From positions 443,721 through 507,720 of the forward strand of contig NZ_CP059198.1 of the NCBI RefSeq assembly GCF_014251715.1: a DNA stretch of 64,000 nucleotides, given 5' to 3'. The DNA is from Blattabacterium cuenoti. GTDB taxonomy: Bacteria > Bacteroidota > Bacteroidia > Flavobacteriales > Blattabacteriaceae. Below are positions 1 to 64,000 of the stretch, one piece after another. The translations under genes were made by a program, and so were the position numbers. Below the pieces are notes generated by a model that saw only the letters and a list, made by a program, of their open reading frames with translations, was not told where the DNA came from and ran no database searches. How positions within the stretch are numbered: position 1 is the stretch's first letter; every line of letters begins with the position of its first letter.

Positions 1-218
1 AAAGATAAAGAACTTCCTACACTTTCAGATAAAATCATTGTAGCTCCTCCATGAAGATATCCAAAAGGCTGTAACATTTTATTATTGATAGGCATTTTTG
101 CTGTTAAAATATCTAATTTTGTGGATAAATAAATAAATTGAATATGCATATCACTTATCAAGGTATTTTTTTTTAAATTATTTAATTCATTTAATAATTT
201 TTGAATTTTTTCTTTCAT
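1..218 (-). CDS. PaaI/MenI-type hotdog thioesterase, partial (3' end beyond window)
   Basis: The first 72 residues of a hotdog-fold acyl-CoA thioesterase are visible, from an ATG at 216-218; the rest lies before base 1. After a lysine-rich N-terminus the sequence reaches a conserved stretch ending in FGYLHGGATMILSESVGS. The HGG-x-x-x-x-L-x-E pattern carries the family's catalytic acidic residue on the hot-dog helix. Family members hydrolyse aromatic or phenylacetyl CoA esters; in Bacteroidetes a copy often sits beside menaquinone genes and may act on 1,4-dihydroxy-2-naphthoyl-CoA. That substrate is an inference because the neighbour is outside the window. It is divergent from idi. Confidence 0.75.
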   Translation of the reverse strand, partial: MKEKIQKLLNELNNLKKNTLISDMHIQFIYLSTKLDILTAKMPINNKMLQPFGYLHGGATMILSESVGSSLS

Positions 219-311
219 ATAAAAAAACACTTAAAAAATTAAAATGCACATAAATTTATTGTACTAATTTACGTGACTTTTTTTTTGACTAAAAATAAAA
301 ATTAAAAATTA

Positions 312-857
312 ATGAATATGAAAAAAAAAAAAATAAATGATGATTTTATTCCTTTAATTGGAGAAAAAAATAAAATTATTGGTTTTGAAAAAAAAGAAAA
401 AATTCATACAGAAGGATTATTTCATAGCGCTGTATCTGTATTTATTTTTAATATAAAAAATGATGATTTAATGTTACAAAAAAGGTCTTCCAAAAAATAT
501 CATTCTTCTATGCTTTGGACTAATACATGTTGTAGCCATCCTAAAAAAAATGAATCTGTTTTAATGGCAGCACATCGTTGTTTAATAGAAGAAATGGGAT
601 TTGATTGTTTTTTAAAAAAAAAATTTTGTTTTACTTATTATAAATTTTTCAATAATGGATTAATAGAAAATGAATTAGATCATGTTTTTGTAGGATTTTA
701 CGAAAAATCTCCAATAATAAATTACAAAGAAGTAGACAATTGGAAATGGATTTCATTAAATAAGTTGATTAAAAATATTCATATTAATCCAAATTCTTAT
801 ACAATTTGGTTAAAAATAATTCTAAAAAATTATAAAAATAAATTAATAAAAAAATAA
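312..857 (+). CDS. idi: Isopentenyl-diphosphate delta-isomerase, type I (Nudix)
   Basis: Interconverts isopentenyl and dimethylallyl diphosphate, the cytosolic C5 units for isoprenoids (undecaprenyl carrier, menaquinone tail, and the donor used by MiaA in this window). The 181-residue protein has the type I signature TNTCCSHP at residues 70-77, where C74 matches the catalytic cysteine, metal-binding histidines (H32 and the one in CSHP), and the second motif ENELDHVF carrying the catalytic glutamate. The Nudix helix follows as a degenerate EEMGFD segment, normal for this family. ATG 312 is the first in frame; no clear Shine-Dalgarno is seen. The queD-like gene follows after two bases, so the two are probably co-transcribed. 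Confidence 0.93.
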   Translation: MNMKKKKINDDFIPLIGEKNKIIGFEKKEKIHTEGLFHSAVSVFIFNIKNDDLMLQKRSSKKYHSSMLWTNTCCSHPKKNESVLMAAHRCLIEEMGFDCFLKKKFCFTYYKFFNNGLIENELDHVFVGFYEKSPIINYKEVDNWKWISLNKLIKNIHINPNSYTIWLKIILKNYKNKLIKK

Positions 858-859
858 AA

Positions 860-1273
860 ATGAAAGCAACTATAAGTAGAAAAGGACATTTTAGTGCTGC
901 TCATCGACTTTATAATCATCATTGGGATTATAAAAAAAATATTGAAATATTTGGAAAATGTGCTTATTTAAACTATCATGGACATAATTATGAATATATT
1001 GTTAGTATTACAGGAAAAATAGATCCAACAACAGGATTTGTTTTAAGTTTGCAAAAATTAAAAAATATTCTTTATGACGAAATTGAAGAACTTTTTGATC
1101 ATAAAAATATTAATTTAGATATAAAAGAATTTTACTCTATTAATCCTACTGCAGAAAATATTGTTATTTTCATATGGAATAAAATAAATAAAAGAATATC
1201 TTCTAATTTAGATTTAAAAATAACTTTATATGAAACAGTAAATAATTTTGTTGAATATGACGGGAAGAAATAA
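860..1273 (+). CDS. queD: 6-pyruvoyl-tetrahydropterin synthase / QueD family protein
   Basis: Zinc enzyme acting on dihydroneopterin triphosphate; family members make 6-pyruvoyl- or 6-carboxy-tetrahydropterin. The 137-residue protein has the zinc histidines in HFSAAHR (residues 10-16) and HGHNY, the catalytic cysteine in FGKC spaced as C-x5-HGH, the DHKN segment and the LYETVNN glutamate. The C-x5-HGHNY spacing is that of animal PTPS rather than the C-x3-HGH of typical E. coli QueD. Which product is made, and whether it serves queuosine or another pterin, cannot be told here. It sits two bases after idi and overlaps gcvT by 17 bases, implying one transcript. Confidence 0.85.
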   Translation: MKATISRKGHFSAAHRLYNHHWDYKKNIEIFGKCAYLNYHGHNYEYIVSITGKIDPTTGFVLSLQKLKNILYDEIEELFDHKNINLDIKEFYSINPTAENIVIFIWNKINKRISSNLDLKITLYETVNNFVEYDGKK

Positions 1274-2360
1274 TAAAAATTTGATAAAAACAATTTTATA
1301 TAAAAATCACTTACGTTTAGGGGCTAAAATGGTTGATTATTCTGGATTTTGCATGCCTCTTCAATATACTTCTTCTTTAATAGAACATATGGCTGTTAGA
1401 AATACATCCGGTATTTTTGATGTTAGTCATATGGGAAAATTTATTTTAAAAGGAAAATCTTCTATGGAGATGATTCAGTATTTAACCACAAATGATTTAT
1501 CTAAAATAAAAATAGGACAAGCTCAATATTCTTGTTTTATTAATAATTATGGAGGAATTATAGATGATTTAGTTATTTATAAAATTTCAGAAGAAAAATT
1601 TTTACTTATAGTTAATGCAATTAATATTGAAAAAAATAAAAAATGGATCAATTATTATATAAATAAAAATATATTTTCTAATATAGAATTAATAGATTTT
1701 TCTAAAGAATATTCTCTTTTAGCTATACAAGGACCTATGTCTTTATTTTATATTCAAAAATTAACAAATATAATATTGCATAAAATTCCTTTTTATCATT
1801 TTGATATTGGTGAATTTTCAGGAGTAAAGAAAGTATTAATTTCTTGTACAGGTTATACTGGATCTAAAGGAATAGAAATTTATATACCTAATAAATATGC
1901 TGAAAAAATATGGAATTCTATATTAGAAATAGAAAAAATAATTCCTTGTGGAATAGCAAGTAGAAATTCATTGAGATTGGAAATGGGTTATCGTTTGTAT
2001 GGAAAAGATATTTCTGAAAAAATAACTCCTATAGAAGCTGGATTATCTTGGATAATAGAATTTAAAAAAAAATTTCTTGCAAAAGGAATATTGCAAAAAC
2101 AAAAAAAAGAAGGGAAACACAAACAATTTACATCTTTTATTATAGAAGAAAAAGGAAAAATACCAAGAGAAGGATATCCATTAATAGATGAAAATGAAAT
2201 TATTATTGGAAGTGTAACTTCTGGTATTTTTTCTCCAATTCTAAAAAAAGGCATTGGATTAGGATATTTAGATAATAAAAAAAAAAAACCTGTATTTATT
2301 TCAATAAGAAAAAAAAAGGTACCTATAAAAATAGTAAAATTACCTTTTTATAAAAAATAA
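1257..2360 (+). CDS. gcvT: Glycine cleavage system T protein (aminomethyltransferase)
   Basis: Transfers the methylene group of the lipoylated H-protein intermediate to tetrahydrofolate, releasing ammonia; part of the GcvPHTL complex, whose L component (lpdA) is also in this window. The protein (367 residues) opens with a conserved folate-site region, MVDYSGFCMPLQY, followed by NTSGIFDVSHMGK, both hallmarks of GcvT. The C-terminal beta-barrel (IGSVTSGIFSP, GIGLGY) is present. I prefer ATG 1257 over the TTG codons at 1248 and 1251; it overlaps the preceding gene by 17 bases. Length matches the family (about 360-370). Confidence 0.94.
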   Translation: MTGRNNKNLIKTILYKNHLRLGAKMVDYSGFCMPLQYTSSLIEHMAVRNTSGIFDVSHMGKFILKGKSSMEMIQYLTTNDLSKIKIGQAQYSCFINNYGGIIDDLVIYKISEEKFLLIVNAINIEKNKKWINYYINKNIFSNIELIDFSKEYSLLAIQGPMSLFYIQKLTNIILHKIPFYHFDIGEFSGVKKVLISCTGYTGSKGIEIYIPNKYAEKIWNSILEIEKIIPCGIASRNSLRLEMGYRLYGKDISEKITPIEAGLSWIIEFKKKFLAKGILQKQKKEGKHKQFTSFIIEEKGKIPREGYPLIDENEIIIGSVTSGIFSPILKKGIGLGYLDNKKKKPVFISIRKKKVPIKIVKLPFYKK

Positions 2361-2374
2361 AAATAAAAAAAAAT

Positions 2375-3721
2375 ATTTATTATAAACATTTTAAAAAAAA
2401 TTTTTTATTAGCTGTTCCTGTATTTTTAACTCAATTAGGTTTGATATGCATAAGTTTATCTGATAATATGATGGTCGGTCTTTTAGGAAAAACAGCATTA
2501 GCTTCAGTTTCATTGGCTAATGCTGTTTTTTTTATTATGATTATTTTTGGATTGGGAATTACTACAGCTATATCTTCTTTGATTGCATCAACTGATGCAA
2601 AAGGGGAGTACAAAAAAGGTGCTATTATTTTATATCATGGATTAATAATAAACTTATTTTTATCCATATTAATGTATGGGTTTATACATATATTTTTTTA
2701 TATTTTACCCTATTTAGGACAACCTGAAGAAATTTTAAATGAAACTATCTCTTTTTTGAGAATAATAGCTATTTCTTTTATTCCATGGATGATATTCGAA
2801 GTTTTTAGAAAATTTTCTGAAGGATTATCCCTAGTATATCCGAGTCTTATTATTACTTGGATTTCAGCTTTAATTAATTTAATATTAAATTATATGTTTA
2901 TTAATGGAAGCTTAGGATTTCCTAAATTAGGAATAATAGGTGTCGCTTATGCAACTTTAATCTCTCGCATAATCATGTTAATAGGAATTATATTATTATT
3001 ATATAAATATAAAAAAGTACATGATTATTACAATTATTTAAAATATTTTTTTTTTAAAAAAAAATATATAAAAAAAATACTAAAAATTGGTATTCCTTCT
3101 GGATTACATGTATTATTTGAAATGAGTACTTTTGCTATTTCTTCTTTTATATCAGGAAAATGTGGAATAAAAGTTTTAGCTGCTCACCAGATAGTTATTA
3201 GTTTAGTATCTTCTAGTTTTCTTCTTAGTACTGGTCTTTCTGTAGCAGCAACAGTAAGAATAGGAAATAATTTTGCTTTAAAAAATTATTCTGAATTAAG
3301 AATAATAGGAAAATCTATTATTTTTATGGGAGTTATTTTTATGCTTATTTGCAGTTTTATCTTTATTTATTTTAGAAATGAAATTCCTTATATGTATATA
3401 AAAAATGATGATGAAGTAATTCGTATAGCAAAAAAAATGATTTTTATTGCTGGATTATTTCAATTATTTGATGGTTTACAAGGAATTATCCTTGGAGCTT
3501 TAAGAGGATTACAAGATGTTCGCATACCTATGTGGATTAGTTTTTTTTCTTATTGGATTATTGCTTTACCTACAGCTTGGTTTTTATCTATTAAAATAGG
3601 AGGAATAGGAGTATGGATTGGTTTAGGGTTAGGCCTTTTTATATCATCTATATTACTTTTTATAAGATATGAAACTATAACTAAAAGACTTATAAATAAT
3701 AAAAATACAATAATAAACTAA
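2375..3721 (+). CDS. MATE family multidrug/cation-coupled efflux transporter
   Basis: Inner-membrane antiporter of the multi-antimicrobial extrusion family, with about 12 membrane segments in two bundles. Conserved features are AVPVFLTQLG in helix 1, DNMMVGLLGK, the internal repeat start IGIPSGLHVLFEM, and RGLQDVRIPMW near the C-terminus. The first ATG-like start is far too late: a TTG at 2441 would delete helix 1. The homologous N-terminus (YYKHFKKNFLLAVPVF) lies upstream in an open frame that contains no ATG, GTG or TTG. The candidate starts are ATT 2375, used here, or ATA 2363, 2 bases after the gcvT stop. Substrate is unknown. Confidence 0.85.
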   Translation: MYYKHFKKNFLLAVPVFLTQLGLICISLSDNMMVGLLGKTALASVSLANAVFFIMIIFGLGITTAISSLIASTDAKGEYKKGAIILYHGLIINLFLSILMYGFIHIFFYILPYLGQPEEILNETISFLRIIAISFIPWMIFEVFRKFSEGLSLVYPSLIITWISALINLILNYMFINGSLGFPKLGIIGVAYATLISRIIMLIGIILLLYKYKKVHDYYNYLKYFFFKKKYIKKILKIGIPSGLHVLFEMSTFAISSFISGKCGIKVLAAHQIVISLVSSSFLLSTGLSVAATVRIGNNFALKNYSELRIIGKSIIFMGVIFMLICSFIFIYFRNEIPYMYIKNDDEVIRIAKKMIFIAGLFQLFDGLQGIILGALRGLQDVRIPMWISFFSYWIIALPTAWFLSIKIGGIGVWIGLGLGLFISSILLFIRYETITKRLINNKNTIIN

Positions 3722-3796
3722 TATTCAATTAAATAAATTCATTTTATTACAATAATAATAATTAAATATTTATATTTGTTATATGCAACAAAAATT

Positions 3797-3825
3797 AAGA
3801 AATGGTATTTTTTAACCATTTTTTT
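3797..3825 (+). terminator. Hairpin plus T-run between the MATE gene and deaD
   Basis: AAATGGT at 3800-3806 pairs perfectly with ACCATTT at 3815-3821 around an 8-base loop and runs straight into seven Ts (3819-3825). The stem can be lengthened through a G-T pair. This is the form of a weak intrinsic terminator for the idi-to-MATE transcript. It lies immediately in front of the deaD start chosen here, so it may instead be a leader hairpin controlling deaD translation. Confidence 0.45.
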
Positions 3826-5472
3826 ATGAAAACATTTAAAGAATACAATTTTTTTAACGATAAAATTCTTCAATCTTTAGAAGAAATAGGTTTTAAATAT
3901 CCAACACCTATACAAGAAAAGGTAATTCCCTTTTTGCTTTCTTCAGAAAGAGATATCATCGCATTAGCTCAAACAGGAACAGGGAAAACAGCTGCTTTTG
4001 GATTACCAATTATTCAAAAAGTTGATTTTGAATTAAATAGACCTCAATCTTTAATTTTATGTCCTACAAGGGAGCTTTGTATACAAATTACACGTGATTT
4101 TTGTCGTTTTACTAAATTTTTATCATTAATTCGTATTATTTCTTTGTATGGTGGAGTAAATATTGAATATCAAATTAAATCACTACAAAAAAAAACTCAT
4201 ATCATAATAGGTACTCCAGGAAGAGTTATTGATTTAATTAAAAGAAAGGAATTACATCTTAATCAAATTAAATATTTGATACTTGATGAAGCGGATGAAA
4301 TGTTGAATATGGGATTTAAAGAAGAATTAGATTATATAATCCATAAATTACCAAAAAAAAGACAAAGTCTTCTTTTTTCCGCAACAATGTCTAAATATAT
4401 GAATGAGATAGCGCATACTTATTTAAAAAATCCTGTAGAAATAATTACAGGAAAAAAAAATGAAGTGGCTGACGATGTTAAACATGTGTATTATATGGTT
4501 GAAAATTTTAAAAAAAAATATTTAGCCTTAAAAAGAATTGTAGATATTAATCCAGAAATATATGGAATTATATTTTGTAGTACTAAAAAAGAAACTAAAG
4601 AAATAGCTGAATCTTTAATTCAAGATGGGTATAACGCAGACGCTTTATATGGAGATCTTTCACAAACACAACGTGAATTTGTTATGAGGAGATTTAGAAA
4701 TAAAAATTTACAATTTTTAGTAGCAACGGATGTAGCGTCTCGTGGATTAGATGTAAATAATATAACTCATGTTATTAACTATAATCTTCCGAAAGAAAGT
4801 CAAATTTATGTACATAGAAGTGGTCGTACTGGAAGAGCTGGAAAATCTGGAATTTCCGTTTGTATTATTCATGCTAGAGAAAGTAAGAATATAAGAGAAT
4901 TTGAAAAAAAAATAGGAAAAAATTTTAAACGTATCATGGTTCCTACAGGAAAAGAAATATGCGAAAAACAATTATTACATTTTATAGAAAAAGTAAAAAA
5001 AGTTGTTGTAGATGAACAATTAATGCAGAAATTTCTTCCAAATATACAAAAAAATTTAGAATTTTTTGATAAAAAAGAATTGATAAAACGATTTTCTTGG
5101 ATTGAATTTCATCGATTTATAAATTTTTATAAAAATTCTAAAGATTATAAAAATATAAATCCCATTTATACTCCCTACTCTATAGTAAACAAGTTCAAAA
5201 AAAAACCTTTTTTAAGGTCAAAAAAATTAAGAAAAGAATCCTTTTCTAAACTTTTTTTAAACATAGGATATAAAGATAATTTAACAAAATTAGGATTGAT
5301 AAATTTAATTAATCAAGCAGTTAATAATTCACGTATTAATATTGGACATATAGAAATTTTATCAAATTTTTCATTATTTGAGGTAGAAAAACGTTTTAAA
5401 AATAAAATATTAATAGGAATGAGTAGAATAAATCATTTGGGAAGACCTATTTCTATAGAAACTAAAAATTAA
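3826..5472 (+). CDS. deaD: DEAD-box ATP-dependent RNA helicase
   Basis: RNA-duplex unwinding helicase of the DeaD/CsdA type, used in ribosome assembly and mRNA decay. From ATG 3826 it has 548 residues. Motifs in order are the Q motif ([11 protein letters not shown]), Walker A (AQTGTGKT), [17 protein letters not shown] (LDEADEML), SAT (FSATMS), and in the second RecA domain DVASRGLDV and [13 protein letters not shown]. The C-terminus ([19 protein letters not shown]) resembles the DbpA/DeaD RNA-binding domain that recognises rRNA. An earlier in-frame ATG at 3802 lies inside an inverted repeat and would add eight hydrophobic residues not expected in the family. Confidence 0.93.
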
Positions 5473-5477
5473 AACTT

Positions 5478-6563
5478 ATGGCAGGGAATATTTTTGGAAA
5501 TTTATTTAGAGTTAGTACTTTCGGAGAAAGTCATGGAGAAGCTTTGGGTGGAGTTATTGATGGATGTCCATCTGGTTTAGAATTAAATTTTGAAGAAATT
5601 CAATATGAATTAAATCGTAGGAAACCAGGACAATCATCTATCGTGACTCAACGAAATGAACCAGATAAAGTTAATTTTTTATCTGGAATTTTTGAAAAAA
5701 AAACGACTGGAACTCCTATTGGTTTTGTTATTTATAACAAAGATCATAAATCAAGTGATTATAAACATATAAAAAATATTTATAGACCATCTCATTCAGA
5801 TTTTACATATACAAATAAATACGGAATAAGAGATTATAGAGGAGGAGGCCGTTCTTCTGCAAGAGAAACAATATGTAGAGTAGTAGCTGGAGCTATAGCT
5901 AAACAATTAATAAAAAAGATCATCATAACATCTTATGTTTCTTCTGTAGGTAAAATATCCGTTAATAAATCTTATAAAGATTTAGATTTATCTAGAGAAT
6001 CAATAGAAAAAAATACTATAAGATGTCCTGATCCAGATGTTGCAGAAAAAATGATCGATGAAATTAAAAAAATAAAAAATAAAGGAGATACTATAGGTGG
6101 AACCATTATTTGTGTGATTAAAAATATTCCAATAGGAATTGGAGAACCTGTTTTTGAAAAATTACATGCAGAATTAGGAAAAGCTATGTTATCAATTAAT
6201 GCTGTAAAAGGATTTGAATATGGAAGTGGTTTTTTTGGAACTAAATTAACTGGTTCTCAACATAATGATTTTTTTTATCCAAATGGAAAAACCAAAACAA
6301 ACTTATCTGGAGGAATACAAGGAGGAATATCAAATGGAATGGATATTTATTTTAGAATAGCTTTTAAACCTGTAGCTACAATAATGAAAAAACAAAAAAC
6401 TATAGATAAACATGGAAATTTTGTTTTAATGGAGGGAAAAGGAAGACATGATCCTTGTGTTTTACCTCGTGCTATTCCTATTGTAGAAGCTATGACCGCT
6501 TTAGTTTTAGCTGATTATTGGATGTATACTAAATTATCTAAATATTCTTCAATTTTTAATTGA
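5478..6563 (+). CDS. aroC: Chorismate synthase
   Basis: Last shikimate-pathway enzyme; uses reduced FMN to convert 5-enolpyruvylshikimate-3-phosphate to chorismate, precursor of aromatic amino acids, folate and menaquinone. The 361-residue protein has all three family signatures: [18 protein letters not shown] near the N-terminus, the FMN/substrate stretch [15 protein letters not shown], and [20 protein letters not shown] near the end. ATG 5478 lies five bases after the deaD stop. The stop overlaps the TTG start of miaA. Retention together with aroE in this window supports continued aromatic amino-acid provisioning. Confidence 0.97.
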
Positions 6564-7507
6564 GTTATAAATTTATCATTTTTATTTTAGGACCAACAGG
6601 AATAGGAAAAACTTCTATATCCTTATTTTTAGCTGAAAAATTTAAAACTGAAATTTTATCTTGTGATTCTAGACAATTCTATAAAGAATTAAGAATTGGG
6701 ACTGCTATGCCTACTATGGAAGAACTTAATCGCATCCCTCATCATTTTATAGGACATTTAAGCATTAATCATACTTATAATGCAAAATATTTTGAAACAG
6801 ATTCTTTAGAAAGAATTTCAAAATTATTTAATAAATATTCTATTTTGATTATGGTGGGAGGATCAAGTTTATATGAAAAATCTGTAACAGAAGGTTTATC
6901 AGAAATTCCTAAAATAGATTTTAATATTAGAAATAATTTGATTTTTTCCTTTAAAAAAAAAGGAATATCTTTTTTACAAAAAGAATTTATGAAAATTAAA
7001 AAACAAGGGGAATTAATAGATATTCATAATCCAAGACGTTTAATACGATATTTAGAAATAGTAAAATCCACAGGATATCATCCTTCCTTTTTTTTTCAAA
7101 AAAAAAAACCATATAAAAGAAATTTTATAGTTTTAAAAATAGGATTAATAATGCCAAAAGATAAAATTTATTCTAGAATAAATAATAGAGTTGAAAATAT
7201 GATGGAAAAGGGTTTTTTAGATGAAGCAAAACTATATTATGATCAAAGAAATTTAAATAGTTTGCAAACTATAGGTTATAAAGAAATATTTGAATTTATT
7301 TCCAATAAATGTAAAAAAAATTATTTTAATGAAACTGTAGAAAAAATAAAAAAAAATACTAGAAAATATGCAAAAAGACAATTAACTTGGTATAAAAAAG
7401 ATCCTTATATTACATGGTTTAATCCAAAAGAAAAAGAAAAAATTTTAAATTTTATTTTAAAAAAAATGGGCAATACTGGATTTGAACCAGTGACCTCCTG
7501 CTTGTAA
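6560..7507 (+). CDS. miaA: tRNA dimethylallyltransferase
   Basis: Adds the dimethylallyl group to N6 of A37 in tRNAs that read UNN codons; its DMAPP comes from the isoprenoid pathway that includes idi upstream. The 315-residue protein has the P-loop GPTGIGKT (residues 11-18), the [16 protein letters not shown] segment, [11 protein letters not shown] and the C-terminal RQLTWYKKD signature. The start is TTG 6560, overlapping the aroC stop; no ATG lies near the homologous N-terminus. The last 13 or so codons cross the tRNA-Val(UAC) gene on the other strand, and the stop lies inside it. Confidence 0.94.
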
Positions 7508-7542
7508 AACAGATGCTCTAAACCAAACTGAGCTAATTGCCC
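7467..7542 (-). tRNA. tRNA-Val(UAC)
   Basis: Full cloverleaf on the minus strand: acceptor GGGCAAT/ATTGCCC, D stem GCTC/GAGC, anticodon loop TTTACAA (anticodon UAC), T arm ACTGG-TTCAAAT-CCAGT, discriminator A. CCA is not encoded. The anticodon stem has G-U pairs at both ends. The 3' part is antisense to the last codons of miaA. Confidence 0.95.
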
Positions 7543-7546
7543 TTAT

Positions 7547-8845
7547 TTATTCAAATGTAAGAAAAAAATTTTTATAATATAATAAAATTTCAGATACAAT
7601 AAACGTACTTCCACTTATTAATATTAAATCATTTTTTTTAGCTTTACTTTTTGCGGATAAAAAAGCTTTTTCTGCAGAATAAAAAAAATTTATTTTTTTA
7701 CTATTTTTAAATATTTTATTTACTAATATTTTTAAATCAAAAATTGGAAATTTTCTACCTATATTAGGTTGACAAAAATAATAAAAAGATTCAATAGGAA
7801 AATATTTTAATAATTTTTCTACTCTTTTTTCTTTAACAAATCCTAAAACTAAATGTAATTTTTTATATGATTCTTTTTTTAATTGATAATTAATCATAGA
7901 AATCCCTTCTTCATTATGAGCTATATCACAGATTATTTTTGGATTTTTTTTTTGTAAAATATGCCATCGTCCTTTAAAATTTGTATTTTTTATTACGTTT
8001 TTTAATCCTTCTTTTATAGATTGATGAGAAATAAAAATGTTTTTTCTATGATGTAAAATATTTATAATTTTTAATACAATATTTTTATTAAAATTTTGAT
8101 AATTTACTTTAAAAGGTATTTCATATTTAAAATCATTTTTATTTTTTATAGAAAAATAAATTGGAGCATTTTTTTTAAAAGCTTCTTTTAAAAAAATAAA
8201 TTGTATTTTTTTTGATATATTTTTTCCTACTATTACAGATACGTTTTCCTTAATTATTCCTGCTTTTTCTAAAGCAATTTTTAATTTGTTATTTCCAAGG
8301 GTTTCTGTATGATCTATACTGATATTAGTGATTACAGATATTTCTGGAATAATAATATTAGTTGAATCTAATCTTCCTCCCATTCCAACTTCAATGATTG
8401 CTATATTTACTTTTTTTTCTTTAAAATATTGAAAAGCTAAAGCCGTATTCATTTCAAAAAATGAAATATTTTCTTTTTCTATAAAATTTTTATTATTTTT
8501 AATAAAATCTACAATAAAATTTTCATCTATTAATATTCCATTACAAGTTATTCTTTCTCTAAAATCTATTATATGAGGAGAAGTAAATAATCCAATTTTA
8601 TATTTTTCTTCTTGTAGAATAGAAGATAACATATGTACTGTAGATCCTTTTCCATTTGTTCCACCAACATGTATACTTTTAAAAAAATTTTGAGGATTTC
8701 CTAAATAAGAACAAAAATTTTGTATTCTTTTTAACCCTGGTTTATATGATTTTAATCCTGTATTTTGATAAATAGGAAGACGTTTAAAAATCCATTGAAC
8801 TGTTTCTAAATAATTCAAATTACAAGTATTAAAATGATATAGCAA
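7547..8845 (-). CDS. folC: Bifunctional folylpolyglutamate synthase / dihydrofolate synthase
   Basis: Mur-ligase-fold enzyme that joins glutamate to dihydropteroate and then extends the polyglutamate tail of folates. The 432-residue protein shows the N-terminal folate-site helix, the P-loop VGGTNGKGSTVHM, the SPHIIDFRERI and EVGMGGRLDSTN motifs, and the SGSTFIVSE motif near its end. The start is TTG at 8845 (reading leftwards); no ATG occurs nearby and TTG gives the expected N-terminus. The stop is four bases from tRNA-Val(UAC). It serves the same one-carbon pool as gcvT and the damaged cyclo-ligase gene at 60.6-61.2 kb. Confidence 0.93.
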   Translation of the reverse strand: MLYHFNTCNLNYLETVQWIFKRLPIYQNTGLKSYKPGLKRIQNFCSYLGNPQNFFKSIHVGGTNGKGSTVHMLSSILQEEKYKIGLFTSPHIIDFRERITCNGILIDENFIVDFIKNNKNFIEKENISFFEMNTALAFQYFKEKKVNIAIIEVGMGGRLDSTNIIIPEISVITNISIDHTETLGNNKLKIALEKAGIIKENVSVIVGKNISKKIQFIFLKEAFKKNAPIYFSIKNKNDFKYEIPFKVNYQNFNKNIVLKIINILHHRKNIFISHQSIKEGLKNVIKNTNFKGRWHILQKKNPKIICDIAHNEEGISMINYQLKKESYKKLHLVLGFVKEKRVEKLLKYFPIESFYYFCQPNIGRKFPIFDLKILVNKIFKNSKKINFFYSAEKAFLSAKSKAKKNDLILISGSTFIVSEILLYYKNFFLTFE

Positions 8846-8897
8846 AAATATATTTTTTAAAAAAAAATAATTATATTCGCATTAAAATTGATTTCTA

Positions 8898-10547
8898 ATT
8901 AATATAATAGAATCACATTTTATTGAAAAAATTATAGAGGAAGATATAGGAAATGGATTTCCTATGGATAAGATTAGATTTCGTTTTCCTCCTGAACCAA
9001 ATGGTTATCTTCATATTGGACATATAAAAGCTATATGTATAAATTTTGAGTTAGGTAAAAAATATAAATCTCCAGTTAATTTAAGATTTGACGATACTAA
9101 TCCTATAGTAGAAAATAAGGATTTTATAAAATCTATAAAAAAAGATATTATTTTTTTAGGTTTTAAATGGAATATTGAAAGCTATGCTTCAGATTATTTT
9201 CAAAAATTATATGAATGGGCTATAAAATTAATTAAAGAAAATAAAGCTTATGTAGATAAGCAATCTAAAAATAAAATACAATTTCAAAGAAAAAACCCTT
9301 TTGAAATTGGTATTCATAGTGATTATAGAAATAGATCTATAGATGAGAATTTATATTTTTTTGAAAAAATGAAAAATGGTTTTTTTAAGGAAGGATCTTG
9401 TGTTTTAAGAGCAAAAATTAATATGAGTTCTTCAAATATGAATATGCGAGATCCAATCATGTATAGAATTTTGAAAAAAAAACATCATAGAACTGGAAAT
9501 AAATGGTGTATTTATCCTACTTATGATTGGACTCATGGACAATGTGATTATATTGAACAAATATCTCATTCTTTATGTTCATTGGAATTTGAAAATAGAC
9601 GTCCATTATATAACTGGTTTTTAGATCAAATACAAGATAGTAAAAAAATAAGGCCAAAACAAATAGAATTTTCAAGATTAAATTTAAGTCATACTATAAC
9701 TAGTAAAAGAAAAATTCAATATTTAATTGAAAAAAAAATTATTCCATCTTGGGATGATCCACGAATATTAACAGTTTCTGGATTACGTAGAAAAGGATAT
9801 ACCTCTATTGCTTTAAAAAATTTTATTCATAAAATAGGAGTGACAAAAAGAAATAATGTTATTGATATATCTTCTTTAGAATTTTGTATTAGAGAACATT
9901 TGAATAAAATAGCTCCTAGAGTTATGGTTGTATTACACCCCATTAAATTAATTATTGATAATTATTCCATTAATACAACTGAATGGATGTCAGCCGAAAA
10001 TAATCCAGAAAATTCTAATTTTGGAAATAGAAAAATTCCTTTTTCTAAGTTTTTATATATTGAAGAAAATGATTTTTTGGAAAAACAAGAAAAAAATTTT
10101 TTTCGTCTTTGTATTGGAAAAGAAGTAAGATTAAAAAATGCTTATATCATAAAAGCAAATTACATAATAAAAAATTCTAAAGGAAAAATAAAGGAAATAC
10201 ATTGTACTTATGATACAAAAAGTAAATCTGGAGAAAAAATAAAAGAAAAAAAAAGAATAAAAAGTACCTTGCATTGGGTCTCTATAAAACATTCTTTCCC
10301 CATAGTTATTAATTTATACAATACACTTTTTTTGAAAAGTAATACAAATAATTTCCATACATGTATCAATCCAAAATCAAAAGATGAAATTATAGGATAC
10401 GCAGAACCTTCTTTAAAAAAAGCAAAAATAGGAAATCATTTTCAATTTCAAAGAATTGGGTATTTTTATGTAGAAAGCATTAATGTTAATAAAATGATTT
10501 TCAATAAAACGGCATCCATAAAAAACCAATGGGATAATAAAAACTAA
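8898..10547 (+). CDS. glnS: Glutaminyl-tRNA synthetase
   Basis: Class I synthetase charging tRNA-Gln. The HIGH motif is in [13 protein letters not shown], the tRNA-binding region reads [17 protein letters not shown] and [12 protein letters not shown], and the KMSKS loop is the variant TITSKRKI. The C-terminal anticodon-binding beta-barrels are present. The first ATG is at 8964, but homologous sequence continues upstream ([17 protein letters not shown] matches the normal FIE-x2-x2-ED start of the family). That frame is open back to 8892 with no ATG, GTG or TTG. Candidate starts are ATT 8898 (used here), ATA 8904 or 8907, or ATT 8922. It is GlnRS rather than GluRS because of the HGQ-D-Y-E and LEFE motifs. 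Confidence 0.93.
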
Positions 10548-13500
10548 ATAAGTTTTACAGAAATATTTTCATATTCTCTTAATCCAGTTCCTGCAGGAAT
10601 TTTATGTCCTACTATAACATTTTCCTTTAATCCATATAAACAATCAGTTTTACTACTTATAGCTGCTTCACTAAGAACTTTTGTAGTTTCCTGAAATGAA
10701 GCTGCAGATATAAAAGATTTAGTTTGTAAAGCTGCTTTAGTTATTCCTTGTAATATAGGTCTAGCGGTAGCAGAAATAGCATTTCTAGTTTTTATTAATT
10801 TTTTATTTTTATATTTCAAAACAGCATTTTCATTTCTAAAATCTCTATAACTAATAATTTCTCCATTTTTAAAAATTTCTGAATCTCCTGAATTTTCTAC
10901 TACTTTCATTTGAGATATTCTATCATTTTCTTCTATAAAATCATCTTTATATTCAATATTCCCTTCTAAAAATTTAGTATCTCCAACATCAATTACTTCT
11001 ACTTTTCTCATCATTTGTAATACAATCACTTCAAAATGTTTATCATTAATTTTTACACCTTGTAAACGGTATACATCTTGTATTTCTTTAACTAAATATT
11101 CTTGAACTGCCCTAGCCCCTTTTATGTTCAAAATATCATTAGGAGTTACAGCCCCATCTGATAAAGGCGTTCCTGCTTTTACATAATCATTTTCTTGAAC
11201 AAGTATTTGATTAGATAATTTTACAAGATATTTTCTAATTTCTCCTGTTTTAGATTCTACTATAATTTCTCTATTTCCTCGTTTTATTTTACCATGACTT
11301 ACTATCCCATCCATTTCTGATACTACAGCTGGATTAGAAGGATTACGGGCTTCAAATAATTCAGATAAACGAGGTAACCCTCCCGTAATATCTCCAGATT
11401 TTGCTGATTTTCTTGGAACTTTTACTAAAATTTTTCCTATATCTATTTTTTCCTCATCTTCTACCATTAAATGAGCTCCAACCGGTAAATTATACACTTT
11501 TAATTCTTCATTTTCATGATTCAATATTTTCAATGTTGGAACTAAATTTTTATTTCTTACTTCTGTTATTACTTTTTCTTGAAATCCAGTTTGCTCATCT
11601 ATTTCTACTTGAAAAGTAACACCTTGTTCTAAATGTTGATAAGATATAATTCCTGAAAATTCTGCAATAATAACGGCATTATACAGATCCCATCTACAAA
11701 TTAAATCACCAGATTTTAATTGATCTCCATGTTTAACATATAAAGATGCTCCATAAGGAATATTATTAACCATTAAAATAGATGATTTTTCTTTATTAAA
11801 AAGTTTCATTTCTGTAGATCTAGAAACTACTATTCCTACCTTATTATAATTTTTTTTTATTTTTACAAATTTTAAATCTTCAAATTCTATTATTCCATCA
11901 TATTTAGCTCTTATTTGTGAAGATTCTGTAATATTTCCAGCAGTTCCTCCTACATGAAAAGTACGTAATGTTAATTGAGTTCCAGGTTCTCCAATAGATT
12001 GTGCAGCAATAACCCCTACCGCTTCTCCCTTTTGTACTATTTCTCCTGTAGATAAATTACGTCCGTAACATTTAGAACAAATCCCCATTTTTGCTTCACA
12101 AGTAAGAGGAGATCGTACTTCTACTATTTCAATTTCAGATTCATCAATGATTCTGGCTATTGTTTCATGAATCATATCACCAGAAGCTACTATTAATTTA
12201 TTATTAATGGGATTAAATATATCATTTAATGATATACGACCTAAAATTCTATCGAATAAAGTATCAACTATTTCTTCATTTTTTTTTAATGCAGATATTT
12301 CTAAACCACGTAAAGTATTACAATCTTCTATTTTGATAATTACGTCTTGTGCTGCATCTACCAAACGTCTTGTAAGATATCCTGCATCTGCAGTTTTTAA
12401 TGCGGTATCTGCTAATCCTTTACGTGCTCCATGAGTAGATATAAAATATTCTAAAATAGAAAGTCCTTCTCTAAAATTAGATAAAATAGGATTTTCAATA
12501 ATTTCTCCTACAGGAGATCCTGCTTTTTGAGGTTTTGCCATTAAACCGCGCATTCCAGAAAGTTGACGTATTTGTTCTTTTGATCCTCTAGCTCCAGAAT
12601 CTAACATCATATATACAGGATTAAATCCTTGTCTATCTTCACGCATATATTTCATTACTTTTTCTGTAAGCATAGCATTAGTATTTGTCCATATATCAAT
12701 TACTTGATTATAACGTTCATTATTCGTAATCAATCCCATATTATAATTCATTTTCACATTATCAACCTGTTTAATAGCGTGATGAACCATATATTTTTTA
12801 TTATCAGGAATAATAATATCACCTAATCCAAAAGAAAGACCCCCTTTAAATGCATTATAAAAACCTAATTCTTTAATATTATCTAAAAAATTTGCAGTAG
12901 TAGGAACATCTGTAAGATGTAATATTTTTCCTATAATTTCTCTTAATGATTTTTTTGTAAGAGATTCATTAATATATCCTACTTTTTTTGGGACAACTTG
13001 ATTAAATAAAACTCTACCTACAGTAGTTTCTATTAATTTTTTAAAAAATTTATCTTTTTCACGAATATTAACTTTAACTTTAATTAAAGCATGTAAATCT
13101 ACTACTTTTTGATTATATGCTATTTCAACTTCTTCTGAAGAATAGAAAATATATCCTTCTCCTTTTACTTTATTTATAGAATTTGATAATAAAGGTTTAG
13201 TCATATAATATAACCCCAATACCATATCTTGAGAAGGAACTGTAATAGGAGATCCATTAGCAGGATTTAATATATTTTGAGATGCTAACATTAAAAGTTT
13301 AGCTTCTAAAATAGCTCCATGGGATAATGGAAGATGAACGGCCATTTGATCCCCATCAAAATCAGCATTAAAAGCTGCACAAACTAAAGGATGTAATTGA
13401 ATTGCTTTTCCTTCTATTAATTTAGGTTGAAAAGCTTGAATTCCTAATCTATGTAAAGTAGGAGCTCTATTTAATAATATGGGATGTCCCTTTAATGAAT

Positions 13501-14776
13501 TTTCCAAAATATCCCAAATTATTGGATCTCTTTTATCAATAATTTTTTTAGAAGATTTAACAGTTTTTACTATTCCTCTTTCAATTAATTTTCTTATTAC
13601 AAAAGGTTTATAAAGTTCAGCTGCCATATCTTTAGGAAGTCCACATTCATGCAATTTTAAATGAGGTCCTACTACAATAACAGATCGTGCAGAATAATCA
13701 ACCCTTTTCCCTAAAAGATTTTGTCTAAAACGACCTTGTTTCCCTTTTAAAGCATCAGATAAAGATTTTAAAGGACGATTAGCTTCCGATTTTACGGCAG
13801 ATACTTTTCTTGAATTATCAAAAAGAGAATCTACAGCTTCTTGAAGCATTCTTTTTTCATTTCTCAAAATAACTTCAGGAGCTTTAATTTCTATAAGTCT
13901 TTTTAAACGATTATTTCTTATAAGTACGCGACGATATAAGTCTGTCATATCTGAAGCAGCATAACGGCCTCCATCTAAAGGGACTAAAGGTCTCAATTCA
14001 GGTGGAATTACGGATAACACATGGATAATCATCCAAGCTGCATTCCCTCCATTTTTTTTTCCTTCTTTAAAAGATTCTACTATTTGCAAACGTTTTAATG
14101 CTTCAATACGTCTTTGTTTAGAAGTCTCATTATTAGCTAAATTTCTCAATTCAATTGATAAAATATTTAAATCTATACGATTTAATAATTCTTTTATACA
14201 TTCTGCTCCCATTTTAGCAATAAATTTATTTGGATCAGAATCTTCTAACTGTTGATTTCCTTTTGGAATATTATTTAAAACATATAAATACTCTTCTTCA
14301 GTAAGAAAATCTCCTTTTTGGAAAGGAGATCCATCTGAACGAAAAGAGACACCTCCTTGAATTACTACATATCGTTCATAATAAATAATCATTTCAAGTT
14401 TTTTAGAAGGTAATCCTAATAAATAGCCAATTTTATTAGGAGATGAACGAAAACACCAAATATGAACAACCGGAACAACAAGACTAATATGTCCCATACG
14501 TTCTCTTCTTACTTTTTTTTCTGTAACTTCAACTCCACATCTATCACAAACAATTCCTTTATAACGAATTCTTTTATATTTGCCACATGCACATTCATAA
14601 TCTTTTACAGGACCAAAAATACGTTCACAAAAAAGACCATCTCTTTCCGGTTTATGAGTTCGATAATTTATCGTTTCTGGCTTTAATACTTCTCCATGTG
14701 ATTCTTTTAAAATAACTTCAGGAGAAGCTAATCGAATAATTACTTTATTAAATTTATTATTCTTTTTTTTATTCAT
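10544..14776 (-). CDS. rpoC: DNA-directed RNA polymerase subunit beta'
   Basis: Catalytic subunit of RNA polymerase (1410 residues). It has the N-terminal zinc ribbon [20 protein letters not shown], the active-site [15 protein letters not shown] with the three magnesium-binding aspartates, the trigger/bridge region ([20 protein letters not shown]), the second zinc site [16 protein letters not shown], and the C-terminal GLRE segment. ATG at 14774-14776. It follows rpoB by 44 bases in transcription order and its stop overlaps that of convergent glnS by four bases. No truncation is visible. Confidence 0.98.
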
Positions 14777-14820
14777 GATTTTTTTTGATATAAAAAAAAC
14801 ATTACAATACTTATATTTTA

Positions 14821-17800
14821 CTACTCTTCTAAACGAATATCTAATCCTAATCCTTTTAATTCATAACAAAGAACATTAAAAGACTCTGGATTATTTGGTT
14901 CAGGCATAGGGTCTCCTTTTACTATAGATTCATAAGTTTTAGCTCTTCCAACGACATCATCTGATTTTACGGTTAATATTTCACGTAAAATATTAGATGC
15001 CCCAAAAGCTTCTAATGCCCAAACTTCCATTTCTCCAAAACGTTGACCTCCAAATTGAGCTTTACCACCTAAAGGTTGTTGAGTAATTAAAGAATAAGGT
15101 CCTATTGAACGAGCATGCATTTTATCATCTACCATATGTCCTAATTTTAACATATATATAACTCCAACCGTAGCGGGTTGATCAAATCTTTCCCCAGTTC
15201 CTCCATCAAATAAATAAGTTGTACCAAAACGAGGAATTAAAGCTTTATCTGTAAATTCACAAATTTTTTCTATAGATGCTCCATCAAATATAGGGGTTGA
15301 AAATTTTATATTCAATTTTTGTCCAGCCCAACCTAATACGGTCTCATATATTTGTCCTATATTCATTCTAGAAGGAACTCCTAATGGATTTAAAACAATA
15401 TCAACTGGACTTCCATCCTCTAAAAAAGGCATATCTTCCTCTCTAAGAATACGTGCAACAACCCCCTTATTACCATGTCTTCCAGCCATTTTATCTCCTA
15501 CTTTTAATTTTCTTTTTTTAGCTATATACACTTTTGCCATTTTAACGATTCCAGAAGGTAATTCATCTCCAACCGTGATAGAAAATTTTTTATGTTTTAA
15601 AGAATTAGTTAAATCATTAAACGAAATTTGGTAATTATGTAAAATTTCTGATATTAAATTATTAGTTTTTATATTATCAACCCAATTATTTGAATAAATA
15701 CCTATATAATCCGATATACTATCAAAAATTTTTATAGAAAAAGTAACTCCTTTTTCTATAATTTCTTCTTTTTTTGCATTAAAAACGGAATTATAACATT
15801 TTTTTCCATTTAAAATAAATAACAATTTTTTTAATAAAAGAGTTCTAAGATTTAAAAATTTTTCTTTATATTTTTTTTCTAAAAATTCTATTTTTATTTT
15901 ATCCTTAGCTCTAGATGTTTTGTCTTTTATGCTTCTAGTAAAAAGTTTTGTATCTATAACAACTCCGAATAACGATGGTTCTGCTCTTAAAGATGCATCT
16001 TTAACATTTCCTGCTTTATCTCCAAAAATAGCTCTTAATAATTTTTCTTCTGGAGTAGGATCAGATTCTCCTTTTGGAGTTATTTTTCCAATAAGAATAT
16101 CTCCAGGTTTTACTTCAGCACCTACCCTTATAATCCCATTTTCATCTAAGTCTTTAGTAGTTTCCTCACTTACATTGGGAATATCATTCGTTAATTCTTC
16201 CATACCTAGTTTTGTATCTCGAACATCCAAAGAATATTCATCTATATGTATTGAAGTAAACCAATCTTCACTTACTACTTTCTCAGAAATTAAAACAGCA
16301 TCTTCAAAATTATATCCATTACACGGAATAAAAGCTGCTTTTAAGTTTCTTCCTAAAGCTAATTCTCCATTTTCTGTTGCATATCCTTCACATAAAATTT
16401 GTCCTTTAAAAACTTTCATTCCCTGTTTTACAATAGGTTTTAAAGTAATACATGTATTTTGATTTGTTTTTCTAAATTTAATTAAATCATAAACTTGAAC
16501 TTCAGAATCAAAATTTACTAAAGCCTCTTTATCCGTTTTATCATAACGAATAATTATTTTTTTGGCATCAATATATTCTACTACTCCATTTTTTTTTGCA
16601 TTAATTAAAATACGAGAATCTCTTGCTACTTGTTTTTCTAATCCAGTTCCTACAATAGGAGCCTCAGGTTGCAATAATGGAACTGCTTGACGCATCATAT
16701 TAGAACCCATAAGTGCTCTATTTGCATCATCATGTTCTAAAAAAGGGATTAAAGACGCAGATATAGAAGCTATTTGGTTAGGAGCAATATCTATATAATC
16801 CACTTGATTTGGTTTTACAATTGGAAAATCTCCATCTTCACGAGCTATAATTCTATTAGAAAAAAAATTTCCATTTTTATCAATTGCATTAGCTTGTGCT
16901 ATAATTTTACCTTCTTCTTCTTCTGCACTTAAATATTTTACTTTAGATTTTAAATCTACTTTTTGATGATCTACTATACGATAAGGGGTTTCAACAAATC
17001 CCATATTATTTATTTTAGCAAAAACAGAAAGAGAAGAAATTAATCCTATGTTAGGCCCCTCTGGAGTTTCTATTGGACATAATCTTCCATAATGAGAATA
17101 ATTTACGTCTCTTACTTCGAACCCAGCCCTTTCTCTAGATAATCCACCAGGACCCAAAGCAGATAACCTCCTTTTATGAGTTATTTCAGATAATGGATTT
17201 GTCTGATCCATAAATTGAGATAATTGATTTGTTCCAAAAAAAGTATTTATTACAGATGATAAAGTTTTAGCATTTATAAGATCTATAGGCATAAACACTT
17301 CATTATCACGTACATTCATCCTTTCTCTTATTGTTCTAGCCATTCTAGCTAAACCAATACTAAATTGAGCATAAAGTTGTTCTCCAACAGTTCTTACTCG
17401 TCTATTAGATAAATGATCAATATCATCTACTTCTCTTTTAGAATTAAATAAAGCATTTAAATGTTCTACTATAGCAATAATATCTTTTTTAGTTAAAACT
17501 AAATAATTTGGATCTATTTTTAAACCAAGACGTTTATTTAAACGATATCTTCCTACAGGACCTAAACTATATCTAGTATCGGAAAAAAAAAGTTTATCTA
17601 TAACCCCTCTAGCGGTTTCTTCATCTGGGGGTTCAGTATTCCGAAGTTGTCTATAAATATATTCTACTGCTTCTTTTTCTGAATTTGTTGGATCCTTATG
17701 TAAAGTATTATAAATAATAGAATAATCTTTTTTTCTTCCTCCTTCTTTATGTAATAAAACAGTTTTTATTTCGTGGTTTTTCATAAGATCAATATGTTCT

Positions 17801-18636
17801 TGTTTTAAAAAAACATCTCTTTCTATAATAATTTCATTTTTTTCTATCGATCCTACTTCTCCTGTATCTTCGTCTACAAAATCTTCATGCCAAATTTTTA
17901 AAACTCTAGCTGCTAAAGTTCTATTTAAAATATTTTTTCCATTGTCTATTATTTTTACTTCTTCAGATAAATCAAATATTTCCAATATATCTTTATCTCT
18001 TTCATATCCTATAGCACGTAATAAAGTAGTCATTGGTAATTTTTTCTTTCTATCTATATATGCATACATGACATTATTAATATCCGTAGCAAATTCTATC
18101 CATGATCCCTTAAATGGAATAATCCTAGCAGAATAAAGTTTAGTTCCATTCGCATGATGAGATTGTCCAAAAAAAACTCCTGGAGAACGGTGTAACTGAG
18201 AGACAATTACCCTTTCTGAACCATTAAAAATAAAAGATCCAGAATGAGTCATATAAGGATATGTTCCTAAATAAACATCTTGATATACTGTTTCAAAATC
18301 TTCATGTTCAGGATCTGTACAATAGAGTTTTAATTTAGCTTTTAAAGGAACATTATAAGTTAAACCTCTTTCAATACATTCTTCAATAGAATATCTAGGA
18401 GAATCAATGGAATAACCTTTAAATTCCAAAACAAAAGAATTTCTTGCATCAGAAATAGGAAAATTTTCTGTAAAAGCTTTGAATAATCCTTCGTTTTTTC
18501 TATCTTCTGGTTTTGTATCTAATTGAAAAAATTCCTTAAATGATTTTATTTGAATATCCAAAAAATCAGGATACTCTACTTGTTTTGCCACTGAAGCAAA
18601 AGTAATTCTTTCTGATATTTTTTCTGTATTCACCAA
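14821..18636 (-). CDS. rpoB: DNA-directed RNA polymerase subunit beta
   Basis: Second catalytic subunit of RNA polymerase (1271 residues). The rifampicin-pocket region is intact: [31 protein letters not shown] (split motif FFG-x-SQFMDQ then [12 protein letters not shown]), followed by [24 protein letters not shown]. Also present are [23 protein letters not shown] and the C-terminal [17 protein letters not shown]. The rif-region serine in RLSALG, histidine and aspartate are all wild type, predicting rifampicin sensitivity. It lies between rplL and rpoC in the standard bacterial order. Confidence 0.98.
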
Positions 18637-18683
18637 TTTTAATTTAATGGATATTTTAAAATTTTTTTTTTAAAAAAACATAT

Positions 18684-19055
18684 TTATTTTAATTCTATTT
18701 CAGCACCTATTTCTTCAAATTTATTTTTTAAATCCTCTGCTTCTTTTTTATTTATAGATTCTTTTAGTACACTAGGAATATTATCAACTAAATTTTTAGA
18801 CTCTTTAAGGCCTTTTCCAGTTATTTCTTTCACTAATTTAACCACAGATAATTTAGAATTACCAGATGATTTCAAAATTATATTAAAAATGCTTTTTTCC
18901 TTTTTTTCAAGTATTTTTTCTTTTTTATTAGAAAAATCTTCTGACTTTACTGAACTATATGGTTCTATCCCATATTCTTTTTTTAAAAGAGTAGCTAATT
19001 CCCCAACTTGTTTCACAGTTAAATTAACTAATTGTTCTGCTAATTTTTCTATCAT
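18684..19055 (-). CDS. rplL: 50S ribosomal protein L7/L12
   Basis: Stalk protein of the large subunit that recruits translation GTPases. The 123 residues comprise an N-terminal dimerisation helix pair (about 1-32), a lysine/glutamate hinge (about 40-58) rather than the usual alanine-rich one, and the globular C-terminal domain with KLSVVKLVKEITGKGLKESKNLV. The change from alanine to lysine in the hinge fits the AT mutational bias. It follows rplJ by 51 bases. Confidence 0.95.
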   Translation of the reverse strand: MIEKLAEQLVNLTVKQVGELATLLKKEYGIEPYSSVKSEDFSNKKEKILEKKEKSIFNIILKSSGNSKLSVVKLVKEITGKGLKESKNLVDNIPSVLKESINKKEAEDLKNKFEEIGAEIELK

Positions 19056-19106
19056 TTTATTATTTTTTTTTAAGTAAATAAAGTATAAAAATACTTTGTA
19101 TGTTTT

Positions 19107-19649
19107 TTATAACGATTTTTTAGAAGATAAAGATTCTAAAAATCCATATATTTGATGTTTTGTTGATTTTAATAAAGTTAAAATGATATTTTTAATTGGA
19201 TTTTGAATAAAATTTAAAACATCAATAATAATTTCTTCTTTAGATTTAATATTTATCATAATATTTAAATCTTTATTTCCAAAATAAAAAGATTTTTGTA
19301 AGTAAGCTACTTTCAAATATGGTTTTTCTATTTTTTCTTTAATATGAAAATTTTTTATAATTTTTGCTATCATATTTCCTACTCCTATATTTGAAAATAA
19401 CATAGTAGTATTTCCTTTTAAAATAGGAAAAAAAGAATCTAATTTTTTAGTTTCCATTTTTTCTAAAGCTTTTTTTAATAAAGTATTTTTTACTACTTTC
19501 ATTTTAATATCATGATCATGAAAATTTTTTCTTAAAAAAGATATTTTATTTGAATTTAAATCATATATATCAATTAAATATATAATTTCATGATCAGATA
19601 ATATTGAAATTAATTTCAACAATTCTTTTTTTTTATTTTCCTTATTCAT
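19107..19649 (-). CDS. rplJ: 50S ribosomal protein L10
   Basis: Stalk base protein that binds L7/L12 dimers through its C-terminal helix (here the tail with GFLESLSSKKS). The 180 residues show the L10 core with KVVKNTLLKKALE, LKGNTTMLFS and the C-terminal L7/L12-binding helix. ATG at 19647-19649 overlaps the rplA stop as ATGA, so translation of the two is probably coupled. Sequence is much diverged and lysine/asparagine rich, but the position between rplA and rplL leaves little doubt. Confidence 0.93.
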   Translation of the reverse strand: MNKENKKKELLKLISILSDHEIIYLIDIYDLNSNKISFLRKNFHDHDIKMKVVKNTLLKKALEKMETKKLDSFFPILKGNTTMLFSNIGVGNMIAKIIKNFHIKEKIEKPYLKVAYLQKSFYFGNKDLNIMINIKSKEEIIIDVLNFIQNPIKNIILTLLKSTKHQIYGFLESLSSKKSL

Positions 19650-20341
19650 TTGTTAACGAAACTTTTTGAATCTAATAAAATACTATTACTCATAGTAGTA
19701 GATAAATAAATACTTTTTATATAAATTCCTTTAGAAGTAGAAGGTTTATTTCGAATAATTTTTATCATAAACTCCTTAATGTTATCCAATAAATATTTAT
19801 TTGAAAATGAAATTTTTCCTATTGAAGCATGAACAATTCCATAACGATCTGCTTTAAAAAATATTTTTCCAGATTTTATTTCTTTAATAGATTTTTTTGG
19901 ATTCGTAGTTACAGTATCCATTTTAGGATTTGGCATTAATCCTTTAGGTCCTAAAATTTTTCCTATACTAACTAACTGATTCATAACATTAGGTGTAGCT
20001 ATGACTACATCAATATTAGTCCATCCAGATTTAATTTTTTCAATATAATCTAATCCAACATAATCTGCTCCAGCTTCTTTAGATTCTAATTCTTTATCTT
20101 TATTTACCAAAGCTAAAATACAAACTTTTTTTCCTGTACCATGAGGTAATTGGACCGTCCCTCTAACCATTTGATTTGGTAAACGAACATCTATTCCAAG
20201 ATGGATAGAAAGATCAACAGAAGCATCAAATTTAACAAAATTTATTTCTTTAAGAAGCAGTATAGCATCTTCTAAAAGATATTTTTTTTTAGAAATTTTT
20301 TCTAAAATTTTTTTTCTATTTTTAGTTATTTTTTTTGACAT
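19646..20341 (-). CDS. rplA: 50S ribosomal protein L1
   Basis: Mobile L1-stalk protein that binds 23S rRNA and helps release deacylated tRNA; often the autogenous repressor of the L11 operon. The 231-residue protein carries VRLPNQMVRGTVQLPHGTGK, DVVIATPNVMNQL and the family signature ILGPKGLMPNPKMDTVT. ATG at 20339-20341, 18 bases after rplK. Confidence 0.97.
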   Translation of the reverse strand: MSKKITKNRKKILEKISKKKYLLEDAILLLKEINFVKFDASVDLSIHLGIDVRLPNQMVRGTVQLPHGTGKKVCILALVNKDKELESKEAGADYVGLDYIEKIKSGWTNIDVVIATPNVMNQLVSIGKILGPKGLMPNPKMDTVTTNPKKSIKEIKSGKIFFKADRYGIVHASIGKISFSNKYLLDNIKEFMIKIIRNKPSTSKGIYIKSIYLSTTMSNSILLDSKSFVNK

Positions 20342-20359
20342 ATGAAAATGTAGAATATT

Positions 20360-20797
20360 TTAAGATTCCACCTCTATCCCCATAGATTTTGCAGTTCCAG
20401 AAATCATAGATATAGCAGATTTAATTGAAAAACAATTTAAATCTTTCATTTTATTTTTTGCAATTTTTTTAACTTCATCTAAACTTATTTTACCAATTTT
20501 CAATTTATTAGATTCTTTAGATCCTTTTTCTTTTTTTATCATATTTAGCAATTGAGTAGATACTGGAGGTTCTTTTATTAAAAAAGAAAATGATTTGTCT
20601 TCATATACAGTTATTACAACGGGACATATTTCTCCATTTTTATCTTGAGTACGAAAATTATATTGTTTACAAAATTCCATTATATTAACTCCAGAACTTC
20701 CTAATATAGGCCCAATAGGAGGTGCTGGAGTTGCTTTTCCTCCATTTATTTTTTGTATTTTAATACTTTTTATTATTTTTTTATTTTCTTGAACCAT
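20360..20797 (-). CDS. rplK: 50S ribosomal protein L11
   Basis: Binds the GTPase-associated centre of 23S rRNA. The 145 residues show the N-terminal proline-rich domain (KATPAPPIGPILGSSGVNIMEFCK) in its usual place from about residue 20, and the C-terminal RNA-binding domain with IKEPPVSTQLL and the final SMGIEVE. It starts five bases after nusG and begins the L11-L1-L10-L12 series. Confidence 0.97.
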   Translation of the reverse strand: MVQENKKIIKSIKIQKINGGKATPAPPIGPILGSSGVNIMEFCKQYNFRTQDKNGEICPVVITVYEDKSFSFLIKEPPVSTQLLNMIKKEKGSKESNKLKIGKISLDEVKKIAKNKMKDLNCFSIKSAISMISGTAKSMGIEVES

Positions 20798-20802
20798 AAT
20801 TA

Positions 20803-21360
20803 TTAAATTTTTTCTATTTGTGTAAAATTCAATTCTAATGGAGTTTTCCTACCAAAGATTAAAACAGCTAATTCTAATTTTTTTTTTTCTTCGTTAATTT
20901 TCTCAATTGTCCCATTAAAACCTGTAAAAGGACCATCTATTACTTTAATTGTTTCTCCTACGATAAAAGGGATGCTAAAATTTTCATAATTTTCAGATAG
21001 TTGATCTATTTTCCCTAACATTTTATTAACTTCTTCTTCCCTCATAGGAATAGGAATTGCGGAACTTCCTTTTCCTTCACTTAAAAAATTAATAACCCCA
21101 GGAACATTTTTTATTGCATGAAAAGCTTCTCCTTCTAAATTAGCTTCCACCATAACATATCCTGGATAATGAACTTTTTCTCTGTGAATTTTTTTTCCTT
21201 TTCTCATTTGTATAATTTTTTCAATAGGAACTAATATTTTTCCTATATATTCTTTAAATCCATTATCTCTAACTTCATTCTCTATATATAACTTTACTTT
21301 GTTTTCTTGTCCACTAATAGTTTTAATAACATACCATTTTTTTACTAAATTACTCATCAA
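20803..21360 (-). CDS. nusG: Transcription termination/antitermination factor NusG
   Basis: Binds the RNA polymerase clamp and aids elongation, Rho action and transcription-translation coupling. The 185-residue protein has the NGN domain (KKWYVIKTISGQENKVK at the N-terminus, YPGYVMVEA in the middle) and the C-terminal KOW domain (GETIKVIDGPFTGFNGTIEKI). It lies nine bases after secE and five before rplK. Confidence 0.97.
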   Translation of the reverse strand: MMSNLVKKWYVIKTISGQENKVKLYIENEVRDNGFKEYIGKILVPIEKIIQMRKGKKIHREKVHYPGYVMVEANLEGEAFHAIKNVPGVINFLSEGKGSSAIPIPMREEEVNKMLGKIDQLSENYENFSIPFIVGETIKVIDGPFTGFNGTIEKINEEKKKLELAVLIFGRKTPLELNFTQIEKI

Positions 21361-21369
21361 TATATAATT

Positions 21370-21567
21370 TTATAAAGAAAATAATTTTTTAATTAAAAAA
21401 ATAAAAAAACCATCCACTCCATATAAAAATATGGATAGAAATATAGAAAAAAAAGATACTATCATTGTTGTTAGTTGTAAATCTTCCCACTTAGTCCATG
21501 TCATACAATGAAAAAATTCTTCATAAATTTCCAAAAAAAAATTATTTTTTTTCATAACACAATGCAT
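21370..21567 (-). CDS. secE: Protein translocase subunit SecE
   Basis: Small essential subunit of the SecYEG channel. The 65-residue protein has the short SecE form: an amphipathic stretch (IYEEFFHCMTWTKWEDLQ) on the cytoplasmic face followed by one membrane helix (about 34-58). The W-x3-W-x-DLQ-x2-T pattern is the conserved SecE core. Position between tRNA-Trp and nusG is the classic one and supports the call where sequence alone is short. Confidence 0.9.
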   Translation of the reverse strand: MHCVMKKNNFFLEIYEEFFHCMTWTKWEDLQLTTMIVSFFSIFLSIFLYGVDGFFIFLIKKLFSL

Positions 21568-21577
21568 AAAAATAAAG

Positions 21578-21650
21578 CACGGACGGTAAGGTTCGAACTT
21601 ACGACCTTCGGTTTTGGAGACCGATGCTCTACCAACTGAGCTACATCCGT
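21578..21650 (-). tRNA. tRNA-Trp(CCA)
   Basis: Cloverleaf on the minus strand: acceptor ACGGATG/CGTCCGT with one G-U pair, D stem GCTC/GAGC, anticodon loop CTCCAAA (anticodon CCA), T loop TTCGAAC, discriminator G as expected for Trp. Sits between tuf and secE, the conserved arrangement. No encoded 3' CCA. Confidence 0.96.
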
Positions 21651-21663
21651 AAAATTTATAATT

Positions 21664-22851
21664 TTAATCTATTATCGAAATTACTTTTCCTGCTCCTACG
21701 GTTTTTCCTCCCTCACGAATAGCAAAACGCAAATTATCACTCAACGCAACAGGCTGATGTAATTCCACTTCCATAGAAATATTATCTCCTGGCATGACCA
21801 TTTCTATTCCTTTTGGAAGATGAATTTCTCCTGTTACATCTGTTGTTCTTAAATAAAATTGAGGTCTATATTTATTATGAAAAGGAGTATGTCTTCCTCC
21901 TTCCTCTTTTGTAAGAATATATACTTCTGCTTTAAATTTTTTATGAGGTTTAATAGATCCTGGTTCACCAATAACCATTCCTCTTCGAATATCTTTTTTA
22001 TCAATTCCACGTAACAATAATCCTACATTATCTCCTGCTTGCCCTTTATCCAATATTTTTCTAAACATTTCTACCCCTGTTACAGTAGAAGATAATTTTT
22101 TTTCTCCCATTCCTATAAGATCCACTAAATCTCCTGTATGAATAATTCCACTTTCAATACGACCAGTAGCTACTGTACCTCTTCCTGTTATAGTAAAAAC
22201 ATCTTCCACCGGCATTAAAAATGGTTTATCCATTTCACGAATAGGTTCAGGAATATAATCATCTAAGATTTTCATTAAATCTTTAATTTTTTCAATCCAT
22301 TTTTTTTCTCCATTTAAAGCTCCTAAAGCAGATCCTTGTATAATAGGAATATTTTCTCCATCATATTCATATTTAGAAAGGAGCTCTCTAATCTCCATTT
22401 CTACTAATTCCAATAACTCTAAGTCATCTACTTGATCTACTTTATTCATAAAAACTACAATTTTAGGAACTCCTACTTGACGTGCTAATAGGATATGTTC
22501 CCTAGTTTGAGGCATAGGACCATCTGTAGCCGCAACAACTAAAATTGCTCCATCCATTTGAGCTGCTCCTGTTATCATATTTTTTACATAATCAGCATGT
22601 CCAGGACAATCAACATGAGCATAATGTCGTTTAACAGTTTCGTATTCTACATGGGACGTATTAATGGTAATTCCTCTAGCTTTTTCTTCAGGTGCATTAT
22701 CTATAGCATCAAAACTCTTTTCTTCTGCTAGTCCTATTTCTGACAAAACTTTCGTTATCGCAGCAGTTAAAGTTGTTTTTCCATGATCAACATGACCTGT
22801 AGTTCCTATATTTAAATGTGGTTTGTCTCGTTTAAATTTTTCTTTTGCCAT
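21664..22851 (-). CDS. tuf: Elongation factor Tu
   Basis: GTPase that delivers aminoacyl-tRNA to the ribosome. The start is ATG at 22849-22851 ([14 protein letters not shown]), giving 395 residues; the open frame continues upstream but that part is antisense tRNA sequence. GTPase motifs are GHVDHGKT (residues 19-26), the switch I region [21 protein letters not shown] and NKVD. Domains 2 and 3 are complete to the end (GKVISIID). It is flanked by tRNA genes on both sides; transcripts must be processed at tRNA ends. Confidence 0.98.
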
Positions 22852-22881
22852 GATAAAATTTTTAAAAAATTCAAAAAAATA

Positions 22882-22953
<72 letters not shown>

Positions 22954-22963
22954 CATATAAAAG

Positions 22964-23036
22964 AGCGGAAGACGGGATTCGAACCCGCGACATTCAACTT
23001 GGAAGGCTGATGCTCTACCAACTGAGCTACTTCCGC
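22964..23036 (-). tRNA. tRNA-Gly(UCC)
   Basis: Minus-strand cloverleaf: acceptor GCGGAAG/CTTCCGC, D stem GCTC/GAGC, anticodon loop CTTCCAA (anticodon UCC), T loop TTCGAAT, discriminator U. Second Gly tRNA of the window is the GCC species at 30.3 kb, so all Gly codons are covered. Confidence 0.96.
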
Positions 23037-23046
23037 TTATAATGAA

Positions 23047-23130
23047 TGGGGAGAGCAGGATTCGAACCTGCGAAGGCAAAGCCAACAGATTTACAGTCTA
23101 TCCTCGTTAACCAAACTTGAGTATCTCCCC
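23047..23130 (-). tRNA. tRNA-Tyr(GUA)
   Basis: Minus-strand 84-nt class II tRNA: acceptor GGGGAGA/TCTCCCC, long variable arm between the anticodon and T arms, anticodon loop CTGTAAA (anticodon GUA), T arm GCAGG-TTCGAAT-CCTGC, discriminator A. The GUA anticodon and long variable arm fit bacterial Tyr tRNA. Confidence 0.95.
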
Positions 23131-23137
23131 GAAAAAA

Positions 23138-23211
23138 AGCCGGAGGAGGGATTCGAACCCACGACCCCGAGATTACAAATCACGTGCTCTGACCAACTGA
23201 GCTACACCGGC
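23138..23211 (-). tRNA. tRNA-Thr(UGU)
   Basis: Minus-strand cloverleaf: acceptor GCCGGTG/CTCCGGC, D stem GCTC/GAGC, anticodon loop TTTGTAA (anticodon UGU), T loop TTCGAAT, discriminator U. First gene of the tRNA-tuf-secE-nusG-ribosomal protein-rpoBC run. Confidence 0.96.
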
Positions 23212-23255
23212 AAATAAAATTTTATTCGTAATAAATAATGAAAATTAGGATGATA

Positions 23256-23263
23256 CAAATCTA
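23256..23263 (-). promoter_or_regulatory. Candidate Bacteroidetes -7 promoter box before the tRNA-tuf run
   Basis: Read on the minus strand this is TAGATTTG, an exact fit to the Bacteroidetes -7 consensus TAnnTTTG, about 45 bases upstream of tRNA-Thr(UGU) and just after lspA ends. No convincing -33 TTTG box is seen at the usual distance, so the call is tentative. Confidence 0.35.
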
Positions 23264-23282
23264 TCAAAAAAATAATAAATTA

Positions 23283-23936
23283 TCATAAAATTTTTATATT
23301 TTTTATCTTATAATTAAATACAAACAATAAAATAACACCAATAAATATAAACATATCGGATAAATTAAAAATTGGTTTAAAAAACTGAAAGTGACTACCT
23401 CCAAAAAATGGGATCCAGGTAGGTAAACAAGTATTTATTATAGGTAAATAAAACATATCTACCACACATCCTTCCATAAGGGAAGCATATCCTACATGAA
23501 AACTATTTTCAAAAAATGAATTTATTTTAGATATTCCAAAATAAGGGATCCATTTATTATATAGTTTACTATAAACTGTTCCTGTATCAAATAATAGTCC
23601 ATATAAAGCACTATCTAAAAAATTTCCTATAGCTCCCGATAAAATAAAACTAGTAGGAATGGTTAAATAATGAGAAGATCCTTTTTTTATATTTTTGTAA
23701 AGAAAAGAAGATATTAAAAAAATTAAGAAAAAACGAAAAATACTTAATAATATTTTTCCAGAAGATCCATTCCCAAAATAAATACCATAAGCCATCCCAG
23801 GATTTTCTATAAAAAAAATCCAAAAAAAAGGAAATATGGAGATACCAGTTCCTAATTCAAAATGAGTTTTAATATAAATTTTTAAAATTTGATCTATTAA
23901 TAAAATAGAAAAAATAATGAAAAAAAATTTTTTCAA
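23283..23936 (-). CDS. lspA: Lipoprotein signal peptidase (signal peptidase II)
   Basis: Membrane aspartyl protease that cuts prolipoproteins before the lipidated cysteine. The 217-residue protein has four membrane segments and the family boxes IENPGMAYG, SGAIGNFLDSALYG, VVDMFYLP and FNLSDMFIFIG; the aspartates of VVDM and NLSD form the catalytic pair. Length is that of the longer Bacteroidetes form. A candidate substrate, the small lipoprotein at 32.2 kb, is in the window. It follows dksA by 15 bases. Confidence 0.95.
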   Translation of the reverse strand: MKKFFFIIFSILLIDQILKIYIKTHFELGTGISIFPFFWIFFIENPGMAYGIYFGNGSSGKILLSIFRFFLIFLISSFLYKNIKKGSSHYLTIPTSFILSGAIGNFLDSALYGLLFDTGTVYSKLYNKWIPYFGISKINSFFENSFHVGYASLMEGCVVDMFYLPIINTCLPTWIPFFGGSHFQFFKPIFNLSDMFIFIGVILLFVFNYKIKNIKIL

Positions 23937-23951
23937 AAAATTAAGATTTAT

Positions 23952-24341
23952 TTATTTTTTTTCTACAAATTTTTTTCCTTCAATGCTTAAAGTCGTATGA
24001 GGAACAGCCATTAAACGGGCTTTAGGTATTAATTTTTTTGTAATACGACAAATTCCATAATCTTTATTTTCTACTCTAATTAAAGCCGTATTTAAACTTT
24101 TTATAAACATTTGTAAATGTTGAAGAATTTTAGCATTTTGCTCCTTACTCAAGGTTTCCGAACCTTCTTCAAAAGCTTTAAAAGTAGGAGAAGTATCATC
24201 TGTACCATTATTTTGATCATTAGTAAAAGACTCCTTAAGAATAAATAAATCTTTTTTTGCTTTTTCTAATTTTTCAAGTATAAGTTTACGAAACTCTTTT
24301 CTTTCTTCCATAGAATACCCTTTTTTTATTTTTTCTTCCAT
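23952..24341 (-). CDS. dksA: DksA/TraR family RNA-polymerase-binding protein (zinc-less form)
   Basis: Regulator that enters the RNA polymerase secondary channel through a coiled coil. The 129 residues show the N-terminal basic helix, a coiled-coil hairpin (about 15-90) and the C-terminal DYGICRITKKLIPKARLMAVPHTTLS segment. The classic four-cysteine zinc finger is reduced to a single cysteine, the form usual in Bacteroidetes, so zinc is probably not bound. It lies three bases after ileS, so it is in the ileS-dksA-lspA transcript. Confidence 0.88.
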   Translation of the reverse strand: MEEKIKKGYSMEERKEFRKLILEKLEKAKKDLFILKESFTNDQNNGTDDTSPTFKAFEEGSETLSKEQNAKILQHLQMFIKSLNTALIRVENKDYGICRITKKLIPKARLMAVPHTTLSIEGKKFVEKK

Positions 24342-24344
24342 TTT

Positions 24345-27300
24345 TCATGTATTTTCTACTTTTCGAATCTGTATATATAATATATTTTCTCCAAAATAGA
24401 TTTTCTCTCCTTTCACCTTTTTTTCTTTTTGTAAGAAAATATCCAAAGAAAGAGTTTCTCTACAAATAAAATCTTTATTTTTTTGTATAAAAAATTGTAT
24501 TCTCTGATTTAGTGTACTAATGTATATAAATATTTTTTCAACTATATCATAATTATATTTTTTTCTTAATTTTTGTATATGTCTAATTAATTCTCTTATT
24601 AATCCTTCTTCCAAAAGAAAATCTGTAATACGTAAATCTAATGCTATTGTTAATTCATTATCAAATAAAATAGACCAATTTTTAATATATTCAGTAGTAA
24701 TTTTTACATCTTCTAAAAGAAGAATAATTTTTTTACCTTGAAAAAAAATAACACAATGTTTATTTTTTTCTATTTCTTTAATTTCTTTTTGAGTAAATTT
24801 TTTTATAATATCGGAAATATATTGAGTTTTATTTCCAAATTTATATCCTAAAGATTGATAATTTGGTTTAATATGTTTAATTAATTCTAAACTTTTATAA
24901 GAAGAAGGAAATTCTAATTCTTTTACATTAGCTTCCTTTATCATAATTTTATATGATTTATTTAATTGAATACGTTTTTTTTCATCAGAAATAAGAATAA
25001 GTAATTTTTGCAAAGGTTGACGAATTTTTATTTTATTTTTTTTTCTAATAGAAAAAACCATAGCAATAATTTTCTGCACTAAAGACATTCTATCTTCTAA
25101 TTCTTTATTAATTAAATTAGGATTATAGTGAGGAAAATTAGTCAAATGAATACTATCAAAATATTCTTTTTTAGTAATAGAATTTAAATCTAAATATAGT
25201 TTTTCAGAAAAAAATGGAACAATAGGAGAAATTAACTTAGCAATAACAATTAAACAATTATAAAGTATTTGATATGCAGAAATTTTATCTTCTGCATATT
25301 TTTCTTTCCAAAATCTTCTTCTACACAATCTTATATACCAATTACTTAATTTATCTAATACAAAAGATGAAATTAAACGTGCAACTTTAGTAGGATTGTA
25401 ATTAGCATAATAATTATCCGCTTTTTGAATTAAAGAATTTAATTCAGAAATAATCCATAAATCCAATTCCGTATAATTATAAGTTGACTCCTTTTCTTTA
25501 TAAAAAAATCCATCTATATTAGCATACAAAACAAAAAAAGAATAAATATTATACAGTGTACCAAAAAATTTATTAATCACTATCTGAATCCCATCAACAT
25601 TGAATTTTAAATTATCCCAAGGTTCAGAATTATATATCATATACCATCGTATTGCATCAGGACCATAATTATTAATTAAATCAAAAGGATTAATTGAGTT
25701 CCCTTTACTTTTAGACATTTTATGTCCGTTTTTATCCAAAACTAAACCTGTTGATATAACATTTTTATATGCTATAGAATTAAATAATATACTACTAATA
25801 GTATGTAAAGTAAAAAACCATCCTCTTATTTGATCAATTCCTTCTGATATAAAATCTGCAGGGAATAATAAATTTTTATCTATATATTCTTTATTTTCAA
25901 ATGGATAATGAAATTGAGCATATGGCATAGCTCCAGAATCAAACCATACATCTACTAAATCTGGTTCTCTTTTCATTGGAACCCCTTTAGAAGAAACGAG
26001 TATAACTTTGTCTAAAATATGTTTATGTAAATCTATTTTTTGATAATTATCATCACTCATATCATTTAATCTAAAATTTTTAAATATATTATGAGACATC
26101 AATCCATATTGAATAGATTTTTTAATTTCTATAAATAATTCTTGAATTGATCCAATAATTATTTCTTCATCTCCTTTTTCTGTTCTCCAAATAGGTAGAG
26201 GAGTTCCCCAATATCTAGTACGTGATAAATTCCAATCTTTTGTATTCTTCAACCAAGAAAAAAAACGTTTTTTACCTATAAAATCAGGATTCCATTTTAT
26301 TTTTTTATTTAACCCAATCATTTCATCCTTAAATTTCGTAGTTTTAATAAACCATGAATTTAAAGGATAATAAATAATTGGTTTATCTGTTCTCCAACAA
26401 TGTGGATAAAAATGAGTATATTTTTCTGTTCTAAATATCTTTTGTTTTTTTTCTAAAAAAAGAACAATTTCTTTATCTACATAAAAAAAATTTTCTTTTT
26501 TTAAATTAAAATCATTTTTTACATACTTTCCTCCAAATCCATGAGGAAAATTTTTTAAAAATTTTCCTTGTAAATCTACCAAAGGTACAGGTATATTTTC
26601 TTTATTTAAAACTAACATTGGAGGAATATTATATTTTTTAGCTATCATAAAATCTTCCACTCCAAATGTTGGAGATATATGCACAATTCCAGTTCCTTCA
26701 TCGTTATTTACAAAATCTCCTACTACAATTTGAAATGCATTTTTTTCATTATGATAAGGCTTAAACCATGGTAATAATTGTTCATATTTACTAAATATTA
26801 ATTCTTTACCTTTAAATTTTTCTACAATAAAATAAGGTATTGGATGATTATTATTTTTTACATTAAAAAAATTTAAATTTAATTCAAAATTATTTGATAC
26901 AGAATAAAATTTACTAGATAATAATACTTTATGAAGTAATTTTTCAGATAAAATAATATATTCTATTAAATAAGTATAAGTGTTATAAGTTTTTACTAAA
27001 ATATAATCTATATCATATCCAACAGCTAATGCTGTATTTGAAGGGAGAGTCCAAGGAGTAGTTGTCCATGAGATTAAATATATATCTTCTAATATATTTT
27101 TAAATTTATTTGAAAAAGTATTTTTTTTAATTTTAAATTTTAAAAATGGTGATATTTCTTTTACTTTTCTATAAGTTCCCGGCATATTTAATTCATGATG
27201 ACTCAATCCTGTTCCAGCAGCAGGAGAATAAGGCTGAATTGTGACCCCTTTATAAATAACATTTTTATAATATAATTTTTTTATTAACCACCAAACACTT

Positions 27301-27782
27301 TCTATATATTTTGTATTATAAGTGATGAAGGAATGATCTACATCAATCCAATATCCTATTTTATCTGTAAATGATAACCATTTATTTAAAGATTTTTTTG
27401 CAAATTTTTTACAAAAAATATTGTATTCTTCTATAGAAATTTTATTTCCTATATCATTTTTAGTAATTCCCATTTTTTTTTCTACATTGAGTTCAATAGG
27501 AAGTCCATGCGCATCCCAACCAGCTATTCTAAAAACTCGTTTTCCTTTAAGAGTATGGTATCTGCAAAAAATATCTTTTATTGTTCTTACTAATATATGA
27601 TGTATTCCAGGATTTCCATTTAATGAAGGGGGACCTTCATATAAAACATAGGAAAAAGAATCTTTTTTTTTAGAAAAATTTAAACTATTTTGAAAAATCT
27701 TATGTTTTTTCCAATATTGAGAGATCTCTATAGTTATCTTATTAAGATCCAATTTTTTATATTCTCTAAATATTTTTGACAT
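24345..27782 (-). CDS. ileS: Isoleucyl-tRNA synthetase
   Basis: Class I synthetase of 1145 residues. It has the HIGH-type motif as PGIHHILVRTIKD, GWDAHGLPIEL in the catalytic core, the CP1 editing domain (SWTTTPWTLPSNTA and DEGTGIVHISPTFGVEDF), KMSKS as KMSKSKGNSINP, and the anticodon-binding helical domain. The HxxH region and length put it in the long, eukaryote-like IleRS class usual in Bacteroidetes, which is typically less sensitive to mupirocin; that last point is family knowledge. ATG at 27780-27782, divergent from mutS. Confidence 0.96.
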   Translation of the reverse strand: MSKIFREYKKLDLNKITIEISQYWKKHKIFQNSLNFSKKKDSFSYVLYEGPPSLNGNPGIHHILVRTIKDIFCRYHTLKGKRVFRIAGWDAHGLPIELNVEKKMGITKNDIGNKISIEEYNIFCKKFAKKSLNKWLSFTDKIGYWIDVDHSFITYNTKYIESVWWLIKKLYYKNVIYKGVTIQPYSPAAGTGLSHHELNMPGTYRKVKEISPFLKFKIKKNTFSNKFKNILEDIYLISWTTTPWTLPSNTALAVGYDIDYILVKTYNTYTYLIEYIILSEKLLHKVLLSSKFYSVSNNFELNLNFFNVKNNNHPIPYFIVEKFKGKELIFSKYEQLLPWFKPYHNEKNAFQIVVGDFVNNDEGTGIVHISPTFGVEDFMIAKKYNIPPMLVLNKENIPVPLVDLQGKFLKNFPHGFGGKYVKNDFNLKKENFFYVDKEIVLFLEKKQKIFRTEKYTHFYPHCWRTDKPIIYYPLNSWFIKTTKFKDEMIGLNKKIKWNPDFIGKKRFFSWLKNTKDWNLSRTRYWGTPLPIWRTEKGDEEIIIGSIQELFIEIKKSIQYGLMSHNIFKNFRLNDMSDDNYQKIDLHKHILDKVILVSSKGVPMKREPDLVDVWFDSGAMPYAQFHYPFENKEYIDKNLLFPADFISEGIDQIRGWFFTLHTISSILFNSIAYKNVISTGLVLDKNGHKMSKSKGNSINPFDLINNYGPDAIRWYMIYNSEPWDNLKFNVDGIQIVINKFFGTLYNIYSFFVLYANIDGFFYKEKESTYNYTELDLWIISELNSLIQKADNYYANYNPTKVARLISSFVLDKLSNWYIRLCRRRFWKEKYAEDKISAYQILYNCLIVIAKLISPIVPFFSEKLYLDLNSITKKEYFDSIHLTNFPHYNPNLINKELEDRMSLVQKIIAMVFSIRKKNKIKIRQPLQKLLILISDEKKRIQLNKSYKIMIKEANVKELEFPSSYKSLELIKHIKPNYQSLGYKFGNKTQYISDIIKKFTQKEIKEIEKNKHCVIFFQGKKIILLLEDVKITTEYIKNWSILFDNELTIALDLRITDFLLEEGLIRELIRHIQKLRKKYNYDIVEKIFIYISTLNQRIQFFIQKNKDFICRETLSLDIFLQKEKKVKGEKIYFGENILYIQIRKVENT

Positions 27783-27847
27783 AAGGTTTTTATTATAATG
27801 ATAATTTTTAAAAAATCTTTTATTAAATTCTAAATAATGATATTATT

Positions 27848-30280
27848 ATGAATAAAAAAGATAATTCTTTTTGTAAAAAAAAAGAAGAAACTCCATTAAT
27901 TAAACAATATAATGATATAAAAACTAAATATCCAGATACAATTTTATTATTTCAAGTTGGAGATTTTTATGAAACTTTTGGAGAAGATGCAATCAAATGT
28001 TCTAAAACATTAAATATTGTTTTAACTAAACGATCTAATATTCATTTAGCTGGATTTCCTTATCATTCAATAAATACTTATTTACCAAAATTAATACAAT
28101 CAGGATTTCGTGTAGCAATTTGTGATCAATTAGAAGAACCAAAAAAAGGTAAAAATATTGTAAAAAGAGGTGTTATAGAGCTTATAACTCCAGGTATAAT
28201 AATAAATGAAAATATTTTAAAAAATAAATCTAACAATTTTTTAGCCTCTATTCATATAGAAAAAAATAATTTAGGATTAAGTTTTTTAGATATTTCTACT
28301 GGAGAATTTTTTATAACAGAAGATAAAAAAGATAAAATATTACAATATTTAAAACTTTTTAACCCTAGTGAAATTCTTTTTCAAAGAAAAGAAAAAAATT
28401 TTTTTGATCAATTATTAAAAAATAAATATTATACTTTTTTAATAGAAGATTGGATGTTTGATTATGCATTTGCATATGAAAAATTAACATCACATTTTAA
28501 AACTAATTCTTTAAAAGGATTTGGAATTGATGATTTAAAATTAGGAATTATTTCTTCTGGAGTTATTTTATTCTATTTACAAAATACTCAACATTTCAAT
28601 ATGAAACATATTTCTTCTATACAAAAAATAAAAAAAGAAGAACATATGTGTATTGATGATTTTACTTTTCGAAATTTAGAAATATTTCATTCTTTGAATC
28701 AAGAAGGAGTTTCTTTAATAAATATTTTAGATAAAACCATAACACCTATGGGTGGTCGATTATTAAAAAATTGGATTCTTTTCCCTTTAATAAATATTCT
28801 TCATATAGAAGAACGCCAAAAAATAGTAAAAGAATTATATTTTAATAAAAGTATACGTTTTTTTATAAAAAGAAAACTTAAAGATATTCATGATATAGAA
28901 AGAATGATTTCCAAAATGATCACAGGAAAAATATCACCTCATGAAATATATATTTTTAACAAATCCTTAATTTCCATTATTGAAATAAAAGAAAATATTT
29001 TATCTCAAAAATCTAAAATACTTATAGATATTGGAAATTCTTTTATTGATTGTTCCTTTATTTCTAAAAAAATAGTTGATACTATACAAAAAAATCCTCC
29101 ACATCAAATTGAAAAAGGAAAAGGAAATGTTATTATGAAAGGATTTTCTAAAAAATTAGATAATATACGTTTACTTTATTTTTCACAAAAAGAATATTTG
29201 GATAGACTTTGTTCAAAAGAACAATTAAATACCGGAATAAATAATTTAAAAATTGGATATAATAATATTTTTGGATATTTTTTTGAAGTAAAAAATTCAA
29301 AAAAACATAAAGTTCCATCTCATTGGATACAAAAACAAACATTAACTAATTCATCCAGATATATTACTGAAGTTTTAAAAACTTATGAATTAAAGATTTT
29401 AAATGCTGAACAAAAAATGTTTTTTTTAGAAAAAAAAATATTCAATAATTTAATTGATCAAATATTAGAAAATATAAAACATTTACAAAAAAATGCGAAA
29501 AAAATTGCAGAATTAGATGTTTTATGCTCTTTTTCTAATTTAGCATTAGAAAACAATTATGTTCAACCAAAAATTAATCAATCCTTAAAAATATGTATCA
29601 TAAAAGGAAGACATCCAGTTATTGAAAGACAACTAATATCCAAAACGTCTTATATTCCTAACAATATTATTCTAAATAAATCAGATCAACAAATTATTAT
29701 AATAACAGGTCCAAATATGTCAGGTAAATCTGCTATTTTGCGGCAGACAGCTATTATTATACTCATGGCTCATATTGGAAGTTTTGTTCCTGCAAAATAT
29801 GCAGAAATAGGATTGATTGATAAAATATTTAGCAGAGTTGGAGCTTCCGATAATATTTCTTTAGGAGAATCCACTTTTATGGTAGAAATGAACGAAACGG
29901 CAAGCATATTAAATAATATTTCCAAAAGAAGTTTTATTATTTTAGATGAAATAGGAAGAGGAACAAGTACTTACGATGGTATTTCAATAGCAAAATCTAT
30001 TGTTGAATTTTTACAAGAAAATAAATTTCGACCTTTAACTTTATTTGCAACTCACTACCATGAATTAAATGAAATGAGTTCTTTTTTTAAAAGAATAAAA
30101 AATTACCATGTTTCTGTAAAAAAAATTAATGATAATATTATTTTTATGCGTAAGTTAATAATAGGAGGGAGCGATCATAGTTTTGGCATTCATGTAGCAA
30201 AAATATCAGGAATGCCTATGAAGATTATTTATAGAGCAAAAGAAATATTAAAAACATTAAATAAAAAAAAAGAACTTTGA
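27848..30280 (+). CDS. mutS: DNA mismatch repair protein MutS
   Basis: Mismatch-recognition ATPase. The 810-residue protein has the mismatch-binding motif VGDFYETFGEDA (Phe-x-Glu reading head) near residue 40, the connector and lever domains, Walker A GPNMSGKS (about 621-628), Walker B FIILDEIGRGTSTYDG and ATHYHEL. A start at ATG 27848 gives the expected N-terminus. The C-terminus stops soon after the dimerisation helix-turn-helix, a little shorter than free-living relatives. Retention matters for the homopolymer instability seen at 60.8 kb. tRNA-Gly and tRNA-Leu follow within 26 bases. Confidence 0.96.
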   Translation: MNKKDNSFCKKKEETPLIKQYNDIKTKYPDTILLFQVGDFYETFGEDAIKCSKTLNIVLTKRSNIHLAGFPYHSINTYLPKLIQSGFRVAICDQLEEPKKGKNIVKRGVIELITPGIIINENILKNKSNNFLASIHIEKNNLGLSFLDISTGEFFITEDKKDKILQYLKLFNPSEILFQRKEKNFFDQLLKNKYYTFLIEDWMFDYAFAYEKLTSHFKTNSLKGFGIDDLKLGIISSGVILFYLQNTQHFNMKHISSIQKIKKEEHMCIDDFTFRNLEIFHSLNQEGVSLINILDKTITPMGGRLLKNWILFPLINILHIEERQKIVKELYFNKSIRFFIKRKLKDIHDIERMISKMITGKISPHEIYIFNKSLISIIEIKENILSQKSKILIDIGNSFIDCSFISKKIVDTIQKNPPHQIEKGKGNVIMKGFSKKLDNIRLLYFSQKEYLDRLCSKEQLNTGINNLKIGYNNIFGYFFEVKNSKKHKVPSHWIQKQTLTNSSRYITEVLKTYELKILNAEQKMFFLEKKIFNNLIDQILENIKHLQKNAKKIAELDVLCSFSNLALENNYVQPKINQSLKICIIKGRHPVIERQLISKTSYIPNNIILNKSDQQIIIITGPNMSGKSAILRQTAIIILMAHIGSFVPAKYAEIGLIDKIFSRVGASDNISLGESTFMVEMNETASILNNISKRSFIILDEIGRGTSTYDGISIAKSIVEFLQENKFRPLTLFATHYHELNEMSSFFKRIKNYHVSVKKINDNIIFMRKLIIGGSDHSFGIHVAKISGMPMKIIYRAKEILKTLNKKKEL

Positions 30281-30305
30281 ATTATTAATTTGTTTATTTA
30301 TATTG

Positions 30306-30378
<73 letters not shown>

Positions 30379-30385
30379 TTTTTTT

Positions 30386-30470
30386 ACCTGGGTGGTGGAA
30401 TTGGTAGACACACAGGACTTAAAATCCTGTGATCATTGCGATCGTACGGGTTCAAATCCCGTCCCGGGTA
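30386..30470 (+). tRNA. tRNA-Leu(UAA)
   Basis: Plus-strand 85-nt class II tRNA: acceptor ACCTGGG/CCCGGGT, anticodon stem CAGGA/TCCTG with loop CTTAAAA (anticodon UAA), long variable arm (TGATCATTGCGATCGT region), T arm ACGGG-TTCAAAT-CCCGT, discriminator A. Its last 19 bases are antisense to the 3' end of guaB. Confidence 0.96.
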
Positions 30471-31933
30471 TTTATTTTTTGAAAATAGTTTGGCGTTTCT
30501 TTTGTTATACTTACACTATGTGGATGATTTTCTTTTAATCCTGAATTAGTTATTCTTACAAATTTTCCTTTTTGCATGAGTTCGGTAATAGAAGATACTC
30601 CACAATATCCCATACCAGAACGCAATCCTCCACAAATTTGATAAATTACATCTTTTATTTTTCCTTTATAGGGGACTATAGCCTCTATTCCTTCTGGAAC
30701 AGATTTTTCATGAAATTGAAAATAACGATCTTTACTTCCTCTTTTCATAGCAATTAAAGACCCCATTCCTACATAAGTTTTAAATTTTCTTCCTTTAAAA
30801 AAAACTTCTTCTCCAGGAGATTCATCTGTACCTGCAAATAAACTACCAATCATAACAGAACTAGCTCCAGCAGCTATAGCTTTTACTACATCTCCTGAAT
30901 ATCGAATTCCTCCATCAGAAACTACATTAACATTTCTTTTTTTAGCATATTCATATACATCATTAATAGCTGTTATCTGAGGCATTCCTACTCCAGCTAT
31001 AACTCGCGTTGTACAAATAGAACCAGATCCAATTCCTACTTTTAAAATATTAGAACCAGCGTTTATTAAATCTTTTGCCCCTTCCATTGTTACTACATTT
31101 CCAGATAATAATGGAATTTTTGGAAAAGAATATCGAATGGATTTTATAGTTTTTAATATTCTAGAAGAATGACCATGTGCAGAATCTATTACTATAATAT
31201 CCGATCCTATTTTAACTAAAGAATCTACTCTTTCTAAAGTTTCATTATCTATACCTATAGCTGCTCCAACACGAAGACGTCCTTTAGAGTCTTTGCATGC
31301 ATTAGGATATTCAATTAAATTATCAATATCTCTAATTGTAATTAATCCTATTAATTTATTATGATCATCTATAATAGGTAATTTTTCTATTCTTGCTTTT
31401 AATAAAATATTTTTTGCTTTTTCTAAAGTTATATTTTTTTTGGAAGTAATTAAGTTTTCTTTCGTCATCACATCTTCTACTAAAGAATCTAAATTTGTAC
31501 GATATTTTATATCTCTTCTAGTAATTATTCCTACCAATAAATGATTTTTTTCTATTACAGGTAATCCTGATATTTTATATTTTTTCATAAGAGATTGAGC
31601 GAATTTTAACGTAGAATTCCTAGAAAGAGTAATAGGATCATCAATCATTCCACTTTCACTTCTTTTTACTTTATAAACTTCTTCGGATTGATTTTTTATA
31701 TTCATATTTTTATGTATAATTCCTATTCCTCCTTCTCTAGCTATGGATATAGCTAAGGAAGATTCTGTTACTGTATCCATAGCTGCACTTAATATGGGAA
31801 TATTAAGAATAATATCAGATGTTAGATAAGTTTTAAGAGAGACTTCTGATGGTAAAATGGAAGAATAGGATGGAACAAGGAGGACATCATCGAAAGTTAA
31901 AGCCTCTTTTAAAATTTTTTTATTTAAAAACAT
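30452..31933 (-). CDS. guaB: Inosine-5'-monophosphate dehydrogenase
   Basis: Oxidises IMP to XMP with NAD, the first committed step to GMP. The 493 residues form a TIM barrel ([14 protein letters not shown] at the start) interrupted by two CBS domains (about 95-205, with [10 protein letters not shown]), then the IMP loop [18 protein letters not shown] with the catalytic cysteine and the flap sequence. The tail ([12 protein letters not shown]) goes about ten residues past the usual end, and the TGA stop at 30452-30454 is inside the opposite-strand tRNA-Leu. Confidence 0.96.
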
Positions 31934-32110
31934 AATTTTTTATTTATAAAAATATATAATTTTGTTTAGGTTTAATAAAAAAAACACAATTTTATAATAT
32001 TCTTATTTTCAAATAAAAAAGAAAAGATAAAACTTAATTATATTACTTTTTGTATTTGAAAATAAAAAAAATACAAATAATGATATATTTTTTCATTCCA
32101 AATTTTTATA

Positions 32111-32118
32111 TAAATTTG
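32111..32118 (+). promoter_or_regulatory. Candidate Bacteroidetes -7 promoter box before the small lipoprotein
   Basis: TAAATTTG fits the Bacteroidetes -7 consensus TAnnTTTG exactly and lies 35 bases before ATG 32153, so transcription would start about 25-30 bases upstream of the gene. There is no clear TTTG -33 box. Confidence 0.4.
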
Positions 32119-32152
32119 TCCAGAATATGTAATAACTGAAATACTATTGATT

Positions 32153-32437
32153 ATGATGAAAAAATTAAGAATTACTGTTACTACAATCCTATTAGCAATA
32201 TTTTTGTTTACTATCAGTTGTAATAACAAAAACAAAAGTGAAACTCCTTCTCCTGCAACAGAAGAAGAAAAAACAGCTAATAATAATGAAAATCAAACAG
32301 ATTCTACAACTACAACAAATCCTCCTGCTACTTCTGGATCTGGAGAAGAAACCTCAAAAAATAATAATGAGGAAAATGGAACTACATCTGAAAAAGAAAA
32401 AGTGACTTCTGAAGAAAACGAAAAAAACAATAAATAG
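32153..32437 (+). CDS. Small low-complexity putative lipoprotein
   Basis: I do not recognise this gene. It encodes 94 residues: a basic N-terminus (MMKKLR), a hydrophobic stretch of about 16 residues and a lipobox-like end TISC-N, after which the mature chain is almost entirely Asn, Glu, Thr, Ser, Lys and Pro with no predicted fold. This looks like a lipoprotein with a disordered, hydrophilic mature part. The -3 residue is Thr rather than Leu, a weaker lipobox. ATG at 32153 or 32156 fits; the upstream TTG 32147 is less likely. It is a single-gene unit with a candidate promoter 35 bases upstream and a strong terminator eight bases after the stop, which argues for real expression. Confidence 0.65.
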   Translation: MMKKLRITVTTILLAIFLFTISCNNKNKSETPSPATEEEKTANNNENQTDSTTTTNPPATSGSGEETSKNNNEENGTTSEKEKVTSEENEKNNK

Positions 32438-32444
32438 AAGAATA

Positions 32445-32487
32445 AAAAGCAAAAAAGAGTACGCTTAATTCTCTCTTTTTTGCTTTT
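32445..32487. terminator. Strong bidirectional hairpin terminator
   Basis: A perfect 15-bp stem (32445-32459 with 32473-32487, AAAAGCAAAAAAGAG against its complement) around a 13-base loop, with T-rich flanks on both strands. It lies between the lipoprotein gene (plus) and rplS (minus), which converge, and can terminate both. It is the clearest intrinsic terminator in the window. Confidence 0.85.
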
Positions 32488-32498
32488 CTTCTCTTATT

Positions 32499-32855
32499 CT
32501 ATAAACTTTTAATCCTTGCTTTTTTACCTTTTAAATATCTAAAATAATAAATTTTGGCTCTTCGAACTTTACCTTTTTTATTAATTTCTATTTTTTGTAT
32601 ATTTGGCTGATTAAAAATAAATATACGTTCTATTCCTATACCTGCACTTATTTTACGTATGGTAAATGTTTTAGTTAAACCTTTTCCTTGTTTTTTTATT
32701 ACGACCCCTTTAAAAGATTGTATTCTTTTTTTTTCTCCCTCTTTAATTTCAAAAAAAACAGTTATTGTATCTCCAGAACAAAATAATGGAAAATTATTTT
32801 TTGAAATAAATTTATTTTCTATATATATAATTATATTTTGTAACATAAAATTCAT
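32499..32855 (-). CDS. rplS: 50S ribosomal protein L19
   Basis: Large-subunit protein at the 30S-50S interface. The 118 residues show FCSGDTITVFFEIKEGEKKRIQSFKGVVI and the C-terminal KVRRAKIYYFRYLKGKKARIK. ATG at 32853-32855 overlaps the glmM stop as ATGA; a second ATG three codons later is also possible. Last gene of the long minus-strand run before the terminator. Confidence 0.95.
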   Translation of the reverse strand: MNFMLQNIIIYIENKFISKNNFPLFCSGDTITVFFEIKEGEKKRIQSFKGVVIKKQGKGLTKTFTIRKISAGIGIERIFIFNQPNIQKIEINKKGKVRRAKIYYFRYLKGKKARIKSL

Positions 32856-34234
32856 AATTTTTTTACTTCACATATAATTTCTTTTGCCAAAAAATTAGCT
32901 CTTCTTTTTGAATAACTTTCAGTGTGTATTCTAATGATATTTTCGGTATTAGATTTTCTTATATGTATCCATTCATTATTTAATAAATAAATTTTAATTC
33001 CATCACTAAAATTTATTTTTTCTTTTTTATATTTTTTTTTTATTATATTAAACAATATTTTAATTTTTTCATGAGAATAAAATCGTATTTTTTTTTTAGA
33101 CATAAAATAATTAGAATATCTTTTTTTTAATTTAGATAATGTAATATTTAGTTTAGCTATTTGAGTTAAAAATAAAGCAATTCCTACTAATGCGTCTCTT
33201 CCATAACGTAAATCAGGATAAATAATTCCTCCATTACCTTCTCCTCCAATTACAGCATGTACTTCTTTCATTTTTTTAACTACATGTACTTCTCCTACAG
33301 AAGTAAAATAATGTGGAACCCCTTTTTTTATAGAAAGATCTTTTAATGCATAAGAAGAAGATAATGTAGAAACAACAGGACCAAATTTATTTTCTAATAT
33401 ATAATCAGCAATAGATACCAAAGTATATTCCTCTCCAAAAAAATCTCCATTTTCACAAATAAATACTACACGATCAACATCAGGATCCACTGATATCCCT
33501 AAATTTGCTTTTATTTGTGGTACTTTTTTACATATTTCTCTTAAATTTTTTTCAATAGGTTCAGGATTATGAATAAAATCTCCATGAGGTTCACAATACA
33601 TTTTTACTACATGAACGCCCAAATATTTTAAAAGTATAGGAACAGCTATTCCCCCTGTAGAATTTATTCCGTCTACCACGATTTTTAATCTAGCTTTTTC
33701 AATAATATTTTTATCTATAATAGGTAATGAAATAATTTTTTTTATATGTTTTTGAATATAATTTTTAACATAAAAAATATTACCTAATTTTTTATAAGAA
33801 GAAAAACGAAAATGTTCTTTTTCTACTATAAAAAATAATTTTTTAAAATCTTTTTCAGATAAAAATTCTCCACAAGAATTGAACATTTTTAATCCATTCC
33901 AATTTTTTGGATTATGACTAGCCGTTAACATAATCCCTCCATCCGCTTTTTCATTTTTAACGGCTATTCCTACGGTAGGAGTAGTGGATAAACCTATGTT
34001 TATAACATTTATTCCAAGACTTTGAAAAGTAATTACTAAAAATTGTTGAAATAAAGCGGAAGTTACTCTTCCATCTCTACCTAATATAATAATATATTTT
34101 TTTTTTTTATATTTTTTTTTCATCCAAGAAACATATCCAGCAGAAAATTTTATTATCTCTAAAGGAGAAAAGCCTTCTCCTACTTTTCCTCCCAATGTTC
34201 CTCTTATTCCAGATGAAGATTTTACAAGTGTCAA
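32852..34234 (-). CDS. glmM: Phosphoglucosamine mutase (phosphohexomutase family)
   Basis: Interconverts glucosamine-6-phosphate and glucosamine-1-phosphate on the way to UDP-GlcNAc, the substrate of MurA in this window. The 460 residues have the phosphoserine loop TASHNPKNWNGLK, the metal loop DPDVDR, the sugar loop GEGNGG and the phosphate-binding SNTENIIRIHTES. Domain order is that of the alpha-D-phosphohexomutases. A Bacteroidetes-type GlmM is most likely; phosphoglucomutase or phosphomannomutase activity cannot be excluded from sequence alone. Confidence 0.85.
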   Translation of the reverse strand: MTLVKSSSGIRGTLGGKVGEGFSPLEIIKFSAGYVSWMKKKYKKKKYIIILGRDGRVTSALFQQFLVITFQSLGINVINIGLSTTPTVGIAVKNEKADGGIMLTASHNPKNWNGLKMFNSCGEFLSEKDFKKLFFIVEKEHFRFSSYKKLGNIFYVKNYIQKHIKKIISLPIIDKNIIEKARLKIVVDGINSTGGIAVPILLKYLGVHVVKMYCEPHGDFIHNPEPIEKNLREICKKVPQIKANLGISVDPDVDRVVFICENGDFFGEEYTLVSIADYILENKFGPVVSTLSSSYALKDLSIKKGVPHYFTSVGEVHVVKKMKEVHAVIGGEGNGGIIYPDLRYGRDALVGIALFLTQIAKLNITLSKLKKRYSNYFMSKKKIRFYSHEKIKILFNIIKKKYKKEKINFSDGIKIYLLNNEWIHIRKSNTENIIRIHTESYSKRRANFLAKEIICEVKKL

Positions 34235-34292
34235 AAATTAATTGAATTTTTTTATTTTTTACAAACAAAAATACAAAATTAAATTTTGAGAT

Positions 34293-35531
34293 TTATTCAA
34301 ATTCTATAACTTTTATGGGAGATGTTTTATTAATAATAAAAAAAGAAGGAAAAAATATTGATACAAAACAAATAAAAATAATGGAAAAATTTATCATAAA
34401 AATATGATTTATGTTAAAATAAACTGGAACATAATCTACAAAATATTGTATTTTATTTAATGAAATTAAATGAAATTTTTTTTGTATTACTAATATAGTA
34501 ATTGCTATTCCATTTCCTATAATTAATGAAGGAATAAATATTTGTAAAACATACAATAAAAATATTTTTTGTATTACTTTATTTTTTGCCCCTAAAGTTT
34601 TTAAAATACCTATGGTTTTAATTCTTTCTAAAAGAAGTATTATAATAAATACAATCATATTTATAATCAAAGCTAAAAAAACAATAAAACTAATAACAAT
34701 AATATTTACATGAAAAATATTTATCCACTCTACAATTGAATGATAATTTTTATCATAAAAAATTTGAACTGAAAAATCATTAGGTTTTTTTTTATAAATT
34801 TTTATATTTTTTTCTTTATAAAAAGAAGGAGATAAAAAAATTTCTAATTTTTCTGAAAAAAATTTTTTTTGATAATAAATATGTGGAATAAATTTTATAT
34901 TTCCAATAATGTAAACATTATCAAATTCTGGAATACCAGTTTCATATAAACCAGAAATTTTAAATTTTTTGGATAAAATAATAGGTTTTTTATTATTTTT
35001 AAAGAAAAAAAAATATATTTTTACATTTGAACCAATATTTAATCCTAATGATAAAGAAATTTTTTTTGATAAAAGAACGCTTTGATTGGAAAATAACTTT
35101 TTTTTTATATTAAAAATGTTTCCTTTTATCAAAAAAAATTTAAAAAATAGTGGGTTATAGTCTTTATATAATCCTTTATAAATATATCTATCTGTTTTTT
35201 TATTTGTATTAATAATCACATTATTTTCGGCTATTTTATAAATTTTTTCAATATAATTAAGATGGAAAAAATTTTTTTTTAGAAAATTTATTTCTTTTAT
35301 ATTTAACGGAACAATAGAATCTTTTTTTTGAACAAAAATTTGACCTTTAATATTAAATAATTTATTTTTTACAATTTTTTTTAAACCAAATCCTATAGAA
35401 AAAGTTAAAATAGTTATAATTAATCCGAAAATTATTGTTATTTGTGTAATGATTACTATTGATCTAAGATATTTATTTTTACTGCAATCTTTCCAAACTG
35501 TTTTTTTAGAAAAAAACCATTCAAAATTCAA
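34293..35531 (-). CDS. ABC transporter permease, LolC/LolE type (FtsX-like)
   Basis: Inner-membrane permease with the LolC/E plan: one membrane segment near the N-terminus (about 24-50), a large periplasmic domain (about 60-265), then three membrane segments with the FtsX-like core (GILKTLGAKNKVIQKIFLLYVLQ). In this family the complex moves lipoproteins from the inner to the outer membrane, working with a LolD ATPase not in the window. LspA and a putative lipoprotein nearby fit that role. The sequence is degenerate in the periplasmic domain. It starts 15 bases after dnaB. Confidence 0.8.
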   Translation of the reverse strand: MNFEWFFSKKTVWKDCSKNKYLRSIVIITQITIIFGLIITILTFSIGFGLKKIVKNKLFNIKGQIFVQKKDSIVPLNIKEINFLKKNFFHLNYIEKIYKIAENNVIINTNKKTDRYIYKGLYKDYNPLFFKFFLIKGNIFNIKKKLFSNQSVLLSKKISLSLGLNIGSNVKIYFFFFKNNKKPIILSKKFKISGLYETGIPEFDNVYIIGNIKFIPHIYYQKKFFSEKLEIFLSPSFYKEKNIKIYKKKPNDFSVQIFYDKNYHSIVEWINIFHVNIIVISFIVFLALIINMIVFIIILLLERIKTIGILKTLGAKNKVIQKIFLLYVLQIFIPSLIIGNGIAITILVIQKKFHLISLNKIQYFVDYVPVYFNINHIFMINFSIIFICFVSIFFPSFFIINKTSPIKVIEFE

Positions 35532-35546
35532 TACATTTTCATTTTT

Positions 35547-37127
35547 TTAATCTTCATCTAAATAATTTTCATTATTAAAATCTATATCATTATTTTCATC
35601 ATATGGAGATTTTAACATTTCCTTGTCAAAATCTCCATATGATGACATTAAAAAACTTTCTTTATCAAGAACATTTTTTTTATAATCTTCTTCCCAAACT
35701 AATGAATTTTGTTTTTTTTCTTCCATATTTACGAATTTAGCTTGATCACTTATAAATTTTAAACGAAATTTATCCAATCCTCCATTTCTATGTTTAGCTA
35801 TGATAATTTCTGCTTGACCAACACAAGAATCATTCTCTTCATCTGAATCCCAAATTCGAAATCCATAATATTCAGGTCTATAAATAAATAAAACTATATC
35901 TGCATCTTGTTCTATAGCTCCTGATTCTCTTAAATCAGATAATAAAGGACGTTTACTTCCTCCTCTTGTTTCCACAGCTCTAGAAAGTTGTGATAATGCT
36001 ATTATAGGAATATCAAGTTCTTTAGCTATAGATTTTAAATTTCTAGAAATAATTGATATTTCTTGTTCTCTATTTTGAAATTTAGAACCATGATCATTTA
36101 TACCCATTAATTGCATATAATCTATCAATATTAATTTTATACCATGTTGAGATATTAAATGACGACATTTTGCACGTAAACTGAATATAGATAAAGAAGG
36201 AGTATCATCTATAAATAGAGGAGCATCCTTTAATTTTTTTGATTTATTTATCAAACATTCCCAATCTAAATTTGACAAATTTGCTCTTTTAATTTTTTCT
36301 GAAGAAATTCCAGTTTCTGATGATATTAATTTTGTAATTAATTGAATAGAAGACATTTCTAATGAAAAAATAATAACCGGTATTTTTTGTTCTACAACGA
36401 TATTTTTTACCATGGATAACATAAAAGTAGTTTTACCCATTCCAGGTCTAGAAGCCAATATAATTAAGTCAGAATTTTGCCAACCAGAAGTAATTTTATC
36501 CATTTTATAAAATCCAGAAGAAATACCACTTAGCCCTTCTTTTTTTGTTTTTTTAATTTTATCAATAGCTTTTTTTACAAGACATGGAGTTGTTTCATAT
36601 TTTTTTGTTATTAAATATTTTTTATTGACTTCGAATAATTTTGATTCCGCATAATCCAAAAGATCAAAGACATCCGTACTTTCCTCATAACATTTTTGTA
36701 TAATATCAGAAGATATACTAATTAATTTTCTCAAAATAAACTTCTGTAAGACTATACGACTATGATATTCTATATGCGCAGAAGAAATTACTTTTTGTGT
36801 TAATTCTATCAAATAAAACTCTCCACCTATTAATTCCAATTTTCCAATTTTTTGTAATTCATCCACTACAGTATATAAATCAATTGGATTTGAATGATGG
36901 TATAATTTCTGTATAACTCTAAAAATTTCTTGATGTGCTTTTTTATAAAAAATTTCAGGAAAAAGGATATCAATAATTTCATCTAATCCTTTTTGATCTA
37001 CCATAACAGCCCCTATAACAGCTTCTTCTAAATCTAATGCTTGAGGAGGTATTTTTTTATAAAAAAAATTATCTTCTTTTCCTGATTTTATAAAACTATT
37101 CACTTTATTCATCTCATTATTATACAC
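35547..37127 (-). CDS. dnaB: Replicative DNA helicase DnaB
   Basis: Hexameric helicase at the replication fork. The 526 residues have the N-terminal DnaB domain (PPQALDLEEAVIGAVM from about 26), the linker, and a RecA-like domain with Walker A SRPGMGKTT, the Walker B region LILIDYMQLM, and the SDLRESGAIEQDADIV motif. The C-terminal acidic tail (about 485-526) is beyond the conserved core and contains an 18-bp perfect inverted repeat in its DNA. ATG at 37127; a second in-frame ATG five codons on is equally possible. Confidence 0.96.
   Translation of the reverse strand: MYNNEMNKVNSFIKSGKEDNFFYKKIPPQALDLEEAVIGAVMVDQKGLDEIIDILFPEIFYKKAHQEIFRVIQKLYHHSNPIDLYTVVDELQKIGKLELIGGEFYLIELTQKVISSAHIEYHSRIVLQKFILRKLISISSDIIQKCYEESTDVFDLLDYAESKLFEVNKKYLITKKYETTPCLVKKAIDKIKKTKKEGLSGISSGFYKMDKITSGWQNSDLIILASRPGMGKTTFMLSMVKNIVVEQKIPVIIFSLEMSSIQLITKLISSETGISSEKIKRANLSNLDWECLINKSKKLKDAPLFIDDTPSLSIFSLRAKCRHLISQHGIKLILIDYMQLMGINDHGSKFQNREQEISIISRNLKSIAKELDIPIIALSQLSRAVETRGGSKRPLLSDLRESGAIEQDADIVLFIYRPEYYGFRIWDSDEENDSCVGQAEIIIAKHRNGGLDKFRLKFISDQAKFVNMEEKKQNSLVWEEDYKKNVLDKESFLMSSYGDFDKEMLKSPYDENNDIDFNNENYLDED
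35596..35645. repeat. 18-bp perfect inverted repeat inside dnaB
   Basis: TCATCATATGGAGATTTT at 35596-35613 is the exact reverse complement of 35628-35645, with a 14-base loop. It encodes part of the variable C-terminal tail of DnaB, where both arms specify related residues (SSYGDFD and KSPYDEN). It is much longer than expected by chance for a mixed-composition arm. Confidence 0.9.
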
Positions 37128-37205
37128 TATTCCTATTCTATCCTAATCCTCCTTTTTTTTTATGATGAAATGGATGGAGTAATATTATTTATTGAATCAC
37201 TAAAT

Positions 37206-38162
37206 TTATTCATCAAAAAAACCTATGGAAATATACTTATTTTTTCTCTTTTTAATAAGAGATTCAATTTCAATTATAGATAATTGTTTATAATGTTTAA
37301 TAATTTGTTTTTTTACAAATTTATAAGCTTTATTTGGACAAAAATGAGCTCCACCCAAAGGTTCTTTGATAATATCATCTATAAGATTTAATTTATGCAT
37401 ATTTTCTGCCGTTAGTTTTAATGCTTCTGCTGATTTTTCTTTTTTATCCCATGTTCCCCAAAGTATTGTAGAACAACTTTCGGGTGAAATAACAGAAAAC
37501 CAAGAATTTTCCATCATAGAAACCTTATCTCCTATACCTATTCCCAAAGCCCCACCACTTGCTCCTTCTCCTATAATTAAAACAATAATAGGAACTTTTA
37601 AACACATCATTTCATAAATATTTTTTCCAATTGCCTCCCCTTGACCTCTTGTTTCTGCTTCAATTCCAGGAAAAGCTCCTGGTGTATCAATAAAAGTAAC
37701 AATAGGCTTACTAAATTTTTCAGCTAATTTCATAAGACGTAAAGCTTTTCTATAGCCTTCTGGATTAGGCATTCCAAATCTTCTATATTGTCTATCTTTG
37801 GTATTTTTACCCTTTTGAGTACCTATCAACATAAAAATATTATCCTCTATTTTACCAAAACCTCCTACGATAGCTTTATCGTCTCCAAAATTACGATCTC
37901 CATGCAATTCTATAAAAGAATCTTTTTTTGTTATATACTGTATATAATCTAAAGTATAAGGTCTATTTGGATGTCTAGATAATTGTACTCTTTGCCAAGG
38001 AGTTAAATTATTATGTAATTTTTTAATAGTTTTTTCTAATTTTAACTTCAATTGATTACAAACTTCCCTCATATTAACTCCACTTTTTTTTTCAATCAAA
38101 AGACAGTTTATATATTGATCCTTAATTTCTTGTATTGGTTTTTCAAAATCTAAATATTCCAT
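37206..38162 (-). CDS. accA: Acetyl-CoA carboxylase carboxyltransferase subunit alpha
   Basis: With AccD transfers the carboxyl group from biotin to acetyl-CoA, the first step of fatty-acid synthesis. The 318-residue protein has the N-terminal helical part (LEFEKPI-like start, [16 protein letters not shown]), the oxyanion and CoA region ([50 protein letters not shown]) and [13 protein letters not shown]. All conserved blocks are present in order. It lies 12 bases after sdhB and 78 bases before dnaB. Confidence 0.97.
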
Positions 38163-38174
38163 TATAAAAAAAAA

Positions 38175-38936
38175 TTAATTGGTAAATGAATGGATATACT
38201 CATGATTCATAAAAGAAATATATTCTGTAGATATTCCTTTTGGACACTCTATTTCACATGCTTTAGTATTGGTACAAGTTCCAAATCCTTCTTCATCCAT
38301 CTTATTAACCATATTTAATACTCTTTTTTTTCTTTCTATTTTTCCTTGAGGTAATAAAGCAAATTGTGAAATTTTTGCTGAAACAAATAACATAGCAGAT
38401 CTATTTTTACATGCAGCGACACAGGCTCCACAACCAATACATGTAGCCGCATCAAAAGCTTTATCTGCTTTATTTTTTGGAATAGGAATCATATTTCCAT
38501 CTACTGTTTTTCCTAATGTATTTACGGATATAAAACCACCTGAAATCATTATTTTATCAAAAGAAGATCTATCTACAACAAGATCTTTAATGATAGGAAA
38601 AGGTTTAGCTCTCCAAGGTTCTATATATATAGTTTCTCCATCATAAAAATGTCGCATATGAAGTTGACAAGTGGTAATTAAACTATCTGGGCCATGTGCT
38701 CTTCCATTTATGTATAATGAACACATCCCACAAATTCCTTCACGACAATCATGATCAAATGATATGGTAGAAGATTCTTTTTTTTCACATATAATCTTAT
38801 GATTTAATAAATCTAACATTTCTAAAAAAGAACTATCAGGAGATATATCATGAACTGGATAAATTTTAAAAAACCCTTTTTCTTTATTATTTTTTTGTCT
38901 CCATATTTTTAATTTAAAATTCAAAAGTTTTTTCAT
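38175..38936 (-). CDS. sdhB: Succinate dehydrogenase / fumarate reductase iron-sulfur subunit
   Basis: Electron-transfer subunit of complex II. The 253 residues carry the plant-type [2Fe-2S] site CREGICGMCSLYING, then CIGCGACVAACKN and CTNTKACEIECPKGI for the [4Fe-4S] and [3Fe-4S] centres. It follows sdhA by 20 bases. Presence of the whole sdhCAB set implies a membrane respiratory chain using menaquinone, consistent with the flavobacterial single-subunit b558 anchor. Confidence 0.97.
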   Translation of the reverse strand: MKKLLNFKLKIWRQKNNKEKGFFKIYPVHDISPDSSFLEMLDLLNHKIICEKKESSTISFDHDCREGICGMCSLYINGRAHGPDSLITTCQLHMRHFYDGETIYIEPWRAKPFPIIKDLVVDRSSFDKIMISGGFISVNTLGKTVDGNMIPIPKNKADKAFDAATCIGCGACVAACKNRSAMLFVSAKISQFALLPQGKIERKKRVLNMVNKMDEEGFGTCTNTKACEIECPKGISTEYISFMNHEYIHSFTN

Positions 38937-38956
38937 AAAATTAATTATGTTTTGTT

Positions 38957-40987
38957 TTATTTATAAGAACGTGTTTCTGGTTTTACAAAACTATAATTTA
39001 AATTTTCTTTATGCATAATTTCATCACTAATGGATTTACTTTCTTTATTATACATCCATATAGAAACATATTTATAATGTGAATCATCTCTAAGAGCTTC
39101 TCCTTCTTTTGTTTGATATTCTTCTCTAAAATGACTTCCGCAAGATTCTTTTCTATTCAAAGCATCCATTGCTATGAGCTCTCCCAATTCTAAAAAATCG
39201 GACACACGTCCTGCTTTTTCCAATTCTGAATTAAATCCATCTTCAATTTTTCCAGGAACAAAAACATTTTTCCAAAATTCATCTCTAAGTTCTTGTATTT
39301 TTTTAATAGCTTTAGATAATCCTATATAATTTCTACTCATACCTACATATTTCCACATTATTTTTCCAAGTTTTTTATGAAAAAAATCAACAGACATATT
39401 TCCTTTATTTTGAATAAATTTTTTAATTCTATCTTTTACATTTTTCTCTGCATTTTCAAATGCTGGATGTTTGATAGATATTTTTTTTGTATTTTTCACA
39501 AATTTTGATAGATAATCTGCTATAGTATACGGCAAAATAAAATATCCATCAGCTAATCCTTGCATTAATGCAGATGCTCCCAACCTATTCGCTCCATGAT
39601 CAGAAAAATTTGCTTCTCCTATTATATAACATCCAGGTATAGAAGACATTAAATTATAATCTACCCATAACCCTCCCATTGTATAATGAACGGCAGGATA
39701 AATTTTCATAGGAGTATCATAAGGATTTTCATTGGTTATTTTTTCATACATATGAAATAAATTTCCATATTTAGATTCTATAATTTTTTCCCCTAATTTT
39801 TTTATTTCTAATGAATCATAGTTTTGTATGCCAAGTTCATTTGCTCGTTCTCTTCCATATTTATCTATAGCATGATTAAAATCTAAATAAACCCCCTCTT
39901 TAGTTTCATTATCTACTATTCCAAATCCTTTATCACAACGCTCTTTAGCCGCTCTAGAAGCTACATCTCTAGGAACAAGATTCCCAAATGAAGGATAGCG
40001 TCTTTCTAGATAATAATCTCTTTCTTCTTCACTGATATTTTCAGGTTTTTTAGTTTTTTTTCGTATAAAAATAGAATTTTCTAATTTTTTAGGAACCCAT
40101 ATACGCCCATCATTTCTTAATGACTCTGACATTAACGTTAATTTAGATTGATAATTACCATGGACTGGAATACAAGTAGGATGTATTTGCGTGTAACAAG
40201 GATTAGAAAAATATCCTCCTTTTTTATGAACTTTCCATATAGCACTTACATTAGATCCCATTGCATTAGTAGATAAAAAAAATACATTTCCATAACCTCC
40301 TGATGCTATTACTACAGCATGTGCTGTATGTTTTTCAATTTTTCCAGAAATAAGATTTCTAGCAATGATTCCTCTAACTATACCTTCTACAATTACTAAA
40401 TCAAGCATTTCATGTCTATTATACATTTTTATTCTTCCTTTTCCTATTTGTCTAGACATAGCAGAATAACAACCCAATAATAGTTGTTGTCCTGTTTGTC
40501 CTTTTGCATAAAAAGTTCTAGAAACTTTTGCCCCACCAAAGGATCTAGTTTCTAAATATCCTGCATAATCACGAGCAAATGGAACCCCTTGAGCTACACA
40601 TTGATCAATAATATTAGAAGATATTTCTGCTAAACGATAAACATTAGCTTCTCTAGATCTATAATCTCCACCTTTAATAGTATCATAAAAAAGTTGATAA
40701 ATAGAGTCATTATCTCCTTTATAATTTTTAGAAGCATTGATTCCACCTTGAGCTGCTACAGAATGAGCTCTTCTTGGAGAGTCTTGATAGCAAAAAGCTT
40801 TAACTTTATATCCTAATTCAGCTAAAGAAGTACAAGCAGAACCTCCTGAAAGTCCTGTTCCAACAACAATAATTTCCATATTACATCTATTATTAGGAGA
40901 TACTAATTTTAAAGTAGATTTATGATTTTTCCATTTTTTATGTAGAGAACCTAATGGAATTTTTGAATTTAATGAATTTTTCATCAT
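38957..40987 (-). CDS. sdhA: Succinate dehydrogenase / fumarate reductase flavoprotein subunit
   Basis: FAD-bearing catalytic subunit. The 676 residues begin with the dinucleotide fold [17 protein letters not shown], continue with the FAD-attachment region [14 protein letters not shown], substrate-site sequences ([23 protein letters not shown]) and [21 protein letters not shown], and end in the helical domain. The long form (about 670 residues) is the Bacteroidetes type related to B-type fumarate reductases. Direction of catalysis is not decidable here; a TCA-cycle role is likely in an aerobic symbiont. Confidence 0.97.
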
Positions 40988-41000
40988 TGAAAAATATTAG

Positions 41001-41639
41001 TTATCTTAAAAAAAACCAAATAGCAATAATAGAAAACCCGGAGCAAATAAACCAAAAATAAAAAAAACCAAATTTTTGTATCCAGATTAATCTCTTTTTA
41101 TTGGATAATCCTAAAGATTGAAAAGAAGATTGAAATCCATGGTTTAAATGAATTCCTAAAATTAAAAAAGATAATATATATATAAATGTGTATAAAGGAT
41201 TTTTGAATAAAGAAATCACGATATAATAATCTGAAGTAAAATGATTAAATTTCATGGGTATCATGAAATTTATTAGATGCAAAATTAAGAAAAATAAAAT
41301 TAAAATTCCTGTATATATCATGGTCCTACTACTAAATGTCGTTGTAAAATAAGATTTCATCGCATAATCTACTTCTCCTTTTATTTTTCTATTTTTCCAA
41401 TATAATTGAACTCCCAAAATAATGTGAATAATGAACCCTATAGCAAGAACATATTCCATTATTTTAATAATAAAATTTTTTCTCATAAAAAAAACGGCTT
41501 CATTGAAAGCTTTTTCTCCTAAAAAAAGAAAAAGATTCACACTCAAATGCAATAATAAAAAAATCATAAGAAAAATTCCTGTGGTAGCCATGACTACTTT
41601 TTTTCCAATAGAAGATTGAAAAAAATTTCTATAATTCAC
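41001..41639 (-). CDS. sdhC: Succinate dehydrogenase cytochrome b558 subunit
   Basis: Membrane anchor of complex II (212 residues) with five predicted membrane helices and conserved histidines in helices 1, 2, 3 and 5 (for example LLLHLSVN, GFIIHIILG, LILHLINF, LGIHLNHGFQS), which bind two haems in this single-subunit b558 class. It starts the sdhCAB order, 13 bases before sdhA. Confidence 0.94.
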   Translation of the reverse strand: MNYRNFFQSSIGKKVVMATTGIFLMIFLLLHLSVNLFLFLGEKAFNEAVFFMRKNFIIKIMEYVLAIGFIIHIILGVQLYWKNRKIKGEVDYAMKSYFTTTFSSRTMIYTGILILFFLILHLINFMIPMKFNHFTSDYYIVISLFKNPLYTFIYILSFLILGIHLNHGFQSSFQSLGLSNKKRLIWIQKFGFFYFWFICSGFSIIAIWFFLR

Positions 41640-41674
41640 TAATAGGATATAAATAAGTAAATATAAGAAATATT

Positions 41675-42844
41675 TTATGAAAAATTTTTTTGTTTATTTA
41701 TTTTATATAAAGCTCTTATTAACAAATCTATATCTTTTTTTTCATTAAAAATTCCAAAAGAAATCCTAATAGGCATCATTTTATTCAAAAGATATCTATT
41801 TGTGATAGATTTAATTACATGAGATTCTTTTTTTACGTCACTATGACAAGAACTACCTTTAGAAACAGAAACTCCCATTAAATCCAAATGAAAATATAAT
41901 AAATGATCTTTTTTTGTTGGATATAAAAAATTTAATATAGAAGGAATGCTTTTATCAATATCAGATGATAATCCATTAAAAATAATATTTGGAATTATTT
42001 TTTTTAATTCTGAAATACAATATAATTTTAAATTTTGTATTTTTTTTATATGTCGTAAAAAATTACAACAACATAATTGAAAAGCTTCAGAAAGACCTGC
42101 TATTCCATGTGTATTTTCCGTACCTGAACGAATTCCATATTCTTGTAATCCTCCAATTAAAAAAGGTTTTATTTTTTTTAAAATATTATTTCTGATAAAA
42201 ACAAATCCTATTCCTTTTGGTCCATAAAATTTATGTGCACTTGCAGTAGCAAAGTCTAAAGATAATTTTTCCATATTAATAGGAAAATTTCCAATAAATT
42301 GAATTGTATCTGAATGAAAATAAGTATTATATTTTTTACACAAAAAAATAACTTTCTCTATCTCCAATAAATTTCCAATTTCATTATTAGCATACATTAA
42401 ACTAACAAGTGTTTTTTTAGCATCATTTTTTTTTAATATTTCTTCCATATGATTTAGATTTAGCATTCCTTTTTCTTGAATTTTAATAAAGTTTACGCAT
42501 ACTTTATATTTATAAGATAAATACAAAACTGTTTGTAAAACAGAAGGATGTTCTAATTTAGATGTCAAAATATGTCTTACTCCTAAATCTGAAATAGAAG
42601 ATTTTAATACAAGATTATTTGCTTCAGTTCCTCCAGAAGTAAAAATGATCTCATCAGGAGAAGCTTTTATATTTTTAGCTACACGAATTCTAGATTCTTC
42701 TATGATAGAACGAGCTTCTCTTCCATAACTATGTTGAACAGAAGAAGGATTTCCAAATGAATATTTTAGAGTATTTATCATAACTTTTATTACCTCGTTT
42801 CTTACAGGAGTTGTAGCTGCATTGTCTAAATATGCACGTTCCAT
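41675..42844 (-). CDS. Cysteine desulfurase (NifS/IscS family)
   Basis: PLP enzyme releasing sulfur from cysteine for iron-sulfur clusters and tRNA thiolation. The 389-residue protein has YLDNAATTPV at the start, TSGGTEANNLVLK, the PLP-lysine motif SAHKFYGPKGIGF, and the persulfide loop GSSCHSD with the active cysteine near residue 330. These mark a class I (NifS/IscS) rather than SufS enzyme. No scaffold gene is adjacent. It is next to sdhC, whose partner SdhB needs three Fe-S clusters. Confidence 0.93.
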   Translation of the reverse strand: MERAYLDNAATTPVRNEVIKVMINTLKYSFGNPSSVQHSYGREARSIIEESRIRVAKNIKASPDEIIFTSGGTEANNLVLKSSISDLGVRHILTSKLEHPSVLQTVLYLSYKYKVCVNFIKIQEKGMLNLNHMEEILKKNDAKKTLVSLMYANNEIGNLLEIEKVIFLCKKYNTYFHSDTIQFIGNFPINMEKLSLDFATASAHKFYGPKGIGFVFIRNNILKKIKPFLIGGLQEYGIRSGTENTHGIAGLSEAFQLCCCNFLRHIKKIQNLKLYCISELKKIIPNIIFNGLSSDIDKSIPSILNFLYPTKKDHLLYFHLDLMGVSVSKGSSCHSDVKKESHVIKSITNRYLLNKMMPIRISFGIFNEKKDIDLLIRALYKINKQKNFS

Positions 42845-43065
42845 TAAAATTTTTATTTTTATTTATTAATATATATAATATATTAAAATTCTGTTTTTTA
42901 ATTTTTTTTAAAAAAAATATCATCTTTAATTTTGTATATTTATAAAATTCATTATTGAATTAGTTCAATTCTTTTCAAAAAAAATTTTTGTAATTCCTGT
43001 TAAAAATTTTATGTTTTATAAATGTTATAAACATCTCTATTTTATTTTTATTAAATTGATATAAT

Positions 43066-44637
43066 ATGAAAATAGATGTTGGATTTTCGATTTTAATGGG
43101 GTTTGTGGTTGGAATTGTTGCATGTTATTTTTTTGGAAAAAAAACCATATTAAAAAAATATATTCAGTTTTTAGAAAAAGCTAATTTTCAAGCAAAAAAA
43201 ATCATAAAAAATGCAGAAAAAGAAGGGGAATCTATTAAAAAAAATAAAATGATTCAAGCAAAAGAAAAATTTATAGAACTTAAATCTAAATATGAAAAAG
43301 ATGTTCATATTAGAGAAAGGAAGATAATGGATATAGAAAATAGGACAAAAGAAAAAAAAAATAGATTATCTAAAGAAATAGAAATATACTTTAAAAGAAA
43401 CAATCGTTTAGAAGAAAAAATACATGATTATGAAAATAAATACAAGTTTCTTCAAAAAAAACAAGAAGAATTTAAAAATATGCATATTAAACAAGTAGAA
43501 TTACTTGAAAAAATATCTAATTTTTCTTCTGAAGAAGCTAAAAATAAATTGATTGAACTTTTAAAAGGGGAAGCAAAAGTAAAAGCACAATCTCATATAC
43601 AAAATATTATAGAAGAATCACAATTAACAGCAAAAATGGAAGCAAAAAAAATTGTAATTCAAGCTATTCAAAGAATTGGAACAGAAGAATCGGTTGAAAA
43701 TGCTGTATCTGTTTTTAATATAGAATCAGATGATGTAAAAGGTCGTATCATTGGAAGAGAAGGAAGAAATATAAGAGCTCTAGAAAAAGCAACAGGAGTA
43801 GAAATAATTGTAGATGATACTCCGGAAGCCATTCTTTTATCTTGTTTTAATCCTATACGAAGAGAAGTAGCTAGACTATCTCTTCATAAGTTAGTAATAG
43901 ATGGACGGATACACCCAGCAAGAATTGAAGAAATAGTAGCAAAAACTGAAAAAAAAATTGAAGAAGAAATACTAGAAATAGGAAAAAAAAATATAATAGA
44001 TTTAGGTATTCATGGAATACATACAGAATTAATTCGAATGATAGGAAGAATGAAATATCGTTCTTCTTATGGACAAAATCTTTTACAACATTCTCGTGAA
44101 GTAGCACATTTAGCAGGAATATTAGCTTCTGAATTAGGATTGAATGCTAAATTAGCAAAACGTGCAGGATTACTGCATGATATAGGAAAAATTCCTGAAA
44201 TAGAATCGGATCTTCCTCATGCTATTTTAGGAATGCAGTGGGCAGAAAAATATGGAGAAAATACGGAAGTTTGTAATGCAATAGGATCACATCATGATGA
44301 AATAGAAATGAAAGTATTGATATCTCCCATAGTGCAAGTTTCAGATTCTATTAGTGGAGCTCGTCCTGGAGTTAGAAGAAATTCTTTTGAATCCTATTCC
44401 AAAAGATTAAAAAATTTGGAAAAGATAGCTTTCAGTTTTTATGGAGTTAATAAAGCTTTTGCTATACAAGCAGGAAGAGAGTTACGCGTTTTGGTAGAAA
44501 GTAATAAAATTGATGATAAAAAAGCTTTTCAATTATCTTGTGATATAACAGAAAAAATAAAAAATGAGATGACTTATCCAGGTCAAATAAAAGTTACTGT
44601 AATTAGAGAAACTAGGGCAGTACAAATAGCTAGATAA
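43066..44637 (+). CDS. rny: Ribonuclease Y
   Basis: Membrane-anchored endoribonuclease that starts mRNA decay in bacteria lacking RNase E. The 523 residues show an N-terminal membrane helix (about 7-25), a long lysine/glutamate coiled coil (about 35-190), a KH domain ([20 protein letters not shown]), and an HD phosphohydrolase domain with [10 protein letters not shown] and LLHDIGK, the metal-binding HD pair. It probably heads the rny-DHS-lpdA transcript. The 221-base spacer upstream shared with the cysteine desulfurase gene is AT-rich and holds no convincing paired promoter. Confidence 0.97.
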
Positions 44638-44653
44638 AATAAAAATAAAAATT

Positions 44654-45628
44654 ATGAAAGACTTTTCCATTACTTCTTTTATTGAAAAATACTTTCTTCA
44701 TTTTAATGCTTTAACTTTATTAGAAGCTGCTAAAGCATATAAATATCATATTCAAAATAATGGAAAAATGATGATTACACTAGCTGGTGCAATGAGTACG
44801 GCTGAATTAGGTAAAATATTAGCTGAAATGATCAGAAAAGATAAAGTTCACATTATTTCTTGTACAGGAGCTAATTTAGAAGAAGATATATTAAATTTGA
44901 TAGCTCATTCTCATTATAGAAAAATACCTAATTACAGAGATTTAACTCCTGAAGAGGAAAAAAACTTTTTAAAAAAAGGATATTATAGAGTAACAGATAC
45001 TTGTATCCCAGAAGAACAAGCTTTTAAAAAATTACAAAAATATATTTTTAAAATGTGGAAAAAAGCTCAAAAAAAATCAAAACGTTATTTTCCTCATGAA
45101 TACATTTATCAATTATTATTAGAAAATATTTTAGAACCCTATTATAATATTGATTCAAAAGATAGTTGGGTATTAGCTGCAGCAAAAAAAAATATACCTA
45201 TGATCGTACCAGGATGGGAAGATAGTACTATGGGAAATATTTTTGCTTCATTTTGTATAAAAAAACTATTTCAACCTTTTCTTGTAAAAAATGGAATAGA
45301 ATATATGATGCATTTAGCTAAATGGTACCAAAAAGAATCCGTTAAACATAAAATTGGTTTTTTTCAAATAGGAGGAGGCATTTCCGGTGATTTTCCTATT
45401 TGTGTAGTACCAATGCTATCACAAGATGTAGGATTACATCCTACTCCATTTTGGGCTTATTTTTGTCAAATTTCTGATTCAACTACTAGTTATGGATCTT
45501 ATTCAGGAGCTATTCCAAATGAAAAAATTACTTGGGGAAAACTTGATAAAGATACTCCAAAATTTATGATTGAATCAGATGCTACTATAGTAGCTCCACT
45601 TATTTTTGCATATATATTAAATATGTAA
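44654..45628 (+). CDS. Deoxyhypusine synthase family protein (bacterial)
   Basis: A 324-residue member of the deoxyhypusine synthase family, NAD-dependent aminobutyl transferases that use spermidine. Conserved parts are TLAGAMSTAELGK, ISCTGANLEEDI, the central VPGWEDSTMGN, GGGISGD, and the end GSYSGAIPNEKITWGKL, where K296 corresponds to the active lysine of the eukaryotic enzyme. Bacteria have no eIF5A, so deoxyhypusination is unlikely; bacterial members have been linked to polyamine chemistry such as homospermidine formation. The true substrate here is unknown. It is between rny (16 bases) and lpdA (23 bases). Confidence 0.85.
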   Translation: MKDFSITSFIEKYFLHFNALTLLEAAKAYKYHIQNNGKMMITLAGAMSTAELGKILAEMIRKDKVHIISCTGANLEEDILNLIAHSHYRKIPNYRDLTPEEEKNFLKKGYYRVTDTCIPEEQAFKKLQKYIFKMWKKAQKKSKRYFPHEYIYQLLLENILEPYYNIDSKDSWVLAAAKKNIPMIVPGWEDSTMGNIFASFCIKKLFQPFLVKNGIEYMMHLAKWYQKESVKHKIGFFQIGGGISGDFPICVVPMLSQDVGLHPTPFWAYFCQISDSTTSYGSYSGAIPNEKITWGKLDKDTPKFMIESDATIVAPLIFAYILNM

Positions 45629-45651
45629 CTTTATTTAAAATATCATTTTTA

Positions 45652-47070
45652 ATGAGTAAATATGATCTTGTTGTAATTGGATCTGGGCCAGGAGGGTATA
45701 TTTCTGCTATTAGAGCAAGCCAATTAGGCCTACGTACTGCAATTATAGAAAAATATAAAAATTTAGGCGGAACATGTTTAAATGTAGGGTGCATTCCTTC
45801 TAAATCTCTTTTAGATTCTTCTAAATATTTTTCATTAGGAAAAAATAACTATTCTTTACATGGAATTTTTTTCGAAAAATTATCATTTGATTTTCAAAAA
45901 ATGATAAATAGAAAAAACGGAATAGTTAAAAATATTAATAGTGGAATAAAATATTTAATGAATAAAAATAAAATTGATTTATATCAAGGAGTAGCTTCAT
46001 TCAAAACAAAAAATATACTTTCTATAAAAGAAATAAAATCATTTAAAAAAAAACAAGAAATACAATTTAAATTTTGTATTATATCTACAGGATCTAAACC
46101 TTCATGTTTCCCCTATTTCAATTTTGATATAAAAAATAAAATAATTTCCTCAACAGAGGCTCTTAATTTAAATGAAATTCCTAATAAATTAATAATAATT
46201 GGAGGAGGAATAATTGGATTGGAGTTAGGTTCTATTTTTAATAGACTAGGAAGTAAAGTAACTATCATAGAAATTATGGATAGAATTATATCAAATATGG
46301 ATAATTCTTTAAGTCAAGAAATTAGAAAAATATTGGAAAAATCTTCCATTAAAATAGAAACTTCTTTATCCATTACTAATATTATTCAAGAAAATAATGA
46401 AGAAATATCAGTATTTGTAAAATATCATAATGGGGAAAAAATGAAATTTATAGGAAATTATTGTCTATTTTCAATAGGAAGAACCCCATATACAAAACAT
46501 TTAGGATTAGAAAATATTGGAATAAAAATAAATAAAAAAGGATTTATACTCGTAAATGATTCTTTACAAAGTAATATTAGTAATATATATGCAGTTGGAG
46601 ATGTTATAGGTGGAAAAATGTTGGCACATAAAGCTGAAGAAGAAGGATTATACGCAGTGGAACACATGGTAGGACAAAAACCAAATAAATTAAATTATGA
46701 TTTAATTCCATCAGTCATTTATACTTATCCTGAAGTAGCAAGTATTGGCCGTACAGAAGATGAAATAAAAAAAGATAAAATAGAATATAATGTTGGAACT
46801 TTTCCTATGAAAATATTAGGTAAAGCTCGTACAAGTGGATGTACTGATGGTTTTTTGAAAATCATTTCACAAAAAAAAACAGATGAAATATTAGGAGTTC
46901 ATATCATTGGAGAACATGCTGCAGACATGATTATGGAAGCGGCTATAGCCATGGAATTTAGATCCTCTTCAGAGGATCTATATAGGATATGTCATCCTCA
47001 TCCTAGTTTTAGCGAAGCTTTTAAAGAAGCCGCTTTACTAAGTTTTGAAAATCGTGCTATACATATGTAA
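45652..47070 (+). CDS. lpdA: Dihydrolipoyl dehydrogenase (E3)
   Basis: FAD enzyme that reoxidises the dihydrolipoyl groups of 2-oxoacid dehydrogenases and of the glycine cleavage H protein (GcvT is in this window). The 472 residues have the FAD fold VVIGSGPGGY, the redox disulfide GGTCLNVGCIPSK (C42 and C47), the NAD fold IIGGGIIGLELG, YAVGDVIGGKMLAHKA, and the C-terminal active-site HPHPSFSEAF. A short perfect palindrome lies in the codons for FRSSSEDL. Confidence 0.97.
   Translation: MSKYDLVVIGSGPGGYISAIRASQLGLRTAIIEKYKNLGGTCLNVGCIPSKSLLDSSKYFSLGKNNYSLHGIFFEKLSFDFQKMINRKNGIVKNINSGIKYLMNKNKIDLYQGVASFKTKNILSIKEIKSFKKKQEIQFKFCIISTGSKPSCFPYFNFDIKNKIISSTEALNLNEIPNKLIIIGGGIIGLELGSIFNRLGSKVTIIEIMDRIISNMDNSLSQEIRKILEKSSIKIETSLSITNIIQENNEEISVFVKYHNGEKMKFIGNYCLFSIGRTPYTKHLGLENIGIKINKKGFILVNDSLQSNISNIYAVGDVIGGKMLAHKAEEEGLYAVEHMVGQKPNKLNYDLIPSVIYTYPEVASIGRTEDEIKKDKIEYNVGTFPMKILGKARTSGCTDGFLKIISQKKTDEILGVHIIGEHAADMIMEAAIAMEFRSSSEDLYRICHPHPSFSEAFKEAALLSFENRAIHM
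46959..46980. repeat. 10-bp-arm near-perfect palindrome in lpdA
   Basis: TAGATCCTCT and AGAGGATCTA are separated by only two bases. The encoded residues (FRSSSEDL) are close to the normal family sequence, so selection on protein may explain it, but arms with this much G/C are rare in this base context. Confidence 0.7.
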
Positions 47071-47128
47071 TTGATTTTTATAAAAAGAGATTTTAAAAAA
47101 AATTCATTTAAAAAAATAAAAATATATT

Positions 47129-47443
47129 TCATTTAGGTTCATGTAATAAAAATTTTTTTTTTAAAAGTTTTTCTTTAGTTTCTATTTTATCCAAAACACA
47201 ACAATGAACAGGACATACAGTCATACATTGTGGTTGATCGTAAAATCCAATACATTCTGTACATTTTTCTGAAATTATAAAATAAATATCCTTTCTTTTT
47301 GGTTTATAAAATATGGGTTTATATGGTTTAGAAGTCCCATCTGATATACTCCATTTTTTCCCACCTTCATAAATTGCTTTATTAGGACATTCTGGTTCAC
47401 AAGCTCCACAGTTAATACATTCTTCTGTAATTTTTATGGACAT
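47129..47443 (-). CDS. 4Fe-4S dicluster ferredoxin
   Basis: Small soluble electron carrier of 104 residues with two cluster motifs: [12 protein letters not shown] at residues 10-21, and the expanded second motif [22 protein letters not shown]. The insertion between the second-motif cysteines is the YfhL/Alvin-type pattern. ATG at 47441-47443 points away from the acyl-CoA reductase gene and lies within 25 bases of it, a pairing seen in other Flavobacteriia. Its electron partners are not known. Confidence 0.92.
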
Positions 47444-47465
47444 TGTATTTGAAAATTTTAAAATA

Positions 47466-48512
47466 ATGATAAAAACTTTTAATGAATTAGGATCTTTTTT
47501 AAGGGAATTTAAAAAATTTTATGCAAACGATAAATATATTTCTAAAAATTTTAAAATTTTTTTTACTCCTTTTAAAAAAGAATTGAAAAAAATAACTATA
47601 AAAAATAGTTGGTTTAGAATAGAAGATTTATTAATAACTATTGATCATTGGGGAATGATTCTTAAAAAAGAAAAACTAGAAAATTGGATTAATAAATACT
47701 CTTTAAATGAAAAAAAAAATAATTTAAAAAAAGTTCTCGTTATTATGCCTGGGAATATCCCCATGGTAGGGTTTCATGATTTTTTATGTGTTCTTTTTTC
47801 AGGACATAATATAATCATTAAATTATCTCAAGAAGATAATTTATTAATTCCTTTTTTATGCAAAATAATAATATTTAAAAAACCTATATTGAAATATAGA
47901 ATAAAATTTACAAAAAATATTTTTTATGAAAGATTTGATTATGTCATAGCTAGTGGAAACAATAATACGGCTCGTTATTTTGAATTTTTTTTTAGAAAAA
48001 ATCCTATTTTAATTAGAAAAAGAAGAATATCCATCGCAGTTTTACAAAATAATGAAAAAGAAAAAGAATTAATTAATCTAATAAAAGATATACTAACTTA
48101 TTCTGGAAGAGGATGTAGAAATGTAGGAAAAATATTTATTCCTTATGATTATAATATTCATTTTATTTTAAAAAAATCATTTGTATCTGAATATATAACA
48201 AAGAACTATAAATATAAAGATAATTATAAATATAATCTATCTATTTATACCATGAATAAAATTCCTATTATAAAAAATAATTTCCTAATTTTAAAAGAAG
48301 AAAAAAATTATTATAGTCCAATATCTGTAGTTTATTATGAATTTTATAAAGATTTAAATAAATTAAGAGAAATAATTAAAAAAAATAATCAATATATACA
48401 ATGTATTGTATCTAATAATTTTTTACAAAAAGAAATTAATTTTGGCAAAACACAATATCCAAAATTAGAAGATTTTTCAGATGGAATTGATACAATTAAA
48501 TTTTTAAATTAA
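47466..48512 (+). CDS. Acyl-CoA reductase (LuxC family)
   Basis: Member of the LuxC-type acyl-CoA reductase family, related to aldehyde dehydrogenases. Visible features are [18 protein letters not shown] (substrate/NADP region), [13 protein letters not shown], and the catalytic-cysteine segment [15 protein letters not shown] use ATG 47466 ([12 protein letters not shown]); an earlier ATG at 47436 overlaps the start codon region of the divergent ferredoxin gene and is less likely. From that start it has 348 residues. Substrate and pathway are unknown; in flavobacteria it is commonly found between this ferredoxin and serC. Here the next gene is ribD, convergent, nine bases away. Confidence 0.83.
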
Positions 48513-48521
48513 AAATTTAGT

Positions 48522-49556
48522 TTAAATTTCATGAAATTTTATAACTAATTGATCTTGATTATCAAGATATATTTTTTTAAATATTTTTCCTTTTATTTTA
48601 GGAGCTATAAGACCATTTTTTAATATTTTTTTACATATAAAAATTCTACATTCATCCCAAATATTTTTTTTTATAAAACTTTCCAAGGTTTTTTTTCCAC
48701 CTTCCACAATTAGTGACAATATTTTTTTTTTATACAAATGATTTAAAATATGATTGATTATTTTTTTATCAAAAGAAATTTGAACATATTCTGTATTTTT
48801 TTTATTTTCTTTTTTTTTTTCTGTAAAAACAATAGTACGTTGAGTCCCATCTAAAATAAAAAAAGAAGTAGATATGTTTAATTTTTTATCAATAAAAATT
48901 CTAATAGGATTGTATCCAAACCATTCTCTAACATTTAATTTAGGATTGTCATTTAATACAGTTTTTTTACCTACTAGAATGCTGTCTTCTTCAGATCTCC
49001 ATTTATGATTTAATTGTTTTGCATATATTCCACTAATACAAGTGTTTTTTTTACCTTTAAAAGTTATAAAACCATCATAACTTTGAGCCCATTTTAAAAT
49101 AATATAAGGACGATTTTTTTCATAAAAAGTAAAAAAACGTTTATTTAAAATACGACATTGATTTTTTAAAACATTTTCTATAACTTCTATTCCAGATTCT
49201 CTTAATTTTTTGATTCCTAATCCTTTAATTTTATTAAAAGGATCTTTAATTCCTATGATTACTCTTGGAATATGTTTTTTAATTATTAAGTCAACACAAG
49301 GTGGGGTTTTTCCAAAATGAACACATGGTTCTAATGTTACATAAAGAGTGGAATCAAGGAATAAATTTTCATTTTTAATTCTATTAATAGCTTTTACTTC
49401 TGCATGATCCATTCCATTTTTATAATGCCATCCTTCTGAAAGAACTAAACCATTTCTCTCTATAACACAACCAACCATTGGGTTAGGAGAAGTTAATCCT
49501 AATCCATTTTTTGCTAATTGTATAGCTCTTTTCATAAAAATTTCTTTATATATCAT
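48522..49556 (-). CDS. ribD: Bifunctional riboflavin biosynthesis deaminase/reductase
   Basis: Carries out the second and third steps of riboflavin synthesis: zinc-dependent deamination and NADPH reduction of the pyrimidine. The 344-residue protein (from ATG 49554-49556, overlapping the aroE stop as ATGA) has the zinc site HAEVKAI and TLEPCVHFGKTPPC, then the reductase domain beginning KWAQSYDGFITF and including VEGGKKTLESF. Both domains are present and in order. The open frame extends seven codons further but the overlapping ATGA start fits better. Confidence 0.94.
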   Translation of the reverse strand: MIYKEIFMKRAIQLAKNGLGLTSPNPMVGCVIERNGLVLSEGWHYKNGMDHAEVKAINRIKNENLFLDSTLYVTLEPCVHFGKTPPCVDLIIKKHIPRVIIGIKDPFNKIKGLGIKKLRESGIEVIENVLKNQCRILNKRFFTFYEKNRPYIILKWAQSYDGFITFKGKKNTCISGIYAKQLNHKWRSEEDSILVGKKTVLNDNPKLNVREWFGYNPIRIFIDKKLNISTSFFILDGTQRTIVFTEKKKENKKNTEYVQISFDKKIINHILNHLYKKKILSLIVEGGKKTLESFIKKNIWDECRIFICKKILKNGLIAPKIKGKIFKKIYLDNQDQLVIKFHEI

Positions 49557-50326
49557 TTTGAATTCCATATTTTCCAAGATTCTTCTGCTTGAATATGCAA
49601 CATTTCTAATCCATTCTTAATGATAGCTCCTTTTTCTTCCGCTTTTTTTAAAAATAAGGTTTTATTTGGATTATAAACTAAATCATAAAAATAATGTTCA
49701 GAAGAAATATATTGATAAGGTAAAGGAGGATAAGAATTTATATTGGGAAATGTTCCTAAGGGAGTGCAATTGATAATAATTTTGTATTGTTTTAACAAAT
49801 TTTTGTCTATATCATCATAAGATAAAAAATTTTTATTTTTTTTTCTAGAAATATGTATATAGGATATTTGTAATTTTTTTAAAACAAATGAAACCGTTTT
49901 AGAAACTCCACCAGTCCCCAAAATTAATGCTTTTAAGTTTTTTTTTTCTAAAAATGAATTCATATTCTTTTTAAAAGAAAATTCAAACCCTGAAACATCT
50001 GTGTTATAACCTATTATAGATTTATTTTTTATTTTTATAACATTTACAGATCCTATGTATTCTGCTTTAGGCATAATTTTAGTTAAAAAAGGAATAATAC
50101 TTGTTTTATAAGGGATGGTAACATTACATCCTTTTAAACATGGATTTTGTAATATTAATAATACATTTTCTATATTTGGAATATCAAAGTTTTTATAATC
50201 TGTATGAATAATGGATTCTTTTTTAAATTTTTTTAAAAAAAAATCTCTTGAAAAAGAATGACTAATTCCTTTTCCAATTAATCCAAAAATAAATTTATAG
50301 TTTTTATTTTTTTTTCTCATAAACAT
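49553..50326 (-). CDS. aroE: Shikimate dehydrogenase
   Basis: NADPH-dependent reduction of 3-dehydroshikimate to shikimate. The 257 residues have the shikimate site SHSFSRDFF near the N-terminus, GCNVTIPYKTSI with the catalytic lysine, GYNTDVSGFE, the NADP loop LGTGGVSKTV, and NCTPLGTFP. Together with aroC it indicates a working shikimate pathway. It lies four bases after rpsU and is coupled to ribD. Confidence 0.95.
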   Translation of the reverse strand: MFMRKKNKNYKFIFGLIGKGISHSFSRDFFLKKFKKESIIHTDYKNFDIPNIENVLLILQNPCLKGCNVTIPYKTSIIPFLTKIMPKAEYIGSVNVIKIKNKSIIGYNTDVSGFEFSFKKNMNSFLEKKNLKALILGTGGVSKTVSFVLKKLQISYIHISRKKNKNFLSYDDIDKNLLKQYKIIINCTPLGTFPNINSYPPLPYQYISSEHYFYDLVYNPNKTLFLKKAEEKGAIIKNGLEMLHIQAEESWKIWNSK

Positions 50327-50330
50327 AAAA

Positions 50331-50528
50331 CTATTCTTCTTTTTTTAATTTTATACGTTCTCTATACTTTGCTTTTAATATTTTATTCCTCCTTCCTTCA
50401 GAAGGTTTTATGTATTGTTGTTTTTCTCTAAACTCTTTTAAAATTCTAGTTTTATCAAATTTTTTTTTACATTTTTTTAAAGCTTTATCAATGGATTCTC
50501 CTTCTCTAACTGTAGTAATTAAAATCAT
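50331..50528 (-). CDS. rpsU: 30S ribosomal protein S21
   Basis: Small basic 65-residue protein of the 30S platform. VREGESIDKALKKCKKKFDKTRILKEFREKQ is split over the conserved start (VREGESIDKALKKCK) and the helical middle, and the end is lysine/arginine rich. First gene of the rpsU-aroE-ribD run, which begins 38 bases beyond tRNA-Val(GAC). Confidence 0.95.
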   Translation of the reverse strand: MILITTVREGESIDKALKKCKKKFDKTRILKEFREKQQYIKPSEGRRNKILKAKYRERIKLKKEE

Positions 50529-50565
50529 AAAAAAATTAATAGTTTTTAAAATAATTCATTTTTTG

Positions 50566-50640
50566 TGGACACTATCGGATTTGAACCGACGACCTCTACC
50601 CTGTCAAAGTAGCGCTCTAAACCAGCTGAGCTAAATGTCC
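50566..50640 (-). tRNA. tRNA-Val(GAC)
   Basis: Minus-strand cloverleaf: acceptor GGACATT/AGTGTCC, D stem GCTC/GAGC, anticodon stem CTACT/GGTAG with loop TTGACAG (anticodon GAC), T arm GTCGG-TTCAAAT-CCGAT, discriminator A. A shift of the loop would be needed to read GUC (Asp); the five-pair stem places GAC at 34-36, so Val is preferred. Not encoding CCA. Confidence 0.88.
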
Positions 50641-50695
50641 TTTTAAATCAACAAAATTAAGTATTTTTTAAAAAATATAAAAGATCATAATTTAT

Positions 50696-52759
50696 ATGTA
50701 CTGCAATATTTTTAAAAAATCTATAGAAAATTTAAAAGGATTAAGTTTAAAAAAAGCTTATTTATTTAATACGGAATTAAATCTTTATACATACGAAGAT
50801 TTACTTTTTTTTTATCCAAAAGGATATATACAGTTATTAACTTTTAAAAAAATATCAGAATTATCAAATAATAATAATAATAATTTTGTACGAATACTAG
50901 GAAAAATAACTAATATTGAAGAAATAAATTTTAAAAAAAAAAAAGGTAAAATATTTATAGCACGTTTAGAAGATAAAACAGGATTTATTGAATTAGTTTG
51001 GTTCCAAAAAATAAATTTTAATATAAAAAAGAATATTATAATGATGGTTTTAGGAAAAATAAAATTTTTTCAAAAAAAAATTCAAATTATTCATCCAATC
51101 ATTCATACAAATATTAAAAAATTTAAATTTTTTAAAAAAGATTTTTATATATATCCTCTTTATTCTATTCCAAAAAATATGAAAGAAAAAGGAATTAATA
51201 ATTCTTTTATGATTAATTTATTACAAAATTTAATAAAAGAATTAAAAAATAACATAAAAGAATTTTTTTTTGAAAAATTTATTGATAAAAAATTAATGTC
51301 AAGAAAAAATGCTTTAATTCAAATTCATTTTCCAGAATCTTTCGAAAGCTTATTACAAGCTCAATATTCTTTAAAATTTGAAGAATTATTCTTACTAAAA
51401 TTATTTTTTTTATCAAAAAAAAGAACGGCATATAGTAATCCATTTTTAAAATTGGGAAAAAATTTTCATAATTTTTACAAAAATTTTTTGCCTTTTACTT
51501 TAACAGAAGAACAAAAAAAAGTATTTAAAGAAATATGGAATGATTTGAAAAAACCAATTCAAATGAATAGATTATTGCAAGGAGAAGTAGGATGTGGAAA
51601 AACTATAATAGCTATATTATCAATGCTTATTGCTTTAGATAATGGATTTCAATCCTGTTTAATGGCTCCAACTGAGGTTTTAGCTATACAACATTTTTCT
51701 TCTATAAAAAAAATGTTTTCTAAAATTGGAATTAAAATAGCTTTATTAACAAGTTCGACCTCTAATTCTATACGAAAATATCTCTATCATGAAATATTTA
51801 CAGGAAAAATTTCCATTTTAATAGGAACACATACTTTAATACAAGAGAAAGTTAAGTTTAAAAATTTAGGATTAGCAATCATAGATGAAGAACAACGTTT
51901 TGGTGTAATACAAAGAACTAAAATTTGGGAAAAAAATAATAAACATCCTCATATTCTTATTATGACAGCTACCCCTATTCCTAGAACCTTAGCAAAGATT
52001 ATTTATCATGATTTAAACATTTCTGTTATTAAACAGTTACCTTTAGAAAGAAAACCTGTAAAAACTATACATTTTTGGAATTATAATAGAAATCAAGCTT
52101 TTGATATAATAAAAAATCAAATTTCAAAGGGAAGACAAATATATGTTGTATATCCCACTATAAATAATTCTTCAAGAAGTAGAAATAAAAATTTAATAAA
52201 GGGATATCAAGAAATAAAAGAAAAATTTAAAAATTTAAAAATTGGAATTTTACATGGAGAAATGAATTGTCAAGAAAAAAATATGCAAATGAATCAATTT
52301 TTATGTGGAAAAACTAAAATTTTGATAGCTACTACAATCATAGAAGTGGGAGTAGATGTTCCTAATGCATCAGTAATTTTAATAGAAAATGCAGATTTTT
52401 TTGGATTATCTCAATTACATCAATTAAGAGGAAGAGTAGGAAGAGGAAAACATAAAAGCTATTGTATTATGATTACTGATCATAATAAAATAAGTACAGA
52501 AGGTTATTTTAGAATTAAAAAAATGTGTGATATTAATCAAGGGTTAGAAATAGCTAAAGAAGATCTTAAATTACGTGGTGGGGGAGATTTAATAGGAACT
52601 AAACAAAGTGGAAAAAATTATTTTCGTATTATAAATCTTATAAAGGATTATAAACTTATAAAAGATGTTTTTCCAATTGCTAAAATTTTTTTTAAAAAAA
52701 ATCCTAATTATTTAAAATATACAAAATATATATATAAATATTACAAAAAATATAAATAA
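50696..52759 (+). CDS. recG: ATP-dependent DNA helicase RecG
   Basis: Branch-migration helicase that remodels stalled forks and Holliday junctions. The 687 residues begin with the wedge/OB domain (FVRILGKITNIEEI, GFIELVWFQK), then helicase motifs GEVGCGKTI (Walker A), MAPTEVLAIQHF, DEEQRFGVIQR, TATPIPRTLA, QLRGRVGRGKHKS and the C-terminal EDLKLRGGGDLIGTKQSG, all diagnostic of RecG. ATG 50696. It starts an uninterrupted plus-strand run to the HIT gene. An AAT microsatellite-like run at about 50871-50885 encodes an Asn stretch in the OB domain. Confidence 0.96.
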   Translation: MYCNIFKKSIENLKGLSLKKAYLFNTELNLYTYEDLLFFYPKGYIQLLTFKKISELSNNNNNNFVRILGKITNIEEINFKKKKGKIFIARLEDKTGFIELVWFQKINFNIKKNIIMMVLGKIKFFQKKIQIIHPIIHTNIKKFKFFKKDFYIYPLYSIPKNMKEKGINNSFMINLLQNLIKELKNNIKEFFFEKFIDKKLMSRKNALIQIHFPESFESLLQAQYSLKFEELFLLKLFFLSKKRTAYSNPFLKLGKNFHNFYKNFLPFTLTEEQKKVFKEIWNDLKKPIQMNRLLQGEVGCGKTIIAILSMLIALDNGFQSCLMAPTEVLAIQHFSSIKKMFSKIGIKIALLTSSTSNSIRKYLYHEIFTGKISILIGTHTLIQEKVKFKNLGLAIIDEEQRFGVIQRTKIWEKNNKHPHILIMTATPIPRTLAKIIYHDLNISVIKQLPLERKPVKTIHFWNYNRNQAFDIIKNQISKGRQIYVVYPTINNSSRSRNKNLIKGYQEIKEKFKNLKIGILHGEMNCQEKNMQMNQFLCGKTKILIATTIIEVGVDVPNASVILIENADFFGLSQLHQLRGRVGRGKHKSYCIMITDHNKISTEGYFRIKKMCDINQGLEIAKEDLKLRGGGDLIGTKQSGKNYFRIINLIKDYKLIKDVFPIAKIFFKKNPNYLKYTKYIYKYYKKYK

Positions 52760-52795
52760 TAAAAAACTAAATAAAAAGAAAGTTAATTTATATTT

Positions 52796-54730
52796 ATGTC
52801 TTTAAATAGCAATCAACGTAAAATCATAGAAACCATTAATGGTCCTATCCTTGTTCTTGCTGGAGCAGGATCAGGAAAAACTCGTGTTATTACACATCGT
52901 ATTGTTCATATGATTCAAAACGTAGGAATAAATCCTTCTAATATTTTAGCTTTAACTTTTACTAAAAAAGCTTCTATAGAAATGAAAAATCGTATTTCTA
53001 ATATGTTAGATAAAAAGGATTTAGATAAAATTACATTGGGGACTTTTCATTCTATATTTTCTATAATTTTGAGAAAAGAATCTCATTGGATAGGATACAG
53101 ATATAATTATTCTATTTATGATCATAAAGATTCAGAAAATGTGATTAAAAGAATATTAGAGGATATAAATTTTGATATATCCTTAAAACCTAAAGAAATA
53201 AGAATAAAAATATCTGAATACAAAAATAATTTATACAATAAAAATTTAAAAATTAAAAAATCAGAATGCTTTATTAAAATATATGAATCTTATATAAAAC
53301 GTTGTTTTCAAGCAGATGCATTAGATTTTGATGATATTTTACTTAAAACTAATGATTTATTTTTTTATTTTCCAAAAATTCTTAAAAAATATCAAAAAAA
53401 ATTTAAATATATATTAATTGATGAATATCAAGATACTAATTCATCTCAAAACTCTATTGTGAAATATTTAGCATCTTATCATAATAATATTTTTGTAGTA
53501 GGAGATGATTCTCAAAGTATTTATGCTTTTCGTGGCGCAAATATTTCAAATATTTTAAATTTTCATATTGATTATAATAATGCTAAAATTTTTCGTTTAG
53601 AACAAAATTATCGTTCCACAAATTATATAGTTCAGGCATCCAATAATATTATTTCTTTTAATAAAAATCAAATTTTTAAAAAAATATGGACAAAAAATGA
53701 AAAAGGAGAAAAATTAAAAATATATTGTGCTTTTTCTGAAAAAGAAGAAGCACAATATATTGCTTCTTTTATTCTTTCAATAAAAAAAAAAACAAAATTT
53801 GAGTATAAAAATTTTGCTATTCTATATAGAGCAAACATGCAATCGCATGTTATAGAATATGCTTTAAAAGAAAAAAATATTCCATATAAAATATATGGAT
53901 CTATTTCATTTGAAAAAAGAAAAGAAATTAGAGATTTTTTGGCTTATTTAAGAGTTATTACTAATCCAAAAGATGAAGAATCTTTATTACGTATTATTAA
54001 AAAAATAAATACAAGAATTGTAAAAACTATATTAAACTTATCTAAAAAAATAGAAATTCAAATTTATGAAATTATAAAAAATATTGATAATTATCAATTT
54101 TCGTTGAGTATAAATAAAAATACAAAAAAACAATTTAACAAACTTTTTTTAAAAATAGAAAAATGGAGAACGAAACTGGGGAAAATAAATGCATATATAA
54201 TAGCAAAAAAAGTTGTTAATTTTTTGTTAGAAATAGATTCAAAAAATTACAGTAATGAAGATTTTAAATATATACTTGATAATATCTTTCATTATGTACA
54301 TGAACAAGAAAAATTAAAAAATGGAGATATTAGCTTATTTGGATTTTTGCAATATTTTTATTTGGAAATAAATGAAAATATTAATGAAAAAAATGAAGAA
54401 AATAAGGTTTCATTAATGACGGTTCATCTATCCAAAGGATTAGAATTTTCTATTGTTTTTATTGCAGGATTAGAAGAAAATTTATTTCCTGCAAAATCAA
54501 GTTTAGATGATCCATTACAAATAGAAGAAGAACGTCGTTTATTCTATGTCGCTTTAACCAGAGCACAAAAAATAGCTGTGCTAACTTATACAAAATATAG
54601 ATATTTATGGGGGAAAAGAAAAGTAAATATTCCCAGTCGTTTTATTAATGAACTTAATAGAAATTTTATTGAAATAAAAAATAAAAATAATCTATGCTTA
54701 GAAAAAAAAATAATAAATTATTTCAATTAA
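52796..54730 (+). CDS. UvrD/PcrA/Rep-type superfamily 1 DNA helicase
   Basis: 3'-5' DNA helicase for repair and fork restart. The 644 residues have AGAGSGKT (22-29), GTFHSI, DEYQDTN, GDDSQSIYAFRGA, QNYRSTNYI, TVHLSKGLEFSIVF and RRLFYVALTRAQK. The protein ends soon after motif VI and PSRFINEL, so the C-terminal linker and Tudor-like domain of UvrD/PcrA, which contacts RNA polymerase, is missing. UvrD/PcrA is more likely than Rep by general sequence, but the exact name is left open. Confidence 0.9.
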   Translation: MSLNSNQRKIIETINGPILVLAGAGSGKTRVITHRIVHMIQNVGINPSNILALTFTKKASIEMKNRISNMLDKKDLDKITLGTFHSIFSIILRKESHWIGYRYNYSIYDHKDSENVIKRILEDINFDISLKPKEIRIKISEYKNNLYNKNLKIKKSECFIKIYESYIKRCFQADALDFDDILLKTNDLFFYFPKILKKYQKKFKYILIDEYQDTNSSQNSIVKYLASYHNNIFVVGDDSQSIYAFRGANISNILNFHIDYNNAKIFRLEQNYRSTNYIVQASNNIISFNKNQIFKKIWTKNEKGEKLKIYCAFSEKEEAQYIASFILSIKKKTKFEYKNFAILYRANMQSHVIEYALKEKNIPYKIYGSISFEKRKEIRDFLAYLRVITNPKDEESLLRIIKKINTRIVKTILNLSKKIEIQIYEIIKNIDNYQFSLSINKNTKKQFNKLFLKIEKWRTKLGKINAYIIAKKVVNFLLEIDSKNYSNEDFKYILDNIFHYVHEQEKLKNGDISLFGFLQYFYLEINENINEKNEENKVSLMTVHLSKGLEFSIVFIAGLEENLFPAKSSLDDPLQIEEERRLFYVALTRAQKIAVLTYTKYRYLWGKRKVNIPSRFINELNRNFIEIKNKNNLCLEKKIINYFN

Positions 54731-54776
54731 AATTAGCTAAACTTATTTCTGTTTAATAAAATTACACTGGGTTCTT

Positions 54777-55790
54777 ATGGAGGATTCAAAAAAAATTAAA
54801 TTAAATTTTGGGTTACAAAAAATAATTTTTTTTGTAGCTATTGTTTTATTTTTTATTAAGTTAATAACTTGGTATATTACTTCTTCACTTTCTATATTTA
54901 GTGATGCAATAGAAAGTTTTATAAACATAATTAGTGGTTTTATAGGATTATGTAGTTTTTATATCTCTTCTTTACCTAAAGATAATAATCATCCATATGG
55001 TCATGGAAAAATAGAATTTATATCAACAGCAATAGAAGGATTTTTAATTTTTTTTGTTGGAATCACTATTTTTATAAACACTTTTATACGTGTTAAATAT
55101 CATATGTATGGAATTTTTTTACCAAAATTAGATTATGGAATATTTTTAATGTCTTTTACTGCGATTATTAATTATTTTTTAGGTTTTTTAGCATGCAAAA
55201 TAGGACATAAAAATGGGGCTTTGACGTTAATAGCCAGTGGAAAACATCTTAAAATAGACACTTATTCAACTTTAGGAATAGTTATAGGATTAATATTATT
55301 AAATATTACCAAATGTATATGGATTGATCCTATTATTTCTATTATTTTTTCATCCGTAATTTTGTATACAGGATTAAAATTATTAAGAAATGCGATAGCT
55401 GGAATTATGGATGAATACGATAAAAAACTTTTAAAAAAATTATCATTATATCTTAATGAAAAAAAAGATATTTATTGGATTGATCTTCATCATTTAAAAG
55501 TTATTAAATATGGAAGTGCTTTGCATGTTGATTGTCATCTAACTGTTCCATGGTTTTTTAATATAAAAGAAGCTAATCACGAAGTTAAAAAATTAACCCA
55601 ATTTACTGAAGAAAAATTTGGATCTAAAGTAGAGTTATCTGTACATGTAGATGCTTGTTCCAATAATCATTGTATCTTTTGTTTAAATCATTTCTGTCAA
55701 GGAAGAAAAAAATTTTTTCCTAAAAAAATTTTTTGGACTTTAGATAAAATATCTAATTCCAAGAAGAATACCCCTATTAAGGTAGATTGA
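54777..55790 (+). CDS. Cation diffusion facilitator (CDF) family metal transporter
   Basis: Inner-membrane divalent-metal/proton antiporter of 337 residues. Six membrane segments are visible, with the metal-site half in TM2 as SDAIESFIN and in TM5 as ASGKHLKIDTYSTLG; the Asp/His pattern fits a Zn/Fe/Mn exporter. The cytoplasmic C-terminal domain (DLHHLKVIKYGSALHVDCHL, then VEKFG-like and a cysteine/histidine-rich tail HVDACSNNHCIFCLNHFC) may bind metal. Metal identity is not resolved. The tail is unusually cysteine-rich. Confidence 0.88.
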   Translation: MEDSKKIKLNFGLQKIIFFVAIVLFFIKLITWYITSSLSIFSDAIESFINIISGFIGLCSFYISSLPKDNNHPYGHGKIEFISTAIEGFLIFFVGITIFINTFIRVKYHMYGIFLPKLDYGIFLMSFTAIINYFLGFLACKIGHKNGALTLIASGKHLKIDTYSTLGIVIGLILLNITKCIWIDPIISIIFSSVILYTGLKLLRNAIAGIMDEYDKKLLKKLSLYLNEKKDIYWIDLHHLKVIKYGSALHVDCHLTVPWFFNIKEANHEVKKLTQFTEEKFGSKVELSVHVDACSNNHCIFCLNHFCQGRKKFFPKKIFWTLDKISNSKKNTPIKVD

Positions 55791-55818
55791 CTTAAATATT
55801 ATTAAAAAAAAATATAAA

Positions 55819-56442
55819 ATGGAATATAACATTAATCGTTTAAAATTGGTAATCCCAGAATATGGAAGAAATATTCATAAAATGATAGATTATGCTATAC
55901 AAATAAAAAATAGAAAAAAAAGAAATCGCTGTGCATGGGGCATTATAAAATTAATGACAGATTCTACTAATCCTAGATTTAATAAATCTATTCCTTATTT
56001 CCAGCATAAATTATGGAATCAATTATTTATTATGTCAAAATATCAATTGGACATAGATCCCCCTTTTCCAAAACCAAATCCAGAAAAAATACAAGTTAGT
56101 TATTTTAATAAAAAAATAGTGTATCCAGAATATTTAAATAATTTTAGATATTATGGTAAAATAATAAGAAACATGATTCATGTTGCAGTACATTGTAAAA
56201 ATAAACAAAAAAAAGAAGGATTATTTTATGCTATAGCTAATACAATGAAAAAAAATTATTTAAGATGGAATAAAAATATAGTAGAAGATGATATTATATT
56301 TCAAGATTTAAAAAAACTTTCAAAAGGTAAAATTTGTTTAATTAATACAGATCCATTATTACAATGTTCTCATATTTTAAGATACAAAAAAAAAAATTTT
56401 TCTAGAATAGAAAAAAGTATGAAATGGGGATATTTAAAATAA
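55819..56442 (+). CDS. DUF4290 family protein
   Basis: A 207-residue protein of the DUF4290 family, found throughout Bacteroidetes directly upstream of murA. Typical features are the N-terminal LVIPEYGRNIHKMIDYAI, KRNRCAWGIIKLM, a central HKLWNQLF and NPEKIQVSYFN, and a basic C-terminus. No catalytic motif is recognisable and the function is unknown. It overlaps murA by 19 bases. Its survival in a reduced genome suggests a role linked to cell-wall synthesis or translation; that is inference from position only. Confidence 0.85.
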   Translation: MEYNINRLKLVIPEYGRNIHKMIDYAIQIKNRKKRNRCAWGIIKLMTDSTNPRFNKSIPYFQHKLWNQLFIMSKYQLDIDPPFPKPNPEKIQVSYFNKKIVYPEYLNNFRYYGKIIRNMIHVAVHCKNKQKKEGLFYAIANTMKKNYLRWNKNIVEDDIIFQDLKKLSKGKICLINTDPLLQCSHILRYKKKNFSRIEKSMKWGYLK

Positions 56443-57740
56443 AAGGAGGTTTCCCTTTAAAAGGAGAAATAAAACCACAAGGTTCTAAAAATGAATCTTT
56501 ACAGGTTTTGTGTGCCGTATTATTAACTACAGAAAAATTAAGAATAAAAAATATTCCAGATATAGGAGATATTAAATGTTTGATGAAAATACTTAGAGAT
56601 ATAGGGGTTTTAATAAAAAAAAATGGGGTTGGAGATTATACTTTTCAAGCTAAAAATATTGATATTGAATATTTAAATACGAAAAAATTTAGAGAATATG
56701 GAAAATCAATTAGAGGCTCTATTATGATTGCTGGACCACTACTAACTAGATTTAGAAAAGTTTGTATACCTATTCCTGGAGGAGATAGGATAGGAAGAAG
56801 ACGTTTAGATGCTCATTTAACAGGATTAAAATTATTAGGAAGTTATATATCTTATGATAAAGAATCTCAATATTTTGTTTTACATACAAAAAATAATAAC
56901 AGTTTAATAGGAGAATATATTTTAATGGAAGAGGCTTCTATTACGGGAACAGCTAATGTAATTATGGCTGCAACCTTGGCTAAAGGAAAAACTACTGTTT
57001 ACAATGCTGCTTGTGAACCATACATTCAACAATTATGCAAATTGTTAAAAAAAATGGGGGCAAAAATAAGAGGAATAGGATCTAATTTAATTCATATAAC
57101 TGGAGTAAAAGAGTTAGGGAGTGCTACACATACTGTATTACCTGACATGGTTGAAATAGGAAGTTGGATAGGATTATCTGCTATTACTTGTTCAGAAATA
57201 CGAATTAAAAATGTTAGTTGGGATAATTTAGGAATAATCCCAAATACATTCCAAAAAATGGGAATACAATTAGAAAAAGAAAAAGATGATATTTATATTC
57301 CATCAAAAAAATATTATGAAATTAAAAAATTATTAAATAATGCAATATTAACAATATCTGACGCTCCATGGCCTGGATTAACGCCAGATTTATTAAGTAT
57401 TTTAACTGTAGTCGCTACTCAAGCTAAAGGAAGTATCTTAATTCATCAAAAAATGTTCGAAAGTAGATTATTTTTTGTAGATAAACTTATTGAAATGGGT
57501 GCGCAAATTATATTATGTGACCCTCATAGAGCTACTATTATTGGTTTAAATCATAAATCTCATCTTCGTGGAACTATATTAAATTCTCCAGATATAAGAG
57601 CTGGAATTTCTCTTCTTATAGCCGCTCTTTCTGCTCAAGGAACTAGTATAATAAAAAATATAGAACAAATAGATAGAGGATATGAAAATATAGATCAAAG
57701 ATTACGTTTTTTAGGGGCAAAAATCGTAAGAATGGAATAA
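56424..57740 (+). CDS. murA: UDP-N-acetylglucosamine 1-carboxyvinyltransferase
   Basis: First committed enzyme of peptidoglycan synthesis: transfers enolpyruvate from PEP to UDP-GlcNAc. The 438-residue protein has the catalytic K22-N23 in QGSKNESL, the two inside-out alpha/beta domains, and DMVEIGSW and APWPGLTPDLLS near the active site. At the position of the fosfomycin-target cysteine (C115 in E. coli) it has aspartate, D121 in PGGDRIG. ATG 56424 overlaps the DUF4290 gene. GlmM in this window supplies the precursor route. Confidence 0.97.
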   Translation: MGIFKIKGGFPLKGEIKPQGSKNESLQVLCAVLLTTEKLRIKNIPDIGDIKCLMKILRDIGVLIKKNGVGDYTFQAKNIDIEYLNTKKFREYGKSIRGSIMIAGPLLTRFRKVCIPIPGGDRIGRRRLDAHLTGLKLLGSYISYDKESQYFVLHTKNNNSLIGEYILMEEASITGTANVIMAATLAKGKTTVYNAACEPYIQQLCKLLKKMGAKIRGIGSNLIHITGVKELGSATHTVLPDMVEIGSWIGLSAITCSEIRIKNVSWDNLGIIPNTFQKMGIQLEKEKDDIYIPSKKYYEIKKLLNNAILTISDAPWPGLTPDLLSILTVVATQAKGSILIHQKMFESRLFFVDKLIEMGAQIILCDPHRATIIGLNHKSHLRGTILNSPDIRAGISLLIAALSAQGTSIIKNIEQIDRGYENIDQRLRFLGAKIVRME

Positions 57741-58033
57741 AAAAGTATTTTTTTTTAATTTTTTTAAAAAACCTACAATACTATTTTATACAAAATTTTT
57801 ATAAAAATTGTTTCGTTTTTTTTTACATAAAACGGATAAATTTATGGAATAACTATATCAATAATTATTATTTTCTATAATGAAACAAAAACACAAAAAT
57901 TTGTAATTTTAATGAATCTAAAGATTCAACCAAAAAAAAATAAATATTTTTTTTTCTGTATGAAAAACAAATAAGGTATTATTTATACTTTATAAATATA
58001 ATAATATGAATAAAAATATAAAAATGATAAATT
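57741..58033. other. Longest gene-free spacer (murA-greA), no gene seen
   Basis: 293 bases of nearly pure A/T. It holds a 16-base all-A/T palindrome (AATTTTTATAAAAATT, about 57790-57815) and a weak CGTTTT/AAAACG inverted repeat soon after, which could end murA transcription, but neither is convincing. I see no open reading frame, tRNA, or exact TAnnTTTG promoter box. Confidence 0.5.
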
Positions 58034-58516
58034 ATGGAAAAATTTGAATACATAACCAAAGAAGGATTAAAAAAATTACAAAAAAAAATAGAAAGGTTAG
58101 AAAATATAGAACGTCCAAAAATATCTATGCAAATAGCAGAAGCTAGAGATAAAGGAGATCTTTCAGAAAATGCAGAATATGATGCAATAAAAGAAGCACA
58201 AGGATTTTTGGAAATGAATATAGCTAAATTAAAAAAAAAATTATCTAACGCACGTATTATAGACGGTTCGCAAATAAATAGAACTAGAGTTTCTATTCTT
58301 TCTACAGTAAGAGTGAAAAATCTAACTTATGGAGGAGAACAAATATATACTTTAGTACCAGAGGGAGAAGCTGATTTAAAATCAGGAAAAATTTCCATAA
58401 ATACACCTATATCTACAGGATTATTAGGAAAACAAGTAGGACAAATTGCTCATATAAAGTTACCTAACAAAATGATACTTGATTATGAAATTTTAGAAAT
58501 AGCGTTTAATGAATAA
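58034..58516 (+). CDS. greA: Transcription elongation factor GreA
   Basis: Stimulates RNA cleavage by backtracked RNA polymerase through its coiled-coil tip. The 160 residues have the N-terminal coiled coil with the two tip acids in EARDKGDLSENAEYD, and the C-terminal FKBP-like domain with YTLVPEGEADLKSGKISINTPI. Length is standard. ATG 58034; overlaps the HIT gene by eight bases. DksA, which also enters the secondary channel, is encoded elsewhere in the window. Confidence 0.96.
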   Translation: MEKFEYITKEGLKKLQKKIERLENIERPKISMQIAEARDKGDLSENAEYDAIKEAQGFLEMNIAKLKKKLSNARIIDGSQINRTRVSILSTVRVKNLTYGGEQIYTLVPEGEADLKSGKISINTPISTGLLGKQVGQIAHIKLPNKMILDYEILEIAFNE

Positions 58517-58913
58517 TAACATTTTTCATAAAATAATAAAAAACGAGGTTTCTGCTTATAAAGTAGCAGAAAATTCTGATCATTTAGCTTTTTTAGATAT
58601 TTATCCTATAAAAATAGGACATACTTTAGTAATACCAAAAAAAAGCAATAGAGATAAAATCTTTTCTCTTTCGGAAAAAGATTTTATCTCTATTATGTTT
58701 TTTACAAGAAAAGTAGCTATAGGTATAAAAAAAATAATTCCTTGTAATCGTATAGGAATATTTGTTATTGGATTTGAAATACCTCATGTTCACATTCACC
58801 TTATTCCTATGGATCAAGAAAGTGATGGAAATTTTTCAAAAAAAAGAATCGTTTTATCTGAAAAAAATTTTCAAATTTTATCTGAAAAAATAAAAAAAAC
58901 TATAAAAATATAA
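58509..58913 (+). CDS. HIT (histidine triad) family protein
   Basis: Small nucleotide hydrolase/transferase of 134 residues. Visible features: the N-terminal FHKIIKNEVSAYKVAENSDHLAFLDIYP (split here as IIKNEVSAYKV and DHLAFLDI), GHTLVIPKK, and the histidine triad HVHIHLIP near residue 96 with the catalytic middle histidine. Hint-type enzymes hydrolyse AMP-N substrates. It overlaps greA, a pairing seen in many Bacteroidetes. A 19-bp perfect inverted repeat lies inside the gene. Confidence 0.92.
   Translation: MNNNIFHKIIKNEVSAYKVAENSDHLAFLDIYPIKIGHTLVIPKKSNRDKIFSLSEKDFISIMFFTRKVAIGIKKIIPCNRIGIFVIGFEIPHVHIHLIPMDQESDGNFSKKRIVLSEKNFQILSEKIKKTIKI
58647..58694. repeat. 19-bp perfect inverted repeat inside the HIT gene
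   Basis: AATAGAGATAAAATCTTTT at 58647-58665 is the exact reverse complement of 58676-58694, around a 10-base loop. It encodes the residues NRDKIFSLSEKDFISI, so both arms are translated. The arm has internal non-AT bases and is far longer than other chance hairpins in the window. Confidence 0.9.
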
Positions 58914-58920
58914 CTTGTTT

Positions 58921-59688
58921 TTAATGATTCCAATGAAATAAAATTTTTAATCCTTTTATTGTATGTAGTTTATCTTTAAAATGAATTTTTTTTGTTAAAG
59001 GGGTATATATATGAGATAATCCCCCAGTTGCAATAACAAAACAATTTGTTTTTAACTCTTTATTAACTCTATAGATCAACCCTTCTACCATACTTAAATA
59101 TCCATATATAATTCCACTTTGAATACATGTTTCAGTATATTTTCCTAGTATATTGGGAGGTTTTTTTAATTCTATTTGTGACAATTGAGCTGTATTTCTA
59201 ATTAACGCTGTTAAAGAACTATTTATTCCTGGAGCAATAATAATACCTTGAATAACACCATATTTATCAATACAAGTTAAGCTTAATGCTGTACCAAAAT
59301 CTACAACTAAAGTTGTATTTTTATTATATAATGTATATGCAGCTATTGCATTAGCATATAAATCCGTTCCTAATTGATGAGAATCATGTTTAATAGAAGA
59401 TGATGAGTATCTATCAACTATGATAGGTTTAATTTCATGTATTTCATATAAAGATTGTTCTACAATATTTGTTAAAGAAGGGACCACAGATCCAATGACG
59501 ATATTATGTATTAATTTTGAAGAAATACCATACTGTTGATATATATTTCTAAATAATAAAACATATTCATCTAATGATCTATGTGGATTGCTATTAATAA
59601 TCCATGAGTAATTACATTTTAAATTATAATTATTGTTAAATAGTCCAAAACGAATACTGTAATTTCCAATATTTATCGTTAACAACAT
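58921..59688 (-). CDS. coaX: Type III pantothenate kinase
   Basis: Phosphorylates pantothenate in coenzyme A synthesis; the CoaX class is insensitive to CoA feedback. The 255 residues have the ASKHA-fold blocks LTINIGNYSIRFGLF (phosphate 1), GSVVPSL, GTDLYANAIAA, VVDFGTALSLTCI (phosphate 2, with the catalytic aspartate in the GTDLYAN region) and GGLSHIYTPL. Convergent with the HIT gene, eight bases apart. Confidence 0.93.
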   Translation of the reverse strand: MLLTINIGNYSIRFGLFNNNYNLKCNYSWIINSNPHRSLDEYVLLFRNIYQQYGISSKLIHNIVIGSVVPSLTNIVEQSLYEIHEIKPIIVDRYSSSSIKHDSHQLGTDLYANAIAAYTLYNKNTTLVVDFGTALSLTCIDKYGVIQGIIIAPGINSSLTALIRNTAQLSQIELKKPPNILGKYTETCIQSGIIYGYLSMVEGLIYRVNKELKTNCFVIATGGLSHIYTPLTKKIHFKDKLHTIKGLKILFHWNH

Positions 59689-59788
59689 GACTCACTTCAT
59701 TCTTTAATAAGAAAAAACGTAATTTGAATTACAAATTTTTTTTACAATTTACTTGATATTTACATCATATATTTAGGTATATACATAT

Positions 59789-60571
59789 ATGGATTATAAT
59801 AAAATAAATTTTAAAATAGAAGGGGAAGGAGTTCCAATAGTGTTATTACACGGATTTATGGAAAGCTTGGAAATTTGGAATGATATATATTCCGATATTA
59901 CTAAAAAATATAAAGTACTTTCAATTGATTTTCCAGGTCATGGTAAAAGCATCTTTACTACTAAAAAAAATATTTTTACTATGGAAAGTATTGCAGAAAT
60001 GGTTAAAATAATTATGGATAAAAAAAATATGCAAAAAGCTATTTTTGTAGGTCATTCTATGGGAGGATATGTAGCTTTAGCTCTTGCGGAAAAATATCCA
60101 GAAATTTTTTTAGGATTATGCTTGCTTCATTCTACAGCAGAATCAGATTCAATTGAAAAAAAAAAACATAGATTGCAATCAATTCAATTAGCAATAAAAA
60201 ATTATCCTTTATTTGTATCCATAAGTATGAATAAATTATTTCATCCTAAAAAATTATATTCTTTGCAAGAAAAAATTACTTTTGTTAAAAAAATAGCTTT
60301 TTCTACTTCTATTAATAGTGTAATTTCTTTTTTAAAAGGAATGTTAATTAGAAAAAATAGAACTTTTTTGCTAAAAAATACTTCAATTCCTAAATTATAT
60401 ATAATTGGATTATACGATTTAATACTAGATGCAAAAAAAATTCGTGAAGAAGCAAAAAGTGGAAATAGTACTAATTTTATTGAAATAGATACAGGTCATA
60501 TGGGGCATATAGAAAAACCAAAAAAAATAATAAAAATATTAGAAAATTTTATAGATTCTATTAGAAAATGA
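59789..60571 (+). CDS. Alpha/beta-fold hydrolase
   Basis: A 260-residue alpha/beta hydrolase. The oxyanion motif LLHGFMES is at residue 20, the nucleophile elbow GHSMGG at 88-93 (Ser90), and the histidine in DTGHMGHIEKP near the C-terminus. The acid is probably the aspartate in GLYDLILD. The family covers esterases and thioesterases, and the substrate is unknown. ATG 59789. It overlaps the following gene by four bases (ATGA), so they are translated together. Confidence 0.85.
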   Translation: MDYNKINFKIEGEGVPIVLLHGFMESLEIWNDIYSDITKKYKVLSIDFPGHGKSIFTTKKNIFTMESIAEMVKIIMDKKNMQKAIFVGHSMGGYVALALAEKYPEIFLGLCLLHSTAESDSIEKKKHRLQSIQLAIKNYPLFVSISMNKLFHPKKLYSLQEKITFVKKIAFSTSINSVISFLKGMLIRKNRTFLLKNTSIPKLYIIGLYDLILDAKKIREEAKSGNSTNFIEIDTGHMGHIEKPKKIIKILENFIDSIRK

Positions 60572-61198
60572 ATAAACAAAAATTACGTGATAAATATTTT
60601 TCTTATAGGAAATCCATATCTAAAAAAAAAGTTATTCAAATGAGTCATGAAATTTTTTCCCAGATAAAAAATATATTTTTTATCTGGGAAAAAACATATT
60701 ACCATATTTTTTTACCTATACAAGAGTATAAAGAAGTAGATACATTTATTATTATTGATTTTCTTTTAAAAAAAAAAATATATAACAATTCCCTATTCTA
60801 ATTTTCATTCATTTACCATAGAAAATTGTTTTTTCAATAAAAATACTTTCTTAAAAAAGAATAAATATGGAATTTTAGAACCTATTTCTACGCACAAACA
60901 TGTTATTTCTGCTTCTCTTATTGAAGTCATATTTATTCCACTATTAATATTTGATTTAAAAGGTTATCGCATAGGTTACGGTAAAGGTTTTTATGATAGA
61001 TTTATTTCTTTATGCAGCAAAAATGTTATTAAAATAGGGTTAAGTTTTTTTCCTCCTATAAAAAAAATAATAAATATTCATAAAAACGATTTATCAATAG
61101 ATATAGGAATTACAACCGATCATGTTTTTTTTTTGATAAAAAATTTAAAAAATAAAAACTTTGAATATATCCCAAATAACGATAAACATCATAATTAA
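60568..61198 (+). pseudogene. 5-formyltetrahydrofolate cyclo-ligase, frameshifted in an 11-A run
   Basis: ATP-dependent enzyme that makes 5,10-methenyl-THF from 5-formyl-THF. The first part (60568-60801, 77 residues: MNKQKLRDKYFSYRKS and IFLPIQEYKEVD) stops early. The second part is in the next frame from about 60782 (TIPYSNFHSF, GILEPIS, the signature YRIGYGKGFYDRF, then ITTDHV) to TAA at 61196-61198. The switch lies at 11 As (60768-60778); one A fewer would restore a full reading frame of about 209 codons, near normal length. Either it is a recent pseudogene or slippage on the A-run restores it. It contains a 42-base palindrome and overlaps rseP by 54 bases. Confidence 0.85.
60653..60694. 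repeat. Perfect 42-base palindrome in the cyclo-ligase gene
   Basis: The 21 bases from 60653 are the exact reverse complement of the 21 bases ending at 60694, with no spacer, centred on 60673/60674. The arm reads TTTTTTCCCAGATAAAAAAT then A. The T run is on the outer 5' side of each strand, not 3', so it is not an intrinsic terminator. It sits 74 bases upstream of the A-run where the frame breaks. Confidence 0.93.
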
Positions 61199-62479
61199 AC
61201 TTATTACTATAAATCCAAAAATAGTGCAACGTTCAATAATTTCTTCATTTATTTTCTTTTTTGTTATCATTTCTATTACAATAAATAATATATAACCTCC
61301 ATCTAATGATGGAATGGGAAATAAATTTAAAAAAGCTAACCAAATGGATAAAGTTGCAGTTAAGGTCAAAAAAATATCCCAATTCCATTTAGAAGGAAAT
61401 TCTTTAGCCATAGAAAAAAAACTTCCTATTTGTTTATAAGCTTTAGTTTCTATATGAAAAATATTTTTTAAAAAAAATATTTGATTTTTTAAAACATTCC
61501 AAGCTTTTTTTATTCCATGAGGAATACTTTCAAAAAAGGAATAATTTTTTTTTTCAAATAAAAAAATATAATCCAAATCCATAAAATTCTTTAAGTAAAT
61601 CCCCAAAATTCCTTTTGAATTTATAAAAACTTTTTTTTGAATAAATTTTCCACTTCTATTGATGGACATAAAAATGTTCTCATTTTTATATTTTAATAAA
61701 AAATCTTTTAATTGATCGGAAAATAAAATTAATTCAGAATTGATAGCTAAGATTTCATCATTATTTTTTAATCCATATTTTTCAGCTTCAGAATTTTTAA
61801 TTACGTAATTTATAATAGGAGGAACACGAGGTTTAATAAAAAAACTTAATTTCTTTTTATCAAAAAAAAATCTTTTTTTATTACTTAATGATAAATTAAT
61901 AATTTTACCCATACGATCTACAGTAACGGAATTTCCAAAAATAATTGCTTTAGGTATCTCATTGAAGTATGGAACATATTTATTGTTAACAAATAAAATT
62001 TTGTCTCCATTCCTTAATCCTATTTCTTTTCCTAAAGAATCTACTTCGATCCCATATTTAACATTTTTTGTAGGAAGATAAGTTTCTCCATACTTGAATA
62101 ATAAACAAGTAAAAATGAAAATAGATAATAATATGTTGAAAATAATTCCTCCAGAAATAATTAATAATCTTTTTATTGCTGATTTTGAACGAAATTCCCA
62201 ATCTTTTACCTGATACGTATTTTTATCTGATCCATTTTTATCGTTTATCATCATTCCAGATATTTTAATATATCCTCCTAAAGGCAACCATCCTATTCCA
62301 TAAATAGTATGTCCTATTTTTTTTTTAAAAATAGAAAACCAAGGATCAAAAAATAAAAAAAATTTTTCTACTCGAACTTTAAATATTTGAGCTAGAATAA
62401 AATGACCTAATTCATGAATAACGATTAATATAGAGATGCTAAGTAAAAATTGTATAGATCTAATCAAAATAGATGTCAT
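61145..62479 (-). CDS. rseP: RIP metalloprotease RseP (site-2 protease)
   Basis: Intramembrane zinc protease acting on anti-sigma factors and signal peptides. The 444 residues have HELGH at residues 22-26 in the first membrane helix, two PDZ domains (about 120-215 and 220-290, with GLKNNDEILAINS in the second), and the third zinc ligand region LFPIPSLDGGYI, then a last helix. Structure is complete. ATG at 62477-62479; the 3' end runs 54 bases into the convergent cyclo-ligase gene. Confidence 0.95.
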   Translation of the reverse strand: MTSILIRSIQFLLSISILIVIHELGHFILAQIFKVRVEKFFLFFDPWFSIFKKKIGHTIYGIGWLPLGGYIKISGMMINDKNGSDKNTYQVKDWEFRSKSAIKRLLIISGGIIFNILLSIFIFTCLLFKYGETYLPTKNVKYGIEVDSLGKEIGLRNGDKILFVNNKYVPYFNEIPKAIIFGNSVTVDRMGKIINLSLSNKKRFFFDKKKLSFFIKPRVPPIINYVIKNSEAEKYGLKNNDEILAINSELILFSDQLKDFLLKYKNENIFMSINRSGKFIQKKVFINSKGILGIYLKNFMDLDYIFLFEKKNYSFFESIPHGIKKAWNVLKNQIFFLKNIFHIETKAYKQIGSFFSMAKEFPSKWNWDIFLTLTATLSIWLAFLNLFPIPSLDGGYILFIVIEMITKKKINEEIIERCTIFGFIVISLIMMFIVIWDIFKVFIF

Positions 62480-62542
62480 TTATAATAATAAAAAAAGATA
62501 AATTTAAACCTTTATTTCATTTTTTTTAAAAAAATATAAATT

Positions 62543-62782
62543 TTGAATTTATCTAATCTTAAAAAAGGAGAAAAAGGAATTATTAAAGGATATAAAAATG
62601 ATGATTTTCCTATTAAATTATTAGAATTAGGAGTATTGCCTGGAGTAGAATTTGAAATACTTTTTGTTTCCATTTTTTATGATCCATTATGTATAAGTTA
62701 CGATCAATCTTGTTTAGCTTTACGTAAAAAAGAAGCTGAAAACATTATAATAGAACCTTATTCATGCAAAAAAAAACAATAA
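62543..62782 (+). CDS. feoA: Ferrous iron transport protein A
   Basis: Small SH3-like cytoplasmic protein (79 residues) that aids FeoB. The typical features are LKKGEKGIIKGY, KLLELGVLPGVEFEIL and the final beta strand. The start is TTG 62543, because no ATG precedes the conserved core. It overlaps feoB by 19 bases. Retention of ferrous iron uptake fits the many Fe-S and haem enzymes in the window. Confidence 0.88.
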   Translation: MNLSNLKKGEKGIIKGYKNDDFPIKLLELGVLPGVEFEILFVSIFYDPLCISYDQSCLALRKKEAENIIIEPYSCKKKQ

Positions 62783-64000
62783 AATTAGCACTTATTGGAA
62801 ATCCAAATGTAGGAAAAACTTCTTTATTTAATAAATTAACTGGATTAAATCAAAAAATAGGTAATTATTTAGGAGTTACAGTAGACAAAAAAATAGGATA
62901 TTTTAATGATGATAATACATATTATCAAATTATAGATCTTCCTGGAACTTATAGCATTTATCCTTCATCTGATGATGAAGAAGTGGTTAGTAAATTACTA
63001 AACAATATAGATGATTTGGATTATCCAGACAAAATTATGGTAGTAGCAGATTCATCTAATATAAAAAAAAGTATTCTTTTATTAAGACAAATACAAGATT
63101 TAGGTTTTCCCGTTTTATTCATATTAAATATGTTGGATGAAGCAAAGAAAAAGGGAATATTCATTAATACAAAAAAATTAAAACAATTTCTTGCAACAGA
63201 AATTGTTTTAATAAATGCAAGAAAAGGTATAGGATTGGAAAAAATAAAAAAAGAAATAAAAAATTTAAATAAAAAAATAAAAAAAGTACATTTTTTCAAT
63301 CCAGGATTACGTTATTCTATTGCTATTAATGATGTAAAAAATTATTACAAAGTAAATACTTATAAAGCTTGGTATTATTTAGCCTGTAATAGAAAATTTT
63401 TTAAAAAAAATTATTTACTAAAAATAAAAAATAAACACAATATTATATCCAAAAGATTACAAATAAAGGAAACATTAGATAGATATGAAGAAATAGGAGT
63501 AATTGTATCCAATACAGTTTATAAATTTATTTCTGAGAAAGAAAAAAATTATTTAGAATTTTATAAAAAAATAGATAATGCTTTAATTGTACATCCTTTT
63601 TGGGGATATTTTATTTTTTTATTTTTTTTATTTTTCATTTTTCAATGTGTGTTTTTTTGTTCAGAAATTTCTAAAAAATTCATAGAATTTTTTTTTTCTT
63701 TTATTAAAATAAAATTAGAAAATGTTTATCCAGGTCCTTTAAACCATTTTTTATTGCAAGGAATATTTCCTGGAATTATTACCATAATTACTTTTATTCC
63801 CCAAATTTTTATTTTATTATTTTTTATTCTTCTTATGGAAGAAAGTGGATACATAAGCAGAGTAATTTTTTTAATGGATAGAATCATGCGCCCTTTTGGA
63901 TTAAATGGGAAAAGTGTAGTTCCTCTTATTTCTAGCATGTCTTGTTCCATTCCAGCAATAATGTCATCTAGACATATTGAAAATGCAAGAGTTCGTTTGA
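62764..64000 (+). CDS. feoB: Ferrous iron transport protein B, partial (runs off window end)
   Basis: Large membrane transporter for Fe(II) with an N-terminal GTPase. The first 412 codons are present: G1 GNPNVGKTS (12-20), G3 DLPGTYS, G4 NMLDEA with N-x-x-D, G5 INARKG, a helical spacer (about 170-265), and the first membrane segments after HPFWGYFIF, with the gate motif GKSVVPLISSMSC and the SIPAIMSSR box. ATG 62764. It is not interrupted up to base 64000. Confidence 0.94.
   Translation, partial: MQKKTIKLALIGNPNVGKTSLFNKLTGLNQKIGNYLGVTVDKKIGYFNDDNTYYQIIDLPGTYSIYPSSDDEEVVSKLLNNIDDLDYPDKIMVVADSSNIKKSILLLRQIQDLGFPVLFILNMLDEAKKKGIFINTKKLKQFLATEIVLINARKGIGLEKIKKEIKNLNKKIKKVHFFNPGLRYSIAINDVKNYYKVNTYKAWYYLACNRKFFKKNYLLKIKNKHNIISKRLQIKETLDRYEEIGVIVSNTVYKFISEKEKNYLEFYKKIDNALIVHPFWGYFIFLFFLFFIFQCVFFCSEISKKFIEFFFSFIKIKLENVYPGPLNHFLLQGIFPGIITIITFIPQIFILLFFILLMEESGYISRVIFLMDRIMRPFGLNGKSVVPLISSMSCSIPAIMSSRHIENARVRL

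Follow-up and report, generated by a model that had tools for sequence, protein, structure and literature searches.

What keeps a small, apparently non-catalytic gene in the reduced genome of a cockroach endosymbiont? The question arises from an open reading frame of 94 codons in a 64-kb stretch of Blattabacterium DNA (hereafter the window), taken from a genome that consists of one contig of 621,487 bases. An earlier note, made from the letters of this stretch, had described the gene as a stand-alone small lipoprotein gene and had remarked that genome reduction usually removes genes of this kind. We followed up this description by comparing the locus among congeneric genomes, other members of the family and other Flavobacteriales. 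The gene and its neighbours are as follows.

30452–31933, minus strand: guaB (IMP dehydrogenase; PF00478 with CBS domains), divergent neighbour
32153–32437, plus strand: putative small lipoprotein gene, 94 amino acids, stop included in the coordinates; matched in all 49 congeneric genomes, with indels of the coding type
32499–32855, minus strand: rplS (ribosomal protein L19; PF01245), convergent neighbour and synteny anchor

Occurrence of the gene in the genus and family

The frame of 94 residues was found as described, from an ATG at 32153 to the stop at 32437. There is a second in-frame ATG at 32156, and the program-made list of reading frames has an alternative TTG start at 32147 that would give 96 residues. 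The matches in the 49 congeneric genomes range from an E value of 7e-53, which is the self match, to 3.8e-10. All 49 frames are open from ATG to stop and encode whole proteins of 87–110 residues, and 24 of these sequences, picked for diversity, form alignment A1. The set includes one genome of 511 kb, in which the gene is kept. Coordinates compared by eye place rplS next to the gene, on the opposite strand and in convergent orientation, in all 49 genomes.

Outside the genus, a homologue was detected with the family model (E 4.7e-8) in G314, a genome of 1.3 Mb that belongs to a different genus in the family. Its frame of 91 amino acids likewise adjoins rplS in convergent orientation. Compared singly with the window protein (E 3e-10), the G314 protein is identical to it at 27 of 76 aligned positions. 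Judged by eye from translations, both genomes continue beyond rplS with a phosphoglucomutase-type gene and a LolC/E-like gene, and in G314 a TPR gene separates rplS from the former. On the other flank G314 carries an aminotransferase class IV gene instead of guaB (locus L088, G314:C1:173000-183000). The earlier note had proposed a search for positional homologues between guaB and rplS, whose absence from close relatives would have spoken against it; they are clearly present, in every Blattabacterium genome compared and in one genome of another genus, and the retention of this small gene despite genome reduction is confirmed. G314 itself is a useful intermediate between the free-living and the reduced relatives.

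When the G314 protein was used in a back search, 38 of 148 genomes matched, namely G314 and 37 Blattabacterium, or 2 of 55 genera; the limit of E 0.01 was missed by some of the Blattabacterium genomes, G004 and G044 among them. Since the protein is of low complexity and the hits are nevertheless confined to G314 and Blattabacterium, the specificity is strong. The family model had no match in 18 genomes of 0.2–0.3 Mb from the same family, so the gene is not needed by every member. The simplest history would be that of an ancestral family gene that was kept in Blattabacterium and G314 and was lost, or diverged beyond recognition, in the most strongly reduced lineages.

Of the 395 genomes covered by the family-model search, 55 from outside the family gave weak hits, with E values of 2.5e-5 to 0.0096. 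Three of these, in G382, G085 and G228, fall on short, low-complexity Flavobacteriales lipoproteins that resemble the present protein in their frames of 76–92 amino acids, their cysteine past a hydrophobic stretch and their polar tail, but differ from it in their weak scores and in not adjoining rplS. We did not accept these short-frame hits (E 2.5e-5 to 2.2e-4) as homologues: rplS lies elsewhere in these genomes, and inspection by eye found no small lipoprotein frame within 1.5 kb of it. Plasmid records had no match to the protein.

The earlier note had been unable to assign the protein to any family, and nothing exceeded a Pfam or NCBIfam cut-off in our searches either. The best Pfam match scored 17.4 bits against a cut-off of 31 and the best NCBIfam match, among the best 25 of 34 matches, scored 20.6 against a cut-off of 160. 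In PHROGs, which gives no cut-offs, the best match (E 0.0011) was to a family of unknown function, and PDB sequences gave weak matches only. No description of the gene was found in the available parts of the literature on Blattabacterium, export signals, promoters and disordered lipoproteins. The words lipoprotein and hypothetical are absent from the main text of a study of selection in Blattabacterium genes (PMC6128925). A further study reports 13 Blattabacterium transcripts, of which its available part names rRNA and groES-groEL (PMC11050582).

Putative promoter and terminator-type hairpin

The features that flank the reading frame are listed below.

32083–32118, plus strand: conserved promoter block of 36 bases, with a mean column identity of 0.970; its best 16 bases are invariant in 21 sequences
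32088–32096, plus strand: -33-like element TTTTTTCAT, separated from the -7 box by 14 bases, a spacing found in 46 of 49 genomes
32111–32118, plus strand: putative -7 promoter box TAAATTTG, conserved in 49 of 49 genomes
32119–32152, plus strand: well conserved 34 bases from the box to the ATG; the distance is 34 in 31 of 49 genomes
32445–32487: terminator-type hairpin that may serve both the lipoprotein gene and rplS, which converge on it

The flavobacterial -7 consensus is TAnnTTTG or TAHHTTTG according to the available parts of PMC9723704 and PMC6847099. By the consensus given there, TAAATTTG qualifies as a Bacteroidota sigma-A -7 box in every one of the 49 genomes, which bears out the promoter box proposed by the earlier note. 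As for a -33 TTTG, the conserved TTTT[TA]TCAT lies near the right place in 48 of 49 genomes and is not an exact TTTG. The base at -3 from the start codon is A in 48 of 49, and an A at this position favors translation in F. johnsoniae, according to the part of PMC6847099 that was available.

The idea that TAAATTTG is rare in itself was rejected, as the window holds 12 copies compared to 22.5 expected by chance. Although the box alone is thus not above chance, it is a strong candidate because of the conservation of its 16-base context: the 16-mer TTTTTATATAAATTTG around it, upstream of the gene, is invariant in all 49 congeneric genomes, including that of the window. A scan for sigma-70-type promoters found no excess either, with 42 sites against 43.7 in shuffles.

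To place this conservation on a scale, upstream regions were compared for 20 chosen genes in 20 chosen genomes plus the window; 6 genes with fewer than 40 bases upstream were skipped, and each remaining region was represented by 14–21 sequences. The region upstream of the lipoprotein gene is the most conserved of the 14, with 39 of 130 columns invariant and 0.970 over its best 36 bases. The next, before the gene at 43066, reached 0.949 with 20 of 130 columns, and the other twelve 0.635–0.788. A run of the comparison with a stricter limit left 2 regions. The case for a promoter shared with G314 is weak: the local score was reached by 12 of 300 Markov resamples, and the box in G314, TAGCTTTG, has a G at a position that is almost never G in F. 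johnsoniae in the available part of PMC6847099.

Two further observations concern intergenic sequence in the window. The second most conserved block of 36 bases, at 43022–43057 just before the gene at 43066, contains a short palindrome, ATGTTATAAACAT, and has no Rfam match at gathering score. The gap between guaB and the lipoprotein gene contains a perfect 13-base inverted repeat, TTATTTTCAAATA at 32003–32015 and TATTTGAAAATAA at 32053–32065; its first arm is well conserved and its second much less, so it is probably due to chance.

Downstream of the gene, the terminator that had been described as a perfect 15-bp stem is present, pairing 32445–32459 with 32473–32487 around a loop of 13. Its fold energy has a z-score of -5.0, and 0 of 200 dinucleotide shuffles were as stable. 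A consensus terminator scan did not list this hairpin because the scan allows loops of 3–8 only. We called a fold stable if no more than 1 of 100 mononucleotide shuffles attained it; by this measure, one occurs in 43 of 49 genomes within the 93 bases after the coding sequence (stop codon included), with stems that differ in sequence. The genomes without such a fold are L063, L070, L071, L073, L078 and L079. Since the hairpin lies in the 61-bp gap of two convergent genes, it may also end transcription of rplS. In L063, an AG-rich, repeat-like stretch with many GAGAAGAG-type units lies between the gene and the hairpin.

From the conservation of the box we infer transcription of the sigma-A type from TAAATTTG; the RNA would be about 365 nt long and stop at the hairpin ahead of rplS. 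The invariance of a -7 box of this type together with the A at -3 would point to an abundant product, as the earlier note had surmised.

Selection on the coding sequence

The predicted protein is divided into three parts.

32153–32218, plus strand: signal peptide, residues 1–22 (MMKKLRITVTTILLAIFLFTIS)
32219–32221, plus strand: Cys23, which would be the lipidated +1 residue and is conserved without exception in the 49 sequences
32222–32434, plus strand: mature tail, with a basic start N-N-K-[NS]-K in 44 of 49 sequences followed by a predicted disordered, acidic part rich in N, E, T, S and K

A unit as short as this, flanked by a highly conserved promoter and a strong hairpin, could be a functional small RNA that contains a reading frame incidentally. 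Three properties of the coding sequence argue against this. In a frame-blind nucleotide alignment, the lengths of distinct gaps are divisible by three in 74 of 80 cases within the coding sequence, compared to 46 of 121 in the upstream flank and 29 of 97 in the downstream flank. The pooled dN/dS is below 1 throughout: the signal peptide has 0.18 and the mature part 0.37, while rplS, taken as a yardstick, has 0.23. These values were pooled over pairs that are not independent, after removal of those with pS of 0.55 or more, which left 933 of 1176, 824 of 1176 and 989 of 1081 pairs, respectively; rplS was recovered for 47 of 49 genomes. Lastly, in this AT-rich genome, T fills no more than 1.9% of the second codon positions. 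In addition, the window has only tRNAs among its Rfam matches at gathering score. We consider an RNA function with an incidental frame highly improbable.

The composition of the tail is constrained as well. Hydrophobic residues (F, I, L, V, M, W, Y and C) account for 70 of 3533 mature residues, or 2%, whereas 54% would be expected from random codons at the local intergenic composition; the count begins at codon 24 and includes the cysteine in a few sequences with one extra signal residue. The scarcity of hydrophobic residues and of T at second codon positions indicates that composition is held against mutation bias while the exact sequence drifts. It is this fast drift of the tail in sequence and in length that might suggest a decaying, functionless leftover, but the frame is intact in all 49 genomes, and composition, signal peptide, cysteine and promoter are all strongly constrained. 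A leftover is already contradicted by these results and hardly credible. That this is a real protein-coding gene under selection is, in our judgment, practically certain.

Probable lipidation, the tail and its proposed place in the envelope

Two genes elsewhere in the window bear on the processing and transport of a lipoprotein.

23283–23936, minus strand: lspA, lipoprotein signal peptidase (NF011369 and PF01252 both over cut-off)
34293–35531, minus strand: LolC/E-like lipoprotein-releasing permease (TIGR02212 E 2.2e-26, below cut-off; PF02687 over cut-off)

The N-terminus combines a basic n-region, a hydrophobic core and a lipobox, under a relaxed pattern, that ends in cysteine; the lipobox-like TISC singled out in the earlier note does end in Cys23. 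Residue -1 is Ser or Gly without exception, and residue -3 is Thr in 41 of the 49 sequences. The relaxed lipobox, which follows PROSITE, was found in 48 of 49, the exception being L065 with Asn at -2, and the strict form [LVI][ASTVI][GAS]C in 2 of 49 only. The rarity of the strict form and the Thr at -3 would suit a protein that is exported without lipidation, either as a product of signal peptidase I or with a signal anchor. Against such a protein stand the invariant cysteine, which is also present in the G314 homologue, the constant Ser or Gly at -1, and the retention of both Lgt (PF01790 E 4.3e-54, over cut-off) and LspA (PF01252 E 7.8e-27, over cut-off) in the genome; we regard it as improbable. 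Judged from the sequence, the protein is quite probably lipidated at Cys23: the signal peptide would direct secretion, Lgt would lipidate the cysteine and LspA would cleave before it. The small lipoprotein gene of the earlier note, with a promoter box and a terminator to itself, is supported, lipidation being probable. A rough pattern scan of the 64-kb window found no other clear lipoprotein candidate; the one other pattern hit, at 43066, is a protein of 523 amino acids that we take to be RNase Y.

Over the 49 sequences, the mature part consists mainly of N (25.4%), E (16.8%), T (16.3%), S (13.4%), K (11.6%), P (4.7%) and D (4.2%). It had been described as made of Ser, Thr, Asn and Glu only; these four are indeed the commonest, while Lys is frequent as well and Pro, Asp, Ala and Gly also occur. 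The net charge of the mature part is -4 to -13. In the AlphaFold2 model (mean pLDDT 56.9), the sole helix spans residues 3–23 and the mature part is coil with pLDDT of about 50, although low pLDDT alone is weak evidence for disorder. Sequence bias and prediction together suggest a tail of roughly 71 residues that would stay unfolded, hydrophilic and net acidic.

Which side of the membrane would such a tail face? The export signals described for Bacteroidota are C-X-K-(D/E)2-X, SDDDD or SDDFE in the available part of PMC5080379. None of the 49 sequences has Asp or Glu at +2 to +5 and none has two at +2 to +6, although the signal was defined in other Bacteroidota and may differ here. The surface lipoproteins that carry this signal resemble the present protein in a signal peptide ending in Ser/Gly-Cys, but here basic residues follow the cysteine, and a small disordered tail replaces a folded enzyme or SusD (PMC5080379, available part). 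Because the residues after the cysteine are not acidic like those of the known signals, display at the surface by the known export route, one of the two locations suggested in the earlier note, is not supported.

A surface brush facing the host nonetheless deserves consideration. An acidic, disordered tail rich in Ser, Thr and Asn, placed outside, could shield the symbiont from cationic antimicrobial peptides or host receptors. Blattabacterium inhabits the fat-body cells of its host, whose genes for antimicrobial peptides and for peptidoglycan recognition respond when the symbiont is removed, according to the part of PMC11050582 that was available. The Lol route also looks incomplete. According to PMC11885536 (available part), conservation of LolA and LolB is the rule in Bacteroidota, and yet the search of this genome for LolA gave one PF03548 hit of 13.4 bits against a cut-off of 23.6, in a frame of 364 amino acids, and none with PF16584. 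Furthermore, two strains reportedly have lolD as a pseudogene (PMC6039017, available part). With LolA unrecognised and lolD decayed in those strains, routing to the outer membrane is uncertain, and the lipoprotein export route of Blattabacterium may be incomplete or unusual. Against a host-facing brush stands the start of the mature part, which has no acidic residue at +2 to +5 in any sequence and reads NNK[NS]K in 44 of 49, unlike the described signals (PMC5080379, available part); we think it unlikely. This basic, non-acidic start makes the periplasm the most likely side for the tail, a placement that we favor by a little.

The other location that had been suggested was a link to peptidoglycan. 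Lpp of Enterobacteria is a small, lipid-anchored, non-catalytic protein with a C-terminal Lys. The present protein is likewise small, probably lipid-anchored and apparently non-catalytic, mostly ends in Lys and has a plausible structural role in the envelope, but has no predicted helix past the signal peptide, and the comparison with Lpp finds neither a YkuD match in the genome nor a family match over cut-off for the protein. An Lpp-like tether would join the C-terminal lysine to peptidoglycan, and the protein is a small, acidic, Lys-containing lipoprotein that ends in Lys in 46 of 49 sequences. Lys is common in the tail, however, and where the genome is A-rich, a tail with so much Lys will readily have one at its end. 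The helical coiled coil of an Lpp-type mature part was not seen in the AlphaFold2 model, whose low confidence makes this limited evidence. No YkuD L,D-transpeptidase was found in the genome at E 0.001, a search that found one in 6 of 14 control genomes. As the Bacteroides control is not among these six, another linking enzyme could serve instead. The genome encodes one OmpA-domain protein. Taken as an Lpp-type link, the suggestion is not borne out, and we consider it very improbable.

We return to the lipidated protein with its tail in the periplasm. The tethered tail would act as a soft spacer or crowding brush that helps to hydrate the envelope and to hold membrane and wall apart. A spacer is the most likely job for this protein because selection holds composition rather than sequence, and we propose this role tentatively. 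For the protein as a whole, the best explanation is a lipidated, periplasm-facing, disordered envelope protein of Blattabacteriaceae, a reading to which we give an even chance. More speculatively, it could be a structural lipoprotein specific to Blattabacteriaceae and perhaps among the most expressed genes of the symbiont, serving as a composition-selected entropic brush that a reduced envelope needs, or as protection from the antimicrobial peptides of the host; this combination is improbable.

The gene offers a clear natural case of selection on composition and disorder, in which the sequence drifts and mutation bias pushes the other way. As an orphan, apparently non-catalytic gene kept by all 49 genomes, it is also a lead to a need of the symbiont envelope or of life in the host cell. 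Its retention in all the Blattabacterium genomes compared, despite strong reduction, suggests that the gene likely serves a real need of these cockroach endosymbionts.
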